Shown here one piece after another: positions 1 through 64,000 of a DNA stretch of 64,000 bases. Location of the stretch: the NCBI GenBank assembly GCA_018267955.1, contig JAFDXL010000009.1, forward strand, positions 1,142,717 through 1,206,716, written 5' to 3'. Each line of letters opens with the position of its first letter. Positions within the stretch are counted from its first letter, which is position 1. Made by a program: the position numbers and the translations under genes. This DNA is from Bacteroidota bacterium. GTDB lineage: Bacteria > Bacteroidota > Bacteroidia > Chitinophagales > Chitinophagaceae. A model generated the notes under the pieces. That model saw only the letters and a program-made list of their open reading frames with translations. It had not been told where the DNA came from and made no database searches.

Positions 1-94
1 CTGCTGCAAAAATAAAACACAAGTATAAAACGTTTATTTTTACAAATTATTCAAAAGCCTGTCTTTAATTACAGGCACCGTATAGCGGTTGTTC

Positions 95-1195
95 ATGAGC
101 AAAGCCACCAGGATAGTTTTTACTGTAACCAACGACCTGAATTATGACCAGCGTATGATACGCATCTGCACTACTTTGGCAGATGCCGGTTACGATGTTA
201 CGCTTGTGGGCTTTAAGCGAAAAGATAGCAAACCACTAATAGATCGTCCTTTTAAACAAAAACGCCTGCCAATCATAGCAGAACAGGGCAAATTGCTCTA
301 TGTTGATTTCTGGACGAAACTATTTTGCTATCTCCTTTTTTGCAAGGCTGACATTATGTGCTGCATAGACCTGGACACTATTTTACCGGTTTATTTTGCT
401 TCCGTCATCAGGGGAAAAAAACGCGTGCATGATGCCCATGAGCTGTTTGTAGAACTGAAGGAAGTAATATCCCGCCCGGGCATAGCACGTATGTGGAATG
501 CCATTGCCAATTTTGCTGTACCCCGCTTTCCTAATGGATACACGGTAGGGGCAGGCATCGTTACCGAACTTCATAAAAGGTATGGTGTAAACTACGGACT
601 GGTAAGGAATATCACGGTTTTAAAACCAATAACCATTCCTGAGAAAAAAGAGAAATATATACTGTACCAGGGCGCTGTAAACGTGGGAAGAAGGTTTGAA
701 CAACTGATACCCGCCTTTCAGTACATCGATGCCCCATTAATTATTTGCGGCAGTGGCAATTTCTTTGAAGAAGCGGTGGCGCTGGTGAAGCAATACGGAC
801 TGGAAGACAAGATTATCTTCAAAGGGTATATACCACCTGAAGAGTTGCGCAATTATACATTGTATGCATGGGTAGGGATCACATTATTTGAAGAAACCAG
901 CCTTAGCAACAGGCTATCTCTTGCAAACAGGTTTTTTGATTATATGCATAATGGTGTACCGCAGCTATGCATTAAATACGAGGAATATGAAATAGTGAAC
1001 CGGGAATTTGAAGTAGCGTCATTAATCGCAGACCCGACACCTAAGAGCATTGCAGCCGCCATTAACAAGTTGCTGCACGATGAAGCATACCATCAACGCC
1101 TGCAGGATAATTGCCTAAAGGCGCGCGAAAAATATTGCTGGCAGCACGAAGCACAAACTTTATTACAGATATATGACCGCATTGCACGATCGTAG
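95..1195 (+). CDS. Glycosyltransferase, GT4-like (GT-B fold)
   Basis: Probable cytoplasmic GT-B glycosyltransferase that moves a sugar from a nucleotide-sugar donor to a polysaccharide or lipid acceptor; donor and acceptor cannot be read. The N-terminal half begins with a beta strand and an asparagine-rich turn (TNDLNYDQR) typical of family 4 acceptor domains. The C-terminal half has the donor-domain pattern: YQGAVNVGRRFE around residue 195, ICGSG near 220 and a run of helices to the end. A TTG two codons upstream is also open, but the ATG at 95 is the better start. The next gene overlaps its last 23 bases, so the two are almost certainly co-transcribed. Family level is fairly sure; specificity is unknown. 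Confidence 0.8.
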   Translation: MSKATRIVFTVTNDLNYDQRMIRICTTLADAGYDVTLVGFKRKDSKPLIDRPFKQKRLPIIAEQGKLLYVDFWTKLFCYLLFCKADIMCCIDLDTILPVYFASVIRGKKRVHDAHELFVELKEVISRPGIARMWNAIANFAVPRFPNGYTVGAGIVTELHKRYGVNYGLVRNITVLKPITIPEKKEKYILYQGAVNVGRRFEQLIPAFQYIDAPLIICGSGNFFEEAVALVKQYGLEDKIIFKGYIPPEELRNYTLYAWVGITLFEETSLSNRLSLANRFFDYMHNGVPQLCIKYEEYEIVNREFEVASLIADPTPKSIAAAINKLLHDEAYHQRLQDNCLKAREKYCWQHEAQTLLQIYDRIARS

Positions 1196-2309
1196 ATTAC
1201 ACATAGTATCTTTTGATGTGCCCTACCCACCTGATTATGGCGGCGCCATAGATGTGTTTTATAAGATCAAAGCATTAAAGGAAGCCGGAGCGCAAATCTA
1301 TCTGCATTGTTTTGCATATGGCAGGCAAGCCAATCGCGAACTGGAGGCACTTTGCAGAGAAGTATTTTATTATCCGCGCATTACGGGCTTACGAGGGCTG
1401 TCACTTACCGAACCATACATAGTACACTCCCGCAGAAACAAACTGCTGCTGAAGCGGCTTATGGAGATCGAAGCACCTATTTTATTTGAAGGTGTACATA
1501 CCACCTACTACCTATCCGATCCGGGCTTAAAAAAAAGGATCAAAGCGGTGAGAACTCACAATATAGAATCTGACTACTATGAGCAACTAGCCGCTAAAGA
1601 GCCCGCATTTACAAAAAGGCTCTACTATAAAATGGAATCATCCCTATTGGGAAAATATGAGCATGGCCTTGAAGATGCAGATTGCTTTTTCTCGTTATCA
1701 GCGGAGGATAACAGGTATTTTAAAAACTTATACCCGAACAAAACAACTGCCTTTATTGCCCCTTTTCACCCATACAACAAGGTAATGTCCTTTACCGGCA
1801 TGGGCGAATATTGTCTCTATCATGGCAACCTATCTCACCCCGAGAATAAAGAAGCTGTACTGTATTTGCTAAATGAGGTTTTCGGACAAATAGATATGGA
1901 AGTTATCATTGCAGGACGGGAACCCGGGAAAGAGATATTTGATGCGTGCAGGCAACTCAGTAATTGCAGGCTTATAGCCAACCCGTCTGCACACGAAATG
2001 GAACAGCTGATACAGGATGCGCATATTCATGTATTGCCTACCTTCCAGGCCAGCGGCATGAAGCTGAAATTACTTTACGCACTGTTTTGCGGCAGGCATG
2101 TTATTGCTAACGCCAACATGCTGCATGGCACAGGGCTTGATAATGCATGTATTGCAGCGAACACAACTGCACAAATTGCGGATGCCATAAATAACACCCG
2201 GGGAATACCCTTTACGGCAAACCATGTGGCACAAAGGACAGCAATACTTGCAGAAAGCTATGATAACAGCAACAATGCAAACCGTATACTTACATACCTG
2301 CAGGTGTGA
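1173..2309 (+). CDS. Glycosyltransferase, GT4-like, second of a pair
   Basis: A second GT-B glycosyltransferase of 378 residues. The N-terminus has the motif DVPYPPDYGGAIDVFYKI (about residues 14-31), the usual glycine-rich acceptor-domain loop of family 4 enzymes. The C-terminal domain has YHGNLSHPEN and a conserved helix around HVLPTFQASGMKLKLLYAL, where the donor phosphates bind in this family. It starts inside the preceding glycosyltransferase gene (23-base overlap, different frame), which implies coupled translation and a shared pathway such as exopolysaccharide or O-antigen-type glycan assembly. Its 3' end overlaps the convergent FtsE-like gene by 20 bases. The exact sugar is not inferable. 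Confidence 0.8.
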   Translation: MTALHDRRLHIVSFDVPYPPDYGGAIDVFYKIKALKEAGAQIYLHCFAYGRQANRELEALCREVFYYPRITGLRGLSLTEPYIVHSRRNKLLLKRLMEIEAPILFEGVHTTYYLSDPGLKKRIKAVRTHNIESDYYEQLAAKEPAFTKRLYYKMESSLLGKYEHGLEDADCFFSLSAEDNRYFKNLYPNKTTAFIAPFHPYNKVMSFTGMGEYCLYHGNLSHPENKEAVLYLLNEVFGQIDMEVIIAGREPGKEIFDACRQLSNCRLIANPSAHEMEQLIQDAHIHVLPTFQASGMKLKLLYALFCGRHVIANANMLHGTGLDNACIAANTTAQIADAINNTRGIPFTANHVAQRTAILAESYDNSNNANRILTYLQV

Positions 2310-2979
2310 TCTCTTTGATACCACTTTGCTCAATACGCACTACACGGGCAGGAAACTTCTGGATGATACCATAATCGTGCGTGGCCATAACAAACGCTGT
2401 GTGGTAATCTCTGCAAATATTAAAGAGTAAGTGCATGATCTCATCGGTAGTATCAGGGTCTAGGTTACCGGTAGGTTCGTCTGCAATTATCAGCTTAGGA
2501 TTATTTAACAACGCACGAGCTATATCCACCCGCTGCTGTTCGCCGCCAGACATTTCATATGGCATCTTAAAGCCTTTATCGCGCAAGCCTACTTTTTGCA
2601 ATACATTTTCTATCTTTTCTTTCATCAGCACTTTATCCTTCCAGCCAGTGGCAGTAAGTACAAACTCGAGATTTTCATAAACATTCCTATCAGTAAGCAG
2701 CCTGAAGTCCTGGAAAACAACACCAAGATTCCTGCGCAGCAACGGTACAGTCTTCCAGGTCAGGGTCTTCAGATCAAAGCCGGCAACTTTTCCGGTACCT
2801 TCTTTCAAATACAGGTCTCCATACAAGGTTTTCAACAGGCTTGATTTTCCGCTGCCTGTTTTACCAATCATATACACAAATTCGCCTTTCCCAACTTCAA
2901 AATTTACATTCTGAAGTATCAGGGTCTTCCCCTGAAAGATGTTGGCGTTGTGCAGAGAAACTATATTTGAATCACTCAT
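2290..2979 (-). CDS. ftsE: FtsE-like ABC transporter ATP-binding protein
   Basis: Cytoplasmic ATPase of the FtsE/LolD type, 229 residues from the ATG at 2979; the frame is open back to a TTG at 2997 that I do not favour. Walker A is GKTGSGKSS (about residues 40-48), the Q-loop is VVFQDFRLL, the signature is MSGGEQQR and Walker B is [15 protein letters not shown]. The phrase [15 protein letters not shown] is typical of FtsE, which with the membrane protein FtsX activates peptidoglycan hydrolases at the division septum. No ftsX is next to it, which is common in Bacteroidota. It lies alone on the minus strand, tail to tail with the glycosyltransferase pair. A TAnnTTTG-type box lies on the minus strand at 2995-3002. 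LolD or another MacB-type ATPase is the main alternative. Confidence 0.8.
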
Positions 2980-3039
2980 GCTTATTGTTTGTAACAAAAA
3001 TAATCGGTTAACTCCACTCTGTATGTATAAATTTTAATA

Positions 3040-3074
3040 AAAAATGCCCCCGGGACTTCCGGGGGCATTTTTTA
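3040..3074. terminator. Bidirectional intrinsic terminator
   Basis: The stem AATGCCCCCGG pairs with CCGGGGGCATT around a 5-base loop. A-runs before it and T-runs after it make it functional on either strand. It directly follows the stop of the M43 protease gene (minus strand). Confidence 0.85.
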
Positions 3075-3094
3075 TTTTATTGCTAAGATCTTAA

Positions 3095-6088
3095 TTAGTA
3101 AGATATCAGTTTATCAGTATAGTTCTGATTGCCTGCAGCAACCTGTACCAGGTACATACCTTTAACTGCGATAGCATTAGCAGGAATTTCTACACGGCTA
3201 AGTTTATCATTCAATACCTGACTGGTACGGTACACAACCTTACCGGTAATATCAGTTACAACGATATTAGCTGTTTGCCCCTGTTCTCCGTTGATAACAA
3301 CATATGCATTACCATTAGTAGGATTTGGAGCAAGCGCAATATTCTTGTCTTTACCAACCAAGGTGTTAACACCCAGCGGGAACGGACTAATGTTGATACG
3401 ATCTATATAGAAGTTATTGCTGATACCCATCTCGTTACGGCTTGCGTCAGAGTTTGGCTTGTAACGGAAGCGGAAATAAACCTGTTCTGTACGAGCTGTA
3501 GCAGGGATCTTAACAGACTGCAACGCCCAGTCGCCCAGCCATAAAGGAGCGTAAGGATCTGTATATTGACCTTTATTGAAGATCTGATCTTTGGTCAGAT
3601 ACGCAAATGTTGTGAAAGAGGTACCGCAAGTTGTTGAATAAGCGATTTCCAGAGTATCTACTAATATAGAAGGATCTGCAGAAATAGAAGCTCCCGAATA
3701 CATGTAGTTAAGATTGCATTCACCATCCTTCATATTGCTTAAATTGAAGCCGGTGGTAAAGAAATCGTCATAATCTTTTGATAACAAAGCACCTGAAGCT
3801 GGTTCATGTACAGCCGGAGCACCTGTCAGACTTGCAGGATATACACGTTTATCATACCCGCGATACACAATACAAGATTTGTCATAGAAACCATTGTTAT
3901 CAAGCAGTTCCCATTTGAAATCGTTGTTGTAATAGTTGAAGATAGGCCAATTTGCTACGTCACCATCAGCATTGAACTCCTGGTAGTATCCATTCATTGG
4001 ATCTTTCAGGTTGTTAGGATCTGCTGCATATACAGCTGCTTTCCTTGTAATTGTAGTATCGCCGCTGTGGTTACCAGTAACGGTAAGAGTAACATCTACC
4101 CAACCCGGAGCAGTAACAGCGCTGGAAATTGAAGTGTTAGTGCCTGTGTTTCCGTTAGCTATAGACCAGCTGGTAGCTGTAATCGTATCTCTCCATGACT
4201 GGCTCTTGAATACGAAAGGCTTGTCTGCTGAAGCACAAAGGAAGTAAGAACGTTCTGTAGCGTTACCGCTTTTTTCAACTGAAAAATCTGGTACTGGTTT
4301 CAGATCAGCTCTTTTAACAGGCTTCCAGGCTGCTGTGTCTAAAATGCCCGTAACCACCATATTTTCAGGTGTAATCAATTTCATACGATTACCTACAGTG
4401 CTTTTTAATGTTGAACGCATCCTGTCAACCTGTTGCAGTGTAAACATCTTAGGACAGTCAGAATAATCCATGATATTCTGCGTATTCGCTATATCCGGGT
4501 AGTCAGCGGTATCTTGTCCACCACTAGCGTTGGTAAATGTTTTAAAATATCCATCGTTACCATCCATTAATGCGATGTCATCTACATCAAGATAGTTACC
4601 ACTTGCCCAGTTAGCATTGTTATCGCTACCTGCGGAAAGGATAATAGTTGCACTATCAGGGTTGTCTCCTGTTGTATAACTAACAGGTATTACAAAACGT
4701 GCCCAGTTAGCCTGACTACCAGAAAGTGTATATGTTGTAGAAGTAACAGTATTACGAACATGGTTTACAGAATCGTACCTGGTCATCAATAATTTAATGT
4801 AGCCGTGATTGTTACCTACATTATTATATTTCCAGTAACCAGTAAGTGTGGCAGGGCGATGCTGGAACGGGAAAGGACCGTTTTGAGCAGCTGCGGATAC
4901 TAAACCGTTTAATACCGCTGCAGAATCGGTGCGTACTTCGATTGCTTTTCCTCCATGTGTATTGATATGTCCGAATACAGAACGTACAATACCAGGTGCG
5001 AGGTTCCTATCCATTACTACTACATCATGGTTAGATGTACCCAGGTTCTTCCAGTAAGGACTGGAAGCATAAGTGTATCGAAGTGTATCGCCAGGTGAGT
5101 AAACGATTGAGTCCTTAACATCGGCAAGTGTTTCGAAATTAGGATCAGGTATGCCAGGGCCCTTGTAATGGATACAAGCAGTATCATAATCATATATAAC
5201 ATTGTCCAGGTTACAGTTACCTGCGCCATTGGGGTGTAATGCCGCAGCCGGTGCTGTACTACCAAAGTGACCTGTTGTTGGCGGTGTATCATCTACTTCG
5301 TCGTCTCCGCAGTCTACGCCGGCACCCTGGTTACTATTATTCCATGGGTGATACAGGTTTAGATAGTGGCCTATTTCGTGCTCGTAAGTTCTTGGTGCAC
5401 CACTGTTTTGGCTAATAAACGCTGCACCACCGATCACACCATCAGTATAAGGTACAGCAGCTGCTGTAGATGGAAAAACAGAATACGCAGCAACAACACC
5501 ACTAGTAGCACCACGACCAATTTTGTTGATCAACCAAATATTCAGGTAACGGTCAGGTGCCCATAAATCTTGTTTGGCCTGATCGTCACCACCACGTGAG
5601 AGATAAGAGAACCTACGTGTGATACCGGTAGTAGGATTACCAAAAGGATCTTTATTTGCCAAAACAAACTGAATCCTTGCGTTACCGATGTATGGTTTAA
5701 ATTCACCTACTACGTCAGCAGTATCTGAATTCTTATTAATATAGGTAACATTCATTCTATCTACCCAATTGTAGATATCGTCATCCTTCACGTATTCAGC
5801 ACCATATTCGTGAACAATATGCACCACAATAGGTACATATACCAGTGCATAATCTGAATCTTTAGTAGGTGTGTACGGAGACACGATTTTTGCTGCTGCC
5901 GTTGATGAAAAACGTACTTTCATTAGCGCCTGCTGAAACTCCTGCTCCATCTGCGCCTTATATTTTGCAATTTCAGGATGCTTTTGGAGATACTCCCTGT
6001 TTACATCATCAGTAGCACAACTCTGAGCCGAAGCCATCTGACCTAAACCTGCTGCTAACGATAGCAATAGAATAGACTTTTTTATCAT
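3095..6088 (-). CDS. Secreted M43 metalloprotease with T9SS C-terminal signal
   Basis: A 997-residue exported zinc protease of the pappalysin/cytophagalysin family (M43). Residues 1-22 are a signal peptide ending ASAQS. The zinc motif HEIGHYLNLYH is at 237-247, with the Asn typical of bacterial cytophagalysins in place of the family Gly. A conserved CGDDEVDDTPP segment follows. The Met-turn NIMDYSDC is only at about 538-545, because roughly 200 residues (about 315-515) are inserted. The insert reads like a carbohydrate-binding-type beta-sandwich (FE, W, RP, GYWKY and VDDIAL landmarks, as in PCMD-type domains). Residues 590-690 look like a PKD-like module, followed by a second beta-sandwich. 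The last 80 residues are a type A T9SS sorting domain (APNPTNG, GKVVY, GMYLVQV). Likely a cell-surface or secreted enzyme acting on protein or glycoprotein. Confidence 0.88.
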   Translation of the reverse strand: MIKKSILLLSLAAGLGQMASAQSCATDDVNREYLQKHPEIAKYKAQMEQEFQQALMKVRFSSTAAAKIVSPYTPTKDSDYALVYVPIVVHIVHEYGAEYVKDDDIYNWVDRMNVTYINKNSDTADVVGEFKPYIGNARIQFVLANKDPFGNPTTGITRRFSYLSRGGDDQAKQDLWAPDRYLNIWLINKIGRGATSGVVAAYSVFPSTAAAVPYTDGVIGGAAFISQNSGAPRTYEHEIGHYLNLYHPWNNSNQGAGVDCGDDEVDDTPPTTGHFGSTAPAAALHPNGAGNCNLDNVIYDYDTACIHYKGPGIPDPNFETLADVKDSIVYSPGDTLRYTYASSPYWKNLGTSNHDVVVMDRNLAPGIVRSVFGHINTHGGKAIEVRTDSAAVLNGLVSAAAQNGPFPFQHRPATLTGYWKYNNVGNNHGYIKLLMTRYDSVNHVRNTVTSTTYTLSGSQANWARFVIPVSYTTGDNPDSATIILSAGSDNNANWASGNYLDVDDIALMDGNDGYFKTFTNASGGQDTADYPDIANTQNIMDYSDCPKMFTLQQVDRMRSTLKSTVGNRMKLITPENMVVTGILDTAAWKPVKRADLKPVPDFSVEKSGNATERSYFLCASADKPFVFKSQSWRDTITATSWSIANGNTGTNTSISSAVTAPGWVDVTLTVTGNHSGDTTITRKAAVYAADPNNLKDPMNGYYQEFNADGDVANWPIFNYYNNDFKWELLDNNGFYDKSCIVYRGYDKRVYPASLTGAPAVHEPASGALLSKDYDDFFTTGFNLSNMKDGECNLNYMYSGASISADPSILVDTLEIAYSTTCGTSFTTFAYLTKDQIFNKGQYTDPYAPLWLGDWALQSVKIPATARTEQVYFRFRYKPNSDASRNEMGISNNFYIDRINISPFPLGVNTLVGKDKNIALAPNPTNGNAYVVINGEQGQTANIVVTDITGKVVYRTSQVLNDKLSRVEIPANAIAVKGMYLVQVAAGNQNYTDKLISY

Positions 6089-6255
6089 CTGTGTATTATT
6101 AATAATATAAGAATCTGTGGTTTCAAAGATAGATATTCCTGTTAAAGAAAAGCAAAGTTTTTTGTCATAGAAGTATGATATTTCATATATTCAAGGCCTC
6201 TACAGCTCTGATTTGACACTTACATGATTTTTAAATATTTAGAAAAATAATCTTA

Positions 6256-8451
6256 TCAGGATAAATTAAGTGCATCGTACATCTTGTCTATTTCGATAGG
6301 TTTTTTCAGAAAACCCGAGAATAGCGAAATATAGTCTTCTTGCTGATCTGCTGTAATATCAGCGGTAAGTGCAAATATGAGGGTTGCATTATTGGGGTTC
6401 TCCATCTGCCTGATTGCCTTAGTAGCGTCAAAACCATTCATCTCAGGCATATGCAGGTCCATTAGAATAAAATCATATCTATCCGCAAGCGACATCTCTA
6501 CCACTTCTAGTCCGTTCTTTGCATGTTGGGGAATCATGCCCCAGTTTTTTAGTAGTTTGACTGCCACCATCGCGTTTACAAGGTTGTCTTCTGCTAAAAG
6601 CACTGTCTTTCCTTTCAGCTGGTCCAGGTTGCGCGTTTCGGCCTTGCCCGGCACCTCAGTTCTTTTTAACTTAAGGTCAAAATAGAATTCAGACCCCACG
6701 CCCATCTGGCTGGTAACAAACACCTCGCTGCCATGCAATTGAACCAGTTTCTTAACGATAGCTAACCCGAGGCCAGAACCACCCTGCTTACGGGTATTGG
6801 TATATTGCTCCTGCGAAAAACTATCAAATATCTGCGGCAGATACGATTCTGAAATACCGGGGCCTGTATCTATAACACGAAAACTAACCAGGTCATAATC
6901 CTCATCTCTCATTATCTTATTTACCAAAACATCTACCTTACCAGTATCTGTATATTTGATCGCATTACTAATAATGTTTCCCAGTATCTGCGATATCTTA
7001 GTTTCATCTACTTCATAAGCAGCAGCAAGTCCGTCTGTTACCAGGTTTAATTCAAGGCCTTTTTCTTTTGCCAGGCTATCATAGGTATTCCTGATATTTT
7101 CTAACAGGCCGGTGAATTTACAAGGCCTTAATTCTAAAACTGCCTTACCGGAATCGAGCTTGGTAAAATCAAGGATATCATTAATGATAAGTAACAGGTT
7201 GTTTGCAGCAAATTTTAACGAGGTCAATAATTGCTGCTCTTCCGGATCGGACTTATCCTTTAGCAAAGAGCTGATCATAATCACCGCATTTAATGGAGTC
7301 CTTATCTCATGGCTCATGGTCGACAGAAACTCCTGTCTTACCTTAAATGCCTGTTCTACGCGGTTCTTTTTCTCCAGTATCTCAGCTTTTTCACGCTGCA
7401 GTTGGTTTTCTTTCTCAATAGCTTCCACCTGCGCTATCAGTTCATAATTTTCTATCACCTGCAGGGTCTGGGTGGTAATCACGCTTTCTTTGTATTTAAT
7501 ATACTCTTCCAGGTAGCTTAGCGCCAGTTCGTTATTACCTTCGTTTTTGTGCAGCTGATATAAATGATAATATGTTTTGAATCTTATGATAGCGATGTTA
7601 TATTCTTTGCTGATTGCGAGCGCCTGCTCGAACGCTTCTTTTGCTTTCTCACGTTCTCCCATCTCTGCATACAAGGCGCCAAGCTTACGATAAGTCATAC
7701 CGGTGCCCAGCCGCTCGCCAGATTCGAGGTGTATCTTCAGCGCATTTTTAAAATCGGCTTCTGCCTCCGCGTACTTAAGCGCATGTGTATACACTTTTGC
7801 CCGGCCATATAAGGCAAACGCCAAACCCCGCCTGTCTCCCGAGCTTTCTTTAAGGCTTATGGCCCGTTCAATAATATGAAGCGCTTCTTCTACCCTGCCC
7901 TGTTTGAGGAATATGCCCGACAAGGGGTTATACCCGTTGGATTCAAGATTAACATCACCGGCTTTCATGGCAGCATCTATAGATTGCTGGTAAGATTTTA
8001 CGGCATTCTTAAAATCACCAAAATACTCGTAAATGGTACCCAGCGATTTATGAACCCTTGCCTGGTTATGATAATCATTGAAATGCCTGTATGTACTCAG
8101 GCAATCTAATAAATGCGTGAGCCCCAGGTGGTAATTATCTGTTTTATAGTAGACGCCCGCCAGGTTGTATTTTACATCTGCTATGCCCTTTTCATCTTTT
8201 AATTCGTTGAAATACCGAAGGGCCTCTTCAGCACATTCTGTGGCTTTTTTATACTCACCCTGGATCATATAAAAAAGAGAAAGGTAATTGAGGCTCTGAG
8301 CAATGAGGGGAATATTTTCTAGATCACGGCTTAGTGAAAGTGCTTCCTCTGCCAGATCAATGCTTTGCTTCAAATTATTAACACGGATCTTGTATGCAGC
8401 ACTCAGTAACTGAGCAATTTTTTCGCTCTCAATTGTAACAGTTTGGTTCAT
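6256..8451 (-). CDS. Soluble TPR hybrid histidine kinase (HisKA-HATPase-REC)
   Basis: A 731-residue cytoplasmic hybrid sensor kinase with no signal peptide or membrane segment. Residues 30-325 are about seven tetratricopeptide repeats. A coiled linker at 335-372 leads to the HisKA H-box STMSHEIRTPLN (His381). The ATPase domain follows, with the N box GNIISNAIKY (about 491-500), DTGPGIS (528-534) and a glycine-rich lid QGGSGLGLAI. The C-terminal receiver has acidic LLAEDN, Asp665 in LMDLHMPEMNG and Lys717 in LKKP. TPRs probably sense a protein partner, and the phosphate passes from His381 to Asp665. The frame extends 14 codons upstream to an ATG at 8493, but those residues (MPGGCIPGIHYHRH) do not look like protein, so I chose 8451. 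The NarL-type regulator nearby is a possible phosphorelay target. Confidence 0.9.
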   Translation of the reverse strand: MNQTVTIESEKIAQLLSAAYKIRVNNLKQSIDLAEEALSLSRDLENIPLIAQSLNYLSLFYMIQGEYKKATECAEEALRYFNELKDEKGIADVKYNLAGVYYKTDNYHLGLTHLLDCLSTYRHFNDYHNQARVHKSLGTIYEYFGDFKNAVKSYQQSIDAAMKAGDVNLESNGYNPLSGIFLKQGRVEEALHIIERAISLKESSGDRRGLAFALYGRAKVYTHALKYAEAEADFKNALKIHLESGERLGTGMTYRKLGALYAEMGEREKAKEAFEQALAISKEYNIAIIRFKTYYHLYQLHKNEGNNELALSYLEEYIKYKESVITTQTLQVIENYELIAQVEAIEKENQLQREKAEILEKKNRVEQAFKVRQEFLSTMSHEIRTPLNAVIMISSLLKDKSDPEEQQLLTSLKFAANNLLLIINDILDFTKLDSGKAVLELRPCKFTGLLENIRNTYDSLAKEKGLELNLVTDGLAAAYEVDETKISQILGNIISNAIKYTDTGKVDVLVNKIMRDEDYDLVSFRVIDTGPGISESYLPQIFDSFSQEQYTNTRKQGGSGLGLAIVKKLVQLHGSEVFVTSQMGVGSEFYFDLKLKRTEVPGKAETRNLDQLKGKTVLLAEDNLVNAMVAVKLLKNWGMIPQHAKNGLEVVEMSLADRYDFILMDLHMPEMNGFDATKAIRQMENPNNATLIFALTADITADQQEDYISLFSGFLKKPIEIDKMYDALNLS

Positions 8452-8603
8452 ATGTCGATGGTAGTGGATACCGGGGATACACCCACCTGGCATAGAACTA
8501 AATTAAACATTGATTGTCAATTAACAAAATGTTATGTATTAACGATATACCATTTTCAGGCTCCGTGGCACAACTTATTTTGCTGTTATATAAACCAATT
8601 TTT

Positions 8604-8798
8604 ATGCAGACACCAGAACAGAAAAGACAAGAAATAGCAGACCATGGATATGCTACCCCCGACCAGAAACCTGAACAAAAAATGAGCGATAACGAGGAGA
8701 GTAACCAATCGCTGCAGACGGAAGATGACGAAGAAGAAACTGCTGCGGACCTTGGTGATGGTAGCGACGGTGGCGCCGCATCTGACGGAGAAGATTAG
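8604..8798 (+). CDS. Small acidic hypothetical protein
   Basis: A 64-residue, very acidic protein. The N-terminal third is polar (TPEQKRQEIADHGYATP) and the rest is dominated by Glu, Asp, Ser and Gly (EDDEEETAADLGDGSDGG). There is no signal peptide or membrane segment. It is divergent from the kinase gene and precedes the NarL-type regulator. The composition suggests a disordered, perhaps protein-binding, peptide. I do not recognise a family. It could be a non-coding stretch, but its length, clean ATG and following hairpin favour a gene. Confidence 0.55.
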   Translation: MQTPEQKRQEIADHGYATPDQKPEQKMSDNEESNQSLQTEDDEEETAADLGDGSDGGAASDGED

Positions 8799-8800
8799 TA

Positions 8801-8824
8801 GAAGCCGTGAAATTTCACGGCTTC
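8801..8824 (+). terminator. Possible terminator hairpin
   Basis: The perfect inverted repeat GAAGCCGTGA-AATT-TCACGGCTTC starts two bases after the stop of the small acidic gene. The T-run after it is poor (ATTAACTTTC), so termination efficiency is doubtful. Confidence 0.5.
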
Positions 8825-8929
8825 ATTAACTTTCAACTATACCGTTAAAACACCCTTTTCTTTAATATTAGGATGTCGTACCTTGTAAGCAATTAGTTAT
8901 CAGGAACAACCACCTTAAACATTATTGCC

Positions 8930-9601
8930 ATGGTTACAGTTAGTCCTAATAAGATCATTCGCATTGCTATTGCGGATGACATACCTATTCTGCGAAAAGG
9001 ATTGATATTGCTGCTCAATTCTTACAAACCTTGCGGCGTAGATATTGAAGCCAACAACGGGCAAGAGCTGATCAACAAAATAAAATTAGCCGAAAACAAA
9101 CCTGACATCTGCATCCTGGATATTAGTATGCCGGTGATGGATGGATATGAAACATTATCTGTAATAAAACAGTGCTGGCCCAATATAAAAGTGGTCATCT
9201 TATCTGTACATTATAATGAATACACCATCATACGCACCGTGCGTGAAGGCGCCAGCTGCTGCCTGCCCAAGGAAGTGGATACAGATGAGTTATTCACGGC
9301 GATAAAACAAGTACACAATAAAGGGTATTATCATACAGAATTGGTAAAGCATTATTTGACCAACTCTATGTATGAAGACGTGCGCAAGCTGAAACTGAAC
9401 AAAAATGAGCAGGAATTTCTTAGGTTATGCTGCAGTGATATGAGCTATAAGCAAATAGCCCTGCAAATGGAACTAAGCCCCCGCACTATAGATGGCTATC
9501 GTGATGACTTGTTTCTAAAACTGAATATCAAAAGCCGTAGTGCGCTGGTGATGTTTGCATTGCAAACGGGCCTGGTAACCTCCCCATCTGAAAAGGCATA
9601 A
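8930..9601 (+). CDS. NarL/FixJ-type response regulator (REC-LuxR HTH)
   Basis: A 223-residue DNA-binding response regulator. The receiver domain (residues 10-130) has the acidic pair in IAIADDIP, phospho-acceptor Asp64 in CILDISMPVMDG, a conserved Ser at 92 and Lys114 in CLPKEVD. The C-terminal LuxR-type helix-turn-helix spans about 155-215, with the recognition region YKQIALQMELSPRTIDGYR. Family members dimerise on phosphorylation and bind promoters. No cognate kinase is directly adjacent. The TPR hybrid kinase 0.5 kb away on the other strand is a candidate partner, by proximity only. Only 7 bases separate its stop from the convergent ion channel gene. Confidence 0.92.
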   Translation: MVTVSPNKIIRIAIADDIPILRKGLILLLNSYKPCGVDIEANNGQELINKIKLAENKPDICILDISMPVMDGYETLSVIKQCWPNIKVVILSVHYNEYTIIRTVREGASCCLPKEVDTDELFTAIKQVHNKGYYHTELVKHYLTNSMYEDVRKLKLNKNEQEFLRLCCSDMSYKQIALQMELSPRTIDGYRDDLFLKLNIKSRSALVMFALQTGLVTSPSEKA

Positions 9602-9608
9602 TAGCAAA

Positions 9609-10613
9609 CTAATTGCCCAGTGTGGCCTGCCAAATGAAATATATATTTACCAGCACATAAGCAGCCAAAAGCAACTGGGCAGTAATCATATCAAAACGCC
9701 TGGCGGCTGTTTCCTTACCATCCTTTACAAGTTTTAGCGAGTAGGCAGTGCAAACAATGACCACCAATATGCAAAATAGGGTAATGCCATGCAGCATATC
9801 TACGAGGGTAAAGGAACTCGACTCCGGCAGCGCGGAATCTATAATGTACTTATTACCCACTACAGCAAACAGTGCGCCAACACTAAGGCCAAAGCGGGAG
9901 TCAATGCTATCGGCATGGATGTAGAAACACATGTAGGCTATCAGGAATGCTACGTACATACCCAGGAACATCTTCCAGAAAAGCCCCATAGCGCTGCGGT
10001 CTATTAATATGGTTACTTTAAAATTACCATAAGTGCTTTTAGGTTGTTTTATAGATGTATCACCAAATGTTGTTTCATAAATTTTAGTGCCGGCTTTTAC
10101 GGTCAGGCTGTCGATATCCCATCCCCTTAATGTGAAACGTGGATCGAAGTGTTTGCCAAAAGTATCAGGGGCAAATACAAGGGCCTTGGAATCGAATTGA
10201 GAATTCTCTATTGAGAGGTGAAGCTTTTGCTTATCGAAAGGAAAATTATTGATCTTCCAGGAATCCTTCATTACACACTGCATCTTCATAAGTACATACA
10301 CTAACGCGCCGCTGCTATCAATAGTTGCGAAAGACCTGCTCATTGTTTTAGCGCCCGGTATCTCTAAATTATTGAGGAAGTCAAACTTCCTGTTTGCATA
10401 TTTCAGCCAGAGCCAGAATGTAATGGCGTACTCTTTTTCTTTGAAATCTATGTTGTGGATGCTGGTGATATAGATACCTGTCTTTACAGTATCGGGCCCT
10501 TTTGAAGCGGAATCTGCAACTGTTGTTTGTGCAGATGTAACGCAAGTACTAACCAGCAATGCTAATAGGATACCAATCGAAAAGAATGCTTTCCTGGGGA
10601 AGAAGTTTTGCAT
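9609..10613 (-). CDS. Pentameric ligand-gated ion channel homologue
   Basis: A 334-residue membrane protein read as a bacterial relative of Cys-loop receptors (the GLIC/ELIC superfamily). Residues 1-28 are a signal peptide (cleavage near TSAQ). Residues 30-205 form the extracellular ligand-binding beta-sandwich, with FPFDKQKLHLSIEN at 124-137, the family's conserved Phe-Pro-Phe-Asp turn; the flanking cysteines of animal receptors are absent, as in other prokaryotic members. Four membrane helices follow: M1 210-232, M2 239-261 (FGLSVGALFAVVGNKY), M3 270-293 and M4 307-330, with a short M3-M4 loop. Length and layout match single-chain pLGIC subunits that assemble as pentamers. The frame is open to 10688, but the ATG at 10613 starts the signal peptide. 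Ligand and ion selectivity cannot be read. Confidence 0.78.
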   Translation of the reverse strand: MQNFFPRKAFFSIGILLALLVSTCVTSAQTTVADSASKGPDTVKTGIYITSIHNIDFKEKEYAITFWLWLKYANRKFDFLNNLEIPGAKTMSRSFATIDSSGALVYVLMKMQCVMKDSWKINNFPFDKQKLHLSIENSQFDSKALVFAPDTFGKHFDPRFTLRGWDIDSLTVKAGTKIYETTFGDTSIKQPKSTYGNFKVTILIDRSAMGLFWKMFLGMYVAFLIAYMCFYIHADSIDSRFGLSVGALFAVVGNKYIIDSALPESSSFTLVDMLHGITLFCILVVIVCTAYSLKLVKDGKETAARRFDMITAQLLLAAYVLVNIYFIWQATLGN

Positions 10614-10784
10614 CGTGCAACAGATATACAGGAAAAGTACAAAAAAAGCCGATTCAAATAGATTGGCTTTGACGGCCCTAACTGACAAAATTTCGAACTT
10701 TTACCTTTAGGATGTCCCTTTCGGCGAAATTCGATTGTTATTGAAGTGTAGTTCAAATATTCAATAACTATTAAAATCAATACA

Positions 10785-11129
10785 ATGAAAGAGTACATTC
10801 TTCTATTTAGACACGAAAACGTAAACGGGAAAGTATCGCCGGAACAAATCCAGCATTGGATGAAACAACAAATGGACTGGGTAAGCAGTATTGCCGCAAA
10901 AAACAAATTTGTTAGCGGTACGGGACTGCTTTTTGATGATGCAAAGGTTGTTGATCACAAAAAATTTGTTACGAATGGCCCCTTTGGAGACATTAAAGAA
11001 ACCCTTGGTGGGTATATTATTGTTATGGCAGAATCGGCAGATGAAGCAGCAGAATTCGCAAAAGGAGCGCCTATTTTACAGGGTGAAGGCAATACTGTAG
11101 AAGTGAGACAAATTTTACAGCATAGCTAA
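10785..11129 (+). CDS. YCII-related (DGPF domain) protein
   Basis: A 114-residue protein of the YCII/DGPF superfamily, a ferredoxin-like alpha+beta barrel usually found as a dimer. The diagnostic motif is NGPFGDIKETLGGY (about residues 65-78), a close variant of the DGPF signature. The N-terminal strand EYILLFRHE and the helix with ESADEAAEFAKGAP also fit. Catalytic activity is unproven for most members. DGPF proteins are the usual neighbours and suspected partners of ECF42 sigma factors, and an ECF42-type gene lies 0.8 kb downstream on the same strand. A strong terminator directly follows this gene, so it is probably its own transcript. Confidence 0.88.
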   Translation: MKEYILLFRHENVNGKVSPEQIQHWMKQQMDWVSSIAAKNKFVSGTGLLFDDAKVVDHKKFVTNGPFGDIKETLGGYIIVMAESADEAAEFAKGAPILQGEGNTVEVRQILQHS

Positions 11130-11133
11130 CCCA

Positions 11134-11170
11134 AGAAGAGGCAGCCTTTGCATGGCTGCCTCTTCTTTAA
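11134..11170 (+). terminator. Intrinsic terminator after the DGPF gene
   Basis: The 14-base stem AAGAAGAGGCAGCC pairs perfectly with GGCTGCCTCTTCTT around a 6-base loop, just after the DGPF stop codon. It separates that gene from the hydrolase and sigma factor pair. Confidence 0.85.
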
Positions 11171-11223
11171 CTTATTTATAAGTTTAAATTGTGACAACTG
11201 GGATTAAGATAACGGATTGATAA

Positions 11224-11955
11224 ATGAAAAAGATCGTGAAAAAGATTGGATATGCTATTTTAATACTTCTGGTAACAGGCTTTGTAACTTTCTTTATCTG
11301 GGCTTTTTCTGGTTACAATGCGGACAAAGATGTCCTCGCGGCTGCCTTAAAAAATGATAAAATTTTGGTAGAGAATGTAAAAGAATATTTATTGATAACA
11401 CCTCTTAATTATAAGGGAGAGAAGGGATATATCTTTTATGGTGGGGCCAAAGTTCAACCGGAAGCCTATATCTCAAAACTATCTGCGATTGCTAATGCTA
11501 ATAACATACTAATTATCATTCCGAAAATATTTAAAAACCTGGCGTTCTTTGGTATTAATAAAGCAGCAGAAGTTCGAAAATTATTCCCGAAGATAACCCA
11601 TTGGTACATAGGAGGACACTCACTTGGCGGATCAATGGCTTGCCTCTATGCCAGCAAAAATAGTAATAGTATAGATGGGATATTGATCTTCGGAACGTAT
11701 AGTGGCACTGATCTTTCAAAAGATTCGATAAAATTCGTGAGTATTAATGGTGAGGAGGACGGAGTATTTTCACCGCAGAAGATCAAGGAGCACAAAGTAG
11801 AACTGCCTAAAGGTGCACAAATCATTTTTATCAAGGGCATGAACCATTCTGATATCGGCAATTATGGTTTGCAACCAGGAGATAACCCCTCCAAATTAAT
11901 GAATGATTCTGCCTTAGTGCAACTTGTTAAAGCAACAAAAAGCTTTTTTAACTAG
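11224..11955 (+). CDS. Alpha/beta hydrolase, membrane-anchored
   Basis: A 243-residue alpha/beta hydrolase with an N-terminal membrane anchor (about residues 8-28) that puts the enzyme outside the cytoplasmic membrane. The nucleophile elbow is GGHSLGGSMA with Ser133. The probable acid is Asp179 (GEEDGVF) and the His is His208 (GMNHSD), in the expected order. It resembles the alpha/beta hydrolase group that includes putative carboxymethylenebutenolidase-like and lysophospholipase-like enzymes; the substrate is unknown. Its stop lies two bases before the sigma factor ATG, so the two form an operon. The pair looks more AT-rich than its neighbours, which may mean later acquisition; composition was not computed. 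Confidence 0.82.
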   Translation: MKKIVKKIGYAILILLVTGFVTFFIWAFSGYNADKDVLAAALKNDKILVENVKEYLLITPLNYKGEKGYIFYGGAKVQPEAYISKLSAIANANNILIIIPKIFKNLAFFGINKAAEVRKLFPKITHWYIGGHSLGGSMACLYASKNSNSIDGILIFGTYSGTDLSKDSIKFVSINGEEDGVFSPQKIKEHKVELPKGAQIIFIKGMNHSDIGNYGLQPGDNPSKLMNDSALVQLVKATKSFFN

Positions 11956-11957
11956 CA

Positions 11958-13205
11958 ATGGAACACGATAAAAACGAACTGATTCCGCATTTATTTAAAA
12001 TAGAGTACAGCAAAATAGTATCTGTGCTTGTCAAATCTTTTGGTCTTAAACACATTGAAATAGCGGAAGACATTGTAAGTGAAACGTTTTTGTCGGCACT
12101 TGATATATGGCCGTATAAAGGAACTCCTGAAAATCCAACGGCCTGGCTTTACACCGTTGCAAAAAACAAACTAAAGAATCACCTTACCAGAAATAGTAGT
12201 TTCTCCAAATTTGTTACAGAGCATTCAAATGACCAAAGTGAATCGATTGAAACAACGATCGATTTTTCTGATAAAAACATTTCTGATAGTCAACTTCAAA
12301 TGCTCTTCGCGGTGTGCCATCCTTCCATTTCAAAAGAAGCGCAAATTTGCCTGGCATTACGAATTCTATGTGGATTAGGTTTAGATGAAATTGCAAATGC
12401 ATTTTTATCTAACAAAGAAACCATTCATAAACGCTTGCAGCGAGCAAAGAGGAAACTCTACTCAGAAAAAATCAAGATGGAATTGCCGTCCATCAAAGAA
12501 ATCAATGAACGTTTAAATACTGTAATCCAAACAATATATCTATTATTTAGCGAAGGATACTATTCAGAAAGTAATAATTCTATTGTGAGGAAAGAGCTTT
12601 GTGCTGAAGCATTAAACTTAGCTTATTTACTTCTGGACAATCCATTAACAAATAACCACGCTACAAACGCATTAATGTCGTTAATGTGCTTTCATTCTTC
12701 GCGATTAGATGCAAGACAATTAATAGATGGTGGTATTATATTGCTTAATGACCAGGATAAAACTCTTTGGGATAGTGAATTTATTGAAAAAGGGTTCTAT
12801 TATTTACAACAAGCGTCCAAATGGGAAATTACTTCAACATATTACATTGAAGCAAGCATTGCCTATTGGCATACTGTAGACGACAGTAATTCTGACAAAT
12901 GGCCAAGTATTTTGAAATTATATGACGTATTGTTGTTGGTTAATCATTCGCCGGTAATTGCTTTAAACAGAATTTGGGCATTCTCAAAAGTTCACGGAAA
13001 TCTTGTAGCCATAACTGAAGCTGAAATTCTAGGGTTAAACACAAGTCATTTTTATTTTATCCTTTTAGCAGAGCTATACAAAGAAATTAATATTAGCAAA
13101 ACAATCGAATGCCTAATCGAGGCACTTCAGCTTTGCAAGACAAATACAGAAAAGGAAATGATACAAAAACAAATCAATTGGTTACGTAAAAATCCGGCTA
13201 GTTAA
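11958..13205 (+). CDS. ECF42-type RNA polymerase sigma factor with C-terminal extension
   Basis: A 415-residue extracytoplasmic-function sigma factor, twice the usual ECF length. Sigma-2 is about residues 10-80 (EDIVSETFLSALDIWP, then NPTAWLYTVAKNKLKNHL) and sigma-4 about 125-175 (GLGLDEIANAFLSN, then HKRLQRAKRKL). The remaining 230 residues are a helical, TPR-like extension characteristic of ECF42 (LLFSEGYY, ELCAEALNLAYLL, YIEASIAYWH, SPVIALNRIWAF). ECF42 factors have no anti-sigma factor; the extension is thought to control activity. The usual Gly-Arg-rich segment before the IEASIAYWH helix is diverged here. It is co-transcribed with the hydrolase and lies near a DGPF gene, the classic ECF42 partner. 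Confidence 0.88.
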   Translation: MEHDKNELIPHLFKIEYSKIVSVLVKSFGLKHIEIAEDIVSETFLSALDIWPYKGTPENPTAWLYTVAKNKLKNHLTRNSSFSKFVTEHSNDQSESIETTIDFSDKNISDSQLQMLFAVCHPSISKEAQICLALRILCGLGLDEIANAFLSNKETIHKRLQRAKRKLYSEKIKMELPSIKEINERLNTVIQTIYLLFSEGYYSESNNSIVRKELCAEALNLAYLLLDNPLTNNHATNALMSLMCFHSSRLDARQLIDGGIILLNDQDKTLWDSEFIEKGFYYLQQASKWEITSTYYIEASIAYWHTVDDSNSDKWPSILKLYDVLLLVNHSPVIALNRIWAFSKVHGNLVAITEAEILGLNTSHFYFILLAELYKEINISKTIECLIEALQLCKTNTEKEMIQKQINWLRKNPAS

Positions 13206-13385
13206 CCCTTTTGTTTAATCGCTGAATAGCAAACCTGCAACTTTATACTCTAAACAAGGAAAAAATGCAGAGAACAGCCTGCTGAGCTTAATTGCCCAGA
13301 AGTGAAAATCTACCCTCAAAGAGAAACATGCAGTAGCTTTTGTAAAAAATAATCCATTCAAAGGGAGAAACAGAAAGAGAGAAGG

Positions 13386-13428
13386 AAAAAAGAGAAAGAG
13401 AGCAACAAGCGTGTGCTCTCTTTCTCTT
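13386..13428 (-). terminator. Terminator of the tRNA-Leu transcript
   Basis: The 14-base stem AGAGAAAGAGAGCA pairs with TGCTCTCTTTCTCT around a 9-base loop. On the minus strand it is followed by TTTTTCCTTC. It lies 6 bases beyond the 3' end of tRNA-Leu. Nothing else recognisable lies between 13206 and 13386. Confidence 0.8.
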
Positions 13429-13433
13429 AATAG

Positions 13434-13519
13434 TGCCCCAGACGGGAATCGAACCCGTACTCGCATTGCTGCAAACAGGATTTTAAGTCCTGCGCGTCTA
13501 CCAGTTCCGCCACCAGGGC
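13434..13519 (-). tRNA. tRNA-Leu (UAA)
   Basis: The minus strand folds as a class II tRNA of 86 nt including the discriminator base. The acceptor arm is GCCCTGG against CTGGGGC (with G-U pairs). The D arm holds the usual GG pair, the anticodon stem is CAGGA/TCCTG with loop CTTAAAA (anticodon TAA), and there is a long variable arm. The T arm contains GGTTCGATTCC. CCA is not encoded. Confidence 0.93.
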
Positions 13520-13540
13520 ATCCTTGTACGCAATAGTACA

Positions 13541-13572
13541 AATAAAAAATTCCAAACCGTGTGGTTTGGAAT
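13541..13572 (-). terminator. Terminator between tRNA-Gly and tRNA-Leu
   Basis: The perfect repeat ATTCCAAACC-ACAC-GGTTTGGAAT, read on the minus strand, is followed by TTTTTTATT. It would end transcription after tRNA-Gly, so tRNA-Leu either has its own promoter or depends on read-through. Confidence 0.8.
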
Positions 13573-13579
13573 CTCTTAG

Positions 13580-13652
13580 AGCGGAAGACGAGACTCGAAC
13601 CCGCGACCCTCACCTTGGCAAGGTGATGCTCTACCAACTGAGCTACTTCCGC
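13580..13652 (-). tRNA. tRNA-Gly (GCC)
   Basis: The minus strand reads as a 73-nt class I tRNA. The acceptor stem GCGGAAG pairs with CTTCCGC, the D arm is GCTCAGTTGGTAGAGC, and the anticodon arm CACCT/AGGTG has loop TTGCCAA (anticodon GCC). The T arm contains GGTTCGAGTCT. CCA is not encoded. Confidence 0.95.
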
Positions 13653-13798
13653 ATATGCTTTAAGAACTTTGGGAGTGCAAAGATACAGGACGTTTGTAAA
13701 TATCCAAACTCCTTTTCAAAAAAATTTTTCTACTATTTATTATTGTTCTTAATACTACGCGTCTTTACTGGCTTCTTCCCCAACGCAACATTATACAT

Positions 13799-13806
13799 TA
13801 CCTTTG
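13799..13806 (+). promoter_or_regulatory. -7 box (TACCTTTG) 5 nt before ccmB
   Basis: Exact match to the Bacteroidota -7 consensus TAnnTTTG. It ends 5 nt before the ccmB ATG, so the predicted start of transcription falls at or near the start codon. A -33 TTG is not clear. Confidence 0.5.
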
Positions 13807-13811
13807 CCGCC

Positions 13812-14465
13812 ATGTTATCGCAACTCACTGCACTGGTAAAAAAAGACTTGTTGATAGAATGGCGGCAGAAGCATACGCTGTTTGGCGTATTGCTGTACGT
13901 AGGCGCTACAGTATTTGCCGTGTATATGATGGCCGGGCAGCCGGAAGCTAAAATATGGAACGCCCTGTTTTGGATCACACAACTCTTTGTGGCCGTTAAC
14001 TCGGTGGCCAAAAGCTTTCTGCAGGAACACCCTAACAGGTTCAGGTATTATTTTACTATTGTAAAGCCATCTACATTTTTGCTGGCAAAGATGATTTATA
14101 GTGTTGTGCTATTGCTATTAATGAGCCTGGTAAGCTTTTTCCTGTTTACCGTACTACTTGGCAATCACCTTACACAAACAGCATTATTTGTTGCAGTAAC
14201 TGCTGCCGGCAGCGTAAGTCTTTCCGTGGTATTTACTTTTCTATCGGCTATAGCAGCACGTGCACAGCAAAATGCCGCCCTGATGGCGATATTAGGCTTC
14301 CCGCTGGTAATACCTGTATTGATGATATTGAGCAATCTGTCATTAAAAGCAATCGCTCCCGTATACCAGCCCGGATGGTGGGTATTAGCAGCAGTCCTGA
14401 TCACTTTGAGCATATTGGTAGTTGTGCTCGGATTGATCCTGTTTCCTTTTCTGTGGCAGGAATAA
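13812..14465 (+). CDS. ccmB: Heme exporter membrane protein CcmB
   Basis: A 217-residue integral membrane protein with six hydrophobic segments, matching CcmB length and layout. The N-terminus VKKDLLIEWRQKHTLFG is the conserved cytoplasmic start of the family. HPNRFRYYFTIVKPS, ILGFPLVIPVLM and the C-terminal hydrophobic tail also fit. CcmB is the permease of the CcmAB complex, whose ATP hydrolysis releases holo-CcmE from CcmCD during cytochrome c maturation in the periplasm. The ATG at 13812 was chosen because the frame upstream runs through the tRNA genes. ccmC and a ccmD-like gene follow, but the ATPase gene ccmA is not in this cluster. Confidence 0.9.
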   Translation: MLSQLTALVKKDLLIEWRQKHTLFGVLLYVGATVFAVYMMAGQPEAKIWNALFWITQLFVAVNSVAKSFLQEHPNRFRYYFTIVKPSTFLLAKMIYSVVLLLLMSLVSFFLFTVLLGNHLTQTALFVAVTAAGSVSLSVVFTFLSAIAARAQQNAALMAILGFPLVIPVLMILSNLSLKAIAPVYQPGWWVLAAVLITLSILVVVLGLILFPFLWQE

Positions 14466-14626
14466 TTTGCAAACTGCGTTCATCTATCCAAAGCACAGTG
14501 CAAAACACATCACCAATAAACTACATATAAGTCTTTTCGTGTAAATAAGAACCAGGCGACTGTTTTATAAAAACAAACTTTGATATTGGCAATTCTCTTA
14601 CATTTGCCAAAATTTTAGAATAGCCT

Positions 14627-15292
14627 ATGCGTAGCTTGTGGTGGAAAGTACTCTGCGTCATAATGCTGGCTTATACCATAATTGGGGGTTTATTACTACC
14701 GGTGCCTGCACGTTTCATACTCAACGAAACCATACGCAACCTGTACTTCCACGTACCTATGTGGTTTACCATGATCCTGCTATTCGGTTTTTCCTTTTAT
14801 TTCTCTTTATCGTATCTGCGCAAAGGCAACCTGGAACTTGATATACGAGCTGTAGGCTTTGCCAAAATCGGTATCCTGTTTAGCATCTTCGGCATGCTTA
14901 CCGGTATGGAATGGGCTAAATACACCTGGGGCCAGCCATGGAGCAATGACCCTAAACAATTAGCTACTGCCATTTGTATGCTCAGCTATTTTGCATACCT
15001 GATTTTACGTGGTGGCATAAAAGATGAAGAAAAGAGGGCTAAGATATCTGCCGTGTATAATGTCTTTGCGTTCGCATTGATGATACCATTGCTATTTGTA
15101 CTGCCAAGGATGGTAGATTCGCTGCACCCAGGCAATGGCGGCAATCCTGCATTTAGCAATTACGACCTGGATAACAGGATGAGGATGGTCTTCTACCCTG
15201 CCGTTATAGGCTGGTTCCTGCTAGGTTACTGGATCAGCACATTACATATACGCATCAACTTATTCAGGTTCAAAACAGAAAATACTTTCTAG
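14627..15292 (+). CDS. ccmC: Heme lyase/transfer protein CcmC
   Basis: A 221-residue, six-helix membrane protein of the CcmC/CcmF/CcsA heme-handling group. The periplasmic tryptophan-rich loop is TWGQPWSNDPKQ (about residues 104-115), a Bacteroidota variant of the WWD motif. Two candidate haem-ligand histidines flank it, in YFHVPMW (about residue 43) and SLHPGNGG (about 166). CcmC loads haem onto CcmE together with CcmD. It lies 161 bases after ccmB and 15 bases before the ccmD-like gene. A TACATTTG box at 14599-14606 could give it its own promoter. Confidence 0.92.
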   Translation: MRSLWWKVLCVIMLAYTIIGGLLLPVPARFILNETIRNLYFHVPMWFTMILLFGFSFYFSLSYLRKGNLELDIRAVGFAKIGILFSIFGMLTGMEWAKYTWGQPWSNDPKQLATAICMLSYFAYLILRGGIKDEEKRAKISAVYNVFAFALMIPLLFVLPRMVDSLHPGNGGNPAFSNYDLDNRMRMVFYPAVIGWFLLGYWISTLHIRINLFRFKTENTF

Positions 15293-15307
15293 CAAAAATC
15301 TCAACTC

Positions 15308-15511
15308 ATGCGTAAAATATCGCTGCTAATATTGATGCTGCTAACCGTTGCAGCAAAGGCCCAGGAAGCCCAGCCAGAGATGGCGGATACCTTCCGTTCG
15401 CAGGGCAAAATTTACGTTGTGGTTTTGGTATTAGCCACTATCTTTGCCGGGATTATTTTGTACCTGGTAAGGCTGGACCGTAAAATCAGTAAACTGGAAA
15501 AAGGTAATTAG
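15308..15511 (+). CDS. ccmD: CcmD-like small membrane protein
   Basis: A 67-residue protein with a signal-like first segment (MRKISLLILMLLTVAAKAQ), a short polar stretch and one membrane helix (about 35-56), followed by the basic coil VRLDRKISKLEKG. A small single-pass protein directly after ccmC is the expected place of CcmD, which stabilises the CcmC-haem-CcmE complex. The N-terminal signal segment is usual for the Bacteroidota version and absent from proteobacterial CcmD. The assignment rests on position and shape more than on conserved residues. Confidence 0.75.
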   Translation: MRKISLLILMLLTVAAKAQEAQPEMADTFRSQGKIYVVVLVLATIFAGIILYLVRLDRKISKLEKGN

Positions 15512-15543
15512 TGATCATTAATTTATAAACATAACAATATAGT

Positions 15544-16977
15544 ATGTCAGAAACAGCAACAGCCCAAACCCAAAAACATTATAGTTTTTTCCAGGGTGTT
15601 GAGCGCAACTTCGACAAAGCAGCTGCCTATACAAGGTTTGAAAAAGGTATCCTTGAGCAGATAAAAGCTTGTAACTCTATATATCAAATGAAATTCCCGG
15701 TGCGCATTGGGGATAAAATAGAGGTTATTGAAGCTTACCGTGTACAGCACTCTCATCACAAACTGCCGTGTAAAGGTGGTATTCGCTACAGCATGGATGT
15801 AAACCAGGATGAAGTGATGGCGCTTGCTGCACTTATGACTTACAAATGCGCTATTGTAAATGTACCGTTTGGTGGTGGTAAAGGTGGTATCAGGATCAAT
15901 CCTAAGAACTACACTACGTTTGAACTGGAAAAGATCACACGCCGTTATGCATCTGAACTGGTAAAGAAAAACTTCATTGGCCCCGGCATCGACGTACCTG
16001 CTCCTGACTATGGTACCGGTGCACGCGAAATGAGCTGGATCGTAGATACTTACGCTTCCCTGAAACCGGGTGAAGTAGATGCAATGGGCTGTGTTACAGG
16101 TAAACCAATTGCACAAGGTGGTGTACGTGGCCGTACAGAAGCTACAGGCCTTGGCGTATTCTACGGTGTACGCGAGCTGTGCAAAATGGAAGATGACATG
16201 AAACGCATCGGGCTGACACCGGGCGTTAAAGGCAAGAAAGTAATTGTACAAGGTTTAGGTAACGTAGGTTACCACGCTGCTAAATTCTTTGAAAAAGGCG
16301 GTGCTATAATAGTAGGCCTTGCTGAATATGAAGGTGGCGTTTACAACGCGAACGGCCTGGACCTGGAAGCAGTAGTTGCCCACCGTAAAGCTACCGGCTC
16401 TATCCTTGGCTTTGCAGGTGCTACTGATTTCAAAAATGGTTTTGACGTTATCGAACAGGAATGTGATATCCTGATACCTGCAGCGTTAGAAAACGTGATC
16501 AATGCAGATAATGCAGACCGTATTAAAGCTAAAATAATTGGTGAAGGAGCTAACGGACCTTTAACTCCGGAGGCTGATGAAATACTGCTGGCTAAAGGTG
16601 CTATCATCATACCTGATATGTACCTGAACGCAGGTGGTGTTACCGTATCTTACTTCGAATGGCTGAAAAACCTGAGCCACGTACGTTTTGGCCGTATGGA
16701 CAAACGTTTTAGCGAAAACCAGAATGGCTCTATCCTGGAAACAGTAGAAAGCCTGACAGGTAAAAAAGTATCTGACATGGAACGTCAGCACATCATGCAC
16801 GGACCTGATGAAGTAGACCTGGTTTACTCAGGCCTTGAAGATACTATGATCGGTTCTTTCCACGAGATCCGCGAAGCAATGCGCGAACATAATATCAACG
16901 ATATGCGTACAGCCGCATTCATAGTTGCTATTAATAAAGTAGGTGTTGCTTACGAAGAACTAGGTATCTTCCCATAG
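15544..16977 (+). CDS. gdhA: Glutamate dehydrogenase (Glu/Leu/Phe/Val family)
   Basis: A 477-residue cytoplasmic oxidoreductase that interconverts glutamate and 2-oxoglutarate plus ammonia with NAD(P). The catalytic region has PCKGGIRY and [17 protein letters not shown], containing the substrate and catalytic lysines. [17 protein letters not shown] is the conserved Asp-containing segment. The Rossmann loop is [13 protein letters not shown] in the second domain, and [12 protein letters not shown] is near the C-terminus. The length is slightly above the hexameric bacterial average. It follows the ccm genes by 32 bases in the same orientation and ends at a clear terminator. Cofactor preference cannot be decided by eye. 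Confidence 0.93.
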
Positions 16978-17000
16978 TAGGCATCAAACTATCTGATCAT

Positions 17001-17033
17001 AAAAAATGGCTGCAATTGCAGCCTTTTTGTTTT
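17001..17033 (+). terminator. Intrinsic terminator after gdhA
   Basis: The stem GGCTGCAATTGCAGCC is flanked by AAAAAAT and TTTTTGTTTT, just after the gdhA stop. It can also serve the convergent gene ending at 17047. Confidence 0.8.
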
Positions 17034-17046
17034 AAAGGGAATGATA

Positions 17047-17487
17047 TTAATAGTTAGGAACTTTTGATTTATCTACCTTCCTGATATAGTCATTAAAAGT
17101 TACCATGTTAGATAAAGTCTTGCAGAAATATTCTCTAAACTCCTGCCTGGCCCTTGTAGTATTGGCACGTATCAACACCCTGTTTGCCTCGCTCCTGAGC
17201 GAAACATAATTCTTCAGTGAGGGATCCGTATCTGCCAGCATATCACGAAGTACAACTTCCCAAACATAGCCGCTGAATTTAAGGCCATACTTATCGAAGT
17301 AAGGCTTATACCTGTTGATCACCTTTTGATTATCAAGCGGTATGATGTAGTCAAATACATTGTATTGGCGATCCCTGATTAACGGGAAACAGAGTGTGGT
17401 TGATTGATGGGTATGTGCTTTTTGCTGCGCGTATGAAACGCAGGGTAAAAAGGCCAGTGCCACTGCAAGAAATAACTTGTGTTTCAT
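17047..17487 (-). CDS. Secreted hypothetical protein
   Basis: A 146-residue exported protein with a clear signal peptide (MKHKLFLAVALAFLPCVSYAQ). The mature part is charged and mostly helical: FDYIIPLDNQKVINRYKPYFDKYG, then YVSLRSEANRVLIRANTTRARQEFREYF and a C-terminal amphipathic helix. It holds one Cys near the end and no catalytic motif I can see. I do not recognise the family. The frame extends 12 codons further upstream; the ATG at 17487 was chosen because it starts the signal peptide and follows a TATATTTG box (17501-17508, minus strand) by 13 bases. Confidence 0.7.
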   Translation of the reverse strand: MKHKLFLAVALAFLPCVSYAQQKAHTHQSTTLCFPLIRDRQYNVFDYIIPLDNQKVINRYKPYFDKYGLKFSGYVWEVVLRDMLADTDPSLKNYVSLRSEANRVLIRANTTRARQEFREYFCKTLSNMVTFNDYIRKVDKSKVPNY

Positions 17488-17696
17488 ATATTTTGTTATG
17501 CAAATATACGCCCAACAAGCCATAGCGCCAGTTTTACCGGTAAAACACCGATATGTTTAACCGTAAATATGAAACGCAACTGCAAATACTCTGCTAAAAG
17601 CAGTGAATTATATATGTTTTCATTTTCAATTTTCTTTGGTTTTCGGTAACTTCGCGACGTCTTTTTAAAGTTTAAACCATTTAAATTTCCCGAATA

Positions 17697-19964
17697 ATGG
17701 CATTTGATCTTGATCTTATCCAGAAAGTATATAGCGAGCTTCCCGGAAAAATTGCAATAGCCCGCCAGCTTATTGGCCGTCCGCTAACATTTGCTGAAAA
17801 AATATTGTACGCGCATACATTTCAGCCAACTACTGAACCGTATGTACGTGGTAAAGATTATGTAAACTTTGCACCTGACCGTGTAGCGATGCAAGATGCA
17901 ACAGCGCAAATGGCATTGCTGCAATTCATGACCTGCGGTCGCGATAAGGTAGCCGTACCCAGCTCAGTACACTGCGATCACCTGATACAAGCTAAAGTAG
18001 GCGCTAAAGAAGACCTGGCAACTGCTAATGATGTGAACAAAGAAGTGTATGATTTCCTCGCTTCTATATCTAACAAATACGGCATCGGTTTCTGGAAACC
18101 GGGTGCAGGTATCATTCACCAGGTAGTGCTTGAGAACTATGCATTCCCCGGTGGTATGATGATAGGTACCGATAGCCACACACCTAATGCCGGTGGCCTT
18201 GGTATGATAGCTATTGGCGTTGGTGGTGCTGATGCAGTGGACGTAATGGCCGGCCTGCCATGGGAACTGAAAATGCCTAAACTGATAGGCGTGAAGCTGA
18301 CAGGTAAACTGAATGGCTGGGCTTCTGCAAAAGATATTATCCTGAAAGTAGCAGGTATCCTTACCGTAAAAGGCGGTACCGGCGCTATTGTTGAATACTT
18401 TGGTGAAGGCGCCGATAGCTTCAGCGCTACCGGTAAAGCTACTATCTGTAACATGGGTGCTGAAATAGGCGCTACATGCTCGCTGTTTGCTTATGATGAG
18501 AAGATGGCAGATTACCTGCGTGGTACCAGCCGTGCAGATATCGCCGCTCTTGCTGATAAAGTAAAAGAGCATCTGCGCCCGGATGCGGAAGTATATGCAG
18601 ATCCTGCTAAATACTACGATCAACTGATTGAAATAAACCTGGATGAACTGGAACCATATGTAAACGGCCCATTCACTCCGGACCTGGCTACACCGATCAG
18701 CCAAATGGCAGAAGCTGTAAAAGCTAACGGATGGCCTGACGCGGTAGAAGTAGCCCTGATAGGTTCTTGTACCAACTCATCTTACGAAGACATTTCCCGC
18801 TCCGCATCTATCGCAACAGATGCTATGAGCAAAGGGCTGAAAGCTAAGAGTGAATTTACCATCACTCCGGGTTCTGAAATGGTTCGCTTTACTATTGACC
18901 GTGATGGCTTCCTGAAGACATTCGATCAAATGGGCGGTATTGTACTGGCTAACGCCTGCGGTCCTTGTATCGGCCAATGGGCGCGTCACATAGATGATCC
19001 TAACCGTAAGAATACCATCGTTACTTCTTTCAACCGCAACTTTGCTAAGCGTAACGACGGCCTTGCATCTACACACGCATTCGTTGCTTCTCCTGAAATA
19101 GTTACCGCATTTGCTATAGCAGGCAGCCTGTCCTTCAACCCGCTGAAAGATAAGCTGGTGAATGAAAAAGGCGAAGAAGTGATGCTGGCAGAACCTAAAG
19201 GTTTTGAATTGCCTGCAAAAGGATTTGCAGTAGATGATGCCGGTTACCAGGCACCAGCTGCTGATGGCAGCAAAGTTGAGGTGATCGTAAACCCAACAAG
19301 CAGCCGCCTGCAATTGCTGGAGCCATTTACCCCATGGGAAGGCACATCACTGCATGGCCTGAAACTGCTAATCAAAGCATTTGGCAAATGTACTACTGAC
19401 CACATCTCCATGGCAGGCCCATGGTTGAAATACCGCGGCCACCTGGATAATATATCTAACAACATGCTGATAGGCGCAGTAAATGCCTTCAACATGGAGA
19501 CTAATAAAGTGAAGAACCTGCTTACCGGCGAATACGGTGAAGTACCTGCAACTGCACGTGCCTACAAAGCAGCCGGTATCGGCAGCGTAGTAGTAGGCGA
19601 CGAAAACTACGGAGAAGGTAGCTCCCGCGAACACGCAGCAATGGAGCCACGCCACCTGGGCGTTCGTGCTATCGTAGTGAAGAGCTTTGCTCGTATACAC
19701 GAAACCAACCTGAAAAAGCAAGGTATGCTGGCGCTAACTTTTGCAGATAAGGAAGACTATAACAAAGTACAGGAAGACGATACCATGGATATCATTGGCC
19801 TGACAACATTTGCTGAAGGTAAACCATTGACGATGGTACTGCATCATGCAAATGGCACTACCGATGAAATAACATTGAACCATACTTATAACGAGCAACA
19901 GATCGAATGGTTCAAAGCAGGTGGCGCGCTGAATGTAATACGCGCTGAGTTTTCTACTAAATAG
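17697..19964 (+). CDS. acnA: Aconitate hydratase
   Basis: A 755-residue aconitase of the mitochondrial type, converting citrate to isocitrate in the TCA cycle. Three cysteines should bind the [4Fe-4S] cluster: one in [15 protein letters not shown] and two in [11 protein letters not shown]. Other family blocks are [29 protein letters not shown] and, in the C-terminal swivel domain, [22 protein letters not shown] and [20 protein letters not shown]. Length and block order are normal. A monocistronic unit is likely: about 210 bases of upstream spacer and a strong terminator downstream. Confidence 0.96.
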
Positions 19965-19984
19965 ATCATAATACATACAATAGT

Positions 19985-20017
19985 AAAAGGCCACCCCAAC
20001 GGTGGCCTTTGCTTTTA
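19985..20017. terminator. Terminator between acnA and tcdA
   Basis: AAAGGCCACC pairs with GGTGGCCTTT around CCAAC, followed by GCTTTT. It lies between two convergent genes and probably serves acnA. Confidence 0.85.
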
Positions 20018-20032
20018 TATTGCGATCAATAA

Positions 20033-20758
20033 TTAATCTTCCATCAGATCGCGTATAGCCACAGAAGCTACGCATGCGCCGAATGTTGCCGGCAGGTAAG
20101 ATATGGTCCCGTAGGCCGACTTCTTGAAATTGCTGCCATCCGTCAGCATCAACGATTCCTTGATGGGTTCTTCGGGCGAGAATACCACTTTAATGCCTTT
20201 GTATATTTTGTCTTCCTTCAGCTTCTTGCGCACTTGCTGTGCGAAGGGGCAATTGTAGGTCTTGGATATATCTACCACCTGCAATTGTGTAGGATCCAAC
20301 TTGGCGCCTGCGCCCATGGAACTGACCATGCGGAAACCCTTTGCCTTCGCCGCTTTGATAAATGTAAGCTTAGGTGTGATGCTATCTATCGCATCTATCA
20401 CATAGTCGAACTGTGCAGAGGATAAAACCTCTTCTACCTTTTCAGGGGTAATGAATTCTTTGATGCTATGCAGTTTCAGTTCGGGGTTAATAGCCAATAA
20501 CCGCTCTGCCATGATATCCGCTTTGTACTGGCCATGCGTTGTAGCCAAGGCAGGTAATTGCCTGTTACGATTGCTGGGATCTACCACATCTCCGTCTACA
20601 ATGGTCATCTCTCCAATACCAGAGCGACATATAAACTCGGCAGCGAACGATCCTACCCCACCCATGCCCACTACCAGCACATGTGCGTTATGCAGCTTTT
20701 GTAATTTTTCCTTACCTATTAATAACTCGGTACGCGATAACCAGGCTGTGTCTTTCAT
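20033..20758 (-). CDS. tcdA: tRNA threonylcarbamoyladenosine dehydratase (TcdA/CsdL)
   Basis: A 241-residue E1-like (ThiF/MoeB-fold) enzyme that cyclises t6A37 to ct6A37 in ANN-decoding tRNAs using ATP. The nucleotide loop is VVGMGGVGSFAAE (about residues 28-40), followed by the E1 signature DGDVVDPSNRNRQ. Conserved later blocks are VIDAIDSITPK and SSMGAGAKLDPT. The C-terminal ISYLPATFGACVASV membrane-associating segment is typical of TcdA. Its ATG overlaps the stop of the upstream tatD gene by 4 bases (ATGA), so the two are translationally coupled. Confidence 0.92.
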   Translation of the reverse strand: MKDTAWLSRTELLIGKEKLQKLHNAHVLVVGMGGVGSFAAEFICRSGIGEMTIVDGDVVDPSNRNRQLPALATTHGQYKADIMAERLLAINPELKLHSIKEFITPEKVEEVLSSAQFDYVIDAIDSITPKLTFIKAAKAKGFRMVSSMGAGAKLDPTQLQVVDISKTYNCPFAQQVRKKLKEDKIYKGIKVVFSPEEPIKESLMLTDGSNFKKSAYGTISYLPATFGACVASVAIRDLMED

Positions 20759-21417
20759 CTCTTAAATACAGTTGCAAAATTTTTTCGAAGCTGCAAAATA
20801 AGCGCATCCGGCGGAGTTTTCCTTATCGAAGCGGCCGCATTGTATATATCTATAATACTTGCGTCCCTATCGTCTGTTTCCAGGAAAAACTTATCGGCCG
20901 GCACTTTATTAAATACATCTTTCGCTCCTGCATCTTCTTTCAATATCGCCGCACCGAACGATAGATAATACCCCTGTTTTAGGATTTGTTCTGCGAGCTG
21001 CCATTTTTTATTGAACCCATGAAAGATCACCGGCACGTTCACAGCACTATCTTTGAGCATACCAAGCACTTCTTCATACGCCCTTACACAGTGTATCACC
21101 AGGGGCTTACGCAGGCGGTTTGCAAGGTTTACTTGTTTGCTAAAGGCCCGTACTTGCAGGTCCCAATCCGTATCGCATACTTTATCTAGTCCGCACTCGC
21201 CTACTGCCATGACATTATCTCCTTTTGCAGCCTGCTCCAATTCCCGAAATTTCGCGTCAAAAGTATCGTTATTGATATACCAGGGATGCAATCCAACCGA
21301 ATATTGTCCGTCGTTTCCTACCTGCTCAAAGTTTTGGTACAAGCTCTGAACAGATAGTACCGAAGGCATAGTTTTAGTATGATGAGTATGGATATCTATG
21401 TAAATGATGTCCTGCAT
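20755..21417 (-). CDS. TatD family metal-dependent hydrolase (DNase)
   Basis: A 220-residue TIM-barrel hydrolase of the TatD family. Metal-site blocks are YIDIHTHH at the start, GECGLDK in the middle, VIHCVRAYEE, VIFHGFNK and FFLETDDRD. Family members are magnesium-dependent 3'-5' exonucleases. It is about 40 residues shorter than E. coli TatD, with short loops, which is common in Bacteroidota copies. It is the first gene of a two-gene unit with tcdA (ATGA overlap). The physiological substrate is uncertain. Confidence 0.85.
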   Translation of the reverse strand: MQDIIYIDIHTHHTKTMPSVLSVQSLYQNFEQVGNDGQYSVGLHPWYINNDTFDAKFRELEQAAKGDNVMAVGECGLDKVCDTDWDLQVRAFSKQVNLANRLRKPLVIHCVRAYEEVLGMLKDSAVNVPVIFHGFNKKWQLAEQILKQGYYLSFGAAILKEDAGAKDVFNKVPADKFFLETDDRDASIIDIYNAAASIRKTPPDALILQLRKNFATVFKR

Positions 21418-21498
21418 GCGTTAGTAAAACTATAAAGTTTACAAACACCTAACGAATGGAGGCCATACAAAACTGTTTTTTTAGTATTTTTACTACAC

Positions 21499-21729
21499 AT
21501 GAAACCGCTGTATAGCATAAAGAACTTTATCGAATGGAAGGCCTTCGGCGTTTGTACCGCGATAGGCGAAAAAATAGGCGTAGCAACAAGTCGCATACGC
21601 CTATGGTTCATTTATATTTCTTTTCTTACGCTCGGTTCACCACTGATCGTTTATATGGTGCTCGCCTTCTGGATCAATATGAAGGAATATATCCTGATGC
21701 GCAGGAGAAACCCTGTTAAATGGCTGTAA
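21499..21729 (+). CDS. PspC domain protein
   Basis: A 76-residue PspC-domain membrane protein. It has the family pattern: a short N-terminal segment, GVCTAIGEKIGVATSRIRLWFIYISF, one or two hydrophobic spans and the final block YMVLAFWINMKE. In enterobacteria PspC is part of the envelope stress response. Stand-alone short copies are widespread in Bacteroidota and uncharacterised. No pspA or pspB is adjacent. A TATTTTTA near-match to the -7 box lies 6 bases before its ATG. Confidence 0.85.
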   Translation: MKPLYSIKNFIEWKAFGVCTAIGEKIGVATSRIRLWFIYISFLTLGSPLIVYMVLAFWINMKEYILMRRRNPVKWL

Positions 21730-21739
21730 CGCCCTTAAC

Positions 21740-22912
21740 CTAATCTTCATAATCATCTTCTGCAGCTTCCCTGCGGGCTTTTCTTTCCGCCTTACGTTTT
21801 TCACGTTCTTCTTCTTTGTGTTTCTTTTCTGCAAGGCGTTCGCGTTCCATTTCTTCCTGCTCCCTACGCTCGGCAGCTTCTTCGCGGGCTATGCGTTCTT
21901 CCTCACGCTTACGTGCTTTTTCCCGGTCCTTATCAGCCTGCTCCTGGCGTAGCCTCATAGCAGCTTCCTCTTTGACTACCTTTTCTTCGCGTGCTTTTTC
22001 AGCAGCAGCTTGTTTCTTTTCTTCTTCGGCCTGGCGTGCTTCTTCTTCACGCTGCATTTTCAGCCTCTCCGCTTTCTCTTTTTTACGCTCTGCAATACGG
22101 GCCTTCTCTTCCTGTTCATCTTTCAGGCGTTGTGCTTCCTCTTCTTTTGCTATACGATCAGCTTCTGCTTTTTCTTCGGCGGCTCTTTTAGCGGCAAGTT
22201 GCTGTTCGCGCTGGCGTTTTGCTTCTATCTCTGCCTGGCGCTGCTCTTCACGGGCTTTTTCTTCGGCTATCTTTTGCTTTTCTTTTTCTTCTTTAGCCAG
22301 CCTTTTTGCTTCTTCGTCTTTTTCCTTCTGTGCCAATCGTGCTTTCTCAGCAGCTGCTTCCTGCTTAGCCGCTTCTTCACGCTCCCTTTCCTTCTCCATC
22401 TGTTTCTGCGCTTTCTCTGCTGCCTCCTGTTTTTCCTTACTTATCTTGTCCAGCAGGTATTTTTTCTGTTCTTTATTGTTATCATCATAAAAACCTATGC
22501 GGGTAACAAAAGCATTTTTAGGCGCAGTAGCTACCAATACCGGTTTAAATGTATAATTCAGTTTATTATTGTTCGACATCATCACAGGATAGACACGAAA
22601 GTCTTTCTCATCTACTATCTCCATCCGTTTAAAATTGAGATAGGTCTCCATCCTTGTTTCCGGAGATGCGATCACAAAAACGTATTGGGTATTAAAATCA
22701 GGCCTTTTAGGATGTGCACCTTCCGCAATACCAACAAGGCTATCAAAATCAGCGGGCTCGTCTATATACCAGTAGCTAAGACCTTTACCTACTTCCACAT
22801 TTGGCCTGATCGCGTAGCCATCCAGCGTTTTGAATTCAACCCTTTTTGACTGGGCATTTGCTTCTGTGTTATAAGACAAGGCCAGTATAGCCAGTACCAA
22901 TACTTTCTTCAT
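21740..22912 (-). CDS. Secreted protein with N-terminal domain and long charged coiled coil
   Basis: A 390-residue exported protein. Residues 1-21 are a signal peptide ending NANAQ-like (TEANAQ). Residues 22-160 form a globular domain with YWYIDEPADFDSLVG, PDFNTQYVFVIAS and VTRIGFYDD. From about 161 to 385 the protein is almost pure Glu/Lys/Arg/Ala/Gln with few hydrophobics, resembling a single alpha-helix or coiled coil, ending acidic (EDDYED). The next upstream gene encodes the same N-terminal domain without the coil, so the two look like paralogues. Function is unknown; the coil may span the periplasm or bind the cell wall. TolA-like stalks are an analogy only. Confidence 0.8.
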   Translation of the reverse strand: MKKVLVLAILALSYNTEANAQSKRVEFKTLDGYAIRPNVEVGKGLSYWYIDEPADFDSLVGIAEGAHPKRPDFNTQYVFVIASPETRMETYLNFKRMEIVDEKDFRVYPVMMSNNNKLNYTFKPVLVATAPKNAFVTRIGFYDDNNKEQKKYLLDKISKEKQEAAEKAQKQMEKEREREEAAKQEAAAEKARLAQKEKDEEAKRLAKEEKEKQKIAEEKAREEQRQAEIEAKRQREQQLAAKRAAEEKAEADRIAKEEEAQRLKDEQEEKARIAERKKEKAERLKMQREEEARQAEEEKKQAAAEKAREEKVVKEEAAMRLRQEQADKDREKARKREEERIAREEAAERREQEEMERERLAEKKHKEEEREKRKAERKARREAAEDDYED

Positions 22913-22964
22913 ATACTATGATTAGCGAGTTTTAAAAGTAATAAAATATAGCAGAACGTAAAAG

Positions 22965-23426
22965 CTATTTGACCGGTACAGATGCCAACAGGCGCATTTT
23001 CCAGTTATTGTAGAAGTTGACCTTCGTTACAGATGGGTACCGGGGGATGATACAAACCTTTAACGGGTATGTTTTATAGGTGAGCTGATGCCGGCCTTCA
23101 TCCAGGTCGCAATAAACTTCTATAAAGCCACCTGCTTTCATACAAACCTTATTCATGTTTACCGAAGCGTTCCACTTCGTCTGTTTCATAATGATCGCCA
23201 GCATTATTTCCTTACTGAAATCCGGTGTATCGGGGCGATGGGTAACACCGAAAAGTTTTTTAAATTCCTTTCTGTTGGCAATAACAAAATAGTTCACGTC
23301 CGATTTCAGATCCATCCCATTGCCCAGGTAGTAATAGTCTTGCAAAAACCGGGCTTCCACTTGCTGTGGCTGGGCATTCGCAAACAGGCAAAACATGACA
23401 AAAATCAGTGTAAATAATGGTTTCAC
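22965..23426 (-). CDS. Secreted hypothetical protein, paralogue of the neighbouring domain
   Basis: A 153-residue exported protein if translation starts at GTG 23426, which gives a good signal peptide (KPLFTLIFVMFCLFANAQ). The frame stays open to a TTG at 23492. The mature domain reads YFVIANRKEFKKLFGV, PDTPDFSKEIMLAIIMK and VTKVNFYNNW, matching in order the landmarks of the globular domain of the gene at 21740-22912. It has a single unpaired-looking Cys group and no enzyme motif. The two genes are 52 bases apart on the same strand and probably form an operon. Function unknown. Confidence 0.7.
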   Translation of the reverse strand: MKPLFTLIFVMFCLFANAQPQQVEARFLQDYYYLGNGMDLKSDVNYFVIANRKEFKKLFGVTHRPDTPDFSKEIMLAIIMKQTKWNASVNMNKVCMKAGGFIEVYCDLDEGRHQLTYKTYPLKVCIIPRYPSVTKVNFYNNWKMRLLASVPVK

Positions 23427-23513
23427 AGTATGAAAATACAGTTTGATCTTACAAATTATCTTAAATTTGCAATCATTTTTTAATAACCTCAAAAAAGAAA
23501 AGGAAGGTACACC

Positions 23514-24590
23514 ATGCCAGTGCTACACAACCGCATCTCGAACGAGGAACTGAAACAGCGTATGCTCGCGGAAACAGAACCGCGCAAAACAGTTTCCTTC
23601 TACAAGTATTTCAACATTGCTGAACCACAGCAGTTTCGTGACGATCTCTACATTGCTTTTGAAAAGCTGAAAGTATTTGGCCGTATTTACATTGCCGCCG
23701 AGGGCATCAATGGCCAGGTAAGTGTACCCGAAAGTAATTACGAAGCATTCAGGGACGCACTTTATCAATCAGCACCGGAGCTGAACGGCATACGAATGAA
23801 CATTGCCGTGGACGACGATGGTAAATCTTTTTGGGTATTGCGCATGAAGGTCCGCCCCAAAATAGTAGCAGATGGTATTGACGATCCTAACTTTGACCCC
23901 GCAAAAACAGGTACTTACCTAAAAGCTGCAGAATATAACGAGCTATCAAAAAAACCGGACACCATCATAGTGGATATGCGTAACCACTATGAATATGAGG
24001 TGGGCCATTTTAAGAATGCAATAGAAGTACCTTCCGATACCTTCCGCGATCAACTGCCGATGGCAGCAGATATGCTGAAGGAGCATAAGGATAAGAACAT
24101 CATCATGTATTGCACAGGTGGCATCCGCTGCGAAAAAGCCAGCGCCTACATGCTGCACAATGGTTTTAAAAATGTGTTCCATGTAGAGGGCGGCATCATA
24201 GAATATACACGAAAAGCAAAAGAACAAGGATTGCCGGTTGAATTCATCGGTAAGAATTTCGTGTTTGATGAACGCCTTGGTGAACGTATCACCGACGATA
24301 TTATAGCACAATGCCATACCTGCGGGAAGCCCTGCGATGCGCATACTAACTGCAAGAACGATGGTTGTCACCTGCTCTTCATTCAATGTGAAGAATGCAG
24401 CGCTGCGCTGGAAGGTTGCTGCAGTGAAGGTTGTAAAGAGGAGAAGAACCTGCCTGAAGAAGAGCAAAGGGCACGACGCGCCGGCAGGGAAAACGGGCCT
24501 ATGATATTTAACAAATCGAAGGACCATCCCCTGCGAAAACACAGAGATGAATGGAAACAGGAACGAACTGAAAATACAAGCACCCTTTAA
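23514..24590 (+). CDS. trhO: tRNA uridine(34) hydroxylase (rhodanese family)
   Basis: A 358-residue TrhO/YceA family enzyme that hydroxylates U34 of tRNAs to 5-hydroxyuridine. An N-terminal domain (about 1-120, with [18 protein letters not shown]) precedes a rhodanese domain (about 130-235) whose active cysteine lies in [13 protein letters not shown]. The Cys-rich tail [14 protein letters not shown] and [16 protein letters not shown] is typical of the longer Bacteroidota and YceA-type members and may bind zinc. The C-terminal end is basic. It stands alone between divergent and unrelated genes, with a terminator overlapping its stop. Confidence 0.92.
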
Positions 24591-24606
24591 GGGTGCTTTT
24601 TTATTG
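24578..24606 (+). terminator. Terminator overlapping the trhO stop
   Basis: AAGCACCC pairs with GGGTGCTT around TTTAA, followed by TTTTTATT. The loop contains the trhO stop codon. Confidence 0.85.
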
Positions 24607-24673
24607 ACAATACAATTACAATGCCTCTTATGTAATATTTGGCATCCTGCATCTTATTAATAAACCGATTCTT

Positions 24674-25459
24674 ATGGATGCACAAACAATTTCTCAGACC
24701 AATTACCTGGACATTATCTACCAGAACCGTAACAAAGCTTATGGCAGCTATGAATTGCGGACACATTATGAAAGGCGGGCTATACAATCGTTAATGATCG
24801 TTTTTAGCGGAATAGGATTGTTATCGCTGTATGTTGCCTTAACCGGTAAAGCCCCTGTCCCGCTAACACAGGATGTACGTTATGTAGAGCATCAATTGAC
24901 AGATGTCCATATCGATCAACCGAAAATAAAAATAGAACTTCCCAAATCAGTACCTCCGCCTGCTGCCAAACCAACCATTGCCAACCCGGTACCTAAAATA
25001 GTAGAAGATACTAAAGTAACGGAGACACCGAAAACTGTGGCTGAATTAAGTAATGCAGAATCCGGTCTTAAAACGACAACAGGTAATATTAATGGCACAG
25101 CTAGTACCGCCTTGCCAGGCAATAGCACAACTGCCGTTGCTACCGAACCCGAAAAACCATTGACATGGAGTGAAATACCACCAGAGTTTAATGGTAACCT
25201 GCTGGACTACCTCTCCAGATACTTGCAATACCCTACAGGCGCGCGGGACATGGGTATTGAGGGTAAAGTTATTGTACAATTTGTAGTAAATGAAGATGGC
25301 AGCGTTAGCAATGCGCATGTTGTAAAAGGAATAGGTGGCGGATGTGATGAAGAAGCTTTACGCGTAGTAAACGGCATGCAACGATGGAAACCGGGTAAGC
25401 AGAATGGCCATGCTGTGAAAGTATTCTACACTTTACCCATCCGGTTTGTGCTTCAATAG
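24674..25459 (+). CDS. tonB: TonB family energy transducer
   Basis: A 261-residue TonB-type protein. The cytoplasmic N-terminus (NYLDIIYQNRNKAYGSYELR) is the usual Bacteroidota form, followed by one membrane helix at about 40-58. A long Pro/Thr/Lys-rich periplasmic linker (about 70-160) leads to the C-terminal TonB domain (about 175-261) with YPTGARDMGIEGKVIVQFV, GGCDEEALRVV and WKPGKQNG. It couples the ExbBD proton channel to outer membrane receptors. No exbB or exbD is adjacent. The TonB-dependent receptor at 35945 is one possible client among many. Confidence 0.92.
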   Translation: MDAQTISQTNYLDIIYQNRNKAYGSYELRTHYERRAIQSLMIVFSGIGLLSLYVALTGKAPVPLTQDVRYVEHQLTDVHIDQPKIKIELPKSVPPPAAKPTIANPVPKIVEDTKVTETPKTVAELSNAESGLKTTTGNINGTASTALPGNSTTAVATEPEKPLTWSEIPPEFNGNLLDYLSRYLQYPTGARDMGIEGKVIVQFVVNEDGSVSNAHVVKGIGGGCDEEALRVVNGMQRWKPGKQNGHAVKVFYTLPIRFVLQ

Positions 25460-25518
25460 CTCCCTTTGTCATATATTCATTTCCGCCAGATGAAATGGAT
25501 TTATTAAGCCGATTTTTG

Positions 25519-25526
25519 TACGTTTG
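25519..25526 (+). promoter_or_regulatory. -7 box (TACGTTTG) upstream of the leucine dehydrogenase-like gene
   Basis: Exact TAnnTTTG match 19 bases before the ATG at 25546. It also argues against the longer frame that would start at 25495, upstream of this promoter. Confidence 0.45.
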
Positions 25527-25545
25527 CACCCTAATTTTTAAAGAC

Positions 25546-26619
25546 ATGCAACCTTCGGTTTTTGATCTGGTTCAACAAATGGGGCACGAACAGGTAGTTT
25601 TTTGCCACGACCCTTATTCAGGACTTAATGCCATTATAGCAATTCATGACACAACATTAGGCCCTGCATTGGGTGGTACCCGCCTGTGGAACTATGACAG
25701 TCACCAGGATGCTGTTGTAGATGCCCTGCGCCTGAGCCGCGGTATGACCTACAAAGCTGCCATCAGCGGACTGAACCTGGGTGGTGGTAAGGCAGTGATC
25801 ATAGGTGATGCGGCGAACATTAAATCAGAAGGTTTGTGGCGTCGTTATGGCAAATTCGTGAACAGCCTGAACGGTAAATACATCACTGCGGAAGACGTAA
25901 ATACTTCTGCACGCGATATGGAATACATTTCACTGGAAACAGATTTTGTTACCGGTGTACCTGAATACATGGGTGGCAGCGGAGATCCTTCTCCATTTAC
26001 GGCTTATGGTGTATTTACAGGTATGAAGGCATCGGCCAAAAAAGTATGGGGTAACGACAGCCTTGCAGGTAAGAAAGTATTGGTACAAGGCGTAGGCCAT
26101 GTAGGTCAATACCTGGTTGGCCACCTGATAGAAGAAGGTGCCAAAGTGTATATCTCTGATATCAACAATGCTAAAATAAAAGAGACAGTAGATAAGTTCC
26201 GCAGTGTAGAAGTAATAGAAGGCGATAAAATATTTGACCTGGAAATGGACATCTATGCTCCATGTGCACTGGGTGCAACTGTGAATACAGAGAGCATTAA
26301 TAAAATGAAATGCCCTATCATAGCAGGTGCTGCTAATAACCAGCTTGCCGATGAGAACGTACACGGCCCTATGCTGGTAGAAAAAGGCATTGTGTATGCG
26401 CCTGACTTCCTGATAAATGCCGGTGGCCTGATAAACGTAGCTGCAGAACTGGATGGTTACAACCGTGAACGTGTTATGGGTAATGTAGAAAAGATCTATG
26501 ATCGTACATTAGAGATCTACAAACTGTCTGACACAGAAAAAGTACATGCGCAGGCTGCCGCGATTAAACTTGCAGAAAAGCGTATCGCCGATATCGCCAG
26601 CGTAAAATCAAGATTGTAA
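25546..26619 (+). CDS. Leucine/Phe/Val dehydrogenase-type amino acid dehydrogenase
   Basis: A 357-residue NAD-dependent amino acid dehydrogenase of the leucine dehydrogenase branch. Landmarks are GPALGGTRLWNY, the catalytic block MTYKAAISGLNLGGGKAVI, ITAEDVNTSARDME and the Rossmann loop VQGVGHVGQYLV, then CALGATVN and AGAANNQLAD. It interconverts branched-chain amino acids and their 2-oxo acids with ammonia. It is shorter than the gdhA product in this window and lacks its extra helices, supporting a Leu/Val rather than Glu substrate. The ATG at 25546 fits the alignment and the promoter box. It ends at a strong terminator. Confidence 0.88.
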   Translation: MQPSVFDLVQQMGHEQVVFCHDPYSGLNAIIAIHDTTLGPALGGTRLWNYDSHQDAVVDALRLSRGMTYKAAISGLNLGGGKAVIIGDAANIKSEGLWRRYGKFVNSLNGKYITAEDVNTSARDMEYISLETDFVTGVPEYMGGSGDPSPFTAYGVFTGMKASAKKVWGNDSLAGKKVLVQGVGHVGQYLVGHLIEEGAKVYISDINNAKIKETVDKFRSVEVIEGDKIFDLEMDIYAPCALGATVNTESINKMKCPIIAGAANNQLADENVHGPMLVEKGIVYAPDFLINAGGLINVAAELDGYNRERVMGNVEKIYDRTLEIYKLSDTEKVHAQAAAIKLAEKRIADIASVKSRL

Positions 26620-26641
26620 TAGTTATCTACAGTATTATTAT

Positions 26642-26672
26642 AAATAAACCCCGCTTGATGCGGGGTTTATTA
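26642..26672. terminator. Bidirectional terminator
   Basis: AATAAACCCCGC pairs with GCGGGGTTTATT around TTGAT, between the convergent leucine dehydrogenase-like gene and the M56-amidase gene. Confidence 0.85.
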
Positions 26673-26695
26673 TGTAGCATACACTCGTCATATTA

Positions 26696-28153
26696 TTAAT
26701 ACCTGCTATTCTGGTAATCTGCTATACCATTTAAGATATTCCTGCACAGTATATCAAGCTCCTCATCATTTTGTATTATCTCCAGGTGTTTATTATTATC
26801 TATATAACCGCACTCAATTGCCATAGCCGGCATCGTAGTACCTTTTAAAACGGCAAGATGAGTTTGTCGTAACTGGGTACTAATATGCTGCCGTGACAAA
26901 CGTGCTGATATCGCAGCCGCTAAAACCCTGCTCTCATCATATTTGGGGTTTCGCTCATCTAATACCATTTCGTATTGGCTATTATCCTGTCCGGGCTCAG
27001 CAGTCTTATTTACGTGAATAGAAACAAAATAATTTGCGGCAGCCTCATTAGCCATTTCTGCGCGCTCTGGCAATGGAATGTAAGCGTCAGACATCCGGAT
27101 CGGTACCACCTGTATATTATATTCTCCCGCAATCTCGGTGAGCCTGTTGGCAATCCGCAAACTAAGGTCTTTTTCCATGATACCTCCGGCACCTAGCGCT
27201 CCTTTATCCTGCCCACCGTGCGCAGCATCTACCGCAACTATCACCTTACTGTGACAACGATTAATGGCAGTATTACTAACCTTGAAAGAAAATAAAATTA
27301 TGGAGCCCACAAGTACAGGAACTACCAGAAGCTTCCGCAGGTTATTATATTTTGATTTTTTCTTTTGATGTAGCATAAGTAATCTTCTTTTAATTGGTGA
27401 GTAAAAAAACGGATGGGTTACATCCCTGAAAGTATTGCCATAATGCGTCTGCAGCAGCATAAGGGCGAATGCTTCCGTATCGTTGTCATTTATAGCTGCT
27501 TCATCGGCTATAAACTCATGTATTTGTGATAGTTCTTTCTGAATGAGCCAGAAACACGGATTGAGCCAGAAAATGGAAGTAACCAGCTGCATACCTATTT
27601 TATCAAGACTATGCATCTGGCGTATATGTGCCAGCTCATGTTTCAATATTTGCTGTCCTTCTTTACTTTCCATCGCTATATCATTTCTCCAAAAAAGATC
27701 GCGCATAAAAGAGAAAGGTGCATTACTTAGGTCTGTTGATACCAGGTTGAACCCATCCATCCTGCTGGTTTTGTATCTAAGCTTTGCTTTATACAGGCGG
27801 GTTATATGTACCAGCATTATGGCAAGCAATACCATGCTAACCACTAAATACAGTCCTATTATCCATTGATCTTTAGAGAATGTAGCAGCACTACCGCCTG
27901 TTACTTCCTGCTCATTAAATTTCCCAGCTGTTACCTCCATCAGTTTCAACGCTGGTTGCAAAGGGTTTGCTACCGTATGAAATTCGAAATGGAGTAAGGG
28001 AATAACAAGACTAAATGCTGTAGCCGATAAGAGAAATATCCTGTTATACTGATTTAATTTCCTGTTTCGCAGGAAGAACCAATAATATCCGAGGAATAAG
28101 GCACTGCATAGCGCAGACTTTAGCAGGAAGGTAATAGCGGCAGATAACATCAT
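26696..28153 (-). CDS. BlaR1-type M56 sensor protease fused to an N-acetylmuramoyl-L-alanine amidase
   Basis: A 485-residue membrane protein joining two enzyme types. Residues 1-292 have BlaR1/MecR1 architecture: membrane segments at about 5-26, 36-56 and 97-118, then a cytoplasmic zinc protease loop with HELAH at 172-176 and the downstream HEFIADEAA (212-220) that supplies the third ligand, then a fourth span at about 276-292. Residues 300-485 are an Amidase_3 domain: AHGGQDKGA (His312), IMEKDLSLRIANRL (Glu327), YFVSIHVN (His380) and IECGYID (Glu447) are the zinc and catalytic residues. In BlaR1 topology this domain is periplasmic, where the penicillin-binding sensor normally sits. The start overlaps the repressor stop by 4 bases (ATGA). 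Likely a cell-wall sensor that signals by cleaving the repressor. Confidence 0.88.
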   Translation of the reverse strand: MMLSAAITFLLKSALCSALFLGYYWFFLRNRKLNQYNRIFLLSATAFSLVIPLLHFEFHTVANPLQPALKLMEVTAGKFNEQEVTGGSAATFSKDQWIIGLYLVVSMVLLAIMLVHITRLYKAKLRYKTSRMDGFNLVSTDLSNAPFSFMRDLFWRNDIAMESKEGQQILKHELAHIRQMHSLDKIGMQLVTSIFWLNPCFWLIQKELSQIHEFIADEAAINDNDTEAFALMLLQTHYGNTFRDVTHPFFYSPIKRRLLMLHQKKKSKYNNLRKLLVVPVLVGSIILFSFKVSNTAINRCHSKVIVAVDAAHGGQDKGALGAGGIMEKDLSLRIANRLTEIAGEYNIQVVPIRMSDAYIPLPERAEMANEAAANYFVSIHVNKTAEPGQDNSQYEMVLDERNPKYDESRVLAAAISARLSRQHISTQLRQTHLAVLKGTTMPAMAIECGYIDNNKHLEIIQNDEELDILCRNILNGIADYQNSRY

Positions 28154-28506
28154 TTCTTTTTAAATTGTTTCAGTAGTAATTCCAGGTCCTGCACAGAAAG
28201 TTTCTTTTCATCTACCAGGAATGATACCACATTACTAAAAGAGCCATCGAAGTACGATTTGGCAACACCCGTCAATGTATTTTTAGAATACGCCTCTTTA
28301 CTTACAGCCGGGTGATACCTGTGAATGCGGCCCAGGCTTTCTACTCTTACAAATTCTTTCTCCGCCAATATTTTCAGGATCGTAGCCACTGTGTTTTTAT
28401 GTGGTTGTGGTTCGGGCATCGCTTCCACTATTTCCATCAATAAACCACTGCCCAATTTCCACAATACCATCATTACCTGTTCCTCTGCTTTTGTAAGTGT
28501 CTTCAC
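28150..28506 (-). CDS. BlaI/MecI/CopY family transcriptional repressor
   Basis: A 118-residue winged-helix repressor of the BlaI/MecI family. The DNA-binding domain (about 1-70) has LTKAEEQVMMVLWKLG and HKNTVATILKILAEKEFV. The C-terminal dimerisation half (FSNVVSFLVDE, then LSVQDLELLLKQF) is where BlaR1-type proteases cut in the known systems. Translation starts at GTG 28504-28506, one base after the first operator-like repeat. It is the first gene of a two-gene operon with the M56-amidase gene, in the standard repressor-sensor arrangement. Autorepression is expected from the operator layout. Confidence 0.92.
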   Translation of the reverse strand: MKTLTKAEEQVMMVLWKLGSGLLMEIVEAMPEPQPHKNTVATILKILAEKEFVRVESLGRIHRYHPAVSKEAYSKNTLTGVAKSYFDGSFSNVVSFLVDEKKLSVQDLELLLKQFKKK

Positions 28507-28507
28507 T

Positions 28508-28525
28508 GAACTAATTATTTAGTTC
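28508..28525. promoter_or_regulatory. Operator-like inverted repeat 1 of the blaI-type promoter
   Basis: Perfect repeat GAACTAA-TTAT-TTAGTTC, between the -7 box and the GTG start and covering the predicted transcription start. Confidence 0.75.
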
Positions 28526-28555
28526 AAATGTAGAACTAAAAATTTAGTTTGCAAA
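28525..28555 (-). promoter_or_regulatory. Promoter of the blaI-type/M56-amidase operon
   Basis: Read on the minus strand, TTTG (28555-28552), a 19-base spacer and TACATTTG (28532-28525). This is a full match to the Bacteroidota TTG-N17-23-TAnnTTTG consensus and the best promoter in the window. The leader to the GTG would be about 12 nt. Confidence 0.8.
28533..28550. promoter_or_regulatory. Operator-like inverted repeat 2, inside the promoter spacer
   Basis: GAACTAA-AAAT-TTAGTTT, one base short of a perfect repeat. It fills 18 of the 19 spacer bases between the -33 and -7 elements. Confidence 0.72.
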
Positions 28556-28562
28556 TTTTATT

Positions 28563-28580
28563 GAACTATTTTTTTAGTTT
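28563..28580. promoter_or_regulatory. Operator-like inverted repeat 3, upstream of the promoter
   Basis: GAACTATTTTTTTAGTTT keeps the same half-site ends, with a weaker inner match. It lies 30 bases (centre to centre) from repeat 2 and just upstream of the -33 element. Confidence 0.6.
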
Positions 28581-28632
28581 CTTGTTATCCACACATCATG
28601 GCATTAAAAATGGTGGTTTAAACTTCTGGTAA

Positions 28633-28640
28633 TATCTTTG
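28633..28640 (+). promoter_or_regulatory. -7 box (TATCTTTG) upstream of purC
   Basis: Exact TAnnTTTG match 40 bases before the purC ATG. The -33 region is not convincing. Confidence 0.45.
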
Positions 28641-28680
28641 CACTCCATTCGCTCTGCATAAAAATAGAAAAACCAGATAT

Positions 28681-29607
28681 ATGTCAACATTACAGTTAAA
28701 GAATCAGACTAATTTTTACAAGGGAAAGGTACGCGATGTGTACACCATTGCTGACAAATACCTTGTAATGCAGGTAAGCGACCGCATTTCTGCCTTTGAC
28801 GTAGTGTTACCCCGTCCTATACCTTATAAAGGACAAGTATTGAATCAAATAGCTGCCCAGTTCCTGGAAGCAACAAAAGATATAGTACCCAACTGGGTAA
28901 TAAATGTACCGCTGCCAAACGTAACGATCGGACATAAATGCGAAACATACCCGGTAGAAATGATCGTTCGCGGCAATATTGCGGGCAGTGCATGGCGTGC
29001 ATACAAAGCAGGTAAGCGTGAGATTTGCGGTGTTGCATTACCCGAAGGCCTTAAAGAAAATGATTTCCTCCCTGCTCCTATCCTTACACCTACTACCAAA
29101 GCAATGGAAGGACATGATGAGGACATCAGCCGTGAAGAAATAATTGCACAAGGCATCATCCCTGAAAAAGAATACGAGCAAATAGAAAAATACGCGCTAG
29201 CAGTCTTCAAGCGCGGTTGCGAGATAGCTAACGAGCACGGACTGATACTGGTAGATACCAAGTATGAATTTGGGAAAAAGGACGGCCAAATATACCTGAT
29301 CGACGAAATACACACACCTGACTCATCGCGCTATTTCTACAAAGAAGGCTTTGAAGAGCGCCAGGCAGCAGGTGAGCCACAAAAACAACTGTCAAAAGAA
29401 TTTGTGCGCGAATGGCTGATGGAAAATGGTTTCCAGGGCAAAGATGGCCAGCAGGTTCCGGAAATGACAGATGAAGTTGTGGACAAGATATCAGAACGTT
29501 ATATAGAGTTGTACGAACACGTTACCGGCAAGAAATTCGTTAAAGAAGACGTTAGCGAAGCAGATATGGTAGCACGCATCGAAGACGAGATAGCAAAGCT
29601 GGGATAA
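28681..29607 (+). CDS. purC: Phosphoribosylaminoimidazole-succinocarboxamide synthase
   Basis: A 308-residue SAICAR synthase, which joins CAIR and aspartate with ATP in purine synthesis. Landmarks are [23 protein letters not shown], the long block [40 protein letters not shown] and [12 protein letters not shown]. It is longer than E. coli PurC (237) and matches the 300-residue eukaryote/Bacteroidota form. It is divergent from the repressor gene and is followed after 54 bases by hutU. Confidence 0.96.
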
Positions 29608-29661
29608 GCCCCCTATCCCCCTTTCTATTTTTTTGAATTTTGGTTTTTTGAATTTACAATC

Positions 29662-31314
29662 ATGAGTACCATACATAAAAACATACACGCGCCAAGAGGC
29701 AATCAGCTTAATTGTAAGAACTGGGTTAGCGAAGCTGCGTACCGGATGATACAAAACAACCTGGACCCGGAAGTGGCTGAACGCCCGGAAGACCTTGTTG
29801 TTTACGGCGGTATCGGCAAAGCTGCTCGTAACTGGGAAAGCTATGATAAGATACTGGAATTGCTCAAAGGATTGAATGAGGATGAAACACTCCTTGTACA
29901 GTCGGGCAAACCGGTAGGTGTATTGCGTTCGCACAAGAACGCGCCACGTGTTATCATCGCTAACTCTAACCTCGTTGGTCGCTGGGCTACGTGGGAGCAT
30001 TTCCGCGAGCTGGAAGCAAAAGGCCTGATGATGTATGGACAAATGACTGCAGGCAGCTGGATATACATAGGCTCTCAGGGCATTGTACAAGGTACTTACG
30101 AAACATACCTCTCACTGGCCAGCCAGCATTACAATGGCACCTTAAAAGGTACCCTGAATGTAACAGCCGGACTTGGCGGCATGGGTGGCGCTCAGCCGTT
30201 AGCCATTACCATGAATGAAGGTGTATGCCTTGCTGCAGAAATGGAAGAATGGCGTATGCAGAAGCGTATTGAAACACGCTACCTGGATAAATACACCAAA
30301 GACATTGATGAGGCTATTGACTGGGCGTTAAAAGCCAAAGAAAATAAAGAAGCCATCTCTATTGGGGTACATTGTAATGCAGTAGATCTGTTGCAACGCC
30401 TTATTGATCGTAATATCACTCCTGATACACTTACCGACCAGACATCTGCACATGATGAGCTGGTAGGCTACTTCCCTGAAGGAATGAGTGTTGAGGAAGC
30501 GAACACACTTCGGGAAGCAAACCCGCAGGAATACATCCGCCGCTCGCTGGATACCATGGCAAGACATGTACGCCAGATGCTGGAACTGCAGAAACGTGGC
30601 GCTATTACTTTTGACTACGGTAACAACCTCCGTGGACAGGCGCATGACAAACGTGGTGTAGCAAATGCATTCGATTTCCCTGGTTTTGTACCGGCATATA
30701 TCCGTCCATTATTCTGTGAAGGTAAGGGCCCTTTCCGATGGGTAGCGCTGAGTGGCGACCCGGAAGATATCTATACAACAGATAAAGCGTTGATGGAATT
30801 ATTCCCTGATAATAAAGGACTGCATCGCTGGCTGCACATGGCCAAAGACCGTATTGCATTCCAGGGCTTACCGGCACGCATCTGCTGGCTGGGCATGGGC
30901 GAACGTGAAAAAGCAGGCTTACTGTTTAACGAGTTGGTACGCACCGGTAAAGTAAAAGCACCGATCGTTATTGGCCGCGACCACCTAGATTGTGGCTCTG
31001 TAGCATCGCCTAACCGCGAAACAGAAGCCATGAAAGATGGCAGTGATGCAGTTGCCGACTGGCCTATACTCAATGCTTTGATTAATACTGCAGGTGGTGC
31101 CAGCTGGGTATCCTTCCACCATGGCGGTGGCGTAGGTATGGGCTACTCGCTACACGCAGGCATGGTAATCGTAGCAGATGGCACACAGGATGCAGAAGAA
31201 CGCCTGCGCCGTGTACTATTCAACGATCCTGCAATGGGTGTGCTCCGTCATACAGATGCAGGCTACGAACTGGCTGAAGAAACCGGCAAGAAGTTTGGGT
31301 TGAATATCTGGTAG
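29662..31314 (+). CDS. hutU: Urocanate hydratase
   Basis: A 550-residue urocanase, the second step of histidine breakdown, converting urocanate to imidazolone propionate with tightly bound NAD. Landmarks are [44 protein letters not shown] and, near the C-terminus, [17 protein letters not shown], which contains the conserved cysteine. [11 protein letters not shown] is near the end. Length is normal. No other hut gene lies in the window; purC is 54 bases upstream and may be co-transcribed. A terminator follows the stop. Confidence 0.96.
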
Positions 31315-31338
31315 ATTGCAAATAACATTACTATTATA

Positions 31339-31371
31339 TAAAATAGCACTTTGAGGAAAAGTGCTATTTTT
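31339..31371 (+). terminator. Terminator after hutU
   Basis: AAAATAGCACTTT pairs with AAAAGTGCTATTTTT around GAGG. It separates hutU from the toxin-antitoxin genes. Confidence 0.85.
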
Positions 31372-31389
31372 ATGTATAAATATAGAGAT

Positions 31390-31632
31390 ATGACTATCGA
31401 GGCTGCTAAGGAAAAATTACATGAAATTATTGAACATGCGGGGGAACAGGAAATACTGACATTATTATCTCTTGCAGAAGGAATTGAAAACATTAACTAT
31501 AAATACGATGATGCTACTCTATCCATGCTAAAAGAAAGAAGTGAAGCATATCTGTCAGGTAAAACTCAAACGCTTAGTATAGAAGAATCATTGGAAAGAA
31601 TAAAGGCACATAGAAAACGTAATGGCTTATAA
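31390..31632 (+). CDS. Antitoxin of a RelE/ParE-type pair
   Basis: An 80-residue small acidic-helical protein (MTIEAAKEKLHEIIEHAG, then SEAYLSGKTQTLSIEESLERIKAHRKRN). Length, helical content and an 11-base overlap with a RelE/ParE-type toxin gene mark it as the antitoxin. The C-terminal part resembles the addiction-module tails that wrap the toxin. An upstream ATG at 31372 is in frame but lies directly on the hutU terminator, so 31390 is preferred. Such antitoxins usually repress their own promoter; no operator is visible by eye. Confidence 0.75.
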   Translation: MTIEAAKEKLHEIIEHAGEQEILTLLSLAEGIENINYKYDDATLSMLKERSEAYLSGKTQTLSIEESLERIKAHRKRNGL

Positions 31633-31918
31633 GCTAAGGATCAGCATACAAGCAGAAAAAGATGTATTGGATGCTATCGATTATTATGACCAGATAAATC
31701 CATTTTTAGGTTTCCGCTTTCTGTCAGAACTCTTTGACATTTATCAAAAGATAACTCATAATCCAGAACAATATTCCTATATTTCATCTGATAAACGATA
31801 TCAGTTCCGCGATGTAAAATTGAGGTCTTTCCCTTATGTAGTTATTTACGAAGTAATAGACCAAAATATTTACATAACCGCCGTACTAAATACTTATAAA
31901 AAACCTTTTATAACTTGA
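31622..31918 (+). CDS. RelE/ParE family toxin
   Basis: A 98-residue RelE/ParE-superfamily toxin. The family pattern is clear: YKLRISIQAEKDVLDAIDYYDQ at the start, FRDVKLRSFPYVVIYEV in the middle and a final beta strand IYITAVLNTYKKP. Basic residues in the FRDVKLRSFPY strand match the active region of RelE-like mRNA interferases and the gyrase-binding region of ParE. ParE-like is slightly favoured because no typical RelE catalytic Tyr/Arg set can be assigned. The gene overlaps the antitoxin by 11 bases and stops 3 bases before ispF. Confidence 0.85.
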   Translation: MAYKLRISIQAEKDVLDAIDYYDQINPFLGFRFLSELFDIYQKITHNPEQYSYISSDKRYQFRDVKLRSFPYVVIYEVIDQNIYITAVLNTYKKPFIT

Positions 31919-31921
31919 TTC

Positions 31922-32398
31922 ATGTTTAGAATAGGACAAGGAATAGATTTTCACCAGATGGCAGAGGGCCGCGAACTATGGCTCGGCGGGGTGAAGATAC
32001 CACATACCAAAGGAGCTGTCGGCCATTCAGATGCCGATGTATTGCTGCACGCTATCTGTGATGCCATGCTGGGCGCATTATGCCTGGGCGATATAGGCAA
32101 GCACTTTCCCGATACCGATGTTGCGTATAAAGGCATAGATAGTAAAGTGCTGCTGCGCAGAAGCTATAATATGGTACGCGAGAAGGGCTTCTGGCTGGTA
32201 AATATTGATAGCACCCTGTTGCTGCAGGCGCCCAAGATAAGCCCTTATGTACCGCAGATGCAAAGCACTATAGCCAATCTGCTGCATGTATCTATCGATG
32301 ATGTCTCAATTAAAGCTACTACTACAGAACACCTGAGCTTTATAGGCAGGGAAGAAGGTGTTGTAGCTACAGCGAATGTACTGCTGCAGAAATACTAG
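31922..32398 (+). CDS. ispF: 2-C-methyl-D-erythritol 2,4-cyclodiphosphate synthase
   Basis: A 158-residue IspF, the fifth step of the MEP isoprenoid pathway, which cyclises CDP-ME-2-phosphate and releases CMP. Metal ligands Asp9 and His11 are in GQGIDFHQM and His43 is in GHSDADVLLHAICDA. DIGKHFPDTD and the C-terminal IKATTTEHLSFIGREEG also match. The trimer-forming length is normal. The gene starts 3 bases after the toxin stop, so this presumably essential gene is probably read from the toxin-antitoxin promoter. Confidence 0.95.
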   Translation: MFRIGQGIDFHQMAEGRELWLGGVKIPHTKGAVGHSDADVLLHAICDAMLGALCLGDIGKHFPDTDVAYKGIDSKVLLRRSYNMVREKGFWLVNIDSTLLLQAPKISPYVPQMQSTIANLLHVSIDDVSIKATTTEHLSFIGREEGVVATANVLLQKY

Positions 32399-32420
32399 TT
32401 CTGATAATCTAATTATATAA

Positions 32421-32447
32421 GTAAAGCCTGCAATCCGCAGGCTTTAC
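32421..32447. terminator. Terminator after ispF
   Basis: GTAAAGCCTGC pairs with CGCAGGCTTTAC around an AATC-type loop. It lies between ispF and the convergent YtxH gene. The T-run on the plus strand is short. Confidence 0.7.
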
Positions 32448-32468
32448 TAGTCTTAAAATGAATACGCT

Positions 32469-32753
32469 TTAATTATCGTTTGCGCTGTAAGATAGCTCCT
32501 GTGCTTCATCGAGCAGGTTTACGATCTTACGTTTTACGTCGTCGCTAAGTCCGTCGATATGTTTTTCCAGGTAGCTTTTCAGGTCCTCCAGGCTGCCATT
32601 GGCTTTGCCTATGAGCTTACCCAGTTTGTTTTTCCACTTTTCAGCAGATTCTGCCAGTTCATCGCGCAGATCTTCTCCTTTTTCGGGCGCCAGTAGCAGG
32701 CCTACTGCTACGCCAAGTGCTGCACCGAACAGGGACTTGCTTGTACCATTCAT
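32469..32753 (-). CDS. YtxH domain protein
   Basis: A 94-residue small envelope-associated protein. The N-terminus MNGTSKSLFGAALGVAVGLLLAPEKG is the glycine-zipper hydrophobic segment plus LAPxxG motif of YtxH-type proteins, followed by charged helix (DELAESAEKWKNKLGKLIGK) and an amphipathic tail. In other bacteria these proteins are linked to general stress responses; the molecular role is unknown. It follows a small lipoprotein gene by 37 bases on the same strand. Confidence 0.85.
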   Translation of the reverse strand: MNGTSKSLFGAALGVAVGLLLAPEKGEDLRDELAESAEKWKNKLGKLIGKANGSLEDLKSYLEKHIDGLSDDVKRKIVNLLDEAQELSYSANDN

Positions 32754-32790
32754 AAATTTTGATTTTTAGAAGTTATAATTGAGTAAATAA

Positions 32791-32961
32791 TTACTTACCA
32801 CCACCAAACAATTTGGCGATCACGAAAAATATAAGGCCTACCACCACCACTACCAGCAAGATGCCCGACCATACACCCGCTTTGAATATATCTCCTATTA
32901 GTCGGCAACTGCTTAAGGATGCTATTAACAACAACAGTATGCCCAAATTTATCTTCTTCAT
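32791..32961 (-). CDS. Small lipoprotein
   Basis: A 56-residue lipoprotein read from the minus strand (ATG at 32959-32961). It has a short lipoprotein signal with lipobox LSSC (Cys19), then RLIGDIFKAGVWSG, a second hydrophobic stretch LLVVVVVGLIFFVIA and a basic end KLFGGGK. This resembles a widespread Bacteroidota family of tiny lipid-anchored membrane proteins of unknown role. It is probably in a unit with the YtxH gene downstream. The second span suggests it loops back into the inner membrane. Confidence 0.75.
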   Translation of the reverse strand: MKKINLGILLLLIASLSSCRLIGDIFKAGVWSGILLVVVVVGLIFFVIAKLFGGGK

Positions 32962-33089
32962 AATGTGCGCTTTAATGGTTTTAAATAATGTGATGCGTTT
33001 AAAACTGATATTTATAAAACCATGCCACGCAGTAGAAAGGAAGTTGGTGTGTAGGGATAGGATAAATCTATAAATCGCAAATACTTACG

Positions 33090-33097
33090 TACCTTTG
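33090..33097 (+). promoter_or_regulatory. -7 box (TACCTTTG) upstream of lepA
   Basis: Exact TAnnTTTG match 10 bases before the ATG at 33108 (16 before the in-frame ATG at 33114). Confidence 0.5.
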
Positions 33098-33107
33098 CCG
33101 TTCGTTT

Positions 33108-34910
33108 ATGAGTATGCAAAATATTAGGAATTTCTGTATTATAGCCCATATTGACCATGGTAAGAGTACCCTGGCAGATCGTTTGCTGGAGCACACCAAG
33201 ACCATTTCTGAAAGGGAGATGCAGGCACAGGTGCTGGATGATATGGACCTGGAGCGTGAAAAAGGCATTACTATCAAAAGCCACGCTATACAGATGGATT
33301 ATGTGTATAAGGGGCAGAAATATAAATTGAACCTGATAGATACACCCGGCCACGTAGATTTCTCTTATGAAGTTTCGCGCGCGCTGGCAGCCTGCGAGGG
33401 CGCTTTGCTGCTTGTAGATGCATCGCAGGGTATACAGGCGCAAACTATATCAAACCTGTACCTGGCGTTGGATAACGACCTGGAGATCATCCCGGTAATC
33501 AACAAGATAGATATGGAGGGCGCTATGATACCGGAAGTTACCGACCAGATTGTAGACCTGATAGGCTGCAAGCCGGAGGAGATCATATTGGCCAGTGGTA
33601 AAAGCGGTATTGGTATCGAGGATATAATGGCCGCTATTGTAGAACGCATCCCGGCACCTAAAGGCAACCCGGAAGCACCTTTACAGGCATTAATATTTGA
33701 CAGTGTATTCAACTCGTTCCGTGGTATTATAGCTTACTATCGTATCGTTAACGGTACTATTAAGAAGGGCGACCGCGTAAAATTTTATCATACCGGCGGA
33801 GAGTATTTTGCTGATGAGGTTGGTGTGTTAAAGCTGGGCCTATCGCCACAGGCATCTGTATCTGCAGGCGATGTGGGATACATCATTACCGGTATCAAAA
33901 CGGCCAAAGATGTAAAGGTGGGTGATACTATCACATTGGTAAATAACCCTACGCAGGAAGTGGTAAAAGGATTTGAGGAAGTGAAGCCAATGGTATTTGC
34001 CGGTATATTCCCTGTAGAAACTGACGACTTTGAGGAGCTGAGGGATTGCATGGAAAAACTACAACTGAACGATGCATCGCTCACTTTTGAACCGGAAACA
34101 TCACAGGCGCTTGGTTTCGGTTTCCGTTGCGGCTTCCTGGGTATGCTACATATGGAGATCATCCAGGAAAGGCTGGAACGAGAGTTCAACCAAACGGTGA
34201 TCACTACCGTACCGAACGTTAGCTTCAAAGCATATCTTACTAAAGACAAAGACGTTGCCATTACGGTTAATAACCCGACGGAGATGCCGGATCCAAGCCG
34301 GACAGACCGTATTGAGGAGCCATTCATACGCGCACAGATCATTACCCTGCCCGATTATATCGGCAATATCATGAGCTTGTGTCTTGGTAAACGTGGCCTG
34401 CTGATAAATCAACACTACCTGACCCCTACCCGTGTAGAGCTGATATTTGAATTGCCGCTGGCAGAGATCGTCTTTGACTTCTACGATAAGCTGAAATCAT
34501 CTACCCGCGGGTATGCCTCTTTCGACTATCACCCGCTTGACTACAGGGAAAGTGATATCGCCAAAATGGACATCCTGCTGAATGGCGATAAAGTGGATGC
34601 CCTTAGCGCATTGATACATCGCAGCCGCGCCAACGATTTTGGCCGTAAGCTGTGCGCCAAACTGAAAGAGTTGCTGCCACGCCAGCAGTTTATGATAGCC
34701 ATACAGGCGGCATTAGGAGCGAAGATAGTAGCGCGTGAAACGATCTCTGCCATGCGTAAAGACGTTACTGCTAAATGTTATGGTGGTGATATCAGCCGTA
34801 AACGTAAGCTGTTGGAAAAACAGAAAGAAGGTAAGAAACGGATGCGCCAGATAGGTAGCGTAGATATACCGCAGGAAGCATTCCTTGCAGTGCTGAAACT
34901 GGATGAATAG
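33108..34910 (+). CDS. lepA: Elongation factor 4 (LepA)
   Basis: A 600-residue ribosomal GTPase. G1 is AHIDHGKST, the switch is [10 protein letters not shown]3 is [12 protein letters not shown] and G4 is INKID. The domain after them matches EF-G, and the C-terminal LepA-specific domain ends with [25 protein letters not shown]. LepA binds stalled or pre-translocation ribosomes and affects initiation and translocation. Length and all motifs are normal. It has its own terminator. Confidence 0.97.
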
Positions 34911-34914
34911 ATAT

Positions 34915-34942
34915 TAAAGGACCGTTTGCACGGTCCTTTTCT
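34915..34942 (+). terminator. Terminator after lepA
   Basis: AAAGGACCG pairs with CGGTCCTTTT around TTTGCA, followed by CTTTT. Confidence 0.85.
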
Positions 34943-34998
34943 TTTGATGCCATATTTATTGGCATGAATTTTACATTTGGCAATAATAAAGTACACAC

Positions 34999-35838
34999 AT
35001 GAAAAATATATTACTCATTGTATTTGCATTGCTTATGGGCACGGCGGGGATTCATGCCCAAAGCTGCTGTGTAAAAGATGCTGATTTTAAACTGCTGGCA
35101 GTAAATGCCGACTTTAAAGCATCTCACCAGGCACCCGAGCCTTTTGAATATACCCCCAAATCGGGCTCTATGATCACTTTTAAGACTAAGGATGCCGCCA
35201 AAGACGGGCAGGCATTTTATGTGCCGTCTGACGAGCCAACTGATAAGGTTTTAATAATCATACATGAGTGGTGGGGATTGAACGACTACATAAAAAGAGA
35301 AGCAGAAAGGTGGCAGGAAAAGCTGGGCAATGTTGATGTGTATGCTGTGGATCTTTATGATGGGCAAGTAGCGGCCACACCGGAAGATGCAAGTAAGCTA
35401 AGCAGCAACCTCGATAATAAACGTGCTGAAACAATACTTAGCGGCGTGATAAGCAAGATTGGTAATAACAAACTTATTACCACACTTGGATGGTGCATGG
35501 GCGGCACATGGTCATTTACCGCAACCCTGCTGGCGCAGGAACAGGCCGCCGGCTGCATTATGTATTATGGTTTCCCCGAAAAGGATGCTAAAAAGATAAA
35601 AGGACTGCGCACAGATGTATTATACATCCGCGCTAATCAAGACAATTATATATCGCAGGATAAAGTAAACCAGTTTGGCAAAGAGGTAACGGCCACGGGC
35701 CACAAATTTGAACTGCATAGCTATGATGCAGTACATGCCTTTGCAAACCCTAGCAATCCTAAATATGATAGATTGGCAGCTGCACAAGCGGAAGATATTA
35801 GCATCAAATTCCTGAAAAAGAAACTACAGCTAGACTAA
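34999..35838 (+). CDS. Secreted dienelactone hydrolase family protein
   Basis: A 279-residue alpha/beta hydrolase with a signal peptide (residues 1-20, GIHAQ). The catalytic triad of the dienelactone hydrolase family is present: Cys166 in LGWCMGG, Asp215 in RANQDNY and His246 in DAVHAFANP. IIIHEWWGLNDYIK supplies the oxyanion region. Known members open lactone rings of chlorocatechol breakdown, but many secreted Bacteroidota versions have no known substrate. A TACATTTG box at 34972-34979 precedes the gene; a terminator follows. Confidence 0.88.
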   Translation: MKNILLIVFALLMGTAGIHAQSCCVKDADFKLLAVNADFKASHQAPEPFEYTPKSGSMITFKTKDAAKDGQAFYVPSDEPTDKVLIIIHEWWGLNDYIKREAERWQEKLGNVDVYAVDLYDGQVAATPEDASKLSSNLDNKRAETILSGVISKIGNNKLITTLGWCMGGTWSFTATLLAQEQAAGCIMYYGFPEKDAKKIKGLRTDVLYIRANQDNYISQDKVNQFGKEVTATGHKFELHSYDAVHAFANPSNPKYDRLAAAQAEDISIKFLKKKLQLD

Positions 35839-35859
35839 TCATTTTCATAGGTTCTTGAG

Positions 35860-35890
35860 CTGCCGGCTTTACAGCCGGCAGTTGTTTTAT
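35860..35890 (+). terminator. Terminator after the dienelactone hydrolase gene
   Basis: CTGCCGGCT pairs with AGCCGGCAG around TTAC, followed by TTGTTTTAT. Confidence 0.8.
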
Positions 35891-35944
35891 ATACTAGCAT
35901 CTCAGCGATAAATTATTTATGTTTAGTATTAAATAACCCTTATT

Positions 35945-38347
35945 ATGCATAAGGCATTCATCGTTATCTTACTATTGTTTACCCCGCTCCTGGTAATAGC
36001 ACAGCGTACACAGAGCATTACAGGCAGTGTAGTTGATAAAGAGTCGAAGTCGCCATTAATAGGTGTCCACGTATCAATAACAGATGTAAGCCCTGCAACC
36101 GGCACAGTTACAGACGAACGAGGCAACTTTATCATCAATAATATTCCTGTTGGCAAGCATACTATTTCATTTACCTACATTGGTTACCGGCCCTATGTGC
36201 AATCAAACATACTGGTAACATCCGGCAAAGAAGTGGTTTTGCCTATAGAGCTGGAGGAGTCTTCCAATAAAATGGAAGAGGTAGTTGTGCGGCAAAAAAA
36301 GGAACATATCAATGAGATGGCATTGGTAAGCGCTAAAACATTTGATGTACAGGAAACAGAGCGATATGCAGGCAGCCGTGCCGATCCTGCACGTATGGCA
36401 TCAAACTTTGCCGGTGTGCAGGGAGCAGATGATTCCCGTAACGATATTATTATACGAGGCAACTCACCGCAAGGACTATTATGGAGATTAGAAGATGTAG
36501 ACATCCCCAGCCCCAACCACTTTGCCATACCCGGCACTTCGGGCGGCCCTGTGAGTATGCTTAATAACAAAACGCTTGGTAACAGCGATTTTTTCACCGG
36601 TGCATTTCCTGCAGAATATGGCAACACTACGGCAGGGGTATTTGATCTGAAAATGCGCAATGGTAACAATCAAAAATATGAGTACACCGCGCAGTTGGGA
36701 TTTCTGGGCACAGAGATAGCAGCAGAAGGGCCTATATCAAGGAAGAAAGGCTCTTCATTTCTGTTCACATACAGGTACTCCACTTTGCAGTTATTCGAAA
36801 GCCTGAATATTAAGATCGGCACGAGCTCTATACCTCAATACCAGGATGCATCCTTCAAGCTCAATTTCCCGATCGGTAAACGTTCCAATCTTTCATTTTT
36901 TGGTTTAGGCGGGCTCAGTAAAATAGACCTCATCGTTAGCACATTGAAGCAGCCATCAGAGGAGTTGTATGGCGAATCAGACCGCGATCAATATTTTCGT
37001 TCTAATACCGGAGTTATCGGTACTTCGTTTAGCCATACCATTAATAGCAGTACCTATACAAAATTGATTATCTGCCAAACGGGAAATGAAATAGGCGCGC
37101 ATCATGATAAAGTGTTTCGTGATGCCAACTTTGTGCTTGATTCATTAAAAAGTATCCTCGATTACACTTTTGATGTGAACAGCACGGTAGCGCACTGGTT
37201 CATCAACAAAAAAATATCCGCAAAGCATATTATAAAAGCCGGCATCATCAATAATTACTATGCAGTGAATTTCCTGGACAGCAGCAGGCAATACCCACCT
37301 ACCCGGCAAGACTGGGAGCATAGGTTAGATTATAAAGGCGGTACAGATCTGCTGCAGGCTTATATTCAGTATAAATACAAGCCTACAGATGCACTTTCCA
37401 TTACTGCCGGCTTGCATGCGCAGTATCTTACACACAACCACTCAAAATCCCTGGAGCCGCGTGCGGGATTAAGATGGAGAGCCGGCTCATCTGATGTACT
37501 ATCATTTGGATATGGGCTACACAGCCAAATGCAGCCTTTATACCAATATTTTGCTCACCTGCCGCAAAACCCGGCAATAGCAATGCATAACTATGATATG
37601 GGCTTTACCCGTAGCCACCATTTTGTTGGCGGTTACGAACATCAGTTTAGCAATGTGCTCCGGGTACGCACAGAGGCATATTATCAATACTTATACAACA
37701 TCCCTATCGAGATACGTCCCGGCTCTTCTTTTTCCGGGCTTGACTATGGCTCCAGCTTTAGCCGATATTTTCCTGATACATTAAAGAATACTGGAACTGG
37801 CTATAATTACGGTTTCGAACTAACGATTGAAAAAACATTCAGTCATGGTTTTTATGTACTGGCTACGGGATCTGTGTTCGATTCCAAAGCAAAAGGCAAT
37901 GACGGTGTTTTTAGGAATACGGATTATAACAGCCATTTTGCTACTAACCTGCTGGGCGGATACGAAAAGAAGCTTGGTAAAAACAGCACATTGATCACAG
38001 GCATAAAAATTACTTACGCGGGGGGCAAACTATACTCACCACCGGACGTTGCCGCATCTAATGCCATAGGTGATTATATTGTTGTAGACTCCCTAAGAAA
38101 TACACTTAAGTTTCCCAATTACTTTCGTACAGATCTGAAGTTGGGAGTTCGCATTAACGGTAAGGCTGTAACGCATGAGATCGCTATAGACCTGGTAAAT
38201 ATTTTCGGAACAAAAAATCTTCTATCGCTTACATATAGTTCCGATCTTGCAGCGCAGGGTGTATATCCGTTTTATAAACAGTACCAATTGGGCTTTTTAC
38301 CGTTATTTTACTACCGCATAGATTTTGGATCGGATAAACGCCAGTAA
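35945..38347 (+). CDS. TonB-dependent outer membrane receptor with carboxypeptidase-like N-domain
   Basis: An 800-residue outer membrane receptor. A signal peptide (1-19) is followed by a carboxypeptidase-regulatory-like domain (about 24-105: ITGSVVDKESKSPLIGVHV, then GKHTISFTYIGYRP). The plug domain is at about 130-240, with NDIIIRGNSPQGLLWRLEDV and FFTGAFPAEYGN, and a 22-strand barrel runs to the C-terminus, ending in an aromatic residue pattern (YYRIDFG). Ligand unknown; the N-domain is typical of SusC/FecA-like receptors. The following acyltransferase gene starts 6 bases after its stop, so the two are co-transcribed. No SusD-like gene is present, so a glycan-uptake role is not supported. 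Confidence 0.92.
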   Translation: MHKAFIVILLLFTPLLVIAQRTQSITGSVVDKESKSPLIGVHVSITDVSPATGTVTDERGNFIINNIPVGKHTISFTYIGYRPYVQSNILVTSGKEVVLPIELEESSNKMEEVVVRQKKEHINEMALVSAKTFDVQETERYAGSRADPARMASNFAGVQGADDSRNDIIIRGNSPQGLLWRLEDVDIPSPNHFAIPGTSGGPVSMLNNKTLGNSDFFTGAFPAEYGNTTAGVFDLKMRNGNNQKYEYTAQLGFLGTEIAAEGPISRKKGSSFLFTYRYSTLQLFESLNIKIGTSSIPQYQDASFKLNFPIGKRSNLSFFGLGGLSKIDLIVSTLKQPSEELYGESDRDQYFRSNTGVIGTSFSHTINSSTYTKLIICQTGNEIGAHHDKVFRDANFVLDSLKSILDYTFDVNSTVAHWFINKKISAKHIIKAGIINNYYAVNFLDSSRQYPPTRQDWEHRLDYKGGTDLLQAYIQYKYKPTDALSITAGLHAQYLTHNHSKSLEPRAGLRWRAGSSDVLSFGYGLHSQMQPLYQYFAHLPQNPAIAMHNYDMGFTRSHHFVGGYEHQFSNVLRVRTEAYYQYLYNIPIEIRPGSSFSGLDYGSSFSRYFPDTLKNTGTGYNYGFELTIEKTFSHGFYVLATGSVFDSKAKGNDGVFRNTDYNSHFATNLLGGYEKKLGKNSTLITGIKITYAGGKLYSPPDVAASNAIGDYIVVDSLRNTLKFPNYFRTDLKLGVRINGKAVTHEIAIDLVNIFGTKNLLSLTYSSDLAAQGVYPFYKQYQLGFLPLFYYRIDFGSDKRQ

Positions 38348-38353
38348 TATTGA

Positions 38354-39391
38354 ATGAAGAAACAGCAGATCAATGCATTAACAGCTACAAGAGGATTTGC
38401 CGCTTTGCTCATCGTGATATTTCACTTTGGGCTGGAACGGTTCCCTATTAATGCAATGCAGCCATTTTTTACAAAAGGCAATATAGCAGTCAGTTATTTC
38501 TTTGTGCTGTCCGGCTTTATTATGTGCTGGACCTATCAAGACCGCCTTACTTCATACAGCGATTACATAAAACGCAGGGTAGCCCGTATTGTGCCGCTAT
38601 ACTGGTTTGCATTGGCTGCATACGTTTCTTTTTTTATCTGGCAGCATTTTCATCATGCGTTAGTATTAGATGCAGATTTCAGGATCGCTGCTCTTTTAAA
38701 TATCGTATTTCTCCAGTCATACTTCCCGCATTATGCACTCCTGGTAAATGGCCCCGGGTGGTCGTTGTCTGTAGAAATGCTGTTCTACCTTACATTTCCT
38801 TTCTTTTTAGCGATATATAATAAGCACCTGCGATGGTTTTATGTAATAACAATAACTGTCTTCGCGTTATCCCAGGTGGCGCATATATACTTTGTACTGC
38901 ATGATAATGGCAGCAATGACAACTGGCATAATTTCATCTACTATCATCCGCTATGGCACATCAATGAATTTCTGTTTGGCATGATGGGTTGCCATTGGTT
39001 TGATGTATTGAAGCAACGCCATCAGTGGCTATTCCCTTTTTTACTGTTTGCTTTAATCACTGTTATAATAATGTACGCACCGCCGGTATTCCATAATGGC
39101 TTGATGGCGCCTCTTGTACTACTATTTATAATTGCAGTAGCAGTAAAACAACCGCGCATATTGGGCTGGAAGCCATTGGTGTTTCTGGGGGAGATCAGCT
39201 ACGGAATTTATATACTCCAGTTTCCTGTATATGCATATTGGGAAAAGCTGAGTGATAAACTGTTTGGCGATCTAAATACGAATACTTTCTTCTACTCTTA
39301 TGTTATCGTATTGATCGCCGTCAGCGCTATCTGTTATTCGGTTATTGAGCAGCCATTAAGAAGGAAGATCAACGCACTGGGCAAAAAATAA
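38354..39391 (+). CDS. Acyltransferase 3 family membrane protein (OafA/YrhL-like)
   Basis: A 345-residue integral membrane acyltransferase with about ten spans. The family start TATRGFAALLIVIFHFG contains the conserved Arg and His. Other landmarks are FFVLSGFIMCWTY, KRRVARIVPLYWF, GPGWSLSVEMLFYLTFP and the final ISYGIYILQFPVY block. These enzymes move acetyl or other acyl groups onto sugars of lipopolysaccharide, exopolysaccharide or peptidoglycan. It lies 6 bases after the TonB-dependent receptor, an unusual partner. The acyl acceptor cannot be read. Confidence 0.9.
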   Translation: MKKQQINALTATRGFAALLIVIFHFGLERFPINAMQPFFTKGNIAVSYFFVLSGFIMCWTYQDRLTSYSDYIKRRVARIVPLYWFALAAYVSFFIWQHFHHALVLDADFRIAALLNIVFLQSYFPHYALLVNGPGWSLSVEMLFYLTFPFFLAIYNKHLRWFYVITITVFALSQVAHIYFVLHDNGSNDNWHNFIYYHPLWHINEFLFGMMGCHWFDVLKQRHQWLFPFLLFALITVIIMYAPPVFHNGLMAPLVLLFIIAVAVKQPRILGWKPLVFLGEISYGIYILQFPVYAYWEKLSDKLFGDLNTNTFFYSYVIVLIAVSAICYSVIEQPLRRKINALGKK

Positions 39392-39417
39392 ATTTGCTGC
39401 GTATGTAATAATCTCCT

Positions 39418-39425
39418 TAATATTG
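39418..39425 (+). promoter_or_regulatory. -7-like box (TAATATTG) 5 nt before a 23-codon frame
   Basis: One mismatch from TAnnTTTG. It ends 5 nt before GTG 39431, the same spacing as at several other genes here. Confidence 0.35.
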
Positions 39426-39430
39426 CACCC

Positions 39431-39502
39431 GTGAAATCAATGTCAAAACATAATAAGTGTAACTGGTACCATGGGTATTGGAAGGGTTTTGCATTAACTT
39501 AA
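39431..39502 (+). CDS. Possible 23-residue peptide
   Basis: A short frame from GTG 39431 to TAA 39500-39502 in an otherwise empty 183-base gap. The peptide is rich in Lys, His, Trp and Tyr (HNKCNWYHGYWKGF). It lies between a -7-like box 5 nt upstream and a strong terminator 28 bases downstream, so a short transcript of about 130 nt is plausible. It may be a small protein, a regulatory leader of the following thioesterase gene, or a non-coding RNA with a chance frame. I do not recognise it. Confidence 0.35.
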   Translation: MKSMSKHNKCNWYHGYWKGFALT

Positions 39503-39529
39503 ACAAAGTATAACAGATTAAGATAACAC

Positions 39530-39557
39530 AAGCCCTTCGGACAACCGAAGGGCTTTT
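39530..39557 (+). terminator. Strong terminator upstream of the thioesterase gene
   Basis: AAGCCCTTCGG pairs with CCGAAGGGCTT around ACAA, followed by TTTTTAATG. It lies only 18 bases before the ATG at 39575, so it ends something upstream or acts as an attenuator. Confidence 0.85.
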
Positions 39558-39574
39558 TTAATGTTTAACAAAGT

Positions 39575-39991
39575 ATGAAACTGATCAACAAGAAGATTTG
39601 CATGGGTAAGGATATTGGTATCCATGGCAACATGTTTGGCGGCATTTTAATGGCATGGATAGATGAGGCTGCTGCAGCCTTTGCTACAGAATACTGTCAT
39701 ACGCCGAATATGATCACGTTAAAGGTGGGTGAACTGCTGTTTAAGAAACCAATAAAAACCGGGAACCACATACGCTTGTATGGAGAGGTAGCTCATTTGG
39801 GCAATACCTCCATTACATTAAACATAGAAGTTAGGAAATACAATGTTTATAGCGGGGAGGAAATGGTCGTTTGTACTACATCCATCACTTTTGTGAGGAT
39901 AGACGACGATGGTAACCCTACCGGCATTGGCGAGTCTATAAGGGCCAAACACGAACGCCTTGTAAGCGCTGGAGACGAAGCGATCAATTAA
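39575..39991 (+). CDS. Acyl-CoA thioesterase (hotdog fold, YciA-like)
   Basis: A 138-residue hotdog-fold thioesterase that hydrolyses acyl-CoA to free acid and CoA. GNMFGGILMAWIDEAAAAFA is the helix-and-loop region with the catalytic acid (Asp) and GG turn. TLKVGELLFKKPIKTGNHI and VCTTSITFVRID match the paired strands. The family works as a hexamer or trimer of dimers. The preceding terminator ends only 18 bases before its ATG, leaving no room for a normal leader. Confidence 0.88.
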   Translation: MKLINKKICMGKDIGIHGNMFGGILMAWIDEAAAAFATEYCHTPNMITLKVGELLFKKPIKTGNHIRLYGEVAHLGNTSITLNIEVRKYNVYSGEEMVVCTTSITFVRIDDDGNPTGIGESIRAKHERLVSAGDEAIN

Positions 39992-39999
39992 ATAATAAA

Positions 40000-40021
40000 G
40001 CCGCCCTTGTACGGGGCGGCC
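40000..40021. terminator. Hairpin after the thioesterase gene
   Basis: GCCGCCC pairs with GGGCGGC around TTGTACG, between convergent genes. The T-run is poor on the plus strand but better on the minus strand (TTTATTATT). Confidence 0.6.
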
Positions 40022-40046
40022 TTACCGATATATTGAGGTGTTGTTT

Positions 40047-40841
40047 TTACCATCCGTCACCATCCATCAGGTTGCCCAGGCCACCAAGGATGCTGCCTTC
40101 TTCTTTACGTTTATATGTTCCATATTGCAGGATGCGTGATGCAAGCCTGCTGATAGGCAATGTTTGTATCCATACAGTGCCCGGTCCACGAAGTGTGGCA
40201 AAGAAAACGCCTTCGCCACCAAAGAGTGTATTCTTAATACCACCTACGAACTGGATGTCATAGTTGACTGTTTGAGTAAAAGCTACCAGGCAGCCGGTAT
40301 CTATTTTCAATACCTCTCCGGGTTGCAAGTCGCGACTCATTACATGGCCACCGGCATGCACAAATGCCATACCATCACCTTCCAGTTTCTCCATAATGAA
40401 ACCTTCGCCACCAAACAGGCCGGTACCTAACTTTCTTTGAAATTCTATACCTACCGATACACCTTTTGCCGCGCAAAGGAAAGCATCCTTCTGGCATATT
40501 ACGCGATTGCCAAGCTGTTGCAGATCCAGGGGAATGATCTTACCGGGATATGGCGATGCGAAAGAAACTCTTTTCTTGCCCTGCCCTACGTTGGTGTATG
40601 TAGTCATAAACAAGCTTTCGCCTACCAGCAGGCGTTTGCCCGCAGAAAACAATTTGCTCATCAATCCAGACCCAACAGATTGGCTGCCATCGCCAAAGAT
40701 TGTTTCCATTTGTATGCCATCATCCATCATCATAAAGGCGCCGGCCTCTGCAACTGCGGTTTCCTGCGGATCCAGTTCTATCTCCACATACTGCATTTCT
40801 TCGCCTATGATACGGTAGTCAATTTCGTGGTTATAACGCAT
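40047..40841 (-). CDS. TIGR00266 / AIM24 family protein
   Basis: A 264-residue beta-rich protein of the TIGR00266 (AIM24-like) family. Landmarks are the Gly-Ala-rich turns [52 protein letters not shown] and [15 protein letters not shown]. No catalytic residues are known; the yeast relative is a mitochondrial inner membrane protein. A TAGCTTTG box on the minus strand (40861-40868) lies 19 bases before the ATG. Role in bacteria unknown. Confidence 0.88.
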
Positions 40842-41094
40842 AAGTTATTATTTAGTATATCAAAGCTACGGGGTATTATGATACAGTTTATTCAAATTCG
40901 GCAAACTATATTTATATGTCGGTGAGCTGCGTTTTAATGTCGGTATCTAATTGCTTCGTGCCATACAACATGTATCCCCTCCCTGATTGTTAGCCGGCAT
41001 AAACATGCTATAGTTTGTTAAATTGAAGATAACCAATGCATCATACCGTATATACCTTATATTTTTTGTGTAAATTGTAGTCTCAAATTATTTT

Positions 41095-41841
41095 ATGGAA
41101 GATAGGAACACACCGCTCAATTATTCTGACTATACAGTAGTACAGGATGATACCCGGGTAGTAGCCAAAAAATTTATGGCGAATGTATTTTTATGGATGT
41201 CGGCAGCTTTAATGCTTTCTGCCTTTACTGCTTACTTTTTTGCCGGCAACCCGCAACTATTACAATATTTAGTGAATGCAAATGGCAGGGGCCTCAACCT
41301 GTTGGGATATGCAGTTATGCTGGCACCTATAGGTTTTGTACTCACTATGTCTCTCGCATTTAACAGGCTTTCGTATGGTGCAATATTAGGATTGTTCCTT
41401 TTGTACTCTGCAATCAATGGTATCAGCTTCAGCTTTATATTATTGGCTTATACAGCGGGATCCATTGTTACTTGTTTTGCATCTGCCGCGGGTATGTTTG
41501 GTGTAATGGCAATTATGGGTTATACTACAAATAAGGACCTTACAGGTTTTGGGAGTATTATGATCATGGGATTGTTTGGCATTGTTATAGCGTCACTGAT
41601 CAACTGGTTTATTGGCAGCGAACAACTGAATTATATCATCAGTATCATCGGTGTATGTGTATTTACCGGTCTTACAGCTTACGATGTTCAAAAACTCAAA
41701 AGGATCGGTACCAATGCAGACTATGTAGGGGGAGCCGCCGCAACTACCGGCAAATTGGCTGTAATGGGCGCACTTAGCCTTTATCTCGATTTCATCAACC
41801 TCTTCCTTATGCTGCTACGTCTATTTGGCAAAAGGAAGTAG
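41095..41841 (+). CDS. Bax inhibitor-1/YccA family membrane protein
   Basis: A 248-residue, seven-span membrane protein of the BI-1 (TMBIM) superfamily. The N-terminal cytoplasmic part is short, then LWMSAALMLSAFTAYFF, an FVLTMSLAF block and a final region with the conserved Asp pair in FTGLTAYDVQKLKRIG. Bacterial BsYetJ-like members are proton-gated calcium channels; this protein keeps the buried acidic positions. It stands alone, with a terminator after it. Confidence 0.9.
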   Translation: MEDRNTPLNYSDYTVVQDDTRVVAKKFMANVFLWMSAALMLSAFTAYFFAGNPQLLQYLVNANGRGLNLLGYAVMLAPIGFVLTMSLAFNRLSYGAILGLFLLYSAINGISFSFILLAYTAGSIVTCFASAAGMFGVMAIMGYTTNKDLTGFGSIMIMGLFGIVIASLINWFIGSEQLNYIISIIGVCVFTGLTAYDVQKLKRIGTNADYVGGAAATTGKLAVMGALSLYLDFINLFLMLLRLFGKRK

Positions 41842-41864
41842 TATTACAGATACTTTAAAAAATC

Positions 41865-41890
41865 AGGGTGTACTTAAAGTACACCCTTTA
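41865..41890. terminator. Terminator after the BI-1 gene
   Basis: AGGGTGTACTT pairs with AAGTACACCCT with a one-base centre, followed by TTATTATTT. It lies between convergent genes. Confidence 0.8.
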
Positions 41891-41911
41891 TTATTTATGA
41901 AATATTATTTC

Positions 41912-42406
41912 CTAGTGCATCTCCAGGATGTGGTGCGTACCGTGGGCATGTAATATGTCCTTAGCTTTTTGTACCTCGTCTTCACTGCCTTGGGCAACTA
42001 ATAAATATTTACCACCTTCTAATTCTGTATGATATTTTTTAGCTGCCTGTTCGTTTACACCTGTGTTCATCAGTACCGATGCTATTCCTCCTCCTATTAA
42101 ACCGAAGTCAAAACCTGCTATAGCGCCAACCAGTGCACCTGCGCCGTATAAAAAACCTATTCCGGGGATGGCAAATAAGCCAACACCGGTCAAAATTCCT
42201 AAAGTAGTACCCAGAGCTGTAGTGGCGGCAGCGCCTCCCAACTTCAGCGGATAATGTTCTGTGGGGTTACCCTGCTCATCCACACCTTCTGTTTCTGCTT
42301 TTCCAATGATGGATAAATGCTTTACCGGGTAGCCTCCGTCCTTTAATTCTTTGGCTGCTGCCAGCGCCTTTTCGTGATTTTCATAGACACCTATTGTTAC
42401 TTTCAT
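41912..42406 (-). CDS. Glycine-zipper stress-type membrane protein
   Basis: A 164-residue protein with a ferredoxin-like start (VTIGVYENHEKALAAAKELK), a Gly/Ala-rich double hydrophobic region (about 57-110, many GxxxG repeats) and a C-terminal segment YLLVAQGSEDEVQKAKDIL. The layout matches the general stress protein 17M/DUF1269-type domain that embeds in the inner membrane with its ends in the cytoplasm. Function is unproven. A duplicate of the first strand pattern at the C-terminus suggests an internal ferredoxin-like pair. Confidence 0.7.
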   Translation of the reverse strand: MKVTIGVYENHEKALAAAKELKDGGYPVKHLSIIGKAETEGVDEQGNPTEHYPLKLGGAAATTALGTTLGILTGVGLFAIPGIGFLYGAGALVGAIAGFDFGLIGGGIASVLMNTGVNEQAAKKYHTELEGGKYLLVAQGSEDEVQKAKDILHAHGTHHILEMH

Positions 42407-42486
42407 ATAGATATGCGTTTTTGATTCTATATAAAATTACCAAAATGATGCCTATAAGCGAAGAGTTTTGTTAAGGTTGTAAAATG

Positions 42487-43848
42487 CTAGCCTTTGGCTC
42501 CTGATGCCATCTCGATAGCTTTTAAATTAATGGCAGAATCAATAGAAATATTTAGCCTGGACGCTTTTTTCTGAATCTCCTCCATCATATCTGCATCCTG
42601 GTGAATAGTCTTTTTAGCCATCTTTATTGGACGTTCCTTCTTTACTCGTGCATAATATGCGCCCGGATTAGTGTACATCTGGTATGCATCATCTATAAAG
42701 CCATCGCCGAAATGGTCGAGGTTATTGCTACAATACATAATAATGATCGCTTTATAAGATTCAAGTTGTGATTTCAGATCATACTCCCAAACCTCTTTTT
42801 TATCAGGTGTTTCAGGGACTACACTATTGTTATAATACCAGTATTCGCTTTTATCAAATGGAACTTCCATAAGCCCCAGGTAGGCATATCCCCTGTAGTA
42901 GCTGTCGCCAATGCCCAGTACCTTTATTGGAGTGGCCGCAGGGGAGCCGGTGTACCCGATATTTGGATATGCTAACGGTTTCCTCTCCGGGCCAACATGT
43001 TCCAGTGCACTTTTGCCTATCGCATCCCCATCTCTCACCTTAGGTACGTCAGAAAGGGTAACATCCTTCCAAGATAACATTGGCAATTCTATACCCTTCA
43101 GATGCTCAATATACCTTAGCATGGTATCAGCGGCAATACACTCTGTATAGTAGCTCCAGTGAGTACCGTGTTGTGTAAATAATGGGTAAGGCGCTGTGTT
43201 TTTTATCGAGTTGAGATAGCTGTAATAATCAATAAAGTTTAGCCCTAATGCTTTACTCTTGTTTACAAATTTTTCATAGTTATTTACCTGCTTGGGGAAT
43301 TTCAGATACTTAGTCGGCACAACAGTTTCCGGCATAAAGTATTCTTTTGTAGGAACGTAAGCCAGTATCAGATCTATACCTTTAGCCTTCAAAGTATCTG
43401 CAATTACTTTTGCCTTTGTTAATTGATCATTAACCGTACTATCAGGCAATGCATTCTTGCCTAGGTAGGTGTTAACTGCATCTGTACAAATAAAATAGTC
43501 GTCCTTACCAACTACATAAGCGTACAGGCTTAGCTTTTTATACAATTCATAATCCAGCTGGTTTTTGACAGGCAATAATTTTTTGCCCAGGCGTGAATCA
43601 TTTTTCAGGTATGCTTCCGTTTTGTCCTGGTAGTAACCATCCAGCCAATTAGAAAGGTCAAAATCAGGTGCACTGGCTACCGTTTCAGCCGTTTCATCAT
43701 CGCTTTCACTCCCGGTCATCTTATTATAAGCCGCCAGCCATATCAATAGCCCGAGAATAGCATACCAGGCAATTTTTAAAGACAATTCAGAACCGCCCTG
43801 CTCTACCTTAACCTCTGACGTTTTCACTTGCTCTTTTTTCTTTGTCAT
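42487..43848 (-). CDS. AlgJ/AlgX-like periplasmic O-acetyltransferase (SGNH fold)
   Basis: A 453-residue protein with one N-terminal membrane anchor (about 24-42) and a periplasmic SGNH-hydrolase-like domain. Catalytic landmarks of AlgJ/AlgX are present: GTHWSYYTE (the Asp/His-type segment, about residues 223-231) and VLGIGDSYYRGY with the nucleophile Ser in the GDS motif. These proteins transfer acetyl groups to exopolysaccharides using the MBOAT partner AlgI, whose gene is directly upstream (3 bases apart). A basic, helical C-terminal extension (about 395-453) is extra. The polymer is unknown. Confidence 0.85.
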   Translation of the reverse strand: MTKKKEQVKTSEVKVEQGGSELSLKIAWYAILGLLIWLAAYNKMTGSESDDETAETVASAPDFDLSNWLDGYYQDKTEAYLKNDSRLGKKLLPVKNQLDYELYKKLSLYAYVVGKDDYFICTDAVNTYLGKNALPDSTVNDQLTKAKVIADTLKAKGIDLILAYVPTKEYFMPETVVPTKYLKFPKQVNNYEKFVNKSKALGLNFIDYYSYLNSIKNTAPYPLFTQHGTHWSYYTECIAADTMLRYIEHLKGIELPMLSWKDVTLSDVPKVRDGDAIGKSALEHVGPERKPLAYPNIGYTGSPAATPIKVLGIGDSYYRGYAYLGLMEVPFDKSEYWYYNNSVVPETPDKKEVWEYDLKSQLESYKAIIIMYCSNNLDHFGDGFIDDAYQMYTNPGAYYARVKKERPIKMAKKTIHQDADMMEEIQKKASRLNISIDSAINLKAIEMASGAKG

Positions 43849-43851
43849 GGA

Positions 43852-45288
43852 TTAAAATTTAAAGTAGATGAACGGATTGTAAGCAGAACCGGAAACATAC
43901 ATAAGACAAACAAAATATAAGGCACATGCTACTACAGAGAATCCTATAAGCTGCGCCTTGTTATAATTTGCATAGAATATCTTATCGTGTACGAGGCCCG
44001 ATTTGGGTATTAACATGAAGAACGAAAAAAACGCAGCAACATACACCAGGTAATCAAAATCGTTATTGGTTGCAATGCTGCCGTGAGGATCAAAGTCGAA
44101 AGCAAACATTTTGTGCAAGTACAAGCCGAGCTTATGAATATCTTCTATACGGAAGATCACCCATCCTACAATCACGATAAAGAATGTAATAATAACAGAA
44201 GGTACCCTGCCTATCTTATCCAGCACCTTAAGCAGGAACATGCGATCTAAGATCAGGAACAAGCCATGAAAGGCACCCCAGATAACAAAATTCCACGAGG
44301 CGCCATGCCATAAACCGGACGCAAGAAATACTATGGCAAGGTTTAAATAAAGCCGGCTTGCAGATACCCTGTTGCCACCCAACGGGATGTATAAATAATT
44401 CTTCATCCACGCGCCTAACGTCATGTGCCAGCGCCGCCAAAACTCAGTAATGCTACCGGATACATAAGGGTTATTGAAATTTTCCGGTAAAAAGAAACCC
44501 ATCATCTTCCCTAAACCTATTGCCATATCCGAATAGCCTGAAAAATCGAAATAAATCTGGAATGTATAGGCTATAGCTCCTATCCAGGTAGCTGCGGTGT
44601 TTAGCTGCGCCGGATCCATATTCATAATAGCATCAGCCTGGCTGCCCATAACATTTGCAATCAGTACTTTCTTTGATAAGCCAACACAAAATTGCGTGAA
44701 ACCCTGTAGCTTATTGTTTACAGTTTCGTGCTCTATGTGATTCTGTATCTGGTCTGATATATGATGGTATCGTACTATGGGCCCTGCGATCAACTTTGGG
44801 AAGTAGATAATGTACAGCTGATATTCCCAGAAGTTTTTCAGTGGTGCGTGCACTCCCCTGTACACATCTACCGCATAGGTAATGCTTTCAAAGGTGTAGA
44901 ACGAAATACCGATTGGTAATAATATTTTACCGACCATAATGGTATTTGCTCCGAAAATTGACGTTACCGCATTCAGGTTGTCAATAAAGAAGTTGAAATA
45001 TTTAAAGTAAAACAGTAAGCCAAGGTTCAGCGCCAGGGACATACACAGGAACACCAGTTTTTGCTTTTTGTTATCCCTATGCTTATATACCTGCCCCACC
45101 AATATAAAATCAAGCAAGGTAACCCCAAGTATTACAAAGATGAATTTTGGCCCGCCCCAGCTATAGAAAAGTATACTGGAAAGAAGAATGAAAATATTCT
45201 TCAGGTTGAGCACCTTAGGCAATAGGTTATATATAACCAGGAACAATGGCAGGAACACTACCAGGAATATCGAACTGCTGAAAACCAT
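43852..45288 (-). CDS. MBOAT family O-acyltransferase (AlgI-like)
   Basis: A 478-residue membrane-bound O-acyltransferase with about eleven spans. The family core is clear: FRNNRVSASR-like loop replaced by YIPLGGNRVSASRLYLNL, then the catalytic His in SGLWHGASWNFVIWGAFHG. FPKLIAGPIVRYHHI and FDFSGYSDMAIGLGKMMGF are typical AlgI/DltB-type blocks. AlgI-like proteins pass an acetyl group across the inner membrane to a periplasmic partner, here the AlgJ-like protein downstream. The two genes form an operon, the standard pair for exopolysaccharide O-acetylation. Upstream lies a small stem (45303-45322) in the leader. Confidence 0.92.
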   Translation of the reverse strand: MVFSSSIFLVVFLPLFLVIYNLLPKVLNLKNIFILLSSILFYSWGGPKFIFVILGVTLLDFILVGQVYKHRDNKKQKLVFLCMSLALNLGLLFYFKYFNFFIDNLNAVTSIFGANTIMVGKILLPIGISFYTFESITYAVDVYRGVHAPLKNFWEYQLYIIYFPKLIAGPIVRYHHISDQIQNHIEHETVNNKLQGFTQFCVGLSKKVLIANVMGSQADAIMNMDPAQLNTAATWIGAIAYTFQIYFDFSGYSDMAIGLGKMMGFFLPENFNNPYVSGSITEFWRRWHMTLGAWMKNYLYIPLGGNRVSASRLYLNLAIVFLASGLWHGASWNFVIWGAFHGLFLILDRMFLLKVLDKIGRVPSVIITFFIVIVGWVIFRIEDIHKLGLYLHKMFAFDFDPHGSIATNNDFDYLVYVAAFFSFFMLIPKSGLVHDKIFYANYNKAQLIGFSVVACALYFVCLMYVSGSAYNPFIYFKF

Positions 45289-45370
45289 ATTATATATGCA
45301 GATTACTCCCTATCGCGGGAGTAAACAAAAAAACGAAATTGCCGTGAGAAATAAAAACCGGGAAAAACAA

Positions 45371-45396
45371 CGAAGGCTACCCATAAGGTAGCCTCC
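45371..45396 (-). terminator. Terminator after lpdA
   Basis: AGGCTACC pairs with GGTAGCCT around a CATAA-type loop. On the minus strand it is followed by TCGTTGTTTTTCC. Confidence 0.7.
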
Positions 45397-45418
45397 TGCA
45401 TTGTACTTACAAACTATC

Positions 45419-46825
45419 TTAAATATGTATGGCTTCGCCCAAAGCTACTTCGATAGCGTCTTTCACAGCTTCGCTCATTGTTGGGTGCGGGAAGATGGTA
45501 TCCAGCTGTTCCTGCCATGTAGTTTCCAGCTTACGGGCAGATACTGTTTGCGCTATGATCTCGGTTACATTGGCGCCGATCATGTGCGTACCCAGCCATT
45601 CGCCATATTTAGCATCAAATATTACTTTGATAAAGCCTTCATTTGCACCTGCAGCACTTGCCTTACCTGATGCAGAGAATGGGAACTTACCTACTTTAAT
45701 TTCGTAACCCGCTTCCTTAGCTTGTTTTTCTGTCATACCAACAGATGCGATTTCAGGAGAGCAGTAAGTACATCCGGGTACATTGCCGTAATCCAGTGGT
45801 TCAGGTACATGGTGATACTTACCTTCTTTTTGTGCGATGGCTTCTACGCAGATCACAGCTTCCTTCATCGCTACGTGCGCCAATGCCTGGCCCGGAACTA
45901 TATCACCAATAGCATAAATACCAGCTACGTTAGTATTATAATATTTGTCAACGATCACTTTATCTTTCTCTACTTTAACACCCAGACCTTCCAGGCCGAT
46001 GTTCTCGAGGTTTGAAGATACACCCACAGCACTCAATACAACATCTGCTTCCAGGCTTATGTTACCTTCAGCAGTTTTCACTGTAGCAACAACGCCATCA
46101 CCTTTCGCATCTACTTTCTCAACAGATGCATTGGTCATAACTGTGATGCCTTTCTTCTTGTATATCTTCTCCAGTTCTTTAGAGATATCTTCATCTTCAA
46201 CCGGTACAATACGTGGCATAAACTCTACAATAGTAACCTTAGTGCCCATGCTGTTGTAGAAATAAGCAAACTCAACACCTATTGCTCCAGAACCTACTAT
46301 GATCATAGATTTTGGCTGGCTTGGCATATTCATTGCCTCACGATAGCCAATGATCTTTTTGCCGTCGATAGGCAGGTTAGGCAACTGGCGGGAGCGGCCA
46401 CCTGTGGCCAGGATGGTGTGCTTGCTTTGGTAGGTAGTAACTTTGCCATCAGCTCCTGTTACTTCCACTTCTTTTTTATTATTCAGCTTACCCATTCCTG
46501 CAAGTACATCTATCTTGTTTTTCCTCATCAGGAACTGGATACCCTTACTCATTTTATCTGCTACGCCGCGGCTGCGTTTAATTACGGCTGCAAAATCTGC
46601 TTTTGATTCGCCTGCAACAATACCATAATCCTGCGCGTGACTAATATATTCGAGTACTTGTGCAGACTTCAATAAAGCTTTGGTTGGGATACATCCCCAG
46701 TTAAGGCAAATACCACCCAGGCTCTCGCGTTCTACAATAGCTGTTTTGAAACCTAATTGTGCAGCTCTGATAGCCGCCACATATCCGCCCGGTCCACTAC
46801 CTATTACGATTACGTCGTATGCCAT
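45419..46825 (-). CDS. lpdA: Dihydrolipoyl dehydrogenase
   Basis: A 468-residue FAD/NAD disulfide oxidoreductase, the E3 subunit of pyruvate, 2-oxoglutarate or branched-chain 2-oxoacid dehydrogenases. The FAD loop is VIGSGPGGYVAAIRAAQLG, the redox disulfide is GGICLNWGCIPTKALL, the NAD loop is IVGSGAIGVEFAYFY and the catalytic His-Glu pair is in FPHPTMSEAVKDA. Length is normal. A TACATTTG box on the minus strand (46872-46879) precedes it. The E1 and E2 genes are not in this window, so its main complex cannot be named. Confidence 0.96.
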   Translation of the reverse strand: MAYDVIVIGSGPGGYVAAIRAAQLGFKTAIVERESLGGICLNWGCIPTKALLKSAQVLEYISHAQDYGIVAGESKADFAAVIKRSRGVADKMSKGIQFLMRKNKIDVLAGMGKLNNKKEVEVTGADGKVTTYQSKHTILATGGRSRQLPNLPIDGKKIIGYREAMNMPSQPKSMIIVGSGAIGVEFAYFYNSMGTKVTIVEFMPRIVPVEDEDISKELEKIYKKKGITVMTNASVEKVDAKGDGVVATVKTAEGNISLEADVVLSAVGVSSNLENIGLEGLGVKVEKDKVIVDKYYNTNVAGIYAIGDIVPGQALAHVAMKEAVICVEAIAQKEGKYHHVPEPLDYGNVPGCTYCSPEIASVGMTEKQAKEAGYEIKVGKFPFSASGKASAAGANEGFIKVIFDAKYGEWLGTHMIGANVTEIIAQTVSARKLETTWQEQLDTIFPHPTMSEAVKDAIEVALGEAIHI

Positions 46826-46939
46826 AAAAATAGATTATTTTATTTTTTAATGCTTGGTGCAAAATAACGGTCAAATGTAGGCAATAAATCAGACAGATGA
46901 AATAGAGCTTTATTTGCATCCGATCAATAGCAGTAATAA

Positions 46940-46972
46940 CAACCCGGGACGCTATAATAGCGTCCCGTATAA
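46940..46972 (-). terminator. Terminator after the small gene at 46997-47206
   Basis: CGGGACGCTA pairs with TAGCGTCCCG around a 3-base loop. It directly follows the stop on the minus strand; the plus strand continues with TATAATTATT. Confidence 0.7.
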
Positions 46973-46996
46973 TTATTAACTGTAATAAATCTGGTT

Positions 46997-47206
46997 TTAA
47001 GCAGTAGCAGGATTATTATTGCCACCGGCCTTTTTGTTTTTCTTTTTGCTAACCTTGTAGATTCCCTTTTCCAGGTTCATGTCACCTTCCTCTGCGTTAT
47101 TTCCTCCATGTTTATCTGTAGCCTTTCGGTACACACGCAGTGCCGGGTAATAAAGTACTCCTGCTGCTAAAGCCATTAAGCCGATATTTCTCCATGCTTT
47201 ATTCAT
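46997..47206 (-). CDS. Small membrane protein, hypothetical
   Basis: A 69-residue protein with one hydrophobic segment (NIGLMALAAGVLYYPALRVY, residues 7-26) and a basic, polar tail (EKGIYKVSKKKNKKAGGN). It could be a single-pass inner membrane protein with a positive cytoplasmic tail. I do not recognise a family. A TTG two codons upstream extends the frame; the ATG at 47206 is preferred. It is flanked by terminators on both sides, so it is probably its own transcript. Confidence 0.6.
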   Translation of the reverse strand: MNKAWRNIGLMALAAGVLYYPALRVYRKATDKHGGNNAEEGDMNLEKGIYKVSKKKNKKAGGNNNPATA

Positions 47207-47276
47207 AAACAAGATTTTTGAGTGATGGAATAATGATCATAGCGAAAAAACCGAGCCAGAATTTGCCAACAAAATG

Positions 47277-47310
47277 AAAAAAAAGAGCCTGCATAAGCAG
47301 GCTCTTTTCA
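47277..47310. terminator. Bidirectional terminator
   Basis: AAAAGAGCCTGC pairs with GCAGGCTCTTTT around ATAA, with A-runs and T-runs outside. It sits just after the permease stop (minus strand). Confidence 0.85.
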
Positions 47311-47325
47311 CTATTATTAATCAGA

Positions 47326-48984
47326 TCATATAGTTACGGTTGCAGTTGTGGCACCTAAACGTGTGGATCTAAAAAAGATGATCGCGTGCAACACAGCAAA
47401 TATTATAGAGAAATAAAACAAACCATTGTCGTCAGCCTCAGGCGAATTATGGTGCAACAGGGCAACAATTACCAAAATAGCGGTCATTCCTAAACCTGTA
47501 TAGGAAACTGTGCGGTAGCTTTTATTGGTAAAGACCCCTTTATTCAGCAAGCTGTTTTTCATTCCGTAGAATAAGTAGACATCAAAACCAACTATCATCC
47601 ATACTACAAGCCGGATCCATGTATCTAAGGGAAGAAATACCATCATAAATAAGCATGTGGCAACCCCAAGTATTGGAACCAATGGAACTAACGGTGTCCG
47701 GAAAGCACGCGGTGCATCCGGCATTTTTTTGCGCATTACTATTACGCCAATACACACCAGTATGAAGGCAAATAAAGTACCAATGCTGGTCATCTCTCCT
47801 ACCACCCTTGCAGGTACAAAAGCGGCAAAGAGGCTCACGAATAACATAAACAGGAAATTATTGCGGGCAGGCGTATGAAACTTACTGTGCAGATCAGAAA
47901 ACACTTTAGGGATCAGGCCATCCTTACTCATAGAAAAGAACACACGCGATTGCCCCATCAGCATTACCATAATTACAGAAGAATATCCTGCAAGGATAGC
48001 AATGATGATCGCTTTGTTAAGCCATGGATAATCAGGGACAATAACACCATCGGCGCCTGCTTTACCCATATGATCGATAGCTACAGCAACAGGAGCAATA
48101 CCATCCTTACCGGCAAAAGATGTATAACTTGTTACACCCGTCATTACATGCGCAAAGAAGATATACAATATAGTACATATAAAAAGGGAGAGAAGTATAC
48201 CTATAGGCATATCCCGTTTAGGATTTTTCGTTTCCTGTGCAGCAGTTGATACCGCATCAAAACCTATGTAAGCAAAGAACACAATTGCCGCAGAACGTAT
48301 AATACCACTAAAACCGAATTCGCCAAACGTACCTGTATTAGCAGGTATATATGGAGTATAATTTTCGGGACGGATGTACTGCCAGCCTAATGCAATGAAT
48401 ATGAGAACGACTGCCACTTTTAAGGTTACAATGATACCATTTACAAAAGCTGATTCCTTCGTTCCTTTCATTAGCAGCAGTGACATAAGTATGATAATTA
48501 CTACGGCAGGAATATTGATAATCCCCCCGTCAAACGGTGAGGAGGTAAACTCGGGTCCGAGATTGATATCAAAGTACTGGAGAAACTTTACCAGGTAACG
48601 CGACCAGCTGATGGCAACTGTTGCAGCACCCACTGCATATTCCAATACAAGGTCCCAACCTATGATCCATGCAATAAACTCGCCCATTGTAGCAAAACTA
48701 TAGGTATAGGCACTACCCGCAACCGGTATCATAGATGCAAACTCTGCATAACATAGCCCGGCAAATGCGCAGCCTATCGCTGCCACAATAAAAGAAATAG
48801 TAATAGCAGGACCCGCGTTATTAGCGGCTGCCCCTCCTGTGATAGAAAAAAGACCGGCGCCAATGATGGCACCAATACCCAGTGCAACCAATGATGGTGC
48901 GGTTAATGTCTTTTTTAGCCCCTTCTCCGTATCCGAAGCTTCCGCTAATAATATATTCAGCGGCTTTCTGACAAATAGACCCAT
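47326..48984 (-). CDS. APC family amino acid permease (CAT-like)
   Basis: A 552-residue inner membrane transporter with about fourteen spans. The first span LVALGIGAIIGAGLFSITG is the substrate-binding glycine-rich loop of the APC superfamily. CYAEFASMIPVAGSAYTYSF and FFAYIGFDAVSTAAQETKNP are the typical CAT/YfnA blocks. It probably imports an amino acid with protons or exchanges it; the substrate cannot be read. The long extra loop after TM8 and fourteen rather than twelve spans fit the cationic amino acid transporter branch. The frame extends 7 codons upstream to TTG; ATG 48984 was chosen. Confidence 0.9.
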   Translation of the reverse strand: MGLFVRKPLNILLAEASDTEKGLKKTLTAPSLVALGIGAIIGAGLFSITGGAAANNAGPAITISFIVAAIGCAFAGLCYAEFASMIPVAGSAYTYSFATMGEFIAWIIGWDLVLEYAVGAATVAISWSRYLVKFLQYFDINLGPEFTSSPFDGGIINIPAVVIIILMSLLLMKGTKESAFVNGIIVTLKVAVVLIFIALGWQYIRPENYTPYIPANTGTFGEFGFSGIIRSAAIVFFAYIGFDAVSTAAQETKNPKRDMPIGILLSLFICTILYIFFAHVMTGVTSYTSFAGKDGIAPVAVAIDHMGKAGADGVIVPDYPWLNKAIIIAILAGYSSVIMVMLMGQSRVFFSMSKDGLIPKVFSDLHSKFHTPARNNFLFMLFVSLFAAFVPARVVGEMTSIGTLFAFILVCIGVIVMRKKMPDAPRAFRTPLVPLVPILGVATCLFMMVFLPLDTWIRLVVWMIVGFDVYLFYGMKNSLLNKGVFTNKSYRTVSYTGLGMTAILVIVALLHHNSPEADDNGLFYFSIIFAVLHAIIFFRSTRLGATTATVTI

Positions 48985-49123
48985 GTTGTGTTTATATACG
49001 TTCAAACCTAAAGATAAAATGTGGTTTGTACAAACCAGCCTTAGTCTCAGGTGAAAAACAAGGTTATATGTTAGGGAAAATAAAATCTTACATAGATGAA
49101 TACGCTACAATAAAATTTTGCCG

Positions 49124-49131
49124 TAGGTTTG
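49124..49131 (+). promoter_or_regulatory. -7 box (TAGGTTTG) 4 nt before a start codon
   Basis: Exact TAnnTTTG match ending 4 nt before the ATG at 49136, so a leaderless mRNA is predicted. No clear -33 element. Confidence 0.5.
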
Positions 49132-49135
49132 GCGC

Positions 49136-49951
49136 ATGTTTAGGGTTGCTACACTTCGCAGTATAGTTTTTTTAAGTTTTATATTCTCCGGCATTTACAC
49201 TTACGCACAACCAACATTGCCTGAAATAACAGGTGCAATGGATAAAGGAGTGAACGTGCTAAGCTGGGTTTGCCAATATGATGGCATCAAATCTATTGCC
49301 GTGCAGCGCTCTTCAGATAGTGTTTTCAATTATGCTACTGTAGGATATGTTAAGGACACTAAAAAAGGTGTACAAGCTTTTATCGATGGGCACCCGGCAC
49401 CCGGCAAAAACTGGTATCGCCTGTATATTGTATTCAATTCAGATCTTACCTGGCAAAGTAACCGTTTTAAAATAGAAGTTGATAGCGCGGCAATTATGAA
49501 TGCAAGAGTGCTGCCGCCTAATGATTCATTACAGAAGCTGGCAAGCAGTGTAAAAATTGAAGTAAAACCAGCCACTACAACTAATCCGGCAACAAATAGC
49601 GGCACACCTGCACCAGGAACAGTAGTGGAAGCAGCCCCCGCTGCACCCAGAATTGTTTTGGAAATACCGGATGCTGCTGCCGATGAAAATGGATTTGCTT
49701 ATGTCAAATCACAGTATGTTTTTACCAATCCTTTTACGGGGCATGTGAATGTAGCCTTACCAGAATATCGCCGTTATCAGTACTCTATAGATTTCTATGA
49801 CAAACGCAACCGAAAGGTATTAGAAGTAGGCCGCGTTACAGAGCCCGAAATGATCATAGATAAAAGAAACTTCCAGAGAAAAGGTATCTACAAATTTGAA
49901 CTAAAACAAAACAGGAAGGTTATGGAAACAGGTTATATAACGATATACTAA
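49136..49951 (+). CDS. Secreted protein, hypothetical
   Basis: A 271-residue exported protein. After the signal peptide (cleavage near TYAQP), residues 30-115 form a fibronectin-type-like beta domain (VLSWVCQYDGIKSIAVQRS, then NWYRLYIVFN). A Pro/Ala/Thr-rich linker (about 145-180) leads to a second beta domain whose end, KGIYKFELKQNRKVMETGYITIY, looks like a shortened T9SS-type C-terminal domain but lacks the usual sorting residues. Function unknown. It is convergent with the next gene and overlaps its 3' end by 4 bases. The start is 4 nt after a TAnnTTTG box. Confidence 0.75.
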   Translation: MFRVATLRSIVFLSFIFSGIYTYAQPTLPEITGAMDKGVNVLSWVCQYDGIKSIAVQRSSDSVFNYATVGYVKDTKKGVQAFIDGHPAPGKNWYRLYIVFNSDLTWQSNRFKIEVDSAAIMNARVLPPNDSLQKLASSVKIEVKPATTTNPATNSGTPAPGTVVEAAPAAPRIVLEIPDAAADENGFAYVKSQYVFTNPFTGHVNVALPEYRRYQYSIDFYDKRNRKVLEVGRVTEPEMIIDKRNFQRKGIYKFELKQNRKVMETGYITIY

Positions 49952-50580
49952 CCTTCTTCCTCGTTATTGTACCACGATTCCTGTACCATGCGTTTCCATT
50001 CCGGGCCTAGCCGCAGGTTGTGGCCCGCAAATAGTTTCATAACGCGTATCATTTCTTCCGCATCCCAGGAGTATAATCCGCGAGCAAAACGGGTTGGGAA
50101 ACCAGCGTAGTTGAAATATAGATTGCCTTCGTGATGCAGGTTTTGGATCAGCTGCTCCTGAGTTTCAAAGCCAAAGTAATCGTAACATTCACCTTTAAGC
50201 GGGTGAGCGGTTTTTGTGGGTGAACCAACATAGTGTAATGGCCCTACTGATGGCCAGTCATATCTTTTTATGGTCCGTCGGAAGGGAGTGCTGTTTACAA
50301 TCGTCAGGTATTCTTCGTCCAGCCATAGTTCTTCTACAAAAAACATACGGCTGATAAAACGGTAAGAAGCCAGCAGGTATAATACAGATGCACCTATATA
50401 GCTCAAAACGCGGAGCAGATCAGCTTGTATATAGAACGATTCTAAAAGAAATATGGTAGCCATACCGGTGGTTACCACAAACTCTGCCCAAAAAAGTGCA
50501 CGTATCCGGGGCATCAGGCGTTTGCCCAACTTTATCTGCAGGTGATCGTTGCCCCAGTAATATGTGATCTTATCAGACAT
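49948..50580 (-). CDS. Membrane-associated hypothetical protein
   Basis: A 210-residue protein with two adjacent membrane spans near the N-terminus (about 30-52 and 57-75) and a cytoplasmic remainder containing ELWLDEEYLTIVNSTPFRRTIKRYDW and a C-terminal helix WDAEEMIRVMKLFAGHN. The early two-span layout with a beta-rich tail resembles PH-like bacterial membrane domains, but this is a guess. The ATG at 50580 was chosen over a TTG six codons upstream. It sits 40 bases after lipB on the same strand and may be co-transcribed. Confidence 0.7.
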   Translation of the reverse strand: MSDKITYYWGNDHLQIKLGKRLMPRIRALFWAEFVVTTGMATIFLLESFYIQADLLRVLSYIGASVLYLLASYRFISRMFFVEELWLDEEYLTIVNSTPFRRTIKRYDWPSVGPLHYVGSPTKTAHPLKGECYDYFGFETQEQLIQNLHHEGNLYFNYAGFPTRFARGLYSWDAEEMIRVMKLFAGHNLRLGPEWKRMVQESWYNNEEEG

Positions 50581-50620
50581 GAAGTTGCAAAAGGACAACT
50601 AATTTACGTTTTATTTATAC

Positions 50621-51355
50621 CTATTGCGTTATTAAATCATTAACTACCTCTGTTTCAAACACCTCACTAAACGCCTTTTTTAATAACTGCTTTACTTCTT
50701 CTTCATCCACGCGTTTCCCCAGCTCATTTTCTATGGATGTCACTTTTTTATCCTTGATGCCGCACGGAACTATGTTATCAAAATAGCTCATATCGGTATT
50801 CACATTAAGCGCAAATCCATGTATCGTTATCCATCGGCTGCTCCGTACCCCCATAGCACATATCTTCCTGGCTTTCATTGGGTCGTCCGGATCTAACCAT
50901 ACGCCCGTTGCACCAGGTAAACGGTCCCCCACTATATCATAATACGAAAGAGCACGTATTATGGTTTCCTCCAGGTTGCGCATATACCTTCCAAGATCAG
51001 TAAAAAACTGTTCCAGGTCCAGTACCGGGTAGCCAACTATTTGTCCCGGGCCATGATATGTAATATCACCACCACGGTTTGTATTATAAAAACCTACGTT
51101 CAGCTCTTTTAATCTGTCATTGGCAAGTAACAGGTTTTCAAGATGCCCGCTTTTGCCAAGTGTATATACATGTGGATGCTGGCAAAACAGCAGGTAGTTT
51201 TTAATGCCCATATCCACAGGTTTCGGCGCATCGGGTACATTAAACCACGATGATTTTATATCCAATCCCTGTTTCATCATTTCTTCCTGCATCTTCCACG
51301 CATCGCCATATTCTATCTCGCCAAGATCCCTGAAATATATTTTTCTCATACACAT
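50621..51355 (-). CDS. lipB: Octanoyltransferase LipB
   Basis: A 244-residue lipoyl-protein ligase B, which moves octanoyl groups from acyl carrier protein to lipoyl domains. Landmarks are HPHVYTLGKSGHLENLL, RGGDITYHGPGQIVGYPVLDL, the catalytic Lys and Cys region VPCGIKDKKVTSIENELG and HGFALNVNTDMSYFDNIV. Length is normal. Two adjacent ATG codons (51355 and 51349) are possible starts. It is functionally linked to lpdA in this window through lipoyl-dependent dehydrogenases, but not adjacent. Confidence 0.95.
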   Translation of the reverse strand: MCMRKIYFRDLGEIEYGDAWKMQEEMMKQGLDIKSSWFNVPDAPKPVDMGIKNYLLFCQHPHVYTLGKSGHLENLLLANDRLKELNVGFYNTNRGGDITYHGPGQIVGYPVLDLEQFFTDLGRYMRNLEETIIRALSYYDIVGDRLPGATGVWLDPDDPMKARKICAMGVRSSRWITIHGFALNVNTDMSYFDNIVPCGIKDKKVTSIENELGKRVDEEEVKQLLKKAFSEVFETEVVNDLITQ

Positions 51356-51478
51356 AAATCTGAATGCAAGTTACGCATTATCTAACCCTCAAATACCCCT
51401 ATTAGCATGGTTTTGATTAGCGTTTTATTAACAGCAAAACAGTTACATTTGTTTATTAGGTTAATTAATCATAAGAAT

Positions 51479-53650
51479 ATGTTGAGATTCATGAAGAATA
51501 AGATATTAATACCCGTATTAATTCTATCAGCCCTTGCTGCCTTCTTCTCGTTTGCAAATGGAAATGACGGTTCTACCAGTGATCAGCGTAAGGAGTTGAT
51601 ATTGCAGACAGTAATGAAGGCGATCCAACAAAACCACTTGCAACCCAGGGAGTTAAATGATTCTTTCTCATCTACTATATTCAATAAAACGCTGACCAGC
51701 CTCGATTATGAAAAACACTTCTTTACACAGGAAGATGTAGATCAGCTAAAAAAATACCAATACAAGCTGGATGAAGGAGACGGTACGGAAATGGTGCATT
51801 TCTTTGATGACATGAACGCCGCTTTCAACAAGCGTATCGACCAGGTGGAAGGGTTTTACAAGGCTATTTTAGACAAACCATTTTCTTTTAACGGCAATGA
51901 TGCTATAGTGGTAGATGAGGACAAAGAAGCCTTTGCTGCTAACGATGCCGCTTTAAAAGATCGCTGGGTAAAATACTTGAAATACAGGACACTAGTAAAA
52001 TATGTAGATCTGAAAGATGCACAAAAGAAACGCCAGGAAGCAAAGGACACTACATTAAAAGAAATAAAAACCGATACGCAACTGGAAGCAGATGCAAGAC
52101 AGGCTATCAGGAAAAGTATAGAATACTATTTCAAACGCTGGCATAAGCTGGGTGAGGATGATCGCTTTACAATATTCGTAAATGATATTACTAATTCAGA
52201 AGACCCGCATACTGATTATTTTCCACCTGACGACAAAAAGCGTTTTGACGAGCAAATGTCCGGTACCTTCTTTGGTATAGGAGCACAGCTTAAAGATGAT
52301 GACGGAAAAATAAAGATCGTAGCGATACTGCCGGGCACCCCATGCTGGAAACAGGGCGACCTGAAAGCAGGGGATGAAATATTGAAAATTGCCCAGGGGC
52401 CTGCAGAGCCTGTAGATATACAGGGATATGACATTAATGATGTGATCAAAATGATCAAAGGCCCTGAAGGAACCGAAGTAAGGCTTACAGTAAGGCATGT
52501 TACGGGTGTAACCCAGGTAATACCTATTGTACGCGGTAAGGTGGAACAGGAAGAAATATTCGCTAAATCTGCGATCATCAATACAAAAAGTGGCTCCGTA
52601 GGTTACATCTACCTGCCTGAGTTTTACTCTGACTTCCAGAATATCAATGGCCGTCGCTGTGCCGAAGACGTTGCTTTGGAGGTGATGAAACTTAAAAAAT
52701 CCGGCGTCAATGGCATTATACTTGACCTGAGGAATAATACCGGTGGCTCATTGAATGATGTGGTTAAAATGTCGGGACTGTTTATTGACCAGGGACCTAT
52801 CGTACAGGTTAAAAGTGCGGATGCTGCAGCAATACCGCTGAACGATCAGCAGGCAGGAACCTTATATGATGGACCGATGGCTATAATGGTAAATTATGGC
52901 AGCGCATCTGCATCAGAGATAATGGCTGCAGCGATGCAGGATTATAAACGTGCAGTAATCGTTGGCGCTACTACTTACGGAAAAGGCACTGTGCAAAAAG
53001 TAATGTCTCTTGACGAATACCGTGGATGGCTGGCTAGCCTGATGGGCAAAACAGTAAACTATGACACCATAGGTTCATTGAAGCTTACGATACAGAAATT
53101 CTATCGGGTGAATGGCGGTTCTACACAATTGAAGGGTGTAACCCCGGATGTGATACTGCCTGACCCATACGCGGAAATAGAAATTGGTGAACGTAAGGAT
53201 AAAGCAGCACTTAAATGGGATGAGATCGCGCCTGCCAACTATCGTGTAGTGCCTAACCCGGTACATAGCCAGGAACTGGCAGCGCTCAGCAAAAAAAGGG
53301 TAGATGCGAATCCTGCATTTAACCTGGTAAAAGAAAATGCTTCACGCATCAAAGCGGCAGAAGACAAATCGAGCTATTCCCTGAATGAGGCTGTATATCA
53401 TAAGGAACTGGATGAGGCAACTGCCATTGGCAAGAAGATGGAAGAGATCGAGAAAAAAGCCCCCCCTCTTGATGTTGTAAATATTAAAGATGACCTGGCA
53501 AAAATCAATATAGACAGTCTTAGCATCCGCAAAAACAACGACTGGCTGAAAAACCTTAAAAAGGATTTTTACCTGGCAGAAACAGTCAACATCGTAAATG
53601 ATATGATGAAGTATAATATGAAGGTGGATGCCCGCACGGGAATGAAATAA
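51479..53650 (+). CDS. prc: Carboxy-terminal processing protease (S41, Prc-like)
   Basis: A 723-residue tail-specific protease. A signal peptide (about 1-30) leads to an N-terminal helical domain (about 35-250) and a PDZ domain (about 265-370: GTFFGIGAQLKDDDGKIKIV, ILPGTPCWKQGDLKAGDEI). The S41 catalytic domain follows, with the Ser in NYGSASASEIMAAAMQDY and the Lys in TTYGKGTVQKVMS. A C-terminal helical domain ends the protein. It degrades periplasmic proteins by their C-terminal sequence, including peptidoglycan enzymes in other bacteria. The ATG at 51479 fits the signal peptide; a TACATTTG box is at 51444-51451. A terminator follows. Confidence 0.93.
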   Translation: MLRFMKNKILIPVLILSALAAFFSFANGNDGSTSDQRKELILQTVMKAIQQNHLQPRELNDSFSSTIFNKTLTSLDYEKHFFTQEDVDQLKKYQYKLDEGDGTEMVHFFDDMNAAFNKRIDQVEGFYKAILDKPFSFNGNDAIVVDEDKEAFAANDAALKDRWVKYLKYRTLVKYVDLKDAQKKRQEAKDTTLKEIKTDTQLEADARQAIRKSIEYYFKRWHKLGEDDRFTIFVNDITNSEDPHTDYFPPDDKKRFDEQMSGTFFGIGAQLKDDDGKIKIVAILPGTPCWKQGDLKAGDEILKIAQGPAEPVDIQGYDINDVIKMIKGPEGTEVRLTVRHVTGVTQVIPIVRGKVEQEEIFAKSAIINTKSGSVGYIYLPEFYSDFQNINGRRCAEDVALEVMKLKKSGVNGIILDLRNNTGGSLNDVVKMSGLFIDQGPIVQVKSADAAAIPLNDQQAGTLYDGPMAIMVNYGSASASEIMAAAMQDYKRAVIVGATTYGKGTVQKVMSLDEYRGWLASLMGKTVNYDTIGSLKLTIQKFYRVNGGSTQLKGVTPDVILPDPYAEIEIGERKDKAALKWDEIAPANYRVVPNPVHSQELAALSKKRVDANPAFNLVKENASRIKAAEDKSSYSLNEAVYHKELDEATAIGKKMEEIEKKAPPLDVVNIKDDLAKINIDSLSIRKNNDWLKNLKKDFYLAETVNIVNDMMKYNMKVDARTGMK

Positions 53651-53670
53651 ACTTCCTTAAAATAAGAATA

Positions 53671-53697
53671 AAGAGCCCCGCGTGGGCTCTTTTTCAT
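53671..53697 (+). terminator. Terminator after the S41 protease gene
   Basis: AAGAGCCC pairs with GGGCTCTT around CGCGT, followed by TTTTCATACC. Confidence 0.8.
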
Positions 53698-53747
53698 ACC
53701 TATTCGTTCTATTATATTAACTTTGGCAGCTAATAAAGATCAATAAT

Positions 53748-54383
53748 TTGCTACGTCGCGCAGGCTCCGGCATCCATATCTTCCTGGTACTTCTGTTTTC
53801 CTTGACTGCTTTGTTTGCTGATGCGCAGACCATTGATTCTGCTTCAATCCCTGTACAGGATGCAGTAGTAGCAGATACTACTGTAAGTAGCGCCTCATTA
53901 GCACCACCAATAAAAGACACAGTACGGAAGAAAAAAGCTGCTTTTCAGCCCAAACCCAAAAAGGCAGGCATGTATTCGGCTATCCTGCCGGGCCTTGGCC
54001 AAGCATACAACAGGCAATATTGGAAACTGCCTATCATATATGCGGGTGCGGCAGCTGCAGGGTATTTCTTCAGCTACAACCTGGATAAATATCATCACTA
54101 TCGTAAAGAATACCTAGACCGCCTGGCCGACCCAAACGCTCCCATAGCTCCCGGAGAACCATATACCGGCTACCAGGAATTAAAAACGCTGCAGGATCAG
54201 TATCGTAAATTCCTGGACATGACTGCTTTATTTTCTGCGTTAGGCTATACGCTTCAGGTTATAGATGCAGTTGCTGCTGCCCACCTTAAAAACTTTGATA
54301 TATCCCGCGATATATCGATGAACTTAACACCTGTTGCTACCCCTTATTATGTAGGCGTGGGTGTAATTGTTACCTTTAAATAG
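53748..54383 (+). CDS. DUF5683 domain membrane protein
   Basis: A 211-residue exported or membrane protein of the DUF5683 family, widespread in Bacteroidota. After a signal-like segment (FLVLLFSLTALFADAQ) comes a Pro/Lys-rich linker (KKKAAFQPKPKKAGMYS) and the hallmark block AILPGLGQAYNRQYWKLPIIYAG, then two more hydrophobic stretches. The frame starts with TTG 53748; no ATG fits upstream. Its function is unknown; the glycine-rich PGLGQ loop recurs in several Bacteroidota membrane families. A TAACTTTG box lies 22 bases before the start (53718-53725). Confidence 0.8.
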   Translation: MLRRAGSGIHIFLVLLFSLTALFADAQTIDSASIPVQDAVVADTTVSSASLAPPIKDTVRKKKAAFQPKPKKAGMYSAILPGLGQAYNRQYWKLPIIYAGAAAAGYFFSYNLDKYHHYRKEYLDRLADPNAPIAPGEPYTGYQELKTLQDQYRKFLDMTALFSALGYTLQVIDAVAAAHLKNFDISRDISMNLTPVATPYYVGVGVIVTFK

Positions 54384-54436
54384 CGTCTTAGACAATCTCC
54401 GCAATTCTGCAACTTTTATTTCATCAAAGGCTGGTG

Positions 54437-54444
54437 TAACTTTG
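54437..54444 (+). promoter_or_regulatory. -7 box (TAACTTTG) 4 nt before pcm
   Basis: Exact TAnnTTTG match ending 4 nt before the pcm ATG; leaderless mRNA predicted. Confidence 0.5.
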
Positions 54445-54448
54445 TAAC

Positions 54449-55114
54449 ATGCTGCACAGCAAGCCCAGAGAAGACAATTACCTGCATAAAGGATTACGCA
54501 AACAACTCGTACAAACATTAAGAGAGAAGGGAATAAAAGATGAACGTGTATTAAGTGCTATAGAAGCTATTCCACGACATTTTTTCCTGGATCCCGCATT
54601 TGAACGGATTGCTTATGAAGACCGGGCATTCCCTATCACAGCCAATCAAACCATTTCTCAACCTTATACAGTCGCTTACCAAACGCAGCTACTGGAAATT
54701 AAAAAATTTGATAAGGTTTTGGAAATAGGTACCGGTAGTGCATACCAGGCTTGTGTGCTTGCAGAAATGGGCGCTACAGTATATTCAATAGAAAGACAAA
54801 GAGCTTTATATGATTTTGTAGGGCAATTCTTCTTCATTAAGAATTACCCAAACATCAAACGCTTTTACGGAGATGGATATCTTGGGCTGCCTACTTATGC
54901 CCCGTTTGATAAAGTAATAGTTACTGCTGCAGCACCTTATGTGCCACCAAAGCTAATAGAGCAATTGAAACCCGGCGGTATAGCAGTGATACCCGTGGGC
55001 GATGATAACGGCCAAAAGATGCTGCGCATTACCAAAGATGCAGCAGGAAATATAAAGGAAGAGGAGCTGGGCGATTTTATGTTTGTACCTATGCTACAGG
55101 GAAAGAACAAATAA
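54449..55114 (+). CDS. pcm: Protein-L-isoaspartate O-methyltransferase
   Basis: A 221-residue SAM-dependent methyltransferase that repairs isoaspartate by methylating it. The SAM-binding motif I is VLEIGTGSAYQACVLAEMG, preceded by the family signature ITANQTISQPYTVAYQTQ, with post-I VYSIERQRALY and motif II PFDKVIVTAAAPYVP. The N-terminal KGLRKQLVQTLREKGI is typical of bacterial PCMT. Its 3' end meets the stop of convergent queG with no gap. Confidence 0.93.
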   Translation: MLHSKPREDNYLHKGLRKQLVQTLREKGIKDERVLSAIEAIPRHFFLDPAFERIAYEDRAFPITANQTISQPYTVAYQTQLLEIKKFDKVLEIGTGSAYQACVLAEMGATVYSIERQRALYDFVGQFFFIKNYPNIKRFYGDGYLGLPTYAPFDKVIVTAAAPYVPPKLIEQLKPGGIAVIPVGDDNGQKMLRITKDAAGNIKEEELGDFMFVPMLQGKNK

Positions 55115-56044
55115 CTACTGAATCTTTATTGCTTTCAGGTTTCTTTGTATGCCTGTCCACTTAGTACGCTTCAGCGGTGAATCTTTGAATACTTTCCGGA
55201 ATTGATCCTCACTCATCTGCTCCCATTCTGCAACAGAGAGGTTCAGCACTTCAGGCATTGGTGTAAAATGAGGCTCCTGATTAGGCTTCGAAAATCTATT
55301 CCATGGACATACATCCTGGCATATATCGCAGCCAAACATCCAGTCTTCCATCTTGCCATGGAACTCATCTGGTAGCAATGCATCCTTTAGTTCTATAGTT
55401 AGATAGGAAATACATTTGCTGCCATTTATTATTGCTGGGGATACTATAGCATCTGTAGGGCAGGCATCCATACATTTAGTACAGGTACCGCAGTAATCTG
55501 CAGAAAATGGCGCGTCCGCAGTAAGTTCAAGATCGGTGATCAATGTAGCAATAAAGAAAAAGGAGCCGGAATGTTTGGTAAGCAGGTTACCATTCTTACC
55601 CACCCAACCAAGCCCGCTATGTACAGCCCAGCTACGTTCTAATACCGGTGCACTATCTACAAAGCCCCTACCCTGCACTTCACCAATTGTCTCCTTGATG
55701 TATTGCAAAAGCAGATTCAGCTTCTCACGTATCACATAATGATAATCGGTACCGTAAGCATACTTGGCAATATGCGGCGTACCGGGAGATTGCTTTTGCT
55801 GAGGATAATAGTTTAGTAATAAGGTGATCACCGATTTTGCACCGGGTACGAGCTTCCGGGGGTCTGTCCGCAGGTCGAAATGGTTTTCCATATACTGCAT
55901 CTTACCATGAAAACCATTTTGCAGCCAGCTTTCCAGTCTGCGCGCGTCATCATCCAAACGCGTGGCCTTTGCCATTCCGCAAGCATCAAAGCCCAATCTG
56001 TAAGCTTCCTGTTTTATAAGTTGAGATCGCTGTTCCGGTTGCAA
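55115..56044 (-). CDS. queG: Epoxyqueuosine reductase QueG
   Basis: A 309-residue cobalamin- and iron-sulfur-dependent enzyme that performs the last step of queuosine synthesis in tRNA. Two [4Fe-4S] motifs are visible: [16 protein letters not shown] and [11 protein letters not shown]. Between them [13 protein letters not shown] is a QueG signature. The N-terminal [14 protein letters not shown] region matches the cobalamin-binding half. It is shorter than E. coli QueG (379) because the C-terminal HEAT-like extension is missing, as is common in Bacteroidota. It is the last gene of the ribD-eamA-yigZ-queG unit, with a 1-base gap to yigZ. Confidence 0.93.
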
Positions 56045-56045
56045 A

Positions 56046-56657
56046 CTATACCTGCTTTTTCTTTACTGTAACCCCTCTAATTTCCGAAAGCTTTTCGATA
56101 TATGCATCTGCATGAAGCCTCGGAATTCCTGCCTCTATCATACAAAACAATTGCAGTTCCTGCTTATACACAGTAGCCTCTGATTGCCTTAACAGGTACA
56201 TTACTTCTCCCATTACAGGGTAATCAAACTGTATCTCTACCCTCTGCTCTATCCATTTTTCAGTTACAACGGCTTGTTTTAATGCGTCGGCAGTTGCAGT
56301 TTTATAGGCGTTGATAAGGCCGGGCACTCCTAATAAAGTTCCCCCAAAATATCTTACCACAACGACCAATACATTTTTCAATTCCGCGCTGTCTATTTGC
56401 CCCAATATTGGCTTACCGGCACTACCCGATGGTTCACCATCATCATTAGCACGAAAACTGACGCCATCTGTACCAATCCGGTAGGCATAGCAGTGATGCA
56501 CTGCTTTAGGGTGTTCTTTCTTTAGCAATTGCAATTTACCCTTCACCTCATCAGTTGTGCTGATAGGATAGGCATAGGCGATAAACTTACTCCCCCTGTC
56601 CTTGAACTCTGCAGTGGTTATGCCTGTAATGGCTTTGTACTTATAGACCTCCGCCAT
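56046..56657 (-). CDS. yigZ: YigZ/IMPACT family protein
   Basis: A 203-residue protein of the UPF0029/IMPACT family. The N-terminal domain signature is [17 protein letters not shown], then [24 protein letters not shown] and [18 protein letters not shown]. The C-terminal half is a ferredoxin-like EF-G domain IV-type fold. Bacterial members have no settled function; the eukaryotic relative IMPACT binds Gcn1. The start is the ATG that shares one base with the EamA stop (TAATG), so the frame's 36-codon upstream extension inside that gene is rejected. Translational coupling is likely. Confidence 0.88.
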
Positions 56658-57520
56658 TAATTCAATGATATTAATATTATTGCAATTACCGATAAAGCCA
56701 GCCCCGCCATTCGTGTTTTCGTTGATGGTTCTTTGAATAAAAGGATCGCTGCAAAAGCGCAGCATAATACAATACCAATATTATTTACCGGTATAGACGC
56801 AGAGCTTTTCATGAAATCGCTATTTAACAGGCGGATGTAATAGTAGATAGAAAAATAGTTGGGCACCCCTAATATCATTCCTGCCACAACATTCTTTATA
56901 GCAGGTTTACTTTTCTTTTGCAGTACCAATATTGTAACAACGGTAATACCAATTAATGCAGCCACGGCAAATACATGTACCGGGAAAACAGCTTGTACAG
57001 ATTTGCTTTGCAGATAAGTATGTTCTGTATACTTCATAAAAGTATCCAGGGCCCCGCACGAAATGAATAACAGTGCAGGGATAAGCAGATTGCCCACCTT
57101 GCCTGATTCGCCCTCTACTCTTGCGCTTAGATATACCGCAGGAAACGCAATCAACAAACCTGCAATATTTAAAGCCGTTAAATGTTCATTATATAATAGT
57201 ACAGAAAACACAACCGGTATTACTATAGAAAGCTTATTTGCAATAGTAGATATTGTCATGCCGTATTTGCGCGTACAATAAGCGATAAAATTGAATATGC
57301 TTATGAACAATAAACCGAGGAACAGAGCCCAGCCAAACCAGGGTTGCTGCGTACTTGCTTTACTAATGGGAAAATATCCGAGAAAGATACTACCGGTGAC
57401 CACACAGGTAATGTAGTTAACTACAATAGCCTGCAATGCATCTATACCAAACCTGGGGAACAGCTTGAAGAGAATAAACAAAAAAGTATTCAGCAGTATC
57501 GTTAGCAGCAGGTATATCAT
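56657..57520 (-). CDS. EamA family transporter (drug/metabolite superfamily)
   Basis: A 287-residue, ten-span inner membrane transporter with the two-repeat EamA layout. The first repeat (about 5-140) contains IAYCTRKYGMTISTIANKLSIVIPV, a typical EamA substrate-helix start; the second (about 150-285) ends in SIPVNNIGIVLCCAFAAILLFKEP. It lies 5 bases after ribD and is translationally coupled to yigZ. Known EamA proteins export or import small metabolites; the RibN branch moves riboflavin, and the ribD neighbour makes that a testable idea. Specificity cannot be read from sequence. Confidence 0.85.
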   Translation of the reverse strand: MIYLLLTILLNTFLFILFKLFPRFGIDALQAIVVNYITCVVTGSIFLGYFPISKASTQQPWFGWALFLGLLFISIFNFIAYCTRKYGMTISTIANKLSIVIPVVFSVLLYNEHLTALNIAGLLIAFPAVYLSARVEGESGKVGNLLIPALLFISCGALDTFMKYTEHTYLQSKSVQAVFPVHVFAVAALIGITVVTILVLQKKSKPAIKNVVAGMILGVPNYFSIYYYIRLLNSDFMKSSASIPVNNIGIVLCCAFAAILLFKEPSTKTRMAGLALSVIAIILISLN

Positions 57521-57525
57521 ACACT

Positions 57526-58596
57526 CTACAATTCCATCCCCTCCACATAAGGATATGTGCTTTCGTTATTTACATACAAGCTTAGCATATCTGTGTCCAG
57601 TTGCATGTCACAAGCCTTATTACCCCTTATCAATAAAGGCGCTGCGATGCCATGTGGCAATGTTGTGCCTGCGGTAATTACCCTCGCTTCATCCCAAAGA
57701 CCTTTTTCTATAAATGAATTCAATAATGTAGCGCCGCCTTCAATGATCACAGATTGGATATTAGCTTTATACAATTCGGTAAGAATGGCAGCAGGCAGAT
57801 TATCAAAATTCACTTTTACGTAACGCACATTAGCTACCTCATCATATTTTACATCATTGAACACCCAGGTTTTCGCATCGTTATTAAATACCTTTAGCGA
57901 GCCCGGCAGCACCAGCGACCTATCTATAACAAGCCTCAAGGGTTGCTTACCACTCCAAAGCCTGGCTGTTAACTGCGGGTCATCTGCTAGGGCAGTGTTG
58001 GTACCCACCATTATTGCAGCCTCTTCCGTACGCCATTTATGTACCAGCCTTGCGCTAAGCTCGTTACTCAATTGATACCGTTTATTACCATACGGGGCAA
58101 AATAGCCGTTTGTTGTTTGGGCCCATTTCAATATTACATAAGGTCTTTGCTGCTTATGAAAACAAAAGAATCGCCTGTTCAGCCATAGCCCTTTTTCTTT
58201 CAGCAGCCCGGTGATTGTTTCTATCCCGGCCGCCTGCAATATCTGCAGTCCCCTGCCGTCTACTTTTTCAAAAGGATCATCGTTACATATCACTACTTTC
58301 TTCACCCGCTCCTCTACGAGCCTCACTGCGCATGGTGGCGTTTTACCATAGTGGGCACAGGGCTCCAGGCTCACGTACATGGTACTTTCCGGTACTAAGT
58401 GCTTGTTGCCCTCCGAAACGCTTTCCAGGCAATTTACTTCGGCGTGTGCTTCCCCATATACCCGATGCCAGCCTTCACCAATGACGCGCCCGTTGTACAC
58501 CAATACCGCACCTACCATCGGGTTGGGTGACACACTGCCTTTACCCAGTTGAGCAAGGTCAAGGCATCGTTGCATATAAGCAGCATCAGGAAGCAT
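57526..58596 (-). CDS. ribD: Bifunctional riboflavin deaminase/reductase RibD
   Basis: A 356-residue bifunctional enzyme: deaminase then reductase in the riboflavin pathway. The N-terminal zinc deaminase has HAEVN (His51, Glu53) and PCAHYGKTPPC (Cys80, Cys89), with VSPNPMVGAVLV before it. The reductase domain (about 150-356) has RPYVILKWAQTTNGY and the NADPH-binding VIIEGGATLLNSFIEKGLWDE. Length is normal. The frame extends 13 codons upstream; the ATG at 58596 lies 4 nt after a TACATTTG box. It heads the operon ribD-eamA-yigZ-queG. Confidence 0.94.
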   Translation of the reverse strand: MLPDAAYMQRCLDLAQLGKGSVSPNPMVGAVLVYNGRVIGEGWHRVYGEAHAEVNCLESVSEGNKHLVPESTMYVSLEPCAHYGKTPPCAVRLVEERVKKVVICNDDPFEKVDGRGLQILQAAGIETITGLLKEKGLWLNRRFFCFHKQQRPYVILKWAQTTNGYFAPYGNKRYQLSNELSARLVHKWRTEEAAIMVGTNTALADDPQLTARLWSGKQPLRLVIDRSLVLPGSLKVFNNDAKTWVFNDVKYDEVANVRYVKVNFDNLPAAILTELYKANIQSVIIEGGATLLNSFIEKGLWDEARVITAGTTLPHGIAAPLLIRGNKACDMQLDTDMLSLYVNNESTYPYVEGMEL

Positions 58597-58600
58597 GGCG

Positions 58601-58608
58601 CAAATGTA
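58601..58608 (-). promoter_or_regulatory. -7 box (TACATTTG) 4 nt before ribD
   Basis: Exact TAnnTTTG match on the minus strand ending 4 nt before the ribD ATG. It lies back to back with the prmC box 50 bases away. Confidence 0.5.
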
Positions 58609-58658
58609 AAACAAAGCCTTAAGGCCACCTAACACCAGCCCGCCGGCTGTTTTTAGAG

Positions 58659-58666
58659 TATCTTTG
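58659..58666 (+). promoter_or_regulatory. -7 box (TATCTTTG) 4 nt before prmC
   Basis: Exact TAnnTTTG match ending 4 nt before the prmC ATG at 58671; leaderless mRNA predicted. Confidence 0.5.
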
Positions 58667-58670
58667 CGGG

Positions 58671-59537
58671 ATGCTTACTTACAGCCAGGCGTACTACGAC
58701 CTGAAAAATGCCATCCTCCCACTTTACGACGAAGGTGAATCTTCTGCTATTGCACACGAAATACTTAATTTCCTTACAGGCCTGGGCCGGCTGCAACGTC
58801 TGAGTGAAAAGGATACCCCGTTTACCCAGGAGCAGCAATTGAGATATAACAGCATTAAGAAAAAACTGCTAAACGCTACCCCGCCGCAATACATCATTGG
58901 TAAAACATGGTTCCTCGGCAGAGAATTTAATGTTAATGAACAAGTGTTAATACCAAGGCCTGAAACGGAAGAACTGGTTCAATGGATCATTGATGATGCT
59001 AAACAAAGTAATCTTAATACACCTGCGATATTAGATATTGGTACCGGCAGCGGTTGTATACCCATATCGCTGAAACTGGCTATTCCGGGTGCCAATGTCA
59101 CAGCCTGCGATATTAGCGCGGGGGCGCTCTTAGTAGCGCGCAGCAATGCCGATTTGCACCAGGTGCAGATCAATATTCAACCTCTCGACTTTCTTGATGA
59201 GACCGCGCGGGAGCAATTGGGTAATTTCGATATTATTGCCTCCAATCCACCTTACATACCTTTTACGCAAAAGGACACCCTGCACCGCAATGTAGTAGAT
59301 CATGAACCACACGTAGCCTTGTTTGTGCCTGGCGAAGAACCATTATTATTTTATGTGGCTATTGCAGATTTTGGCATCCGGCATTTAAATAAAAATGGCT
59401 GCATCTATTGTGAACTGGATGCAGATCATGCCACAGAAGCAAGGCAACTTTTCGAGTCGAAAGGATATGTTGATGTAGAAATACGAAAGGATCTTTCGGG
59501 TAAAACAAGGATGATAAAAGCTGTGCTAAAAAAATAG
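58671..59537 (+). CDS. prmC: Peptide chain release factor N(5)-glutamine methyltransferase
   Basis: A 288-residue SAM-dependent methyltransferase that methylates the GGQ glutamine of RF1 and RF2. The catalytic NPPY is at 192-195 in IIASNPPYIP, motif I is LDIGTGSGCIPISL (about 121-134), and YIIGKTWFLGREFNVNEQVLIPRPETEE-type residues (split here as QYIIGKTWFLGREF and LIPRPETEEL) form the substrate-binding region. Length is normal. It is divergent from ribD with only 74 bases between the start codons. Confidence 0.94.
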   Translation: MLTYSQAYYDLKNAILPLYDEGESSAIAHEILNFLTGLGRLQRLSEKDTPFTQEQQLRYNSIKKKLLNATPPQYIIGKTWFLGREFNVNEQVLIPRPETEELVQWIIDDAKQSNLNTPAILDIGTGSGCIPISLKLAIPGANVTACDISAGALLVARSNADLHQVQINIQPLDFLDETAREQLGNFDIIASNPPYIPFTQKDTLHRNVVDHEPHVALFVPGEEPLLFYVAIADFGIRHLNKNGCIYCELDADHATEARQLFESKGYVDVEIRKDLSGKTRMIKAVLKK

Positions 59538-59560
59538 TCCCGCCTTTAAAAGCGGGACCA
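59536..59560. terminator. Terminator after prmC
   Basis: GTCCCGC pairs with GCGGGAC around CTTTTAAA-type loop sequence, just after the prmC stop. T-run is weak. Confidence 0.6.
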
Positions 59561-59586
59561 GGTTCACACTACAACTAATATTTTAC

Positions 59587-61071
59587 TTAAGCTTTCTTTG
59601 TCTTGCGGGCAGCTTTTTCTTCGCTGTTGTCTTCCGTATTTTCTATTTCCAGCATTTTTTCCAGCTGGCGAACTTGCTTTTTCAGATCGTAGATGGTTTT
59701 ATAGATCTCGTCCATTTCGCTACGGGTAGCTACCGGCAAACCAACCATGTATTTTTCCATCTGTCCTTCTACATCTTTGCGCAGACGCAGTTGCATAGCA
59801 CTTACTTCTGCCATCAGTTTGCTGTATTCTTCAGTTTCGAAAAGAGAAACATACACTTTATCGCTGATGTTCAGCCATTCCTGGTACAGAGCAACCATGT
59901 TATTGATCTCACCACCATTCTGCAATTTGGCAGCAACGTTCTCAGCCAGGCTATCCATTACTTTCGTTCCCTGGTTGTAGATCATATATTGCAGCTCTGC
60001 ATTTTTGATGTTGTACACCATAATGCGGTTAGAGATATCATTCCACTCCGTCATAGTTTTAGTAAACTGGTTTGGAGTCATCATCTTTGTAAGTGGCGCG
60101 GCAGCATTGCTCATCATGTTATACCATGCATTGTAACCGTTCATCATATTGGCAAACATGTCGTTTGCTGAAGGCATCATGCTGGTCATTGCAGAGCGCA
60201 TTTGCTGATAGTTGTTCATACCTGCCTGGCTAGCCTGGCCAAAGCCTTTCTGCATCATGTCTGTCATTTGCTGCATATACTGGCGGCTGTTATCCGGCAT
60301 AAAGCCAAAATACTTATCCATCAGTTCTTTGTACAAAGCGGGGTTCATATATTGTTTGTACAGATCATTATTGAAGGTCTTTTCCTGGATAGATTTCCAG
60401 AAAGGAGCCCAGAATTCAGCAAAACGGGTAAATCCTTCAGAAACATTGATCATGTTGCGATATGCTTCCTGGGTAGTACCATTCTGCATGTTCTTTTGCA
60501 TTTCTGCGAAACCATTCTTCAGCATATCATAATACTGGTTGAAAATACCGGTATAGTTTTCAGAAGCTTTCTTCCAGCTATCCATGTTCATTGGGTTCAT
60601 ATTCTGGAAGTTGTTTGCCCAGTTCATCCAGTTGTTGAACTGTTGCATATTGTTTGTCCAGTTATTCCAGTTTGTAGAAGCATTATTCCACATAGAAGTC
60701 CATTGCTCCATGGGATTGGAACTTGTAGGTTGTTGTGGAATATTTGTTTTCATGAAATTCATGTTCATTTCCCACATCTGTTTTGCCCAATCCATTTGTG
60801 TATTGAACCAATTCTGATAGAATTCGTTCATCTTATTTGCATTGTCCTGGGCATTAGTACCCATGTTGGTAGCTTTTTCAGAAGCGTTAGAGAAGAAACC
60901 TTTTTGGTTATCCAGCCAGTTCTTATACCATTCGCTGCCTTTAGCCAATGTATCATTTACGAGTGCATTACCATTGCTCAGTTTTTTGGTATTTTCTACC
61001 ATACTGTCAACAGCCTGCTTTTGCGCATCTACTACACTTTCTACAAAGTTTTTACTGTCTTGGTTAGCCAT
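59587..61071 (-). CDS. PhaE-like polyhydroxyalkanoate synthase subunit (atypical)
   Basis: A 494-residue protein whose C-terminal third (about 395-470) matches PhaE, the second subunit of class III PHA synthases: WLNISDKVYVSLFETEEY, then LPVATRSEMDEIYKTIYDL followed by KKQVRQLEKML. The N-terminal 200 residues are helical and unusually rich in Asn, Met and Trp (for example WTSMWNNASTNWNNW at 124-138 and NNWMNWANNFQNMNP at 146-160), and the whole is about 130 residues longer than usual PhaE. The tail is basic (ARKTKKA). ATG 61071 was chosen; the frame continues upstream without a plausible protein. No phaC synthase gene is in the window. A MaoC/PhaJ-like gene diverges upstream. It may be a PHA synthase subunit or a granule-associated phasin. 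Confidence 0.72.
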   Translation of the reverse strand: MANQDSKNFVESVVDAQKQAVDSMVENTKKLSNGNALVNDTLAKGSEWYKNWLDNQKGFFSNASEKATNMGTNAQDNANKMNEFYQNWFNTQMDWAKQMWEMNMNFMKTNIPQQPTSSNPMEQWTSMWNNASTNWNNWTNNMQQFNNWMNWANNFQNMNPMNMDSWKKASENYTGIFNQYYDMLKNGFAEMQKNMQNGTTQEAYRNMINVSEGFTRFAEFWAPFWKSIQEKTFNNDLYKQYMNPALYKELMDKYFGFMPDNSRQYMQQMTDMMQKGFGQASQAGMNNYQQMRSAMTSMMPSANDMFANMMNGYNAWYNMMSNAAAPLTKMMTPNQFTKTMTEWNDISNRIMVYNIKNAELQYMIYNQGTKVMDSLAENVAAKLQNGGEINNMVALYQEWLNISDKVYVSLFETEEYSKLMAEVSAMQLRLRKDVEGQMEKYMVGLPVATRSEMDEIYKTIYDLKKQVRQLEKMLEIENTEDNSEEKAARKTKKA

Positions 61072-61201
61072 AATATTGGATTTTATTTTTTTTAAATTAA
61101 CCTGGTTTATCAGGGTCAAAAGAAGCACTTTTATATTAGCAATAAGTTTCCGGGCTGTTAAATCATCCGCACCTGCTTTCAATAAGTTCCTTTTGGCGGC
61201 G

Positions 61202-61209
61202 CAAAGGTA
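61202..61209 (-). promoter_or_regulatory. -7 box (TACCTTTG) of the PhaE-like gene
   Basis: Exact TAnnTTTG match on the minus strand with TTTG 22 bases upstream, inside the accepted 17-23 range. The leader would be about 130 nt. Confidence 0.55.
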
Positions 61210-61256
61210 GGCGTTTCTTATTAAAAATAATCAAATCTTCAGGAAATAAATTAAAA

Positions 61257-61311
61257 AAAATGCGGATACCTTCTCATAGCTGCCACAGTAAAGGTTATCC
61301 GCATATCATTT
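61257..61311. terminator. Terminator-like hairpin in a divergent promoter region
   Basis: ATGCGGATACC pairs with GGTTATCCGCAT (one bulge) around a 22-base loop, with an A-run before and TTTTTTT after. Neither flanking gene should need a terminator here. Confidence 0.6.
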
Positions 61312-61389
61312 TTTTATAAAATAATTGTAACACCGGTAGCAGAACCAGATTTTTACTGCTATCTTAAGGTGGTATTAAACTTATACCAG

Positions 61390-61800
61390 ATGCTAAAAGT
61401 AGGAGACGAATTCCGCCACAAATTCAGCTATACGCAAGACGATGTAGATACATTTGCCCGCGTTAGCGGAGACACCAACCCCCTGCATATAGACCCGGCA
61501 GCAGGTAAGGCCAGCATGTTTGGCCGTAATATCATTCATGGATTTTTGGGCGCCAGTGTATTTACCAAAATATTCGGTGCACTCTGGTATGCCGATGGCC
61601 ATGTTTATATGAGCCAGACTATGAAGTGGATGAAACCTATGTTTGTAGATACGGAATATGAAGCTGTGATCACTGTAAAAGAAATATATCCTGAAAAGAA
61701 CCGTATTCTTTACGACTGTGCCGTATACGAAGTGAGCACAGGCGATAAGACTATTGCAGGAGAAGCGTTGCTGCTGAATAAAAAACAATACGTGTGGTAA
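61390..61800 (+). CDS. MaoC-like dehydratase ((R)-specific enoyl-CoA hydratase, PhaJ-like)
   Basis: A 136-residue hotdog-fold hydratase. The hydratase-2 motif is FARVSGDTNPLHIDPAAGKASMFG with catalytic Asp and His in DTNPLHID, followed by IIHGFLGASVFTKIFG. PhaJ-type enzymes convert enoyl-CoA from beta-oxidation to (R)-3-hydroxyacyl-CoA, the PHA monomer. The frame opens 7 codons earlier at a GTG; the ATG at 61390 matches the usual family start. It is divergent from the PhaE-like gene, which supports a PHA role, though MaoC proteins also act in fatty acid or other pathways. Confidence 0.85.
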   Translation: MLKVGDEFRHKFSYTQDDVDTFARVSGDTNPLHIDPAAGKASMFGRNIIHGFLGASVFTKIFGALWYADGHVYMSQTMKWMKPMFVDTEYEAVITVKEIYPEKNRILYDCAVYEVSTGDKTIAGEALLLNKKQYVW

Positions 61801-61810
61801 TACACAGAGC

Positions 61811-61851
61811 TATAAAAGTAAAAACCCCGATAAACGGGGTTTTTACTTTTA
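61811..61851. terminator. Bidirectional terminator between the PhaJ-like gene and fumC
   Basis: AAAAGTAAAAACCCCG pairs with CGGGGTTTTTACTTTT around ATAAA, a 16-base stem with A/T-rich outer ends that can act on both strands. Confidence 0.85.
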
Positions 61852-61869
61852 TATAATAACTGCTCTAAA

Positions 61870-63273
61870 CTACTTAGCTATTTCCCCTACCATTTCTTCT
61901 GGCTTCACCCATTCATCAAACTGTTCTGCAGTTACATATCCAAGGTCGATGGCTGTTTGTTTCAGCGTCTTACCTTGTTTGTGTGCAGTTTGTGCTATCT
62001 CTGCTGCTTTATAGTAGCCGATCTTGGTATTTAACGAGGTTACAAGCATCAATGAATTGTGCAGATGTTGGTCTATATTTTCCCTGATCGGCTCAATACC
62101 TTCTGCACACTTATCGTTGAATGATACACAACCATCACCTATCAGCCTTGCACTATGCAGGAAGTTGTAGATCATTACCGGTTTGAATACATTCAATTCA
62201 AAGTGACCGGTTGCACCACCGATATTTATAGCTACATCATTACCCATTACCTGCGCAGCGATCATAGTCAATGCTTCACACTGAGTAGGATTCACTTTAC
62301 CCGGCATAATAGAAGAACCAGGCTCGTTATCAGGAATGAATATTTCGCCGATACCGCAGCGTGGGCCTGAGCTCAGCATACGTATATCGTTAGCGATCTT
62401 CATCAGGCTTACAGCAACAGTCTTCAATGCGCCATGTGCTTCTACTATTGCATCGTGTGCTGCCAGGCTTTCAAATTTATTCTCTGCAGTAACGAAAGGT
62501 AATCCTGTAAGTTCTGCAATTTTACCTGCTACATGTACAGCATAGCCCTTTGGGGTATTAATACCGGTACCAACAGCGGTACCACCTAAGGCCAGTTCGC
62601 TCAGGTGTGCGAGTGTATGATTGATAGCACGCAGTCCGTGGTCCAGTTGAGAAACATAACCGCTGATCTCTTGTCCCAGGGTAAGTGGCGTTGCATCCAT
62701 AAAGTGGGTACGGCCTATCTTCACCACACCCATAAATTCTTTCGACTTCTTGTCAAGAGTATCGCGGAGTTTTTTGATGCCCGGTATCGTTACATCTACC
62801 AGCATTTTATATGCCGCAATGTGCATCGCGGTTGGGAAGGTATCATTAGATGATTGCGATTTATTCACATCATCGTTAGGATGCACAAATTTATCTTTAT
62901 CTGTAAGTTGTCCGCCATTGATCACATGCGCACGGTATGCCACCACTTCGTTCACATTCATATTAGACTGCGTACCCGAACCGGTTTGCCACACCACCAA
63001 AGGAAACTCGTTATCCAGTTTGCCTTCCAGTATTTCATCACATACCTGCCCTATCAGTTTTGATTTTTCTGCGGGCAATACGCCAAGGTCTGTATTGGTA
63101 AGCGCAGCAGCCTTTTTCAGGTAAGCAAATGCACGGATGATCTCCTTAGGCATTTTATTGATATCCTGGGCTATTTTGAAGTTGTCGATAGAACGCTGTG
63201 TTTGTGCACCATAATATGCGTTCACAGGTACTTTCACTTCGCCCATCGTGTCTTTTTCAATACGGTATTCCAT
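61870..63273 (-). CDS. fumC: Fumarate hydratase class II
   Basis: A 467-residue iron-independent fumarase, interconverting fumarate and malate in the TCA cycle. The superfamily signature is [16 protein letters not shown], with [28 protein letters not shown] and TRFMDATPL-type residues (here [15 protein letters not shown]). The last two blocks carry the substrate-binding and catalytic residues. Length is normal. A TACCTTTG box on the minus strand (63316-63323) with TTTC 19 bases upstream precedes it. It is divergent from a cytochrome c peroxidase gene. It belongs functionally with acnA and lpdA in this window. Confidence 0.96.
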
Positions 63274-63315
63274 TGTTATATCTTATTATGATTTTGAAAT
63301 AGATAATTGACGGCG

Positions 63316-63323
63316 CAAAGGTA
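63316..63323 (-). promoter_or_regulatory. -7 box (TACCTTTG) of fumC
   Basis: Exact TAnnTTTG match on the minus strand, 42 bases before the fumC ATG, with TTTC 19 bases upstream as a weak -33. Confidence 0.5.
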
Positions 63324-63362
63324 TTAAATGCGACATTATACGAAAGTGTATATTATTATTTT

Positions 63363-63370
63363 TAATTTTG
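63363..63370 (+). promoter_or_regulatory. -7 box (TAATTTTG) 4 nt before the peroxidase GTG
   Basis: Exact TAnnTTTG match ending 4 nt before GTG 63375; leaderless mRNA predicted. Confidence 0.45.
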
Positions 63371-63374
63371 CGAC

Positions 63375-64000
63375 GTGAAAAAAGGATTGATCATTTCTGC
63401 CTGCATGCTTGGGGTAATATTAGGATTTACTTTCAGCAAGACACCTCCAAAGGTTACCAAGGTATCTTTAGGTAAGATGCTATTCTTTGATCCGATCCTT
63501 TCTGAGGATAGTACAATAAGCTGTTCATCCTGCCATAAACCGGAATTTGCCTTTGCCGATACTTCTGCTTTTAGCAAGGGTGTACATGGCCGCCTCGGCA
63601 CCAGGAACGCCCCTTCTGCCATGAACATGAGCAGCAGGGAAGCTTTCTTTTGGGATGGCAGGGCCGCGACTTTAGAACAGCAGGCACTGGGGCCAATAGA
63701 AAACCCGGTAGAAATGAACCTGCCTATTGAAACTGCTTTAAAACGGCTGAATCGCAATAAGCGTTATCGTTCCCTATTCTTTACTGTATTCAAAACCTAT
63801 CCCAATAAACAAAATCTTACTGCAGCAATTGCAGCATTTGAGCGCACACTGGAAACTTCTGCCACTCCTAACGATCGCTGGCTGAATGATGAACCCGGTG
63901 GACTGACGGATCAACAGGTTCGCGGCCGGGATATATTCAGGGTAAAGGGGAAATGTTTTGAATGCCATTTCACTCCGGATTTCACTGCAGACGAGTTTCG
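63375..64000 (+). CDS. Di-haem cytochrome c peroxidase/MauG family protein (partial, 5' end)
   Basis: The first 208 residues of a periplasmic di-haem protein cut by the window edge. It starts with GTG and a signal segment (KKGLIISACMLGVILGFTF). The first haem site CSSCH is at 50-54 in the conserved context FDPILSEDSTISCSSCHKPEFAFAD, split here as LFFDPILSEDSTIS then CSSCHKPEF. Family blocks RNAPSAMN, FFWDGRAATLEQQALGPI and FERTLETS follow. The second haem site CFECH is at 194-198. Family members reduce hydrogen peroxide with cytochrome c, or oxidise substrates as MauG does. The end and any partner genes lie outside the window. Confidence 0.9.
   Translation, partial: MKKGLIISACMLGVILGFTFSKTPPKVTKVSLGKMLFFDPILSEDSTISCSSCHKPEFAFADTSAFSKGVHGRLGTRNAPSAMNMSSREAFFWDGRAATLEQQALGPIENPVEMNLPIETALKRLNRNKRYRSLFFTVFKTYPNKQNLTAAIAAFERTLETSATPNDRWLNDEPGGLTDQQVRGRDIFRVKGKCFECHFTPDFTADEF

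Follow-up and report, generated by a model that had tools for sequence, protein, structure and literature searches.

Within the window analysed here (a stretch of 64,000 nucleotides from a genome of the Chitinophagaceae), a single gene joins the membrane metalloprotease of BlaR1-type (M56) receptors to a domain of the Amidase_3 family of cell-wall amidases, directly behind a gene for a BlaI/MecI-type repressor. On the basis of the protease residues, the loop EL1 and the active-site patterns of the family, the best-supported account is that of a wall-ligand receptor: a BlaR1-like receptor protease with a periplasmic Amidase_3 sensor, which would signal via BlaI derepression. We give this account, taken as a whole, a probability of roughly 0.55. 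Systems of the BlaR1/BlaI kind are already known, and it is the M56-Amidase_3 fusion itself that is new; a literature search, with most subscription journals and bioRxiv outside its scope, returned no description of it.

Architecture of the fusion protein

Both Pfam domains of the fusion score above cut-off within one open reading frame of 485 residues (PF05569, M56, 44.3 bits against a cut-off of 31; PF01520, Amidase_3, 128 bits), the protease covering residues 1-292 and the amidase residues 306-478, with the features collected in Table 1. The original prediction had described just such a pairing, with an HELAH-containing, four-span protease, a complete set of amidase residues and a BlaI-type partner, and in each of these respects it stands: four spans and the BlaR1 fold are found, along with both zinc motifs (HExxH and ExxxD); the amidase zinc ligands H312, E327 and H380 and the catalytic E447 are all present; and a PF03965 repressor is encoded upstream. 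The penicillin-binding (class-D beta-lactamase-like) sensor is absent, its place at the C-terminus being taken by Amidase_3, and the NCBIfam model blaR1_generic gives 22 bits against a cut-off of 400. The protein thus has the tested protease-side features of an M56/BlaI system, but not the sensor that defines the beta-lactam receptors.

By fold and residues the C-terminal domain belongs to Amidase_3, and the window member looks catalytically intact as an amidase. Its alignment to CwlV and 4rn7 is continuous, whereas that to AmiB/3ne8 falls into two pieces, such that the insert carrying the inhibitory helix seems to be absent. Homology to BlaR1 (PMC9834060) suggests an N-out/C-out orientation, which would place the amidase domain in the periplasm. 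The predicted structure has low pLDDT at residues 63-89, within the EL1 equivalent, and a pTM of 0.60, which leaves the domain arrangement open.

Table 1. Positions of the fusion gene, its repressor gene and associated features within the window
Feature	Position	Strand	Remarks
M56-Amidase_3 fusion gene	26696..28153	minus	485 aa; single ORF, both Pfam domains above cut-off
M56 (BlaR1-type) metalloprotease part, four spans, residues 1-292	27278..28153	minus	
Amidase_3 domain, residues 303-485	26699..27247	minus	
EL1 equivalent (by homology), extracytoplasmic loop between spans 2/3, residues 54-93	27875..27994	minus	between hydrophobic regions 2 and 3
HELAH protease zinc motif, residues 172-176	27626..27640	minus	
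E213xxxD217, third zinc ligand motif	27503..27517	minus	
HPFFYSPIKRR, residues 247-257	27383..27415	minus	candidate self-cleavage loop and RR pair
Glu447, catalytic glutamate of Amidase_3	26813..26815	minus	aligned with the Glu of five solved amidases
BlaI/MecI-type repressor, 118 aa, GTG start	28150..28506	minus	PF03965 98.1 bits against a cut-off of 22.6
Operator-like copy 1, AACTAATTATTTAGTT	28509..28524	.	begins 3 bp from the blaI start codon
Operator-like copy 2, AACTAAAAATTTAGTT	28534..28549	.	
Operator-like copy 3, AACTATTTTTTTAGTT	28564..28579	.	

Distribution of the fusion

How widespread the fusion might be had been left by the original prediction to a search with M56 and Amidase_3 profiles. 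Collecting loci, we obtained 105 distinct ORFs carrying both domains, of which 83 belong to the same family as the window, the Chitinophagaceae; 79 came from a family sample, 22 from named contigs, three from a search of relatives and one from the window, and they are distinct in the sense that identical ORFs were collapsed whilst close relatives remain. All 29 members that were scanned match PF05569 at E<=0.001. Among named records, the fusion occurs in Flavipsychrobacter, Ferruginibacter, Lacibacter luteus and Chitinophagaceae MAGs, for instance, and also in a contig titled Flavobacterium sp. (L056). The window protein has a match at E<=1e-10 in 256 of 294 same-family genomes (many of the weaker ones, among the matches listed, cover the M56 part alone), and in at least 82 of the 294, its own genome included, a match in one frame reaches both domains.

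A frameshift joining two genes had also been considered at the outset; the frame is single here and likewise in those 82 or more genomes. This recurrence, together with the named records, leads us to reject an artefact of gene fusion or assembly, for which we see practically no chance.

In a class-wide sample of 295 genomes, seven give a match at E<=1e-40, a threshold that would miss more distant fusions, and four of these matches span both domains; three belong to the same family (one being the window's own genome) and one to another (G455, locus L279, which lies outside the main set of 105). A further remote member is found at L074. On a FastTree phylogeny covering 100 amidase domains from fusions and 60 unfused ones, the labels fused and unfused take three changes, two of them forced by well-supported branches, and so few events of fusion or loss are needed. 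One unfused row sits inside the fused group; it may be the second amidase gene of locus L021, and was flagged as a possible long-branch join.

The amidase active site

Each zinc ligand is retained in 104 of the 105 fusions, the exception being a degenerate member (L071). At position 447, Glu is found in 90 and a substitute (A, Q, D, V, N, H, G or I) in 11, L006 and L025 among the Glu-less, whilst four truncated ORFs stop short of it; a smaller collection on fewer loci held 102 ORFs, again with 11 non-Glu and four not reaching the column. The four truncated ORFs and L071 were left out of the trees. In a first tree of 100 rows, which included column 447 and in which 37 of 97 inner branches are open, the ten non-Glu rows require at least nine changes; masking column 447 gives ten changes, and with the column masked and three long rows removed the remaining nine rows take eight. 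The degenerate gene itself (L071:3989-5608) encodes an M56 protein with a decayed amidase, zinc site included, and still has BlaI adjacent.

For comparison, a set of 63 stand-alone amidases was assembled, drawn for the most part from 39 relatives, 12 of which belong to other families of the order. The catalytic Glu is kept in all 44 conventional or divergent ones (L221, L222, L223 and L227 being divergent, three of them without a clean zinc or Arg column), as well as in the second copy at L021; in a short stand-alone class it is missing from 10 of 18, with Y, S or M in its stead and the zinc ligands kept. A Fisher comparison of the fusions with the 44 controls gives p 0.034, for rows that are not independent, and we place no weight on it. 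The Glu is lost in 10 of the 18 short amidases too, for which no link to M56 was seen, so its loss is not specific to receptors.

In the window's genus, Amidase_3 proteins of ~205 aa, apparently secreted (signal peptide judged by eye), often stand in tandem; short Amidase_3 loci comprise L203, L205, L206, L208, L209, L212-L216 and L226, with a copy in the window's own genome at L216:615-1229, and neither M56 nor BlaI was found in stretches of 14-15 kb around four such loci. At L021:3042-3686 and L235:6658-7302 a separate amidase of 215 aa lies directly behind the fusion, with a lipoprotein-like start (also by eye) and Gln as the first zinc ligand.

In CwlD (PMC8496864), function depends on His49, on Glu65 and on Glu199, the putative catalytic residue, yet the E199A variant binds its partner at wild-type level. 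Equating Glu447 with E199 by family motif, a Glu-less domain could plausibly bind both zinc and ligand without hydrolysis, given that CwlD E199A keeps its partner binding. As 90 of the 101 members that reach the column keep the catalytic Glu, hydrolysis is probably useful in most of them; the near-universal retention of the zinc ligands, set beside replacement of the Glu in the other 11, favours zinc-dependent binding, rather than hydrolysis, as the essential function of the family.

The original prediction had cast the amidase as a sensor triggered by ‘binding or hydrolysis’ of wall material. Its first element is strengthened by the adjacency of blaI, by the conserved palindrome described below and by the repeated loss of Glu with the zinc ligands kept; the second is narrowed: since these 11 relatives are without the catalytic Glu, binding is the more likely of the two for the family.

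Protease residues, candidate cleavage sites and EL1

On the protease side, all 105 fusions (a set that shares 104 with the main one, L279 standing in place of L061) and all 40 M56 relatives lacking an amidase have H172, E173, H176, H181, D184, E213, D217 and R257. By motif, spacing or the RR pair, H172ExxH, E213xxxD and R257 match H201ExxH, E242xxxD and R294 of S. aureus BlaR1, and the 41 residues between HExxH and ExxxD equal the distance from H201 to E242, as numbered in PMC9834060. The same paper places self-cleavage of BlaR1 at S283-F284, its RR pair at R293/R294 and cleavage of BlaI at N101-F102. By analogy, we tentatively equate residues 247-257 with the S283-F284 loop, which would make F249 (present in 102 of 105 fusions) a candidate P1' Phe of self-cleavage, and F96 a candidate P1' Phe in BlaI, where S95 is found in 97 of 100 sequences and F96 in 79, another residue occupying position 96 in the other 21.

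EL1 of S. aureus BlaR1 lies in the sensor cleft and, in the account given in PMC9834060, is thought to be displaced by beta-lactam, moving the sensor domain and span 3 and so activating the protease. The EL1 of the fusions is similar in length (mean 42 residues) and carries an acidic block in 102 of 105, as against 29 of 40 M56 proteins without an amidase, with a mean net charge of -2.0 against -0.2; this acidity is a weak signal, noticed after the fact, in a loop that aligns poorly. In autoinhibited Ami-family amidases (PMC8496864), the inhibitory helix places a Glu or Gln on the zinc and so shuts the enzyme, which makes an acidic EL1 ‘plug’ an attractive idea, and the charge of the loop hints that EL1 might act on the amidase zinc in this way.

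The operon and its palindromes

In the window the repressor and fusion genes overlap by 4 bp, and three copies of the palindrome AACTA-N6-TAGTT stand upstream of blaI. A same-strand BlaI ORF lies directly upstream in 99 of the 105 fusions. The remaining six include two at contig edges (L061, L157) and two (L152, L154) in which a second M56 gene intervenes between blaI and the fusion; at L150 and L159 no blaI was found within the ~2.4-2.5 kb upstream. In the M56 tandems of L152 and L154, which share a single blaI, the first gene is without an amidase domain and the second has one.

Within the 220 bp that precede blaI, the palindrome recurs in 95 of 99 homologous regions, and by position and conservation we regard it as a candidate BlaI operator. 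Genome-wide, the exact pattern has five sites in the window's genome, three of them before this blaI; the other two (L236, L237) fall inside long open frames, with no BlaI or M56 in the 3 kb read. A reversed control pattern has 15 sites in the same genome, against five, and so a single exact site carries little weight alone. Allowing up to one mismatch, the window holds seven sites against 2.9 expected; imperfect sites were searched in the window only, and the regulon as read here rests on exact patterns. Paired sites no more than 24 bp apart are found in 57 of 117 family genomes, with none for the reversed-pattern control, and 28 of the 30 paired-site loci read stand directly before blaI-M56, an amidase being visible within 1.5 kb in 15 of the 28. 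From these contexts, the palindrome goes with this BlaI-M56 clade, whether or not an amidase is present.

Other settings of the pair were also seen: 280 bp before a thiolase gene with neither blaI nor M56 (L241); beside a TPR-protein gene that is followed by blaI (L268:1501-2745); beside a TPR gene and a 173-aa ORF (L274:1308-2503), with no blaI or M56 in the 7 kb read; and, at L271:1993-4955, ahead of a MacB_PCD/FtsX permease gene, a possible extra target, that is followed by blaI-M56-amidase. Autoregulation seems to be the general pattern, with an extra target here and there; and with the exact palindrome elsewhere in the window's genome confined to two open frames, the circuit may mainly control itself. 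The exact-operator search of that genome gave no beta-lactamase target.

The genome of the window fusion has three further M56 genes (L228:4625-7549, L229:4401-5900), two in tandem and one with a TonB_C tail; the tail of the scanned member of the tandem pair has no Pfam match. Other BlaI-like genes lie near them, with no exact operator copy in the stretches read.

Discussion

We propose a model for how such a receptor might work. At rest, BlaI dimers on the AACTA-N6-TAGTT operators, of which there are three here, would repress the operon of blaI and the receptor-amidase gene. A peptidoglycan ligand with a stem peptide, be it exposed or newly cut wall or a soluble fragment, would fill the zinc cleft of the amidase, displacing the acidic EL1 and shifting span 3, as in BlaR1; the cytoplasmic HELAH protease would then cut BlaI (candidate bond S95-F96) and the receptor itself (candidate site near F249), and derepression would yield more receptor-amidase, in a positive autoregulatory loop. 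The essential act in this scheme would be the binding of ligand to the zinc site; domains that have the catalytic Glu, that of the window protein included, may in addition hydrolyse wall, either ending their own signal or acting as an output enzyme. The architecture, both sets of active-site residues, the gene pair, the conserved palindromes and the pattern of conservation and loss on which this model is built are direct observations, whilst the ligand, the displacement of EL1, the bonds cut, operator function and autoregulation are our extrapolation from them. A bolder version, in which capture of a wall amidase by a BlaR1-type protease founded a family of peptidoglycan receptors, with an EL1-plugged muropeptide pocket, Glu-less ‘pseudo-enzyme’ lineages and a self-contained circuit whose main target is its own operon, we offer tentatively, as an idea with the odds somewhat against it.

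The main rival is an inducible, membrane-anchored autolysin, in which the amidase is the output, its amount is controlled by the M56 part via BlaI, and sensing falls to the membrane part, to EL1 or to another protein. The full catalytic set of the window protein and the retention of Glu447 in most members would suit it, as would the confinement of exact operators to the operon and two other frames, so that induction may chiefly yield the amidase itself. Set against this are the replacement of the catalytic Glu on eight to ten occasions across the trees in a family whose zinc ligands are almost always kept, the near-constant position behind blaI, and the fact that the amidase occupies the place of the BlaR1 sensor; the recurrent loss of Glu argues against an autolysin as the general role, although not against activity of the window member, and we consider this reading unlikely, if still to be taken seriously. 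A passive wall anchor would be compatible with Glu loss, as pure binding suffices; here the amidase fold would hold or position the receptor, with the input being mechanical or arriving through other periplasmic parts, such as the additional domains of the longer members, and it is true that in 63 of the 105 fusions over 60 residues follow the amidase match (in three, 26-60) and that, among the 29 scanned, eight match TonB_C and eight match Plug. In the window protein and 38 other fusions, however, 25 residues or fewer follow the amidase, which is thus their only evident folded periplasmic domain, and a tether needs less than strict conservation of three zinc ligands; we therefore rate an anchor as improbable.

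Less probable again is an indirect receptor for beta-lactams or antibiotics in general, with drug-damaged wall as ligand and other resistance genes as targets. The operator pair ahead of the permease gene at L271 would fit such a role, but the sensor is Amidase_3 rather than a penicillin-binding domain, and the exact pattern yields no extra target in the window's genome; we think it very doubtful. The wall-ligand receptor remains the account that we prefer.

We compared that receptor with the closest known systems. With BlaR1/MecR1-BlaI/MecI (S. aureus; PDB 8exp-8ext) it shares the M56 gluzincin fold, HExxH and ExxxD motifs at equal spacing, the RR pair, a C-terminal domain after the last span, a neighbouring BlaI-type gene and upstream palindromes; it differs in its sensor, which is Amidase_3 where that of BlaR1 is class-D-beta-lactamase-like. 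The Amidase_3 wall amidases (C. difficile 4rn7, CwlV 1jwq, AmiC2 5emi, LytH 7tj4) have the same fold and the same four zinc and catalytic residues, but are not joined to a receptor protease as here, where relatives moreover replace the Glu. In other M56 proteins of the Bacteroidota, whose tails are TonB_C or of unknown kind, the protease residues are the same, and some of these proteins share the operator pair and BlaI as well, yet no amidase domain was found in them. RsiV, the lysozyme receptor of Bacillus, acts as an anti-sigma factor to which lysozyme itself binds, and it is not known to carry a protease-amidase fusion. The likeness lies in a wall-related cue that controls proteolytic release of a transcription regulator (PMC4183432).

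There is a parallel with BlaR1, in which a fold resembling that of a wall enzyme, with slow turnover, became a receptor. By what means bacteria that have no beta-lactam receptors monitor their wall is largely an open question, and for most M56/BlaI pairs outside the bla/mec systems no ligand is known. For the fusion family the sensor fold itself points to the likely class of ligand, and the natural Glu-less variants are ready-made candidates for binding-only receptors. In this protease switch the fold of a wall-cutting enzyme stands in place of a penicillin detector, which suggests a self-controlled sensor of the cell wall.
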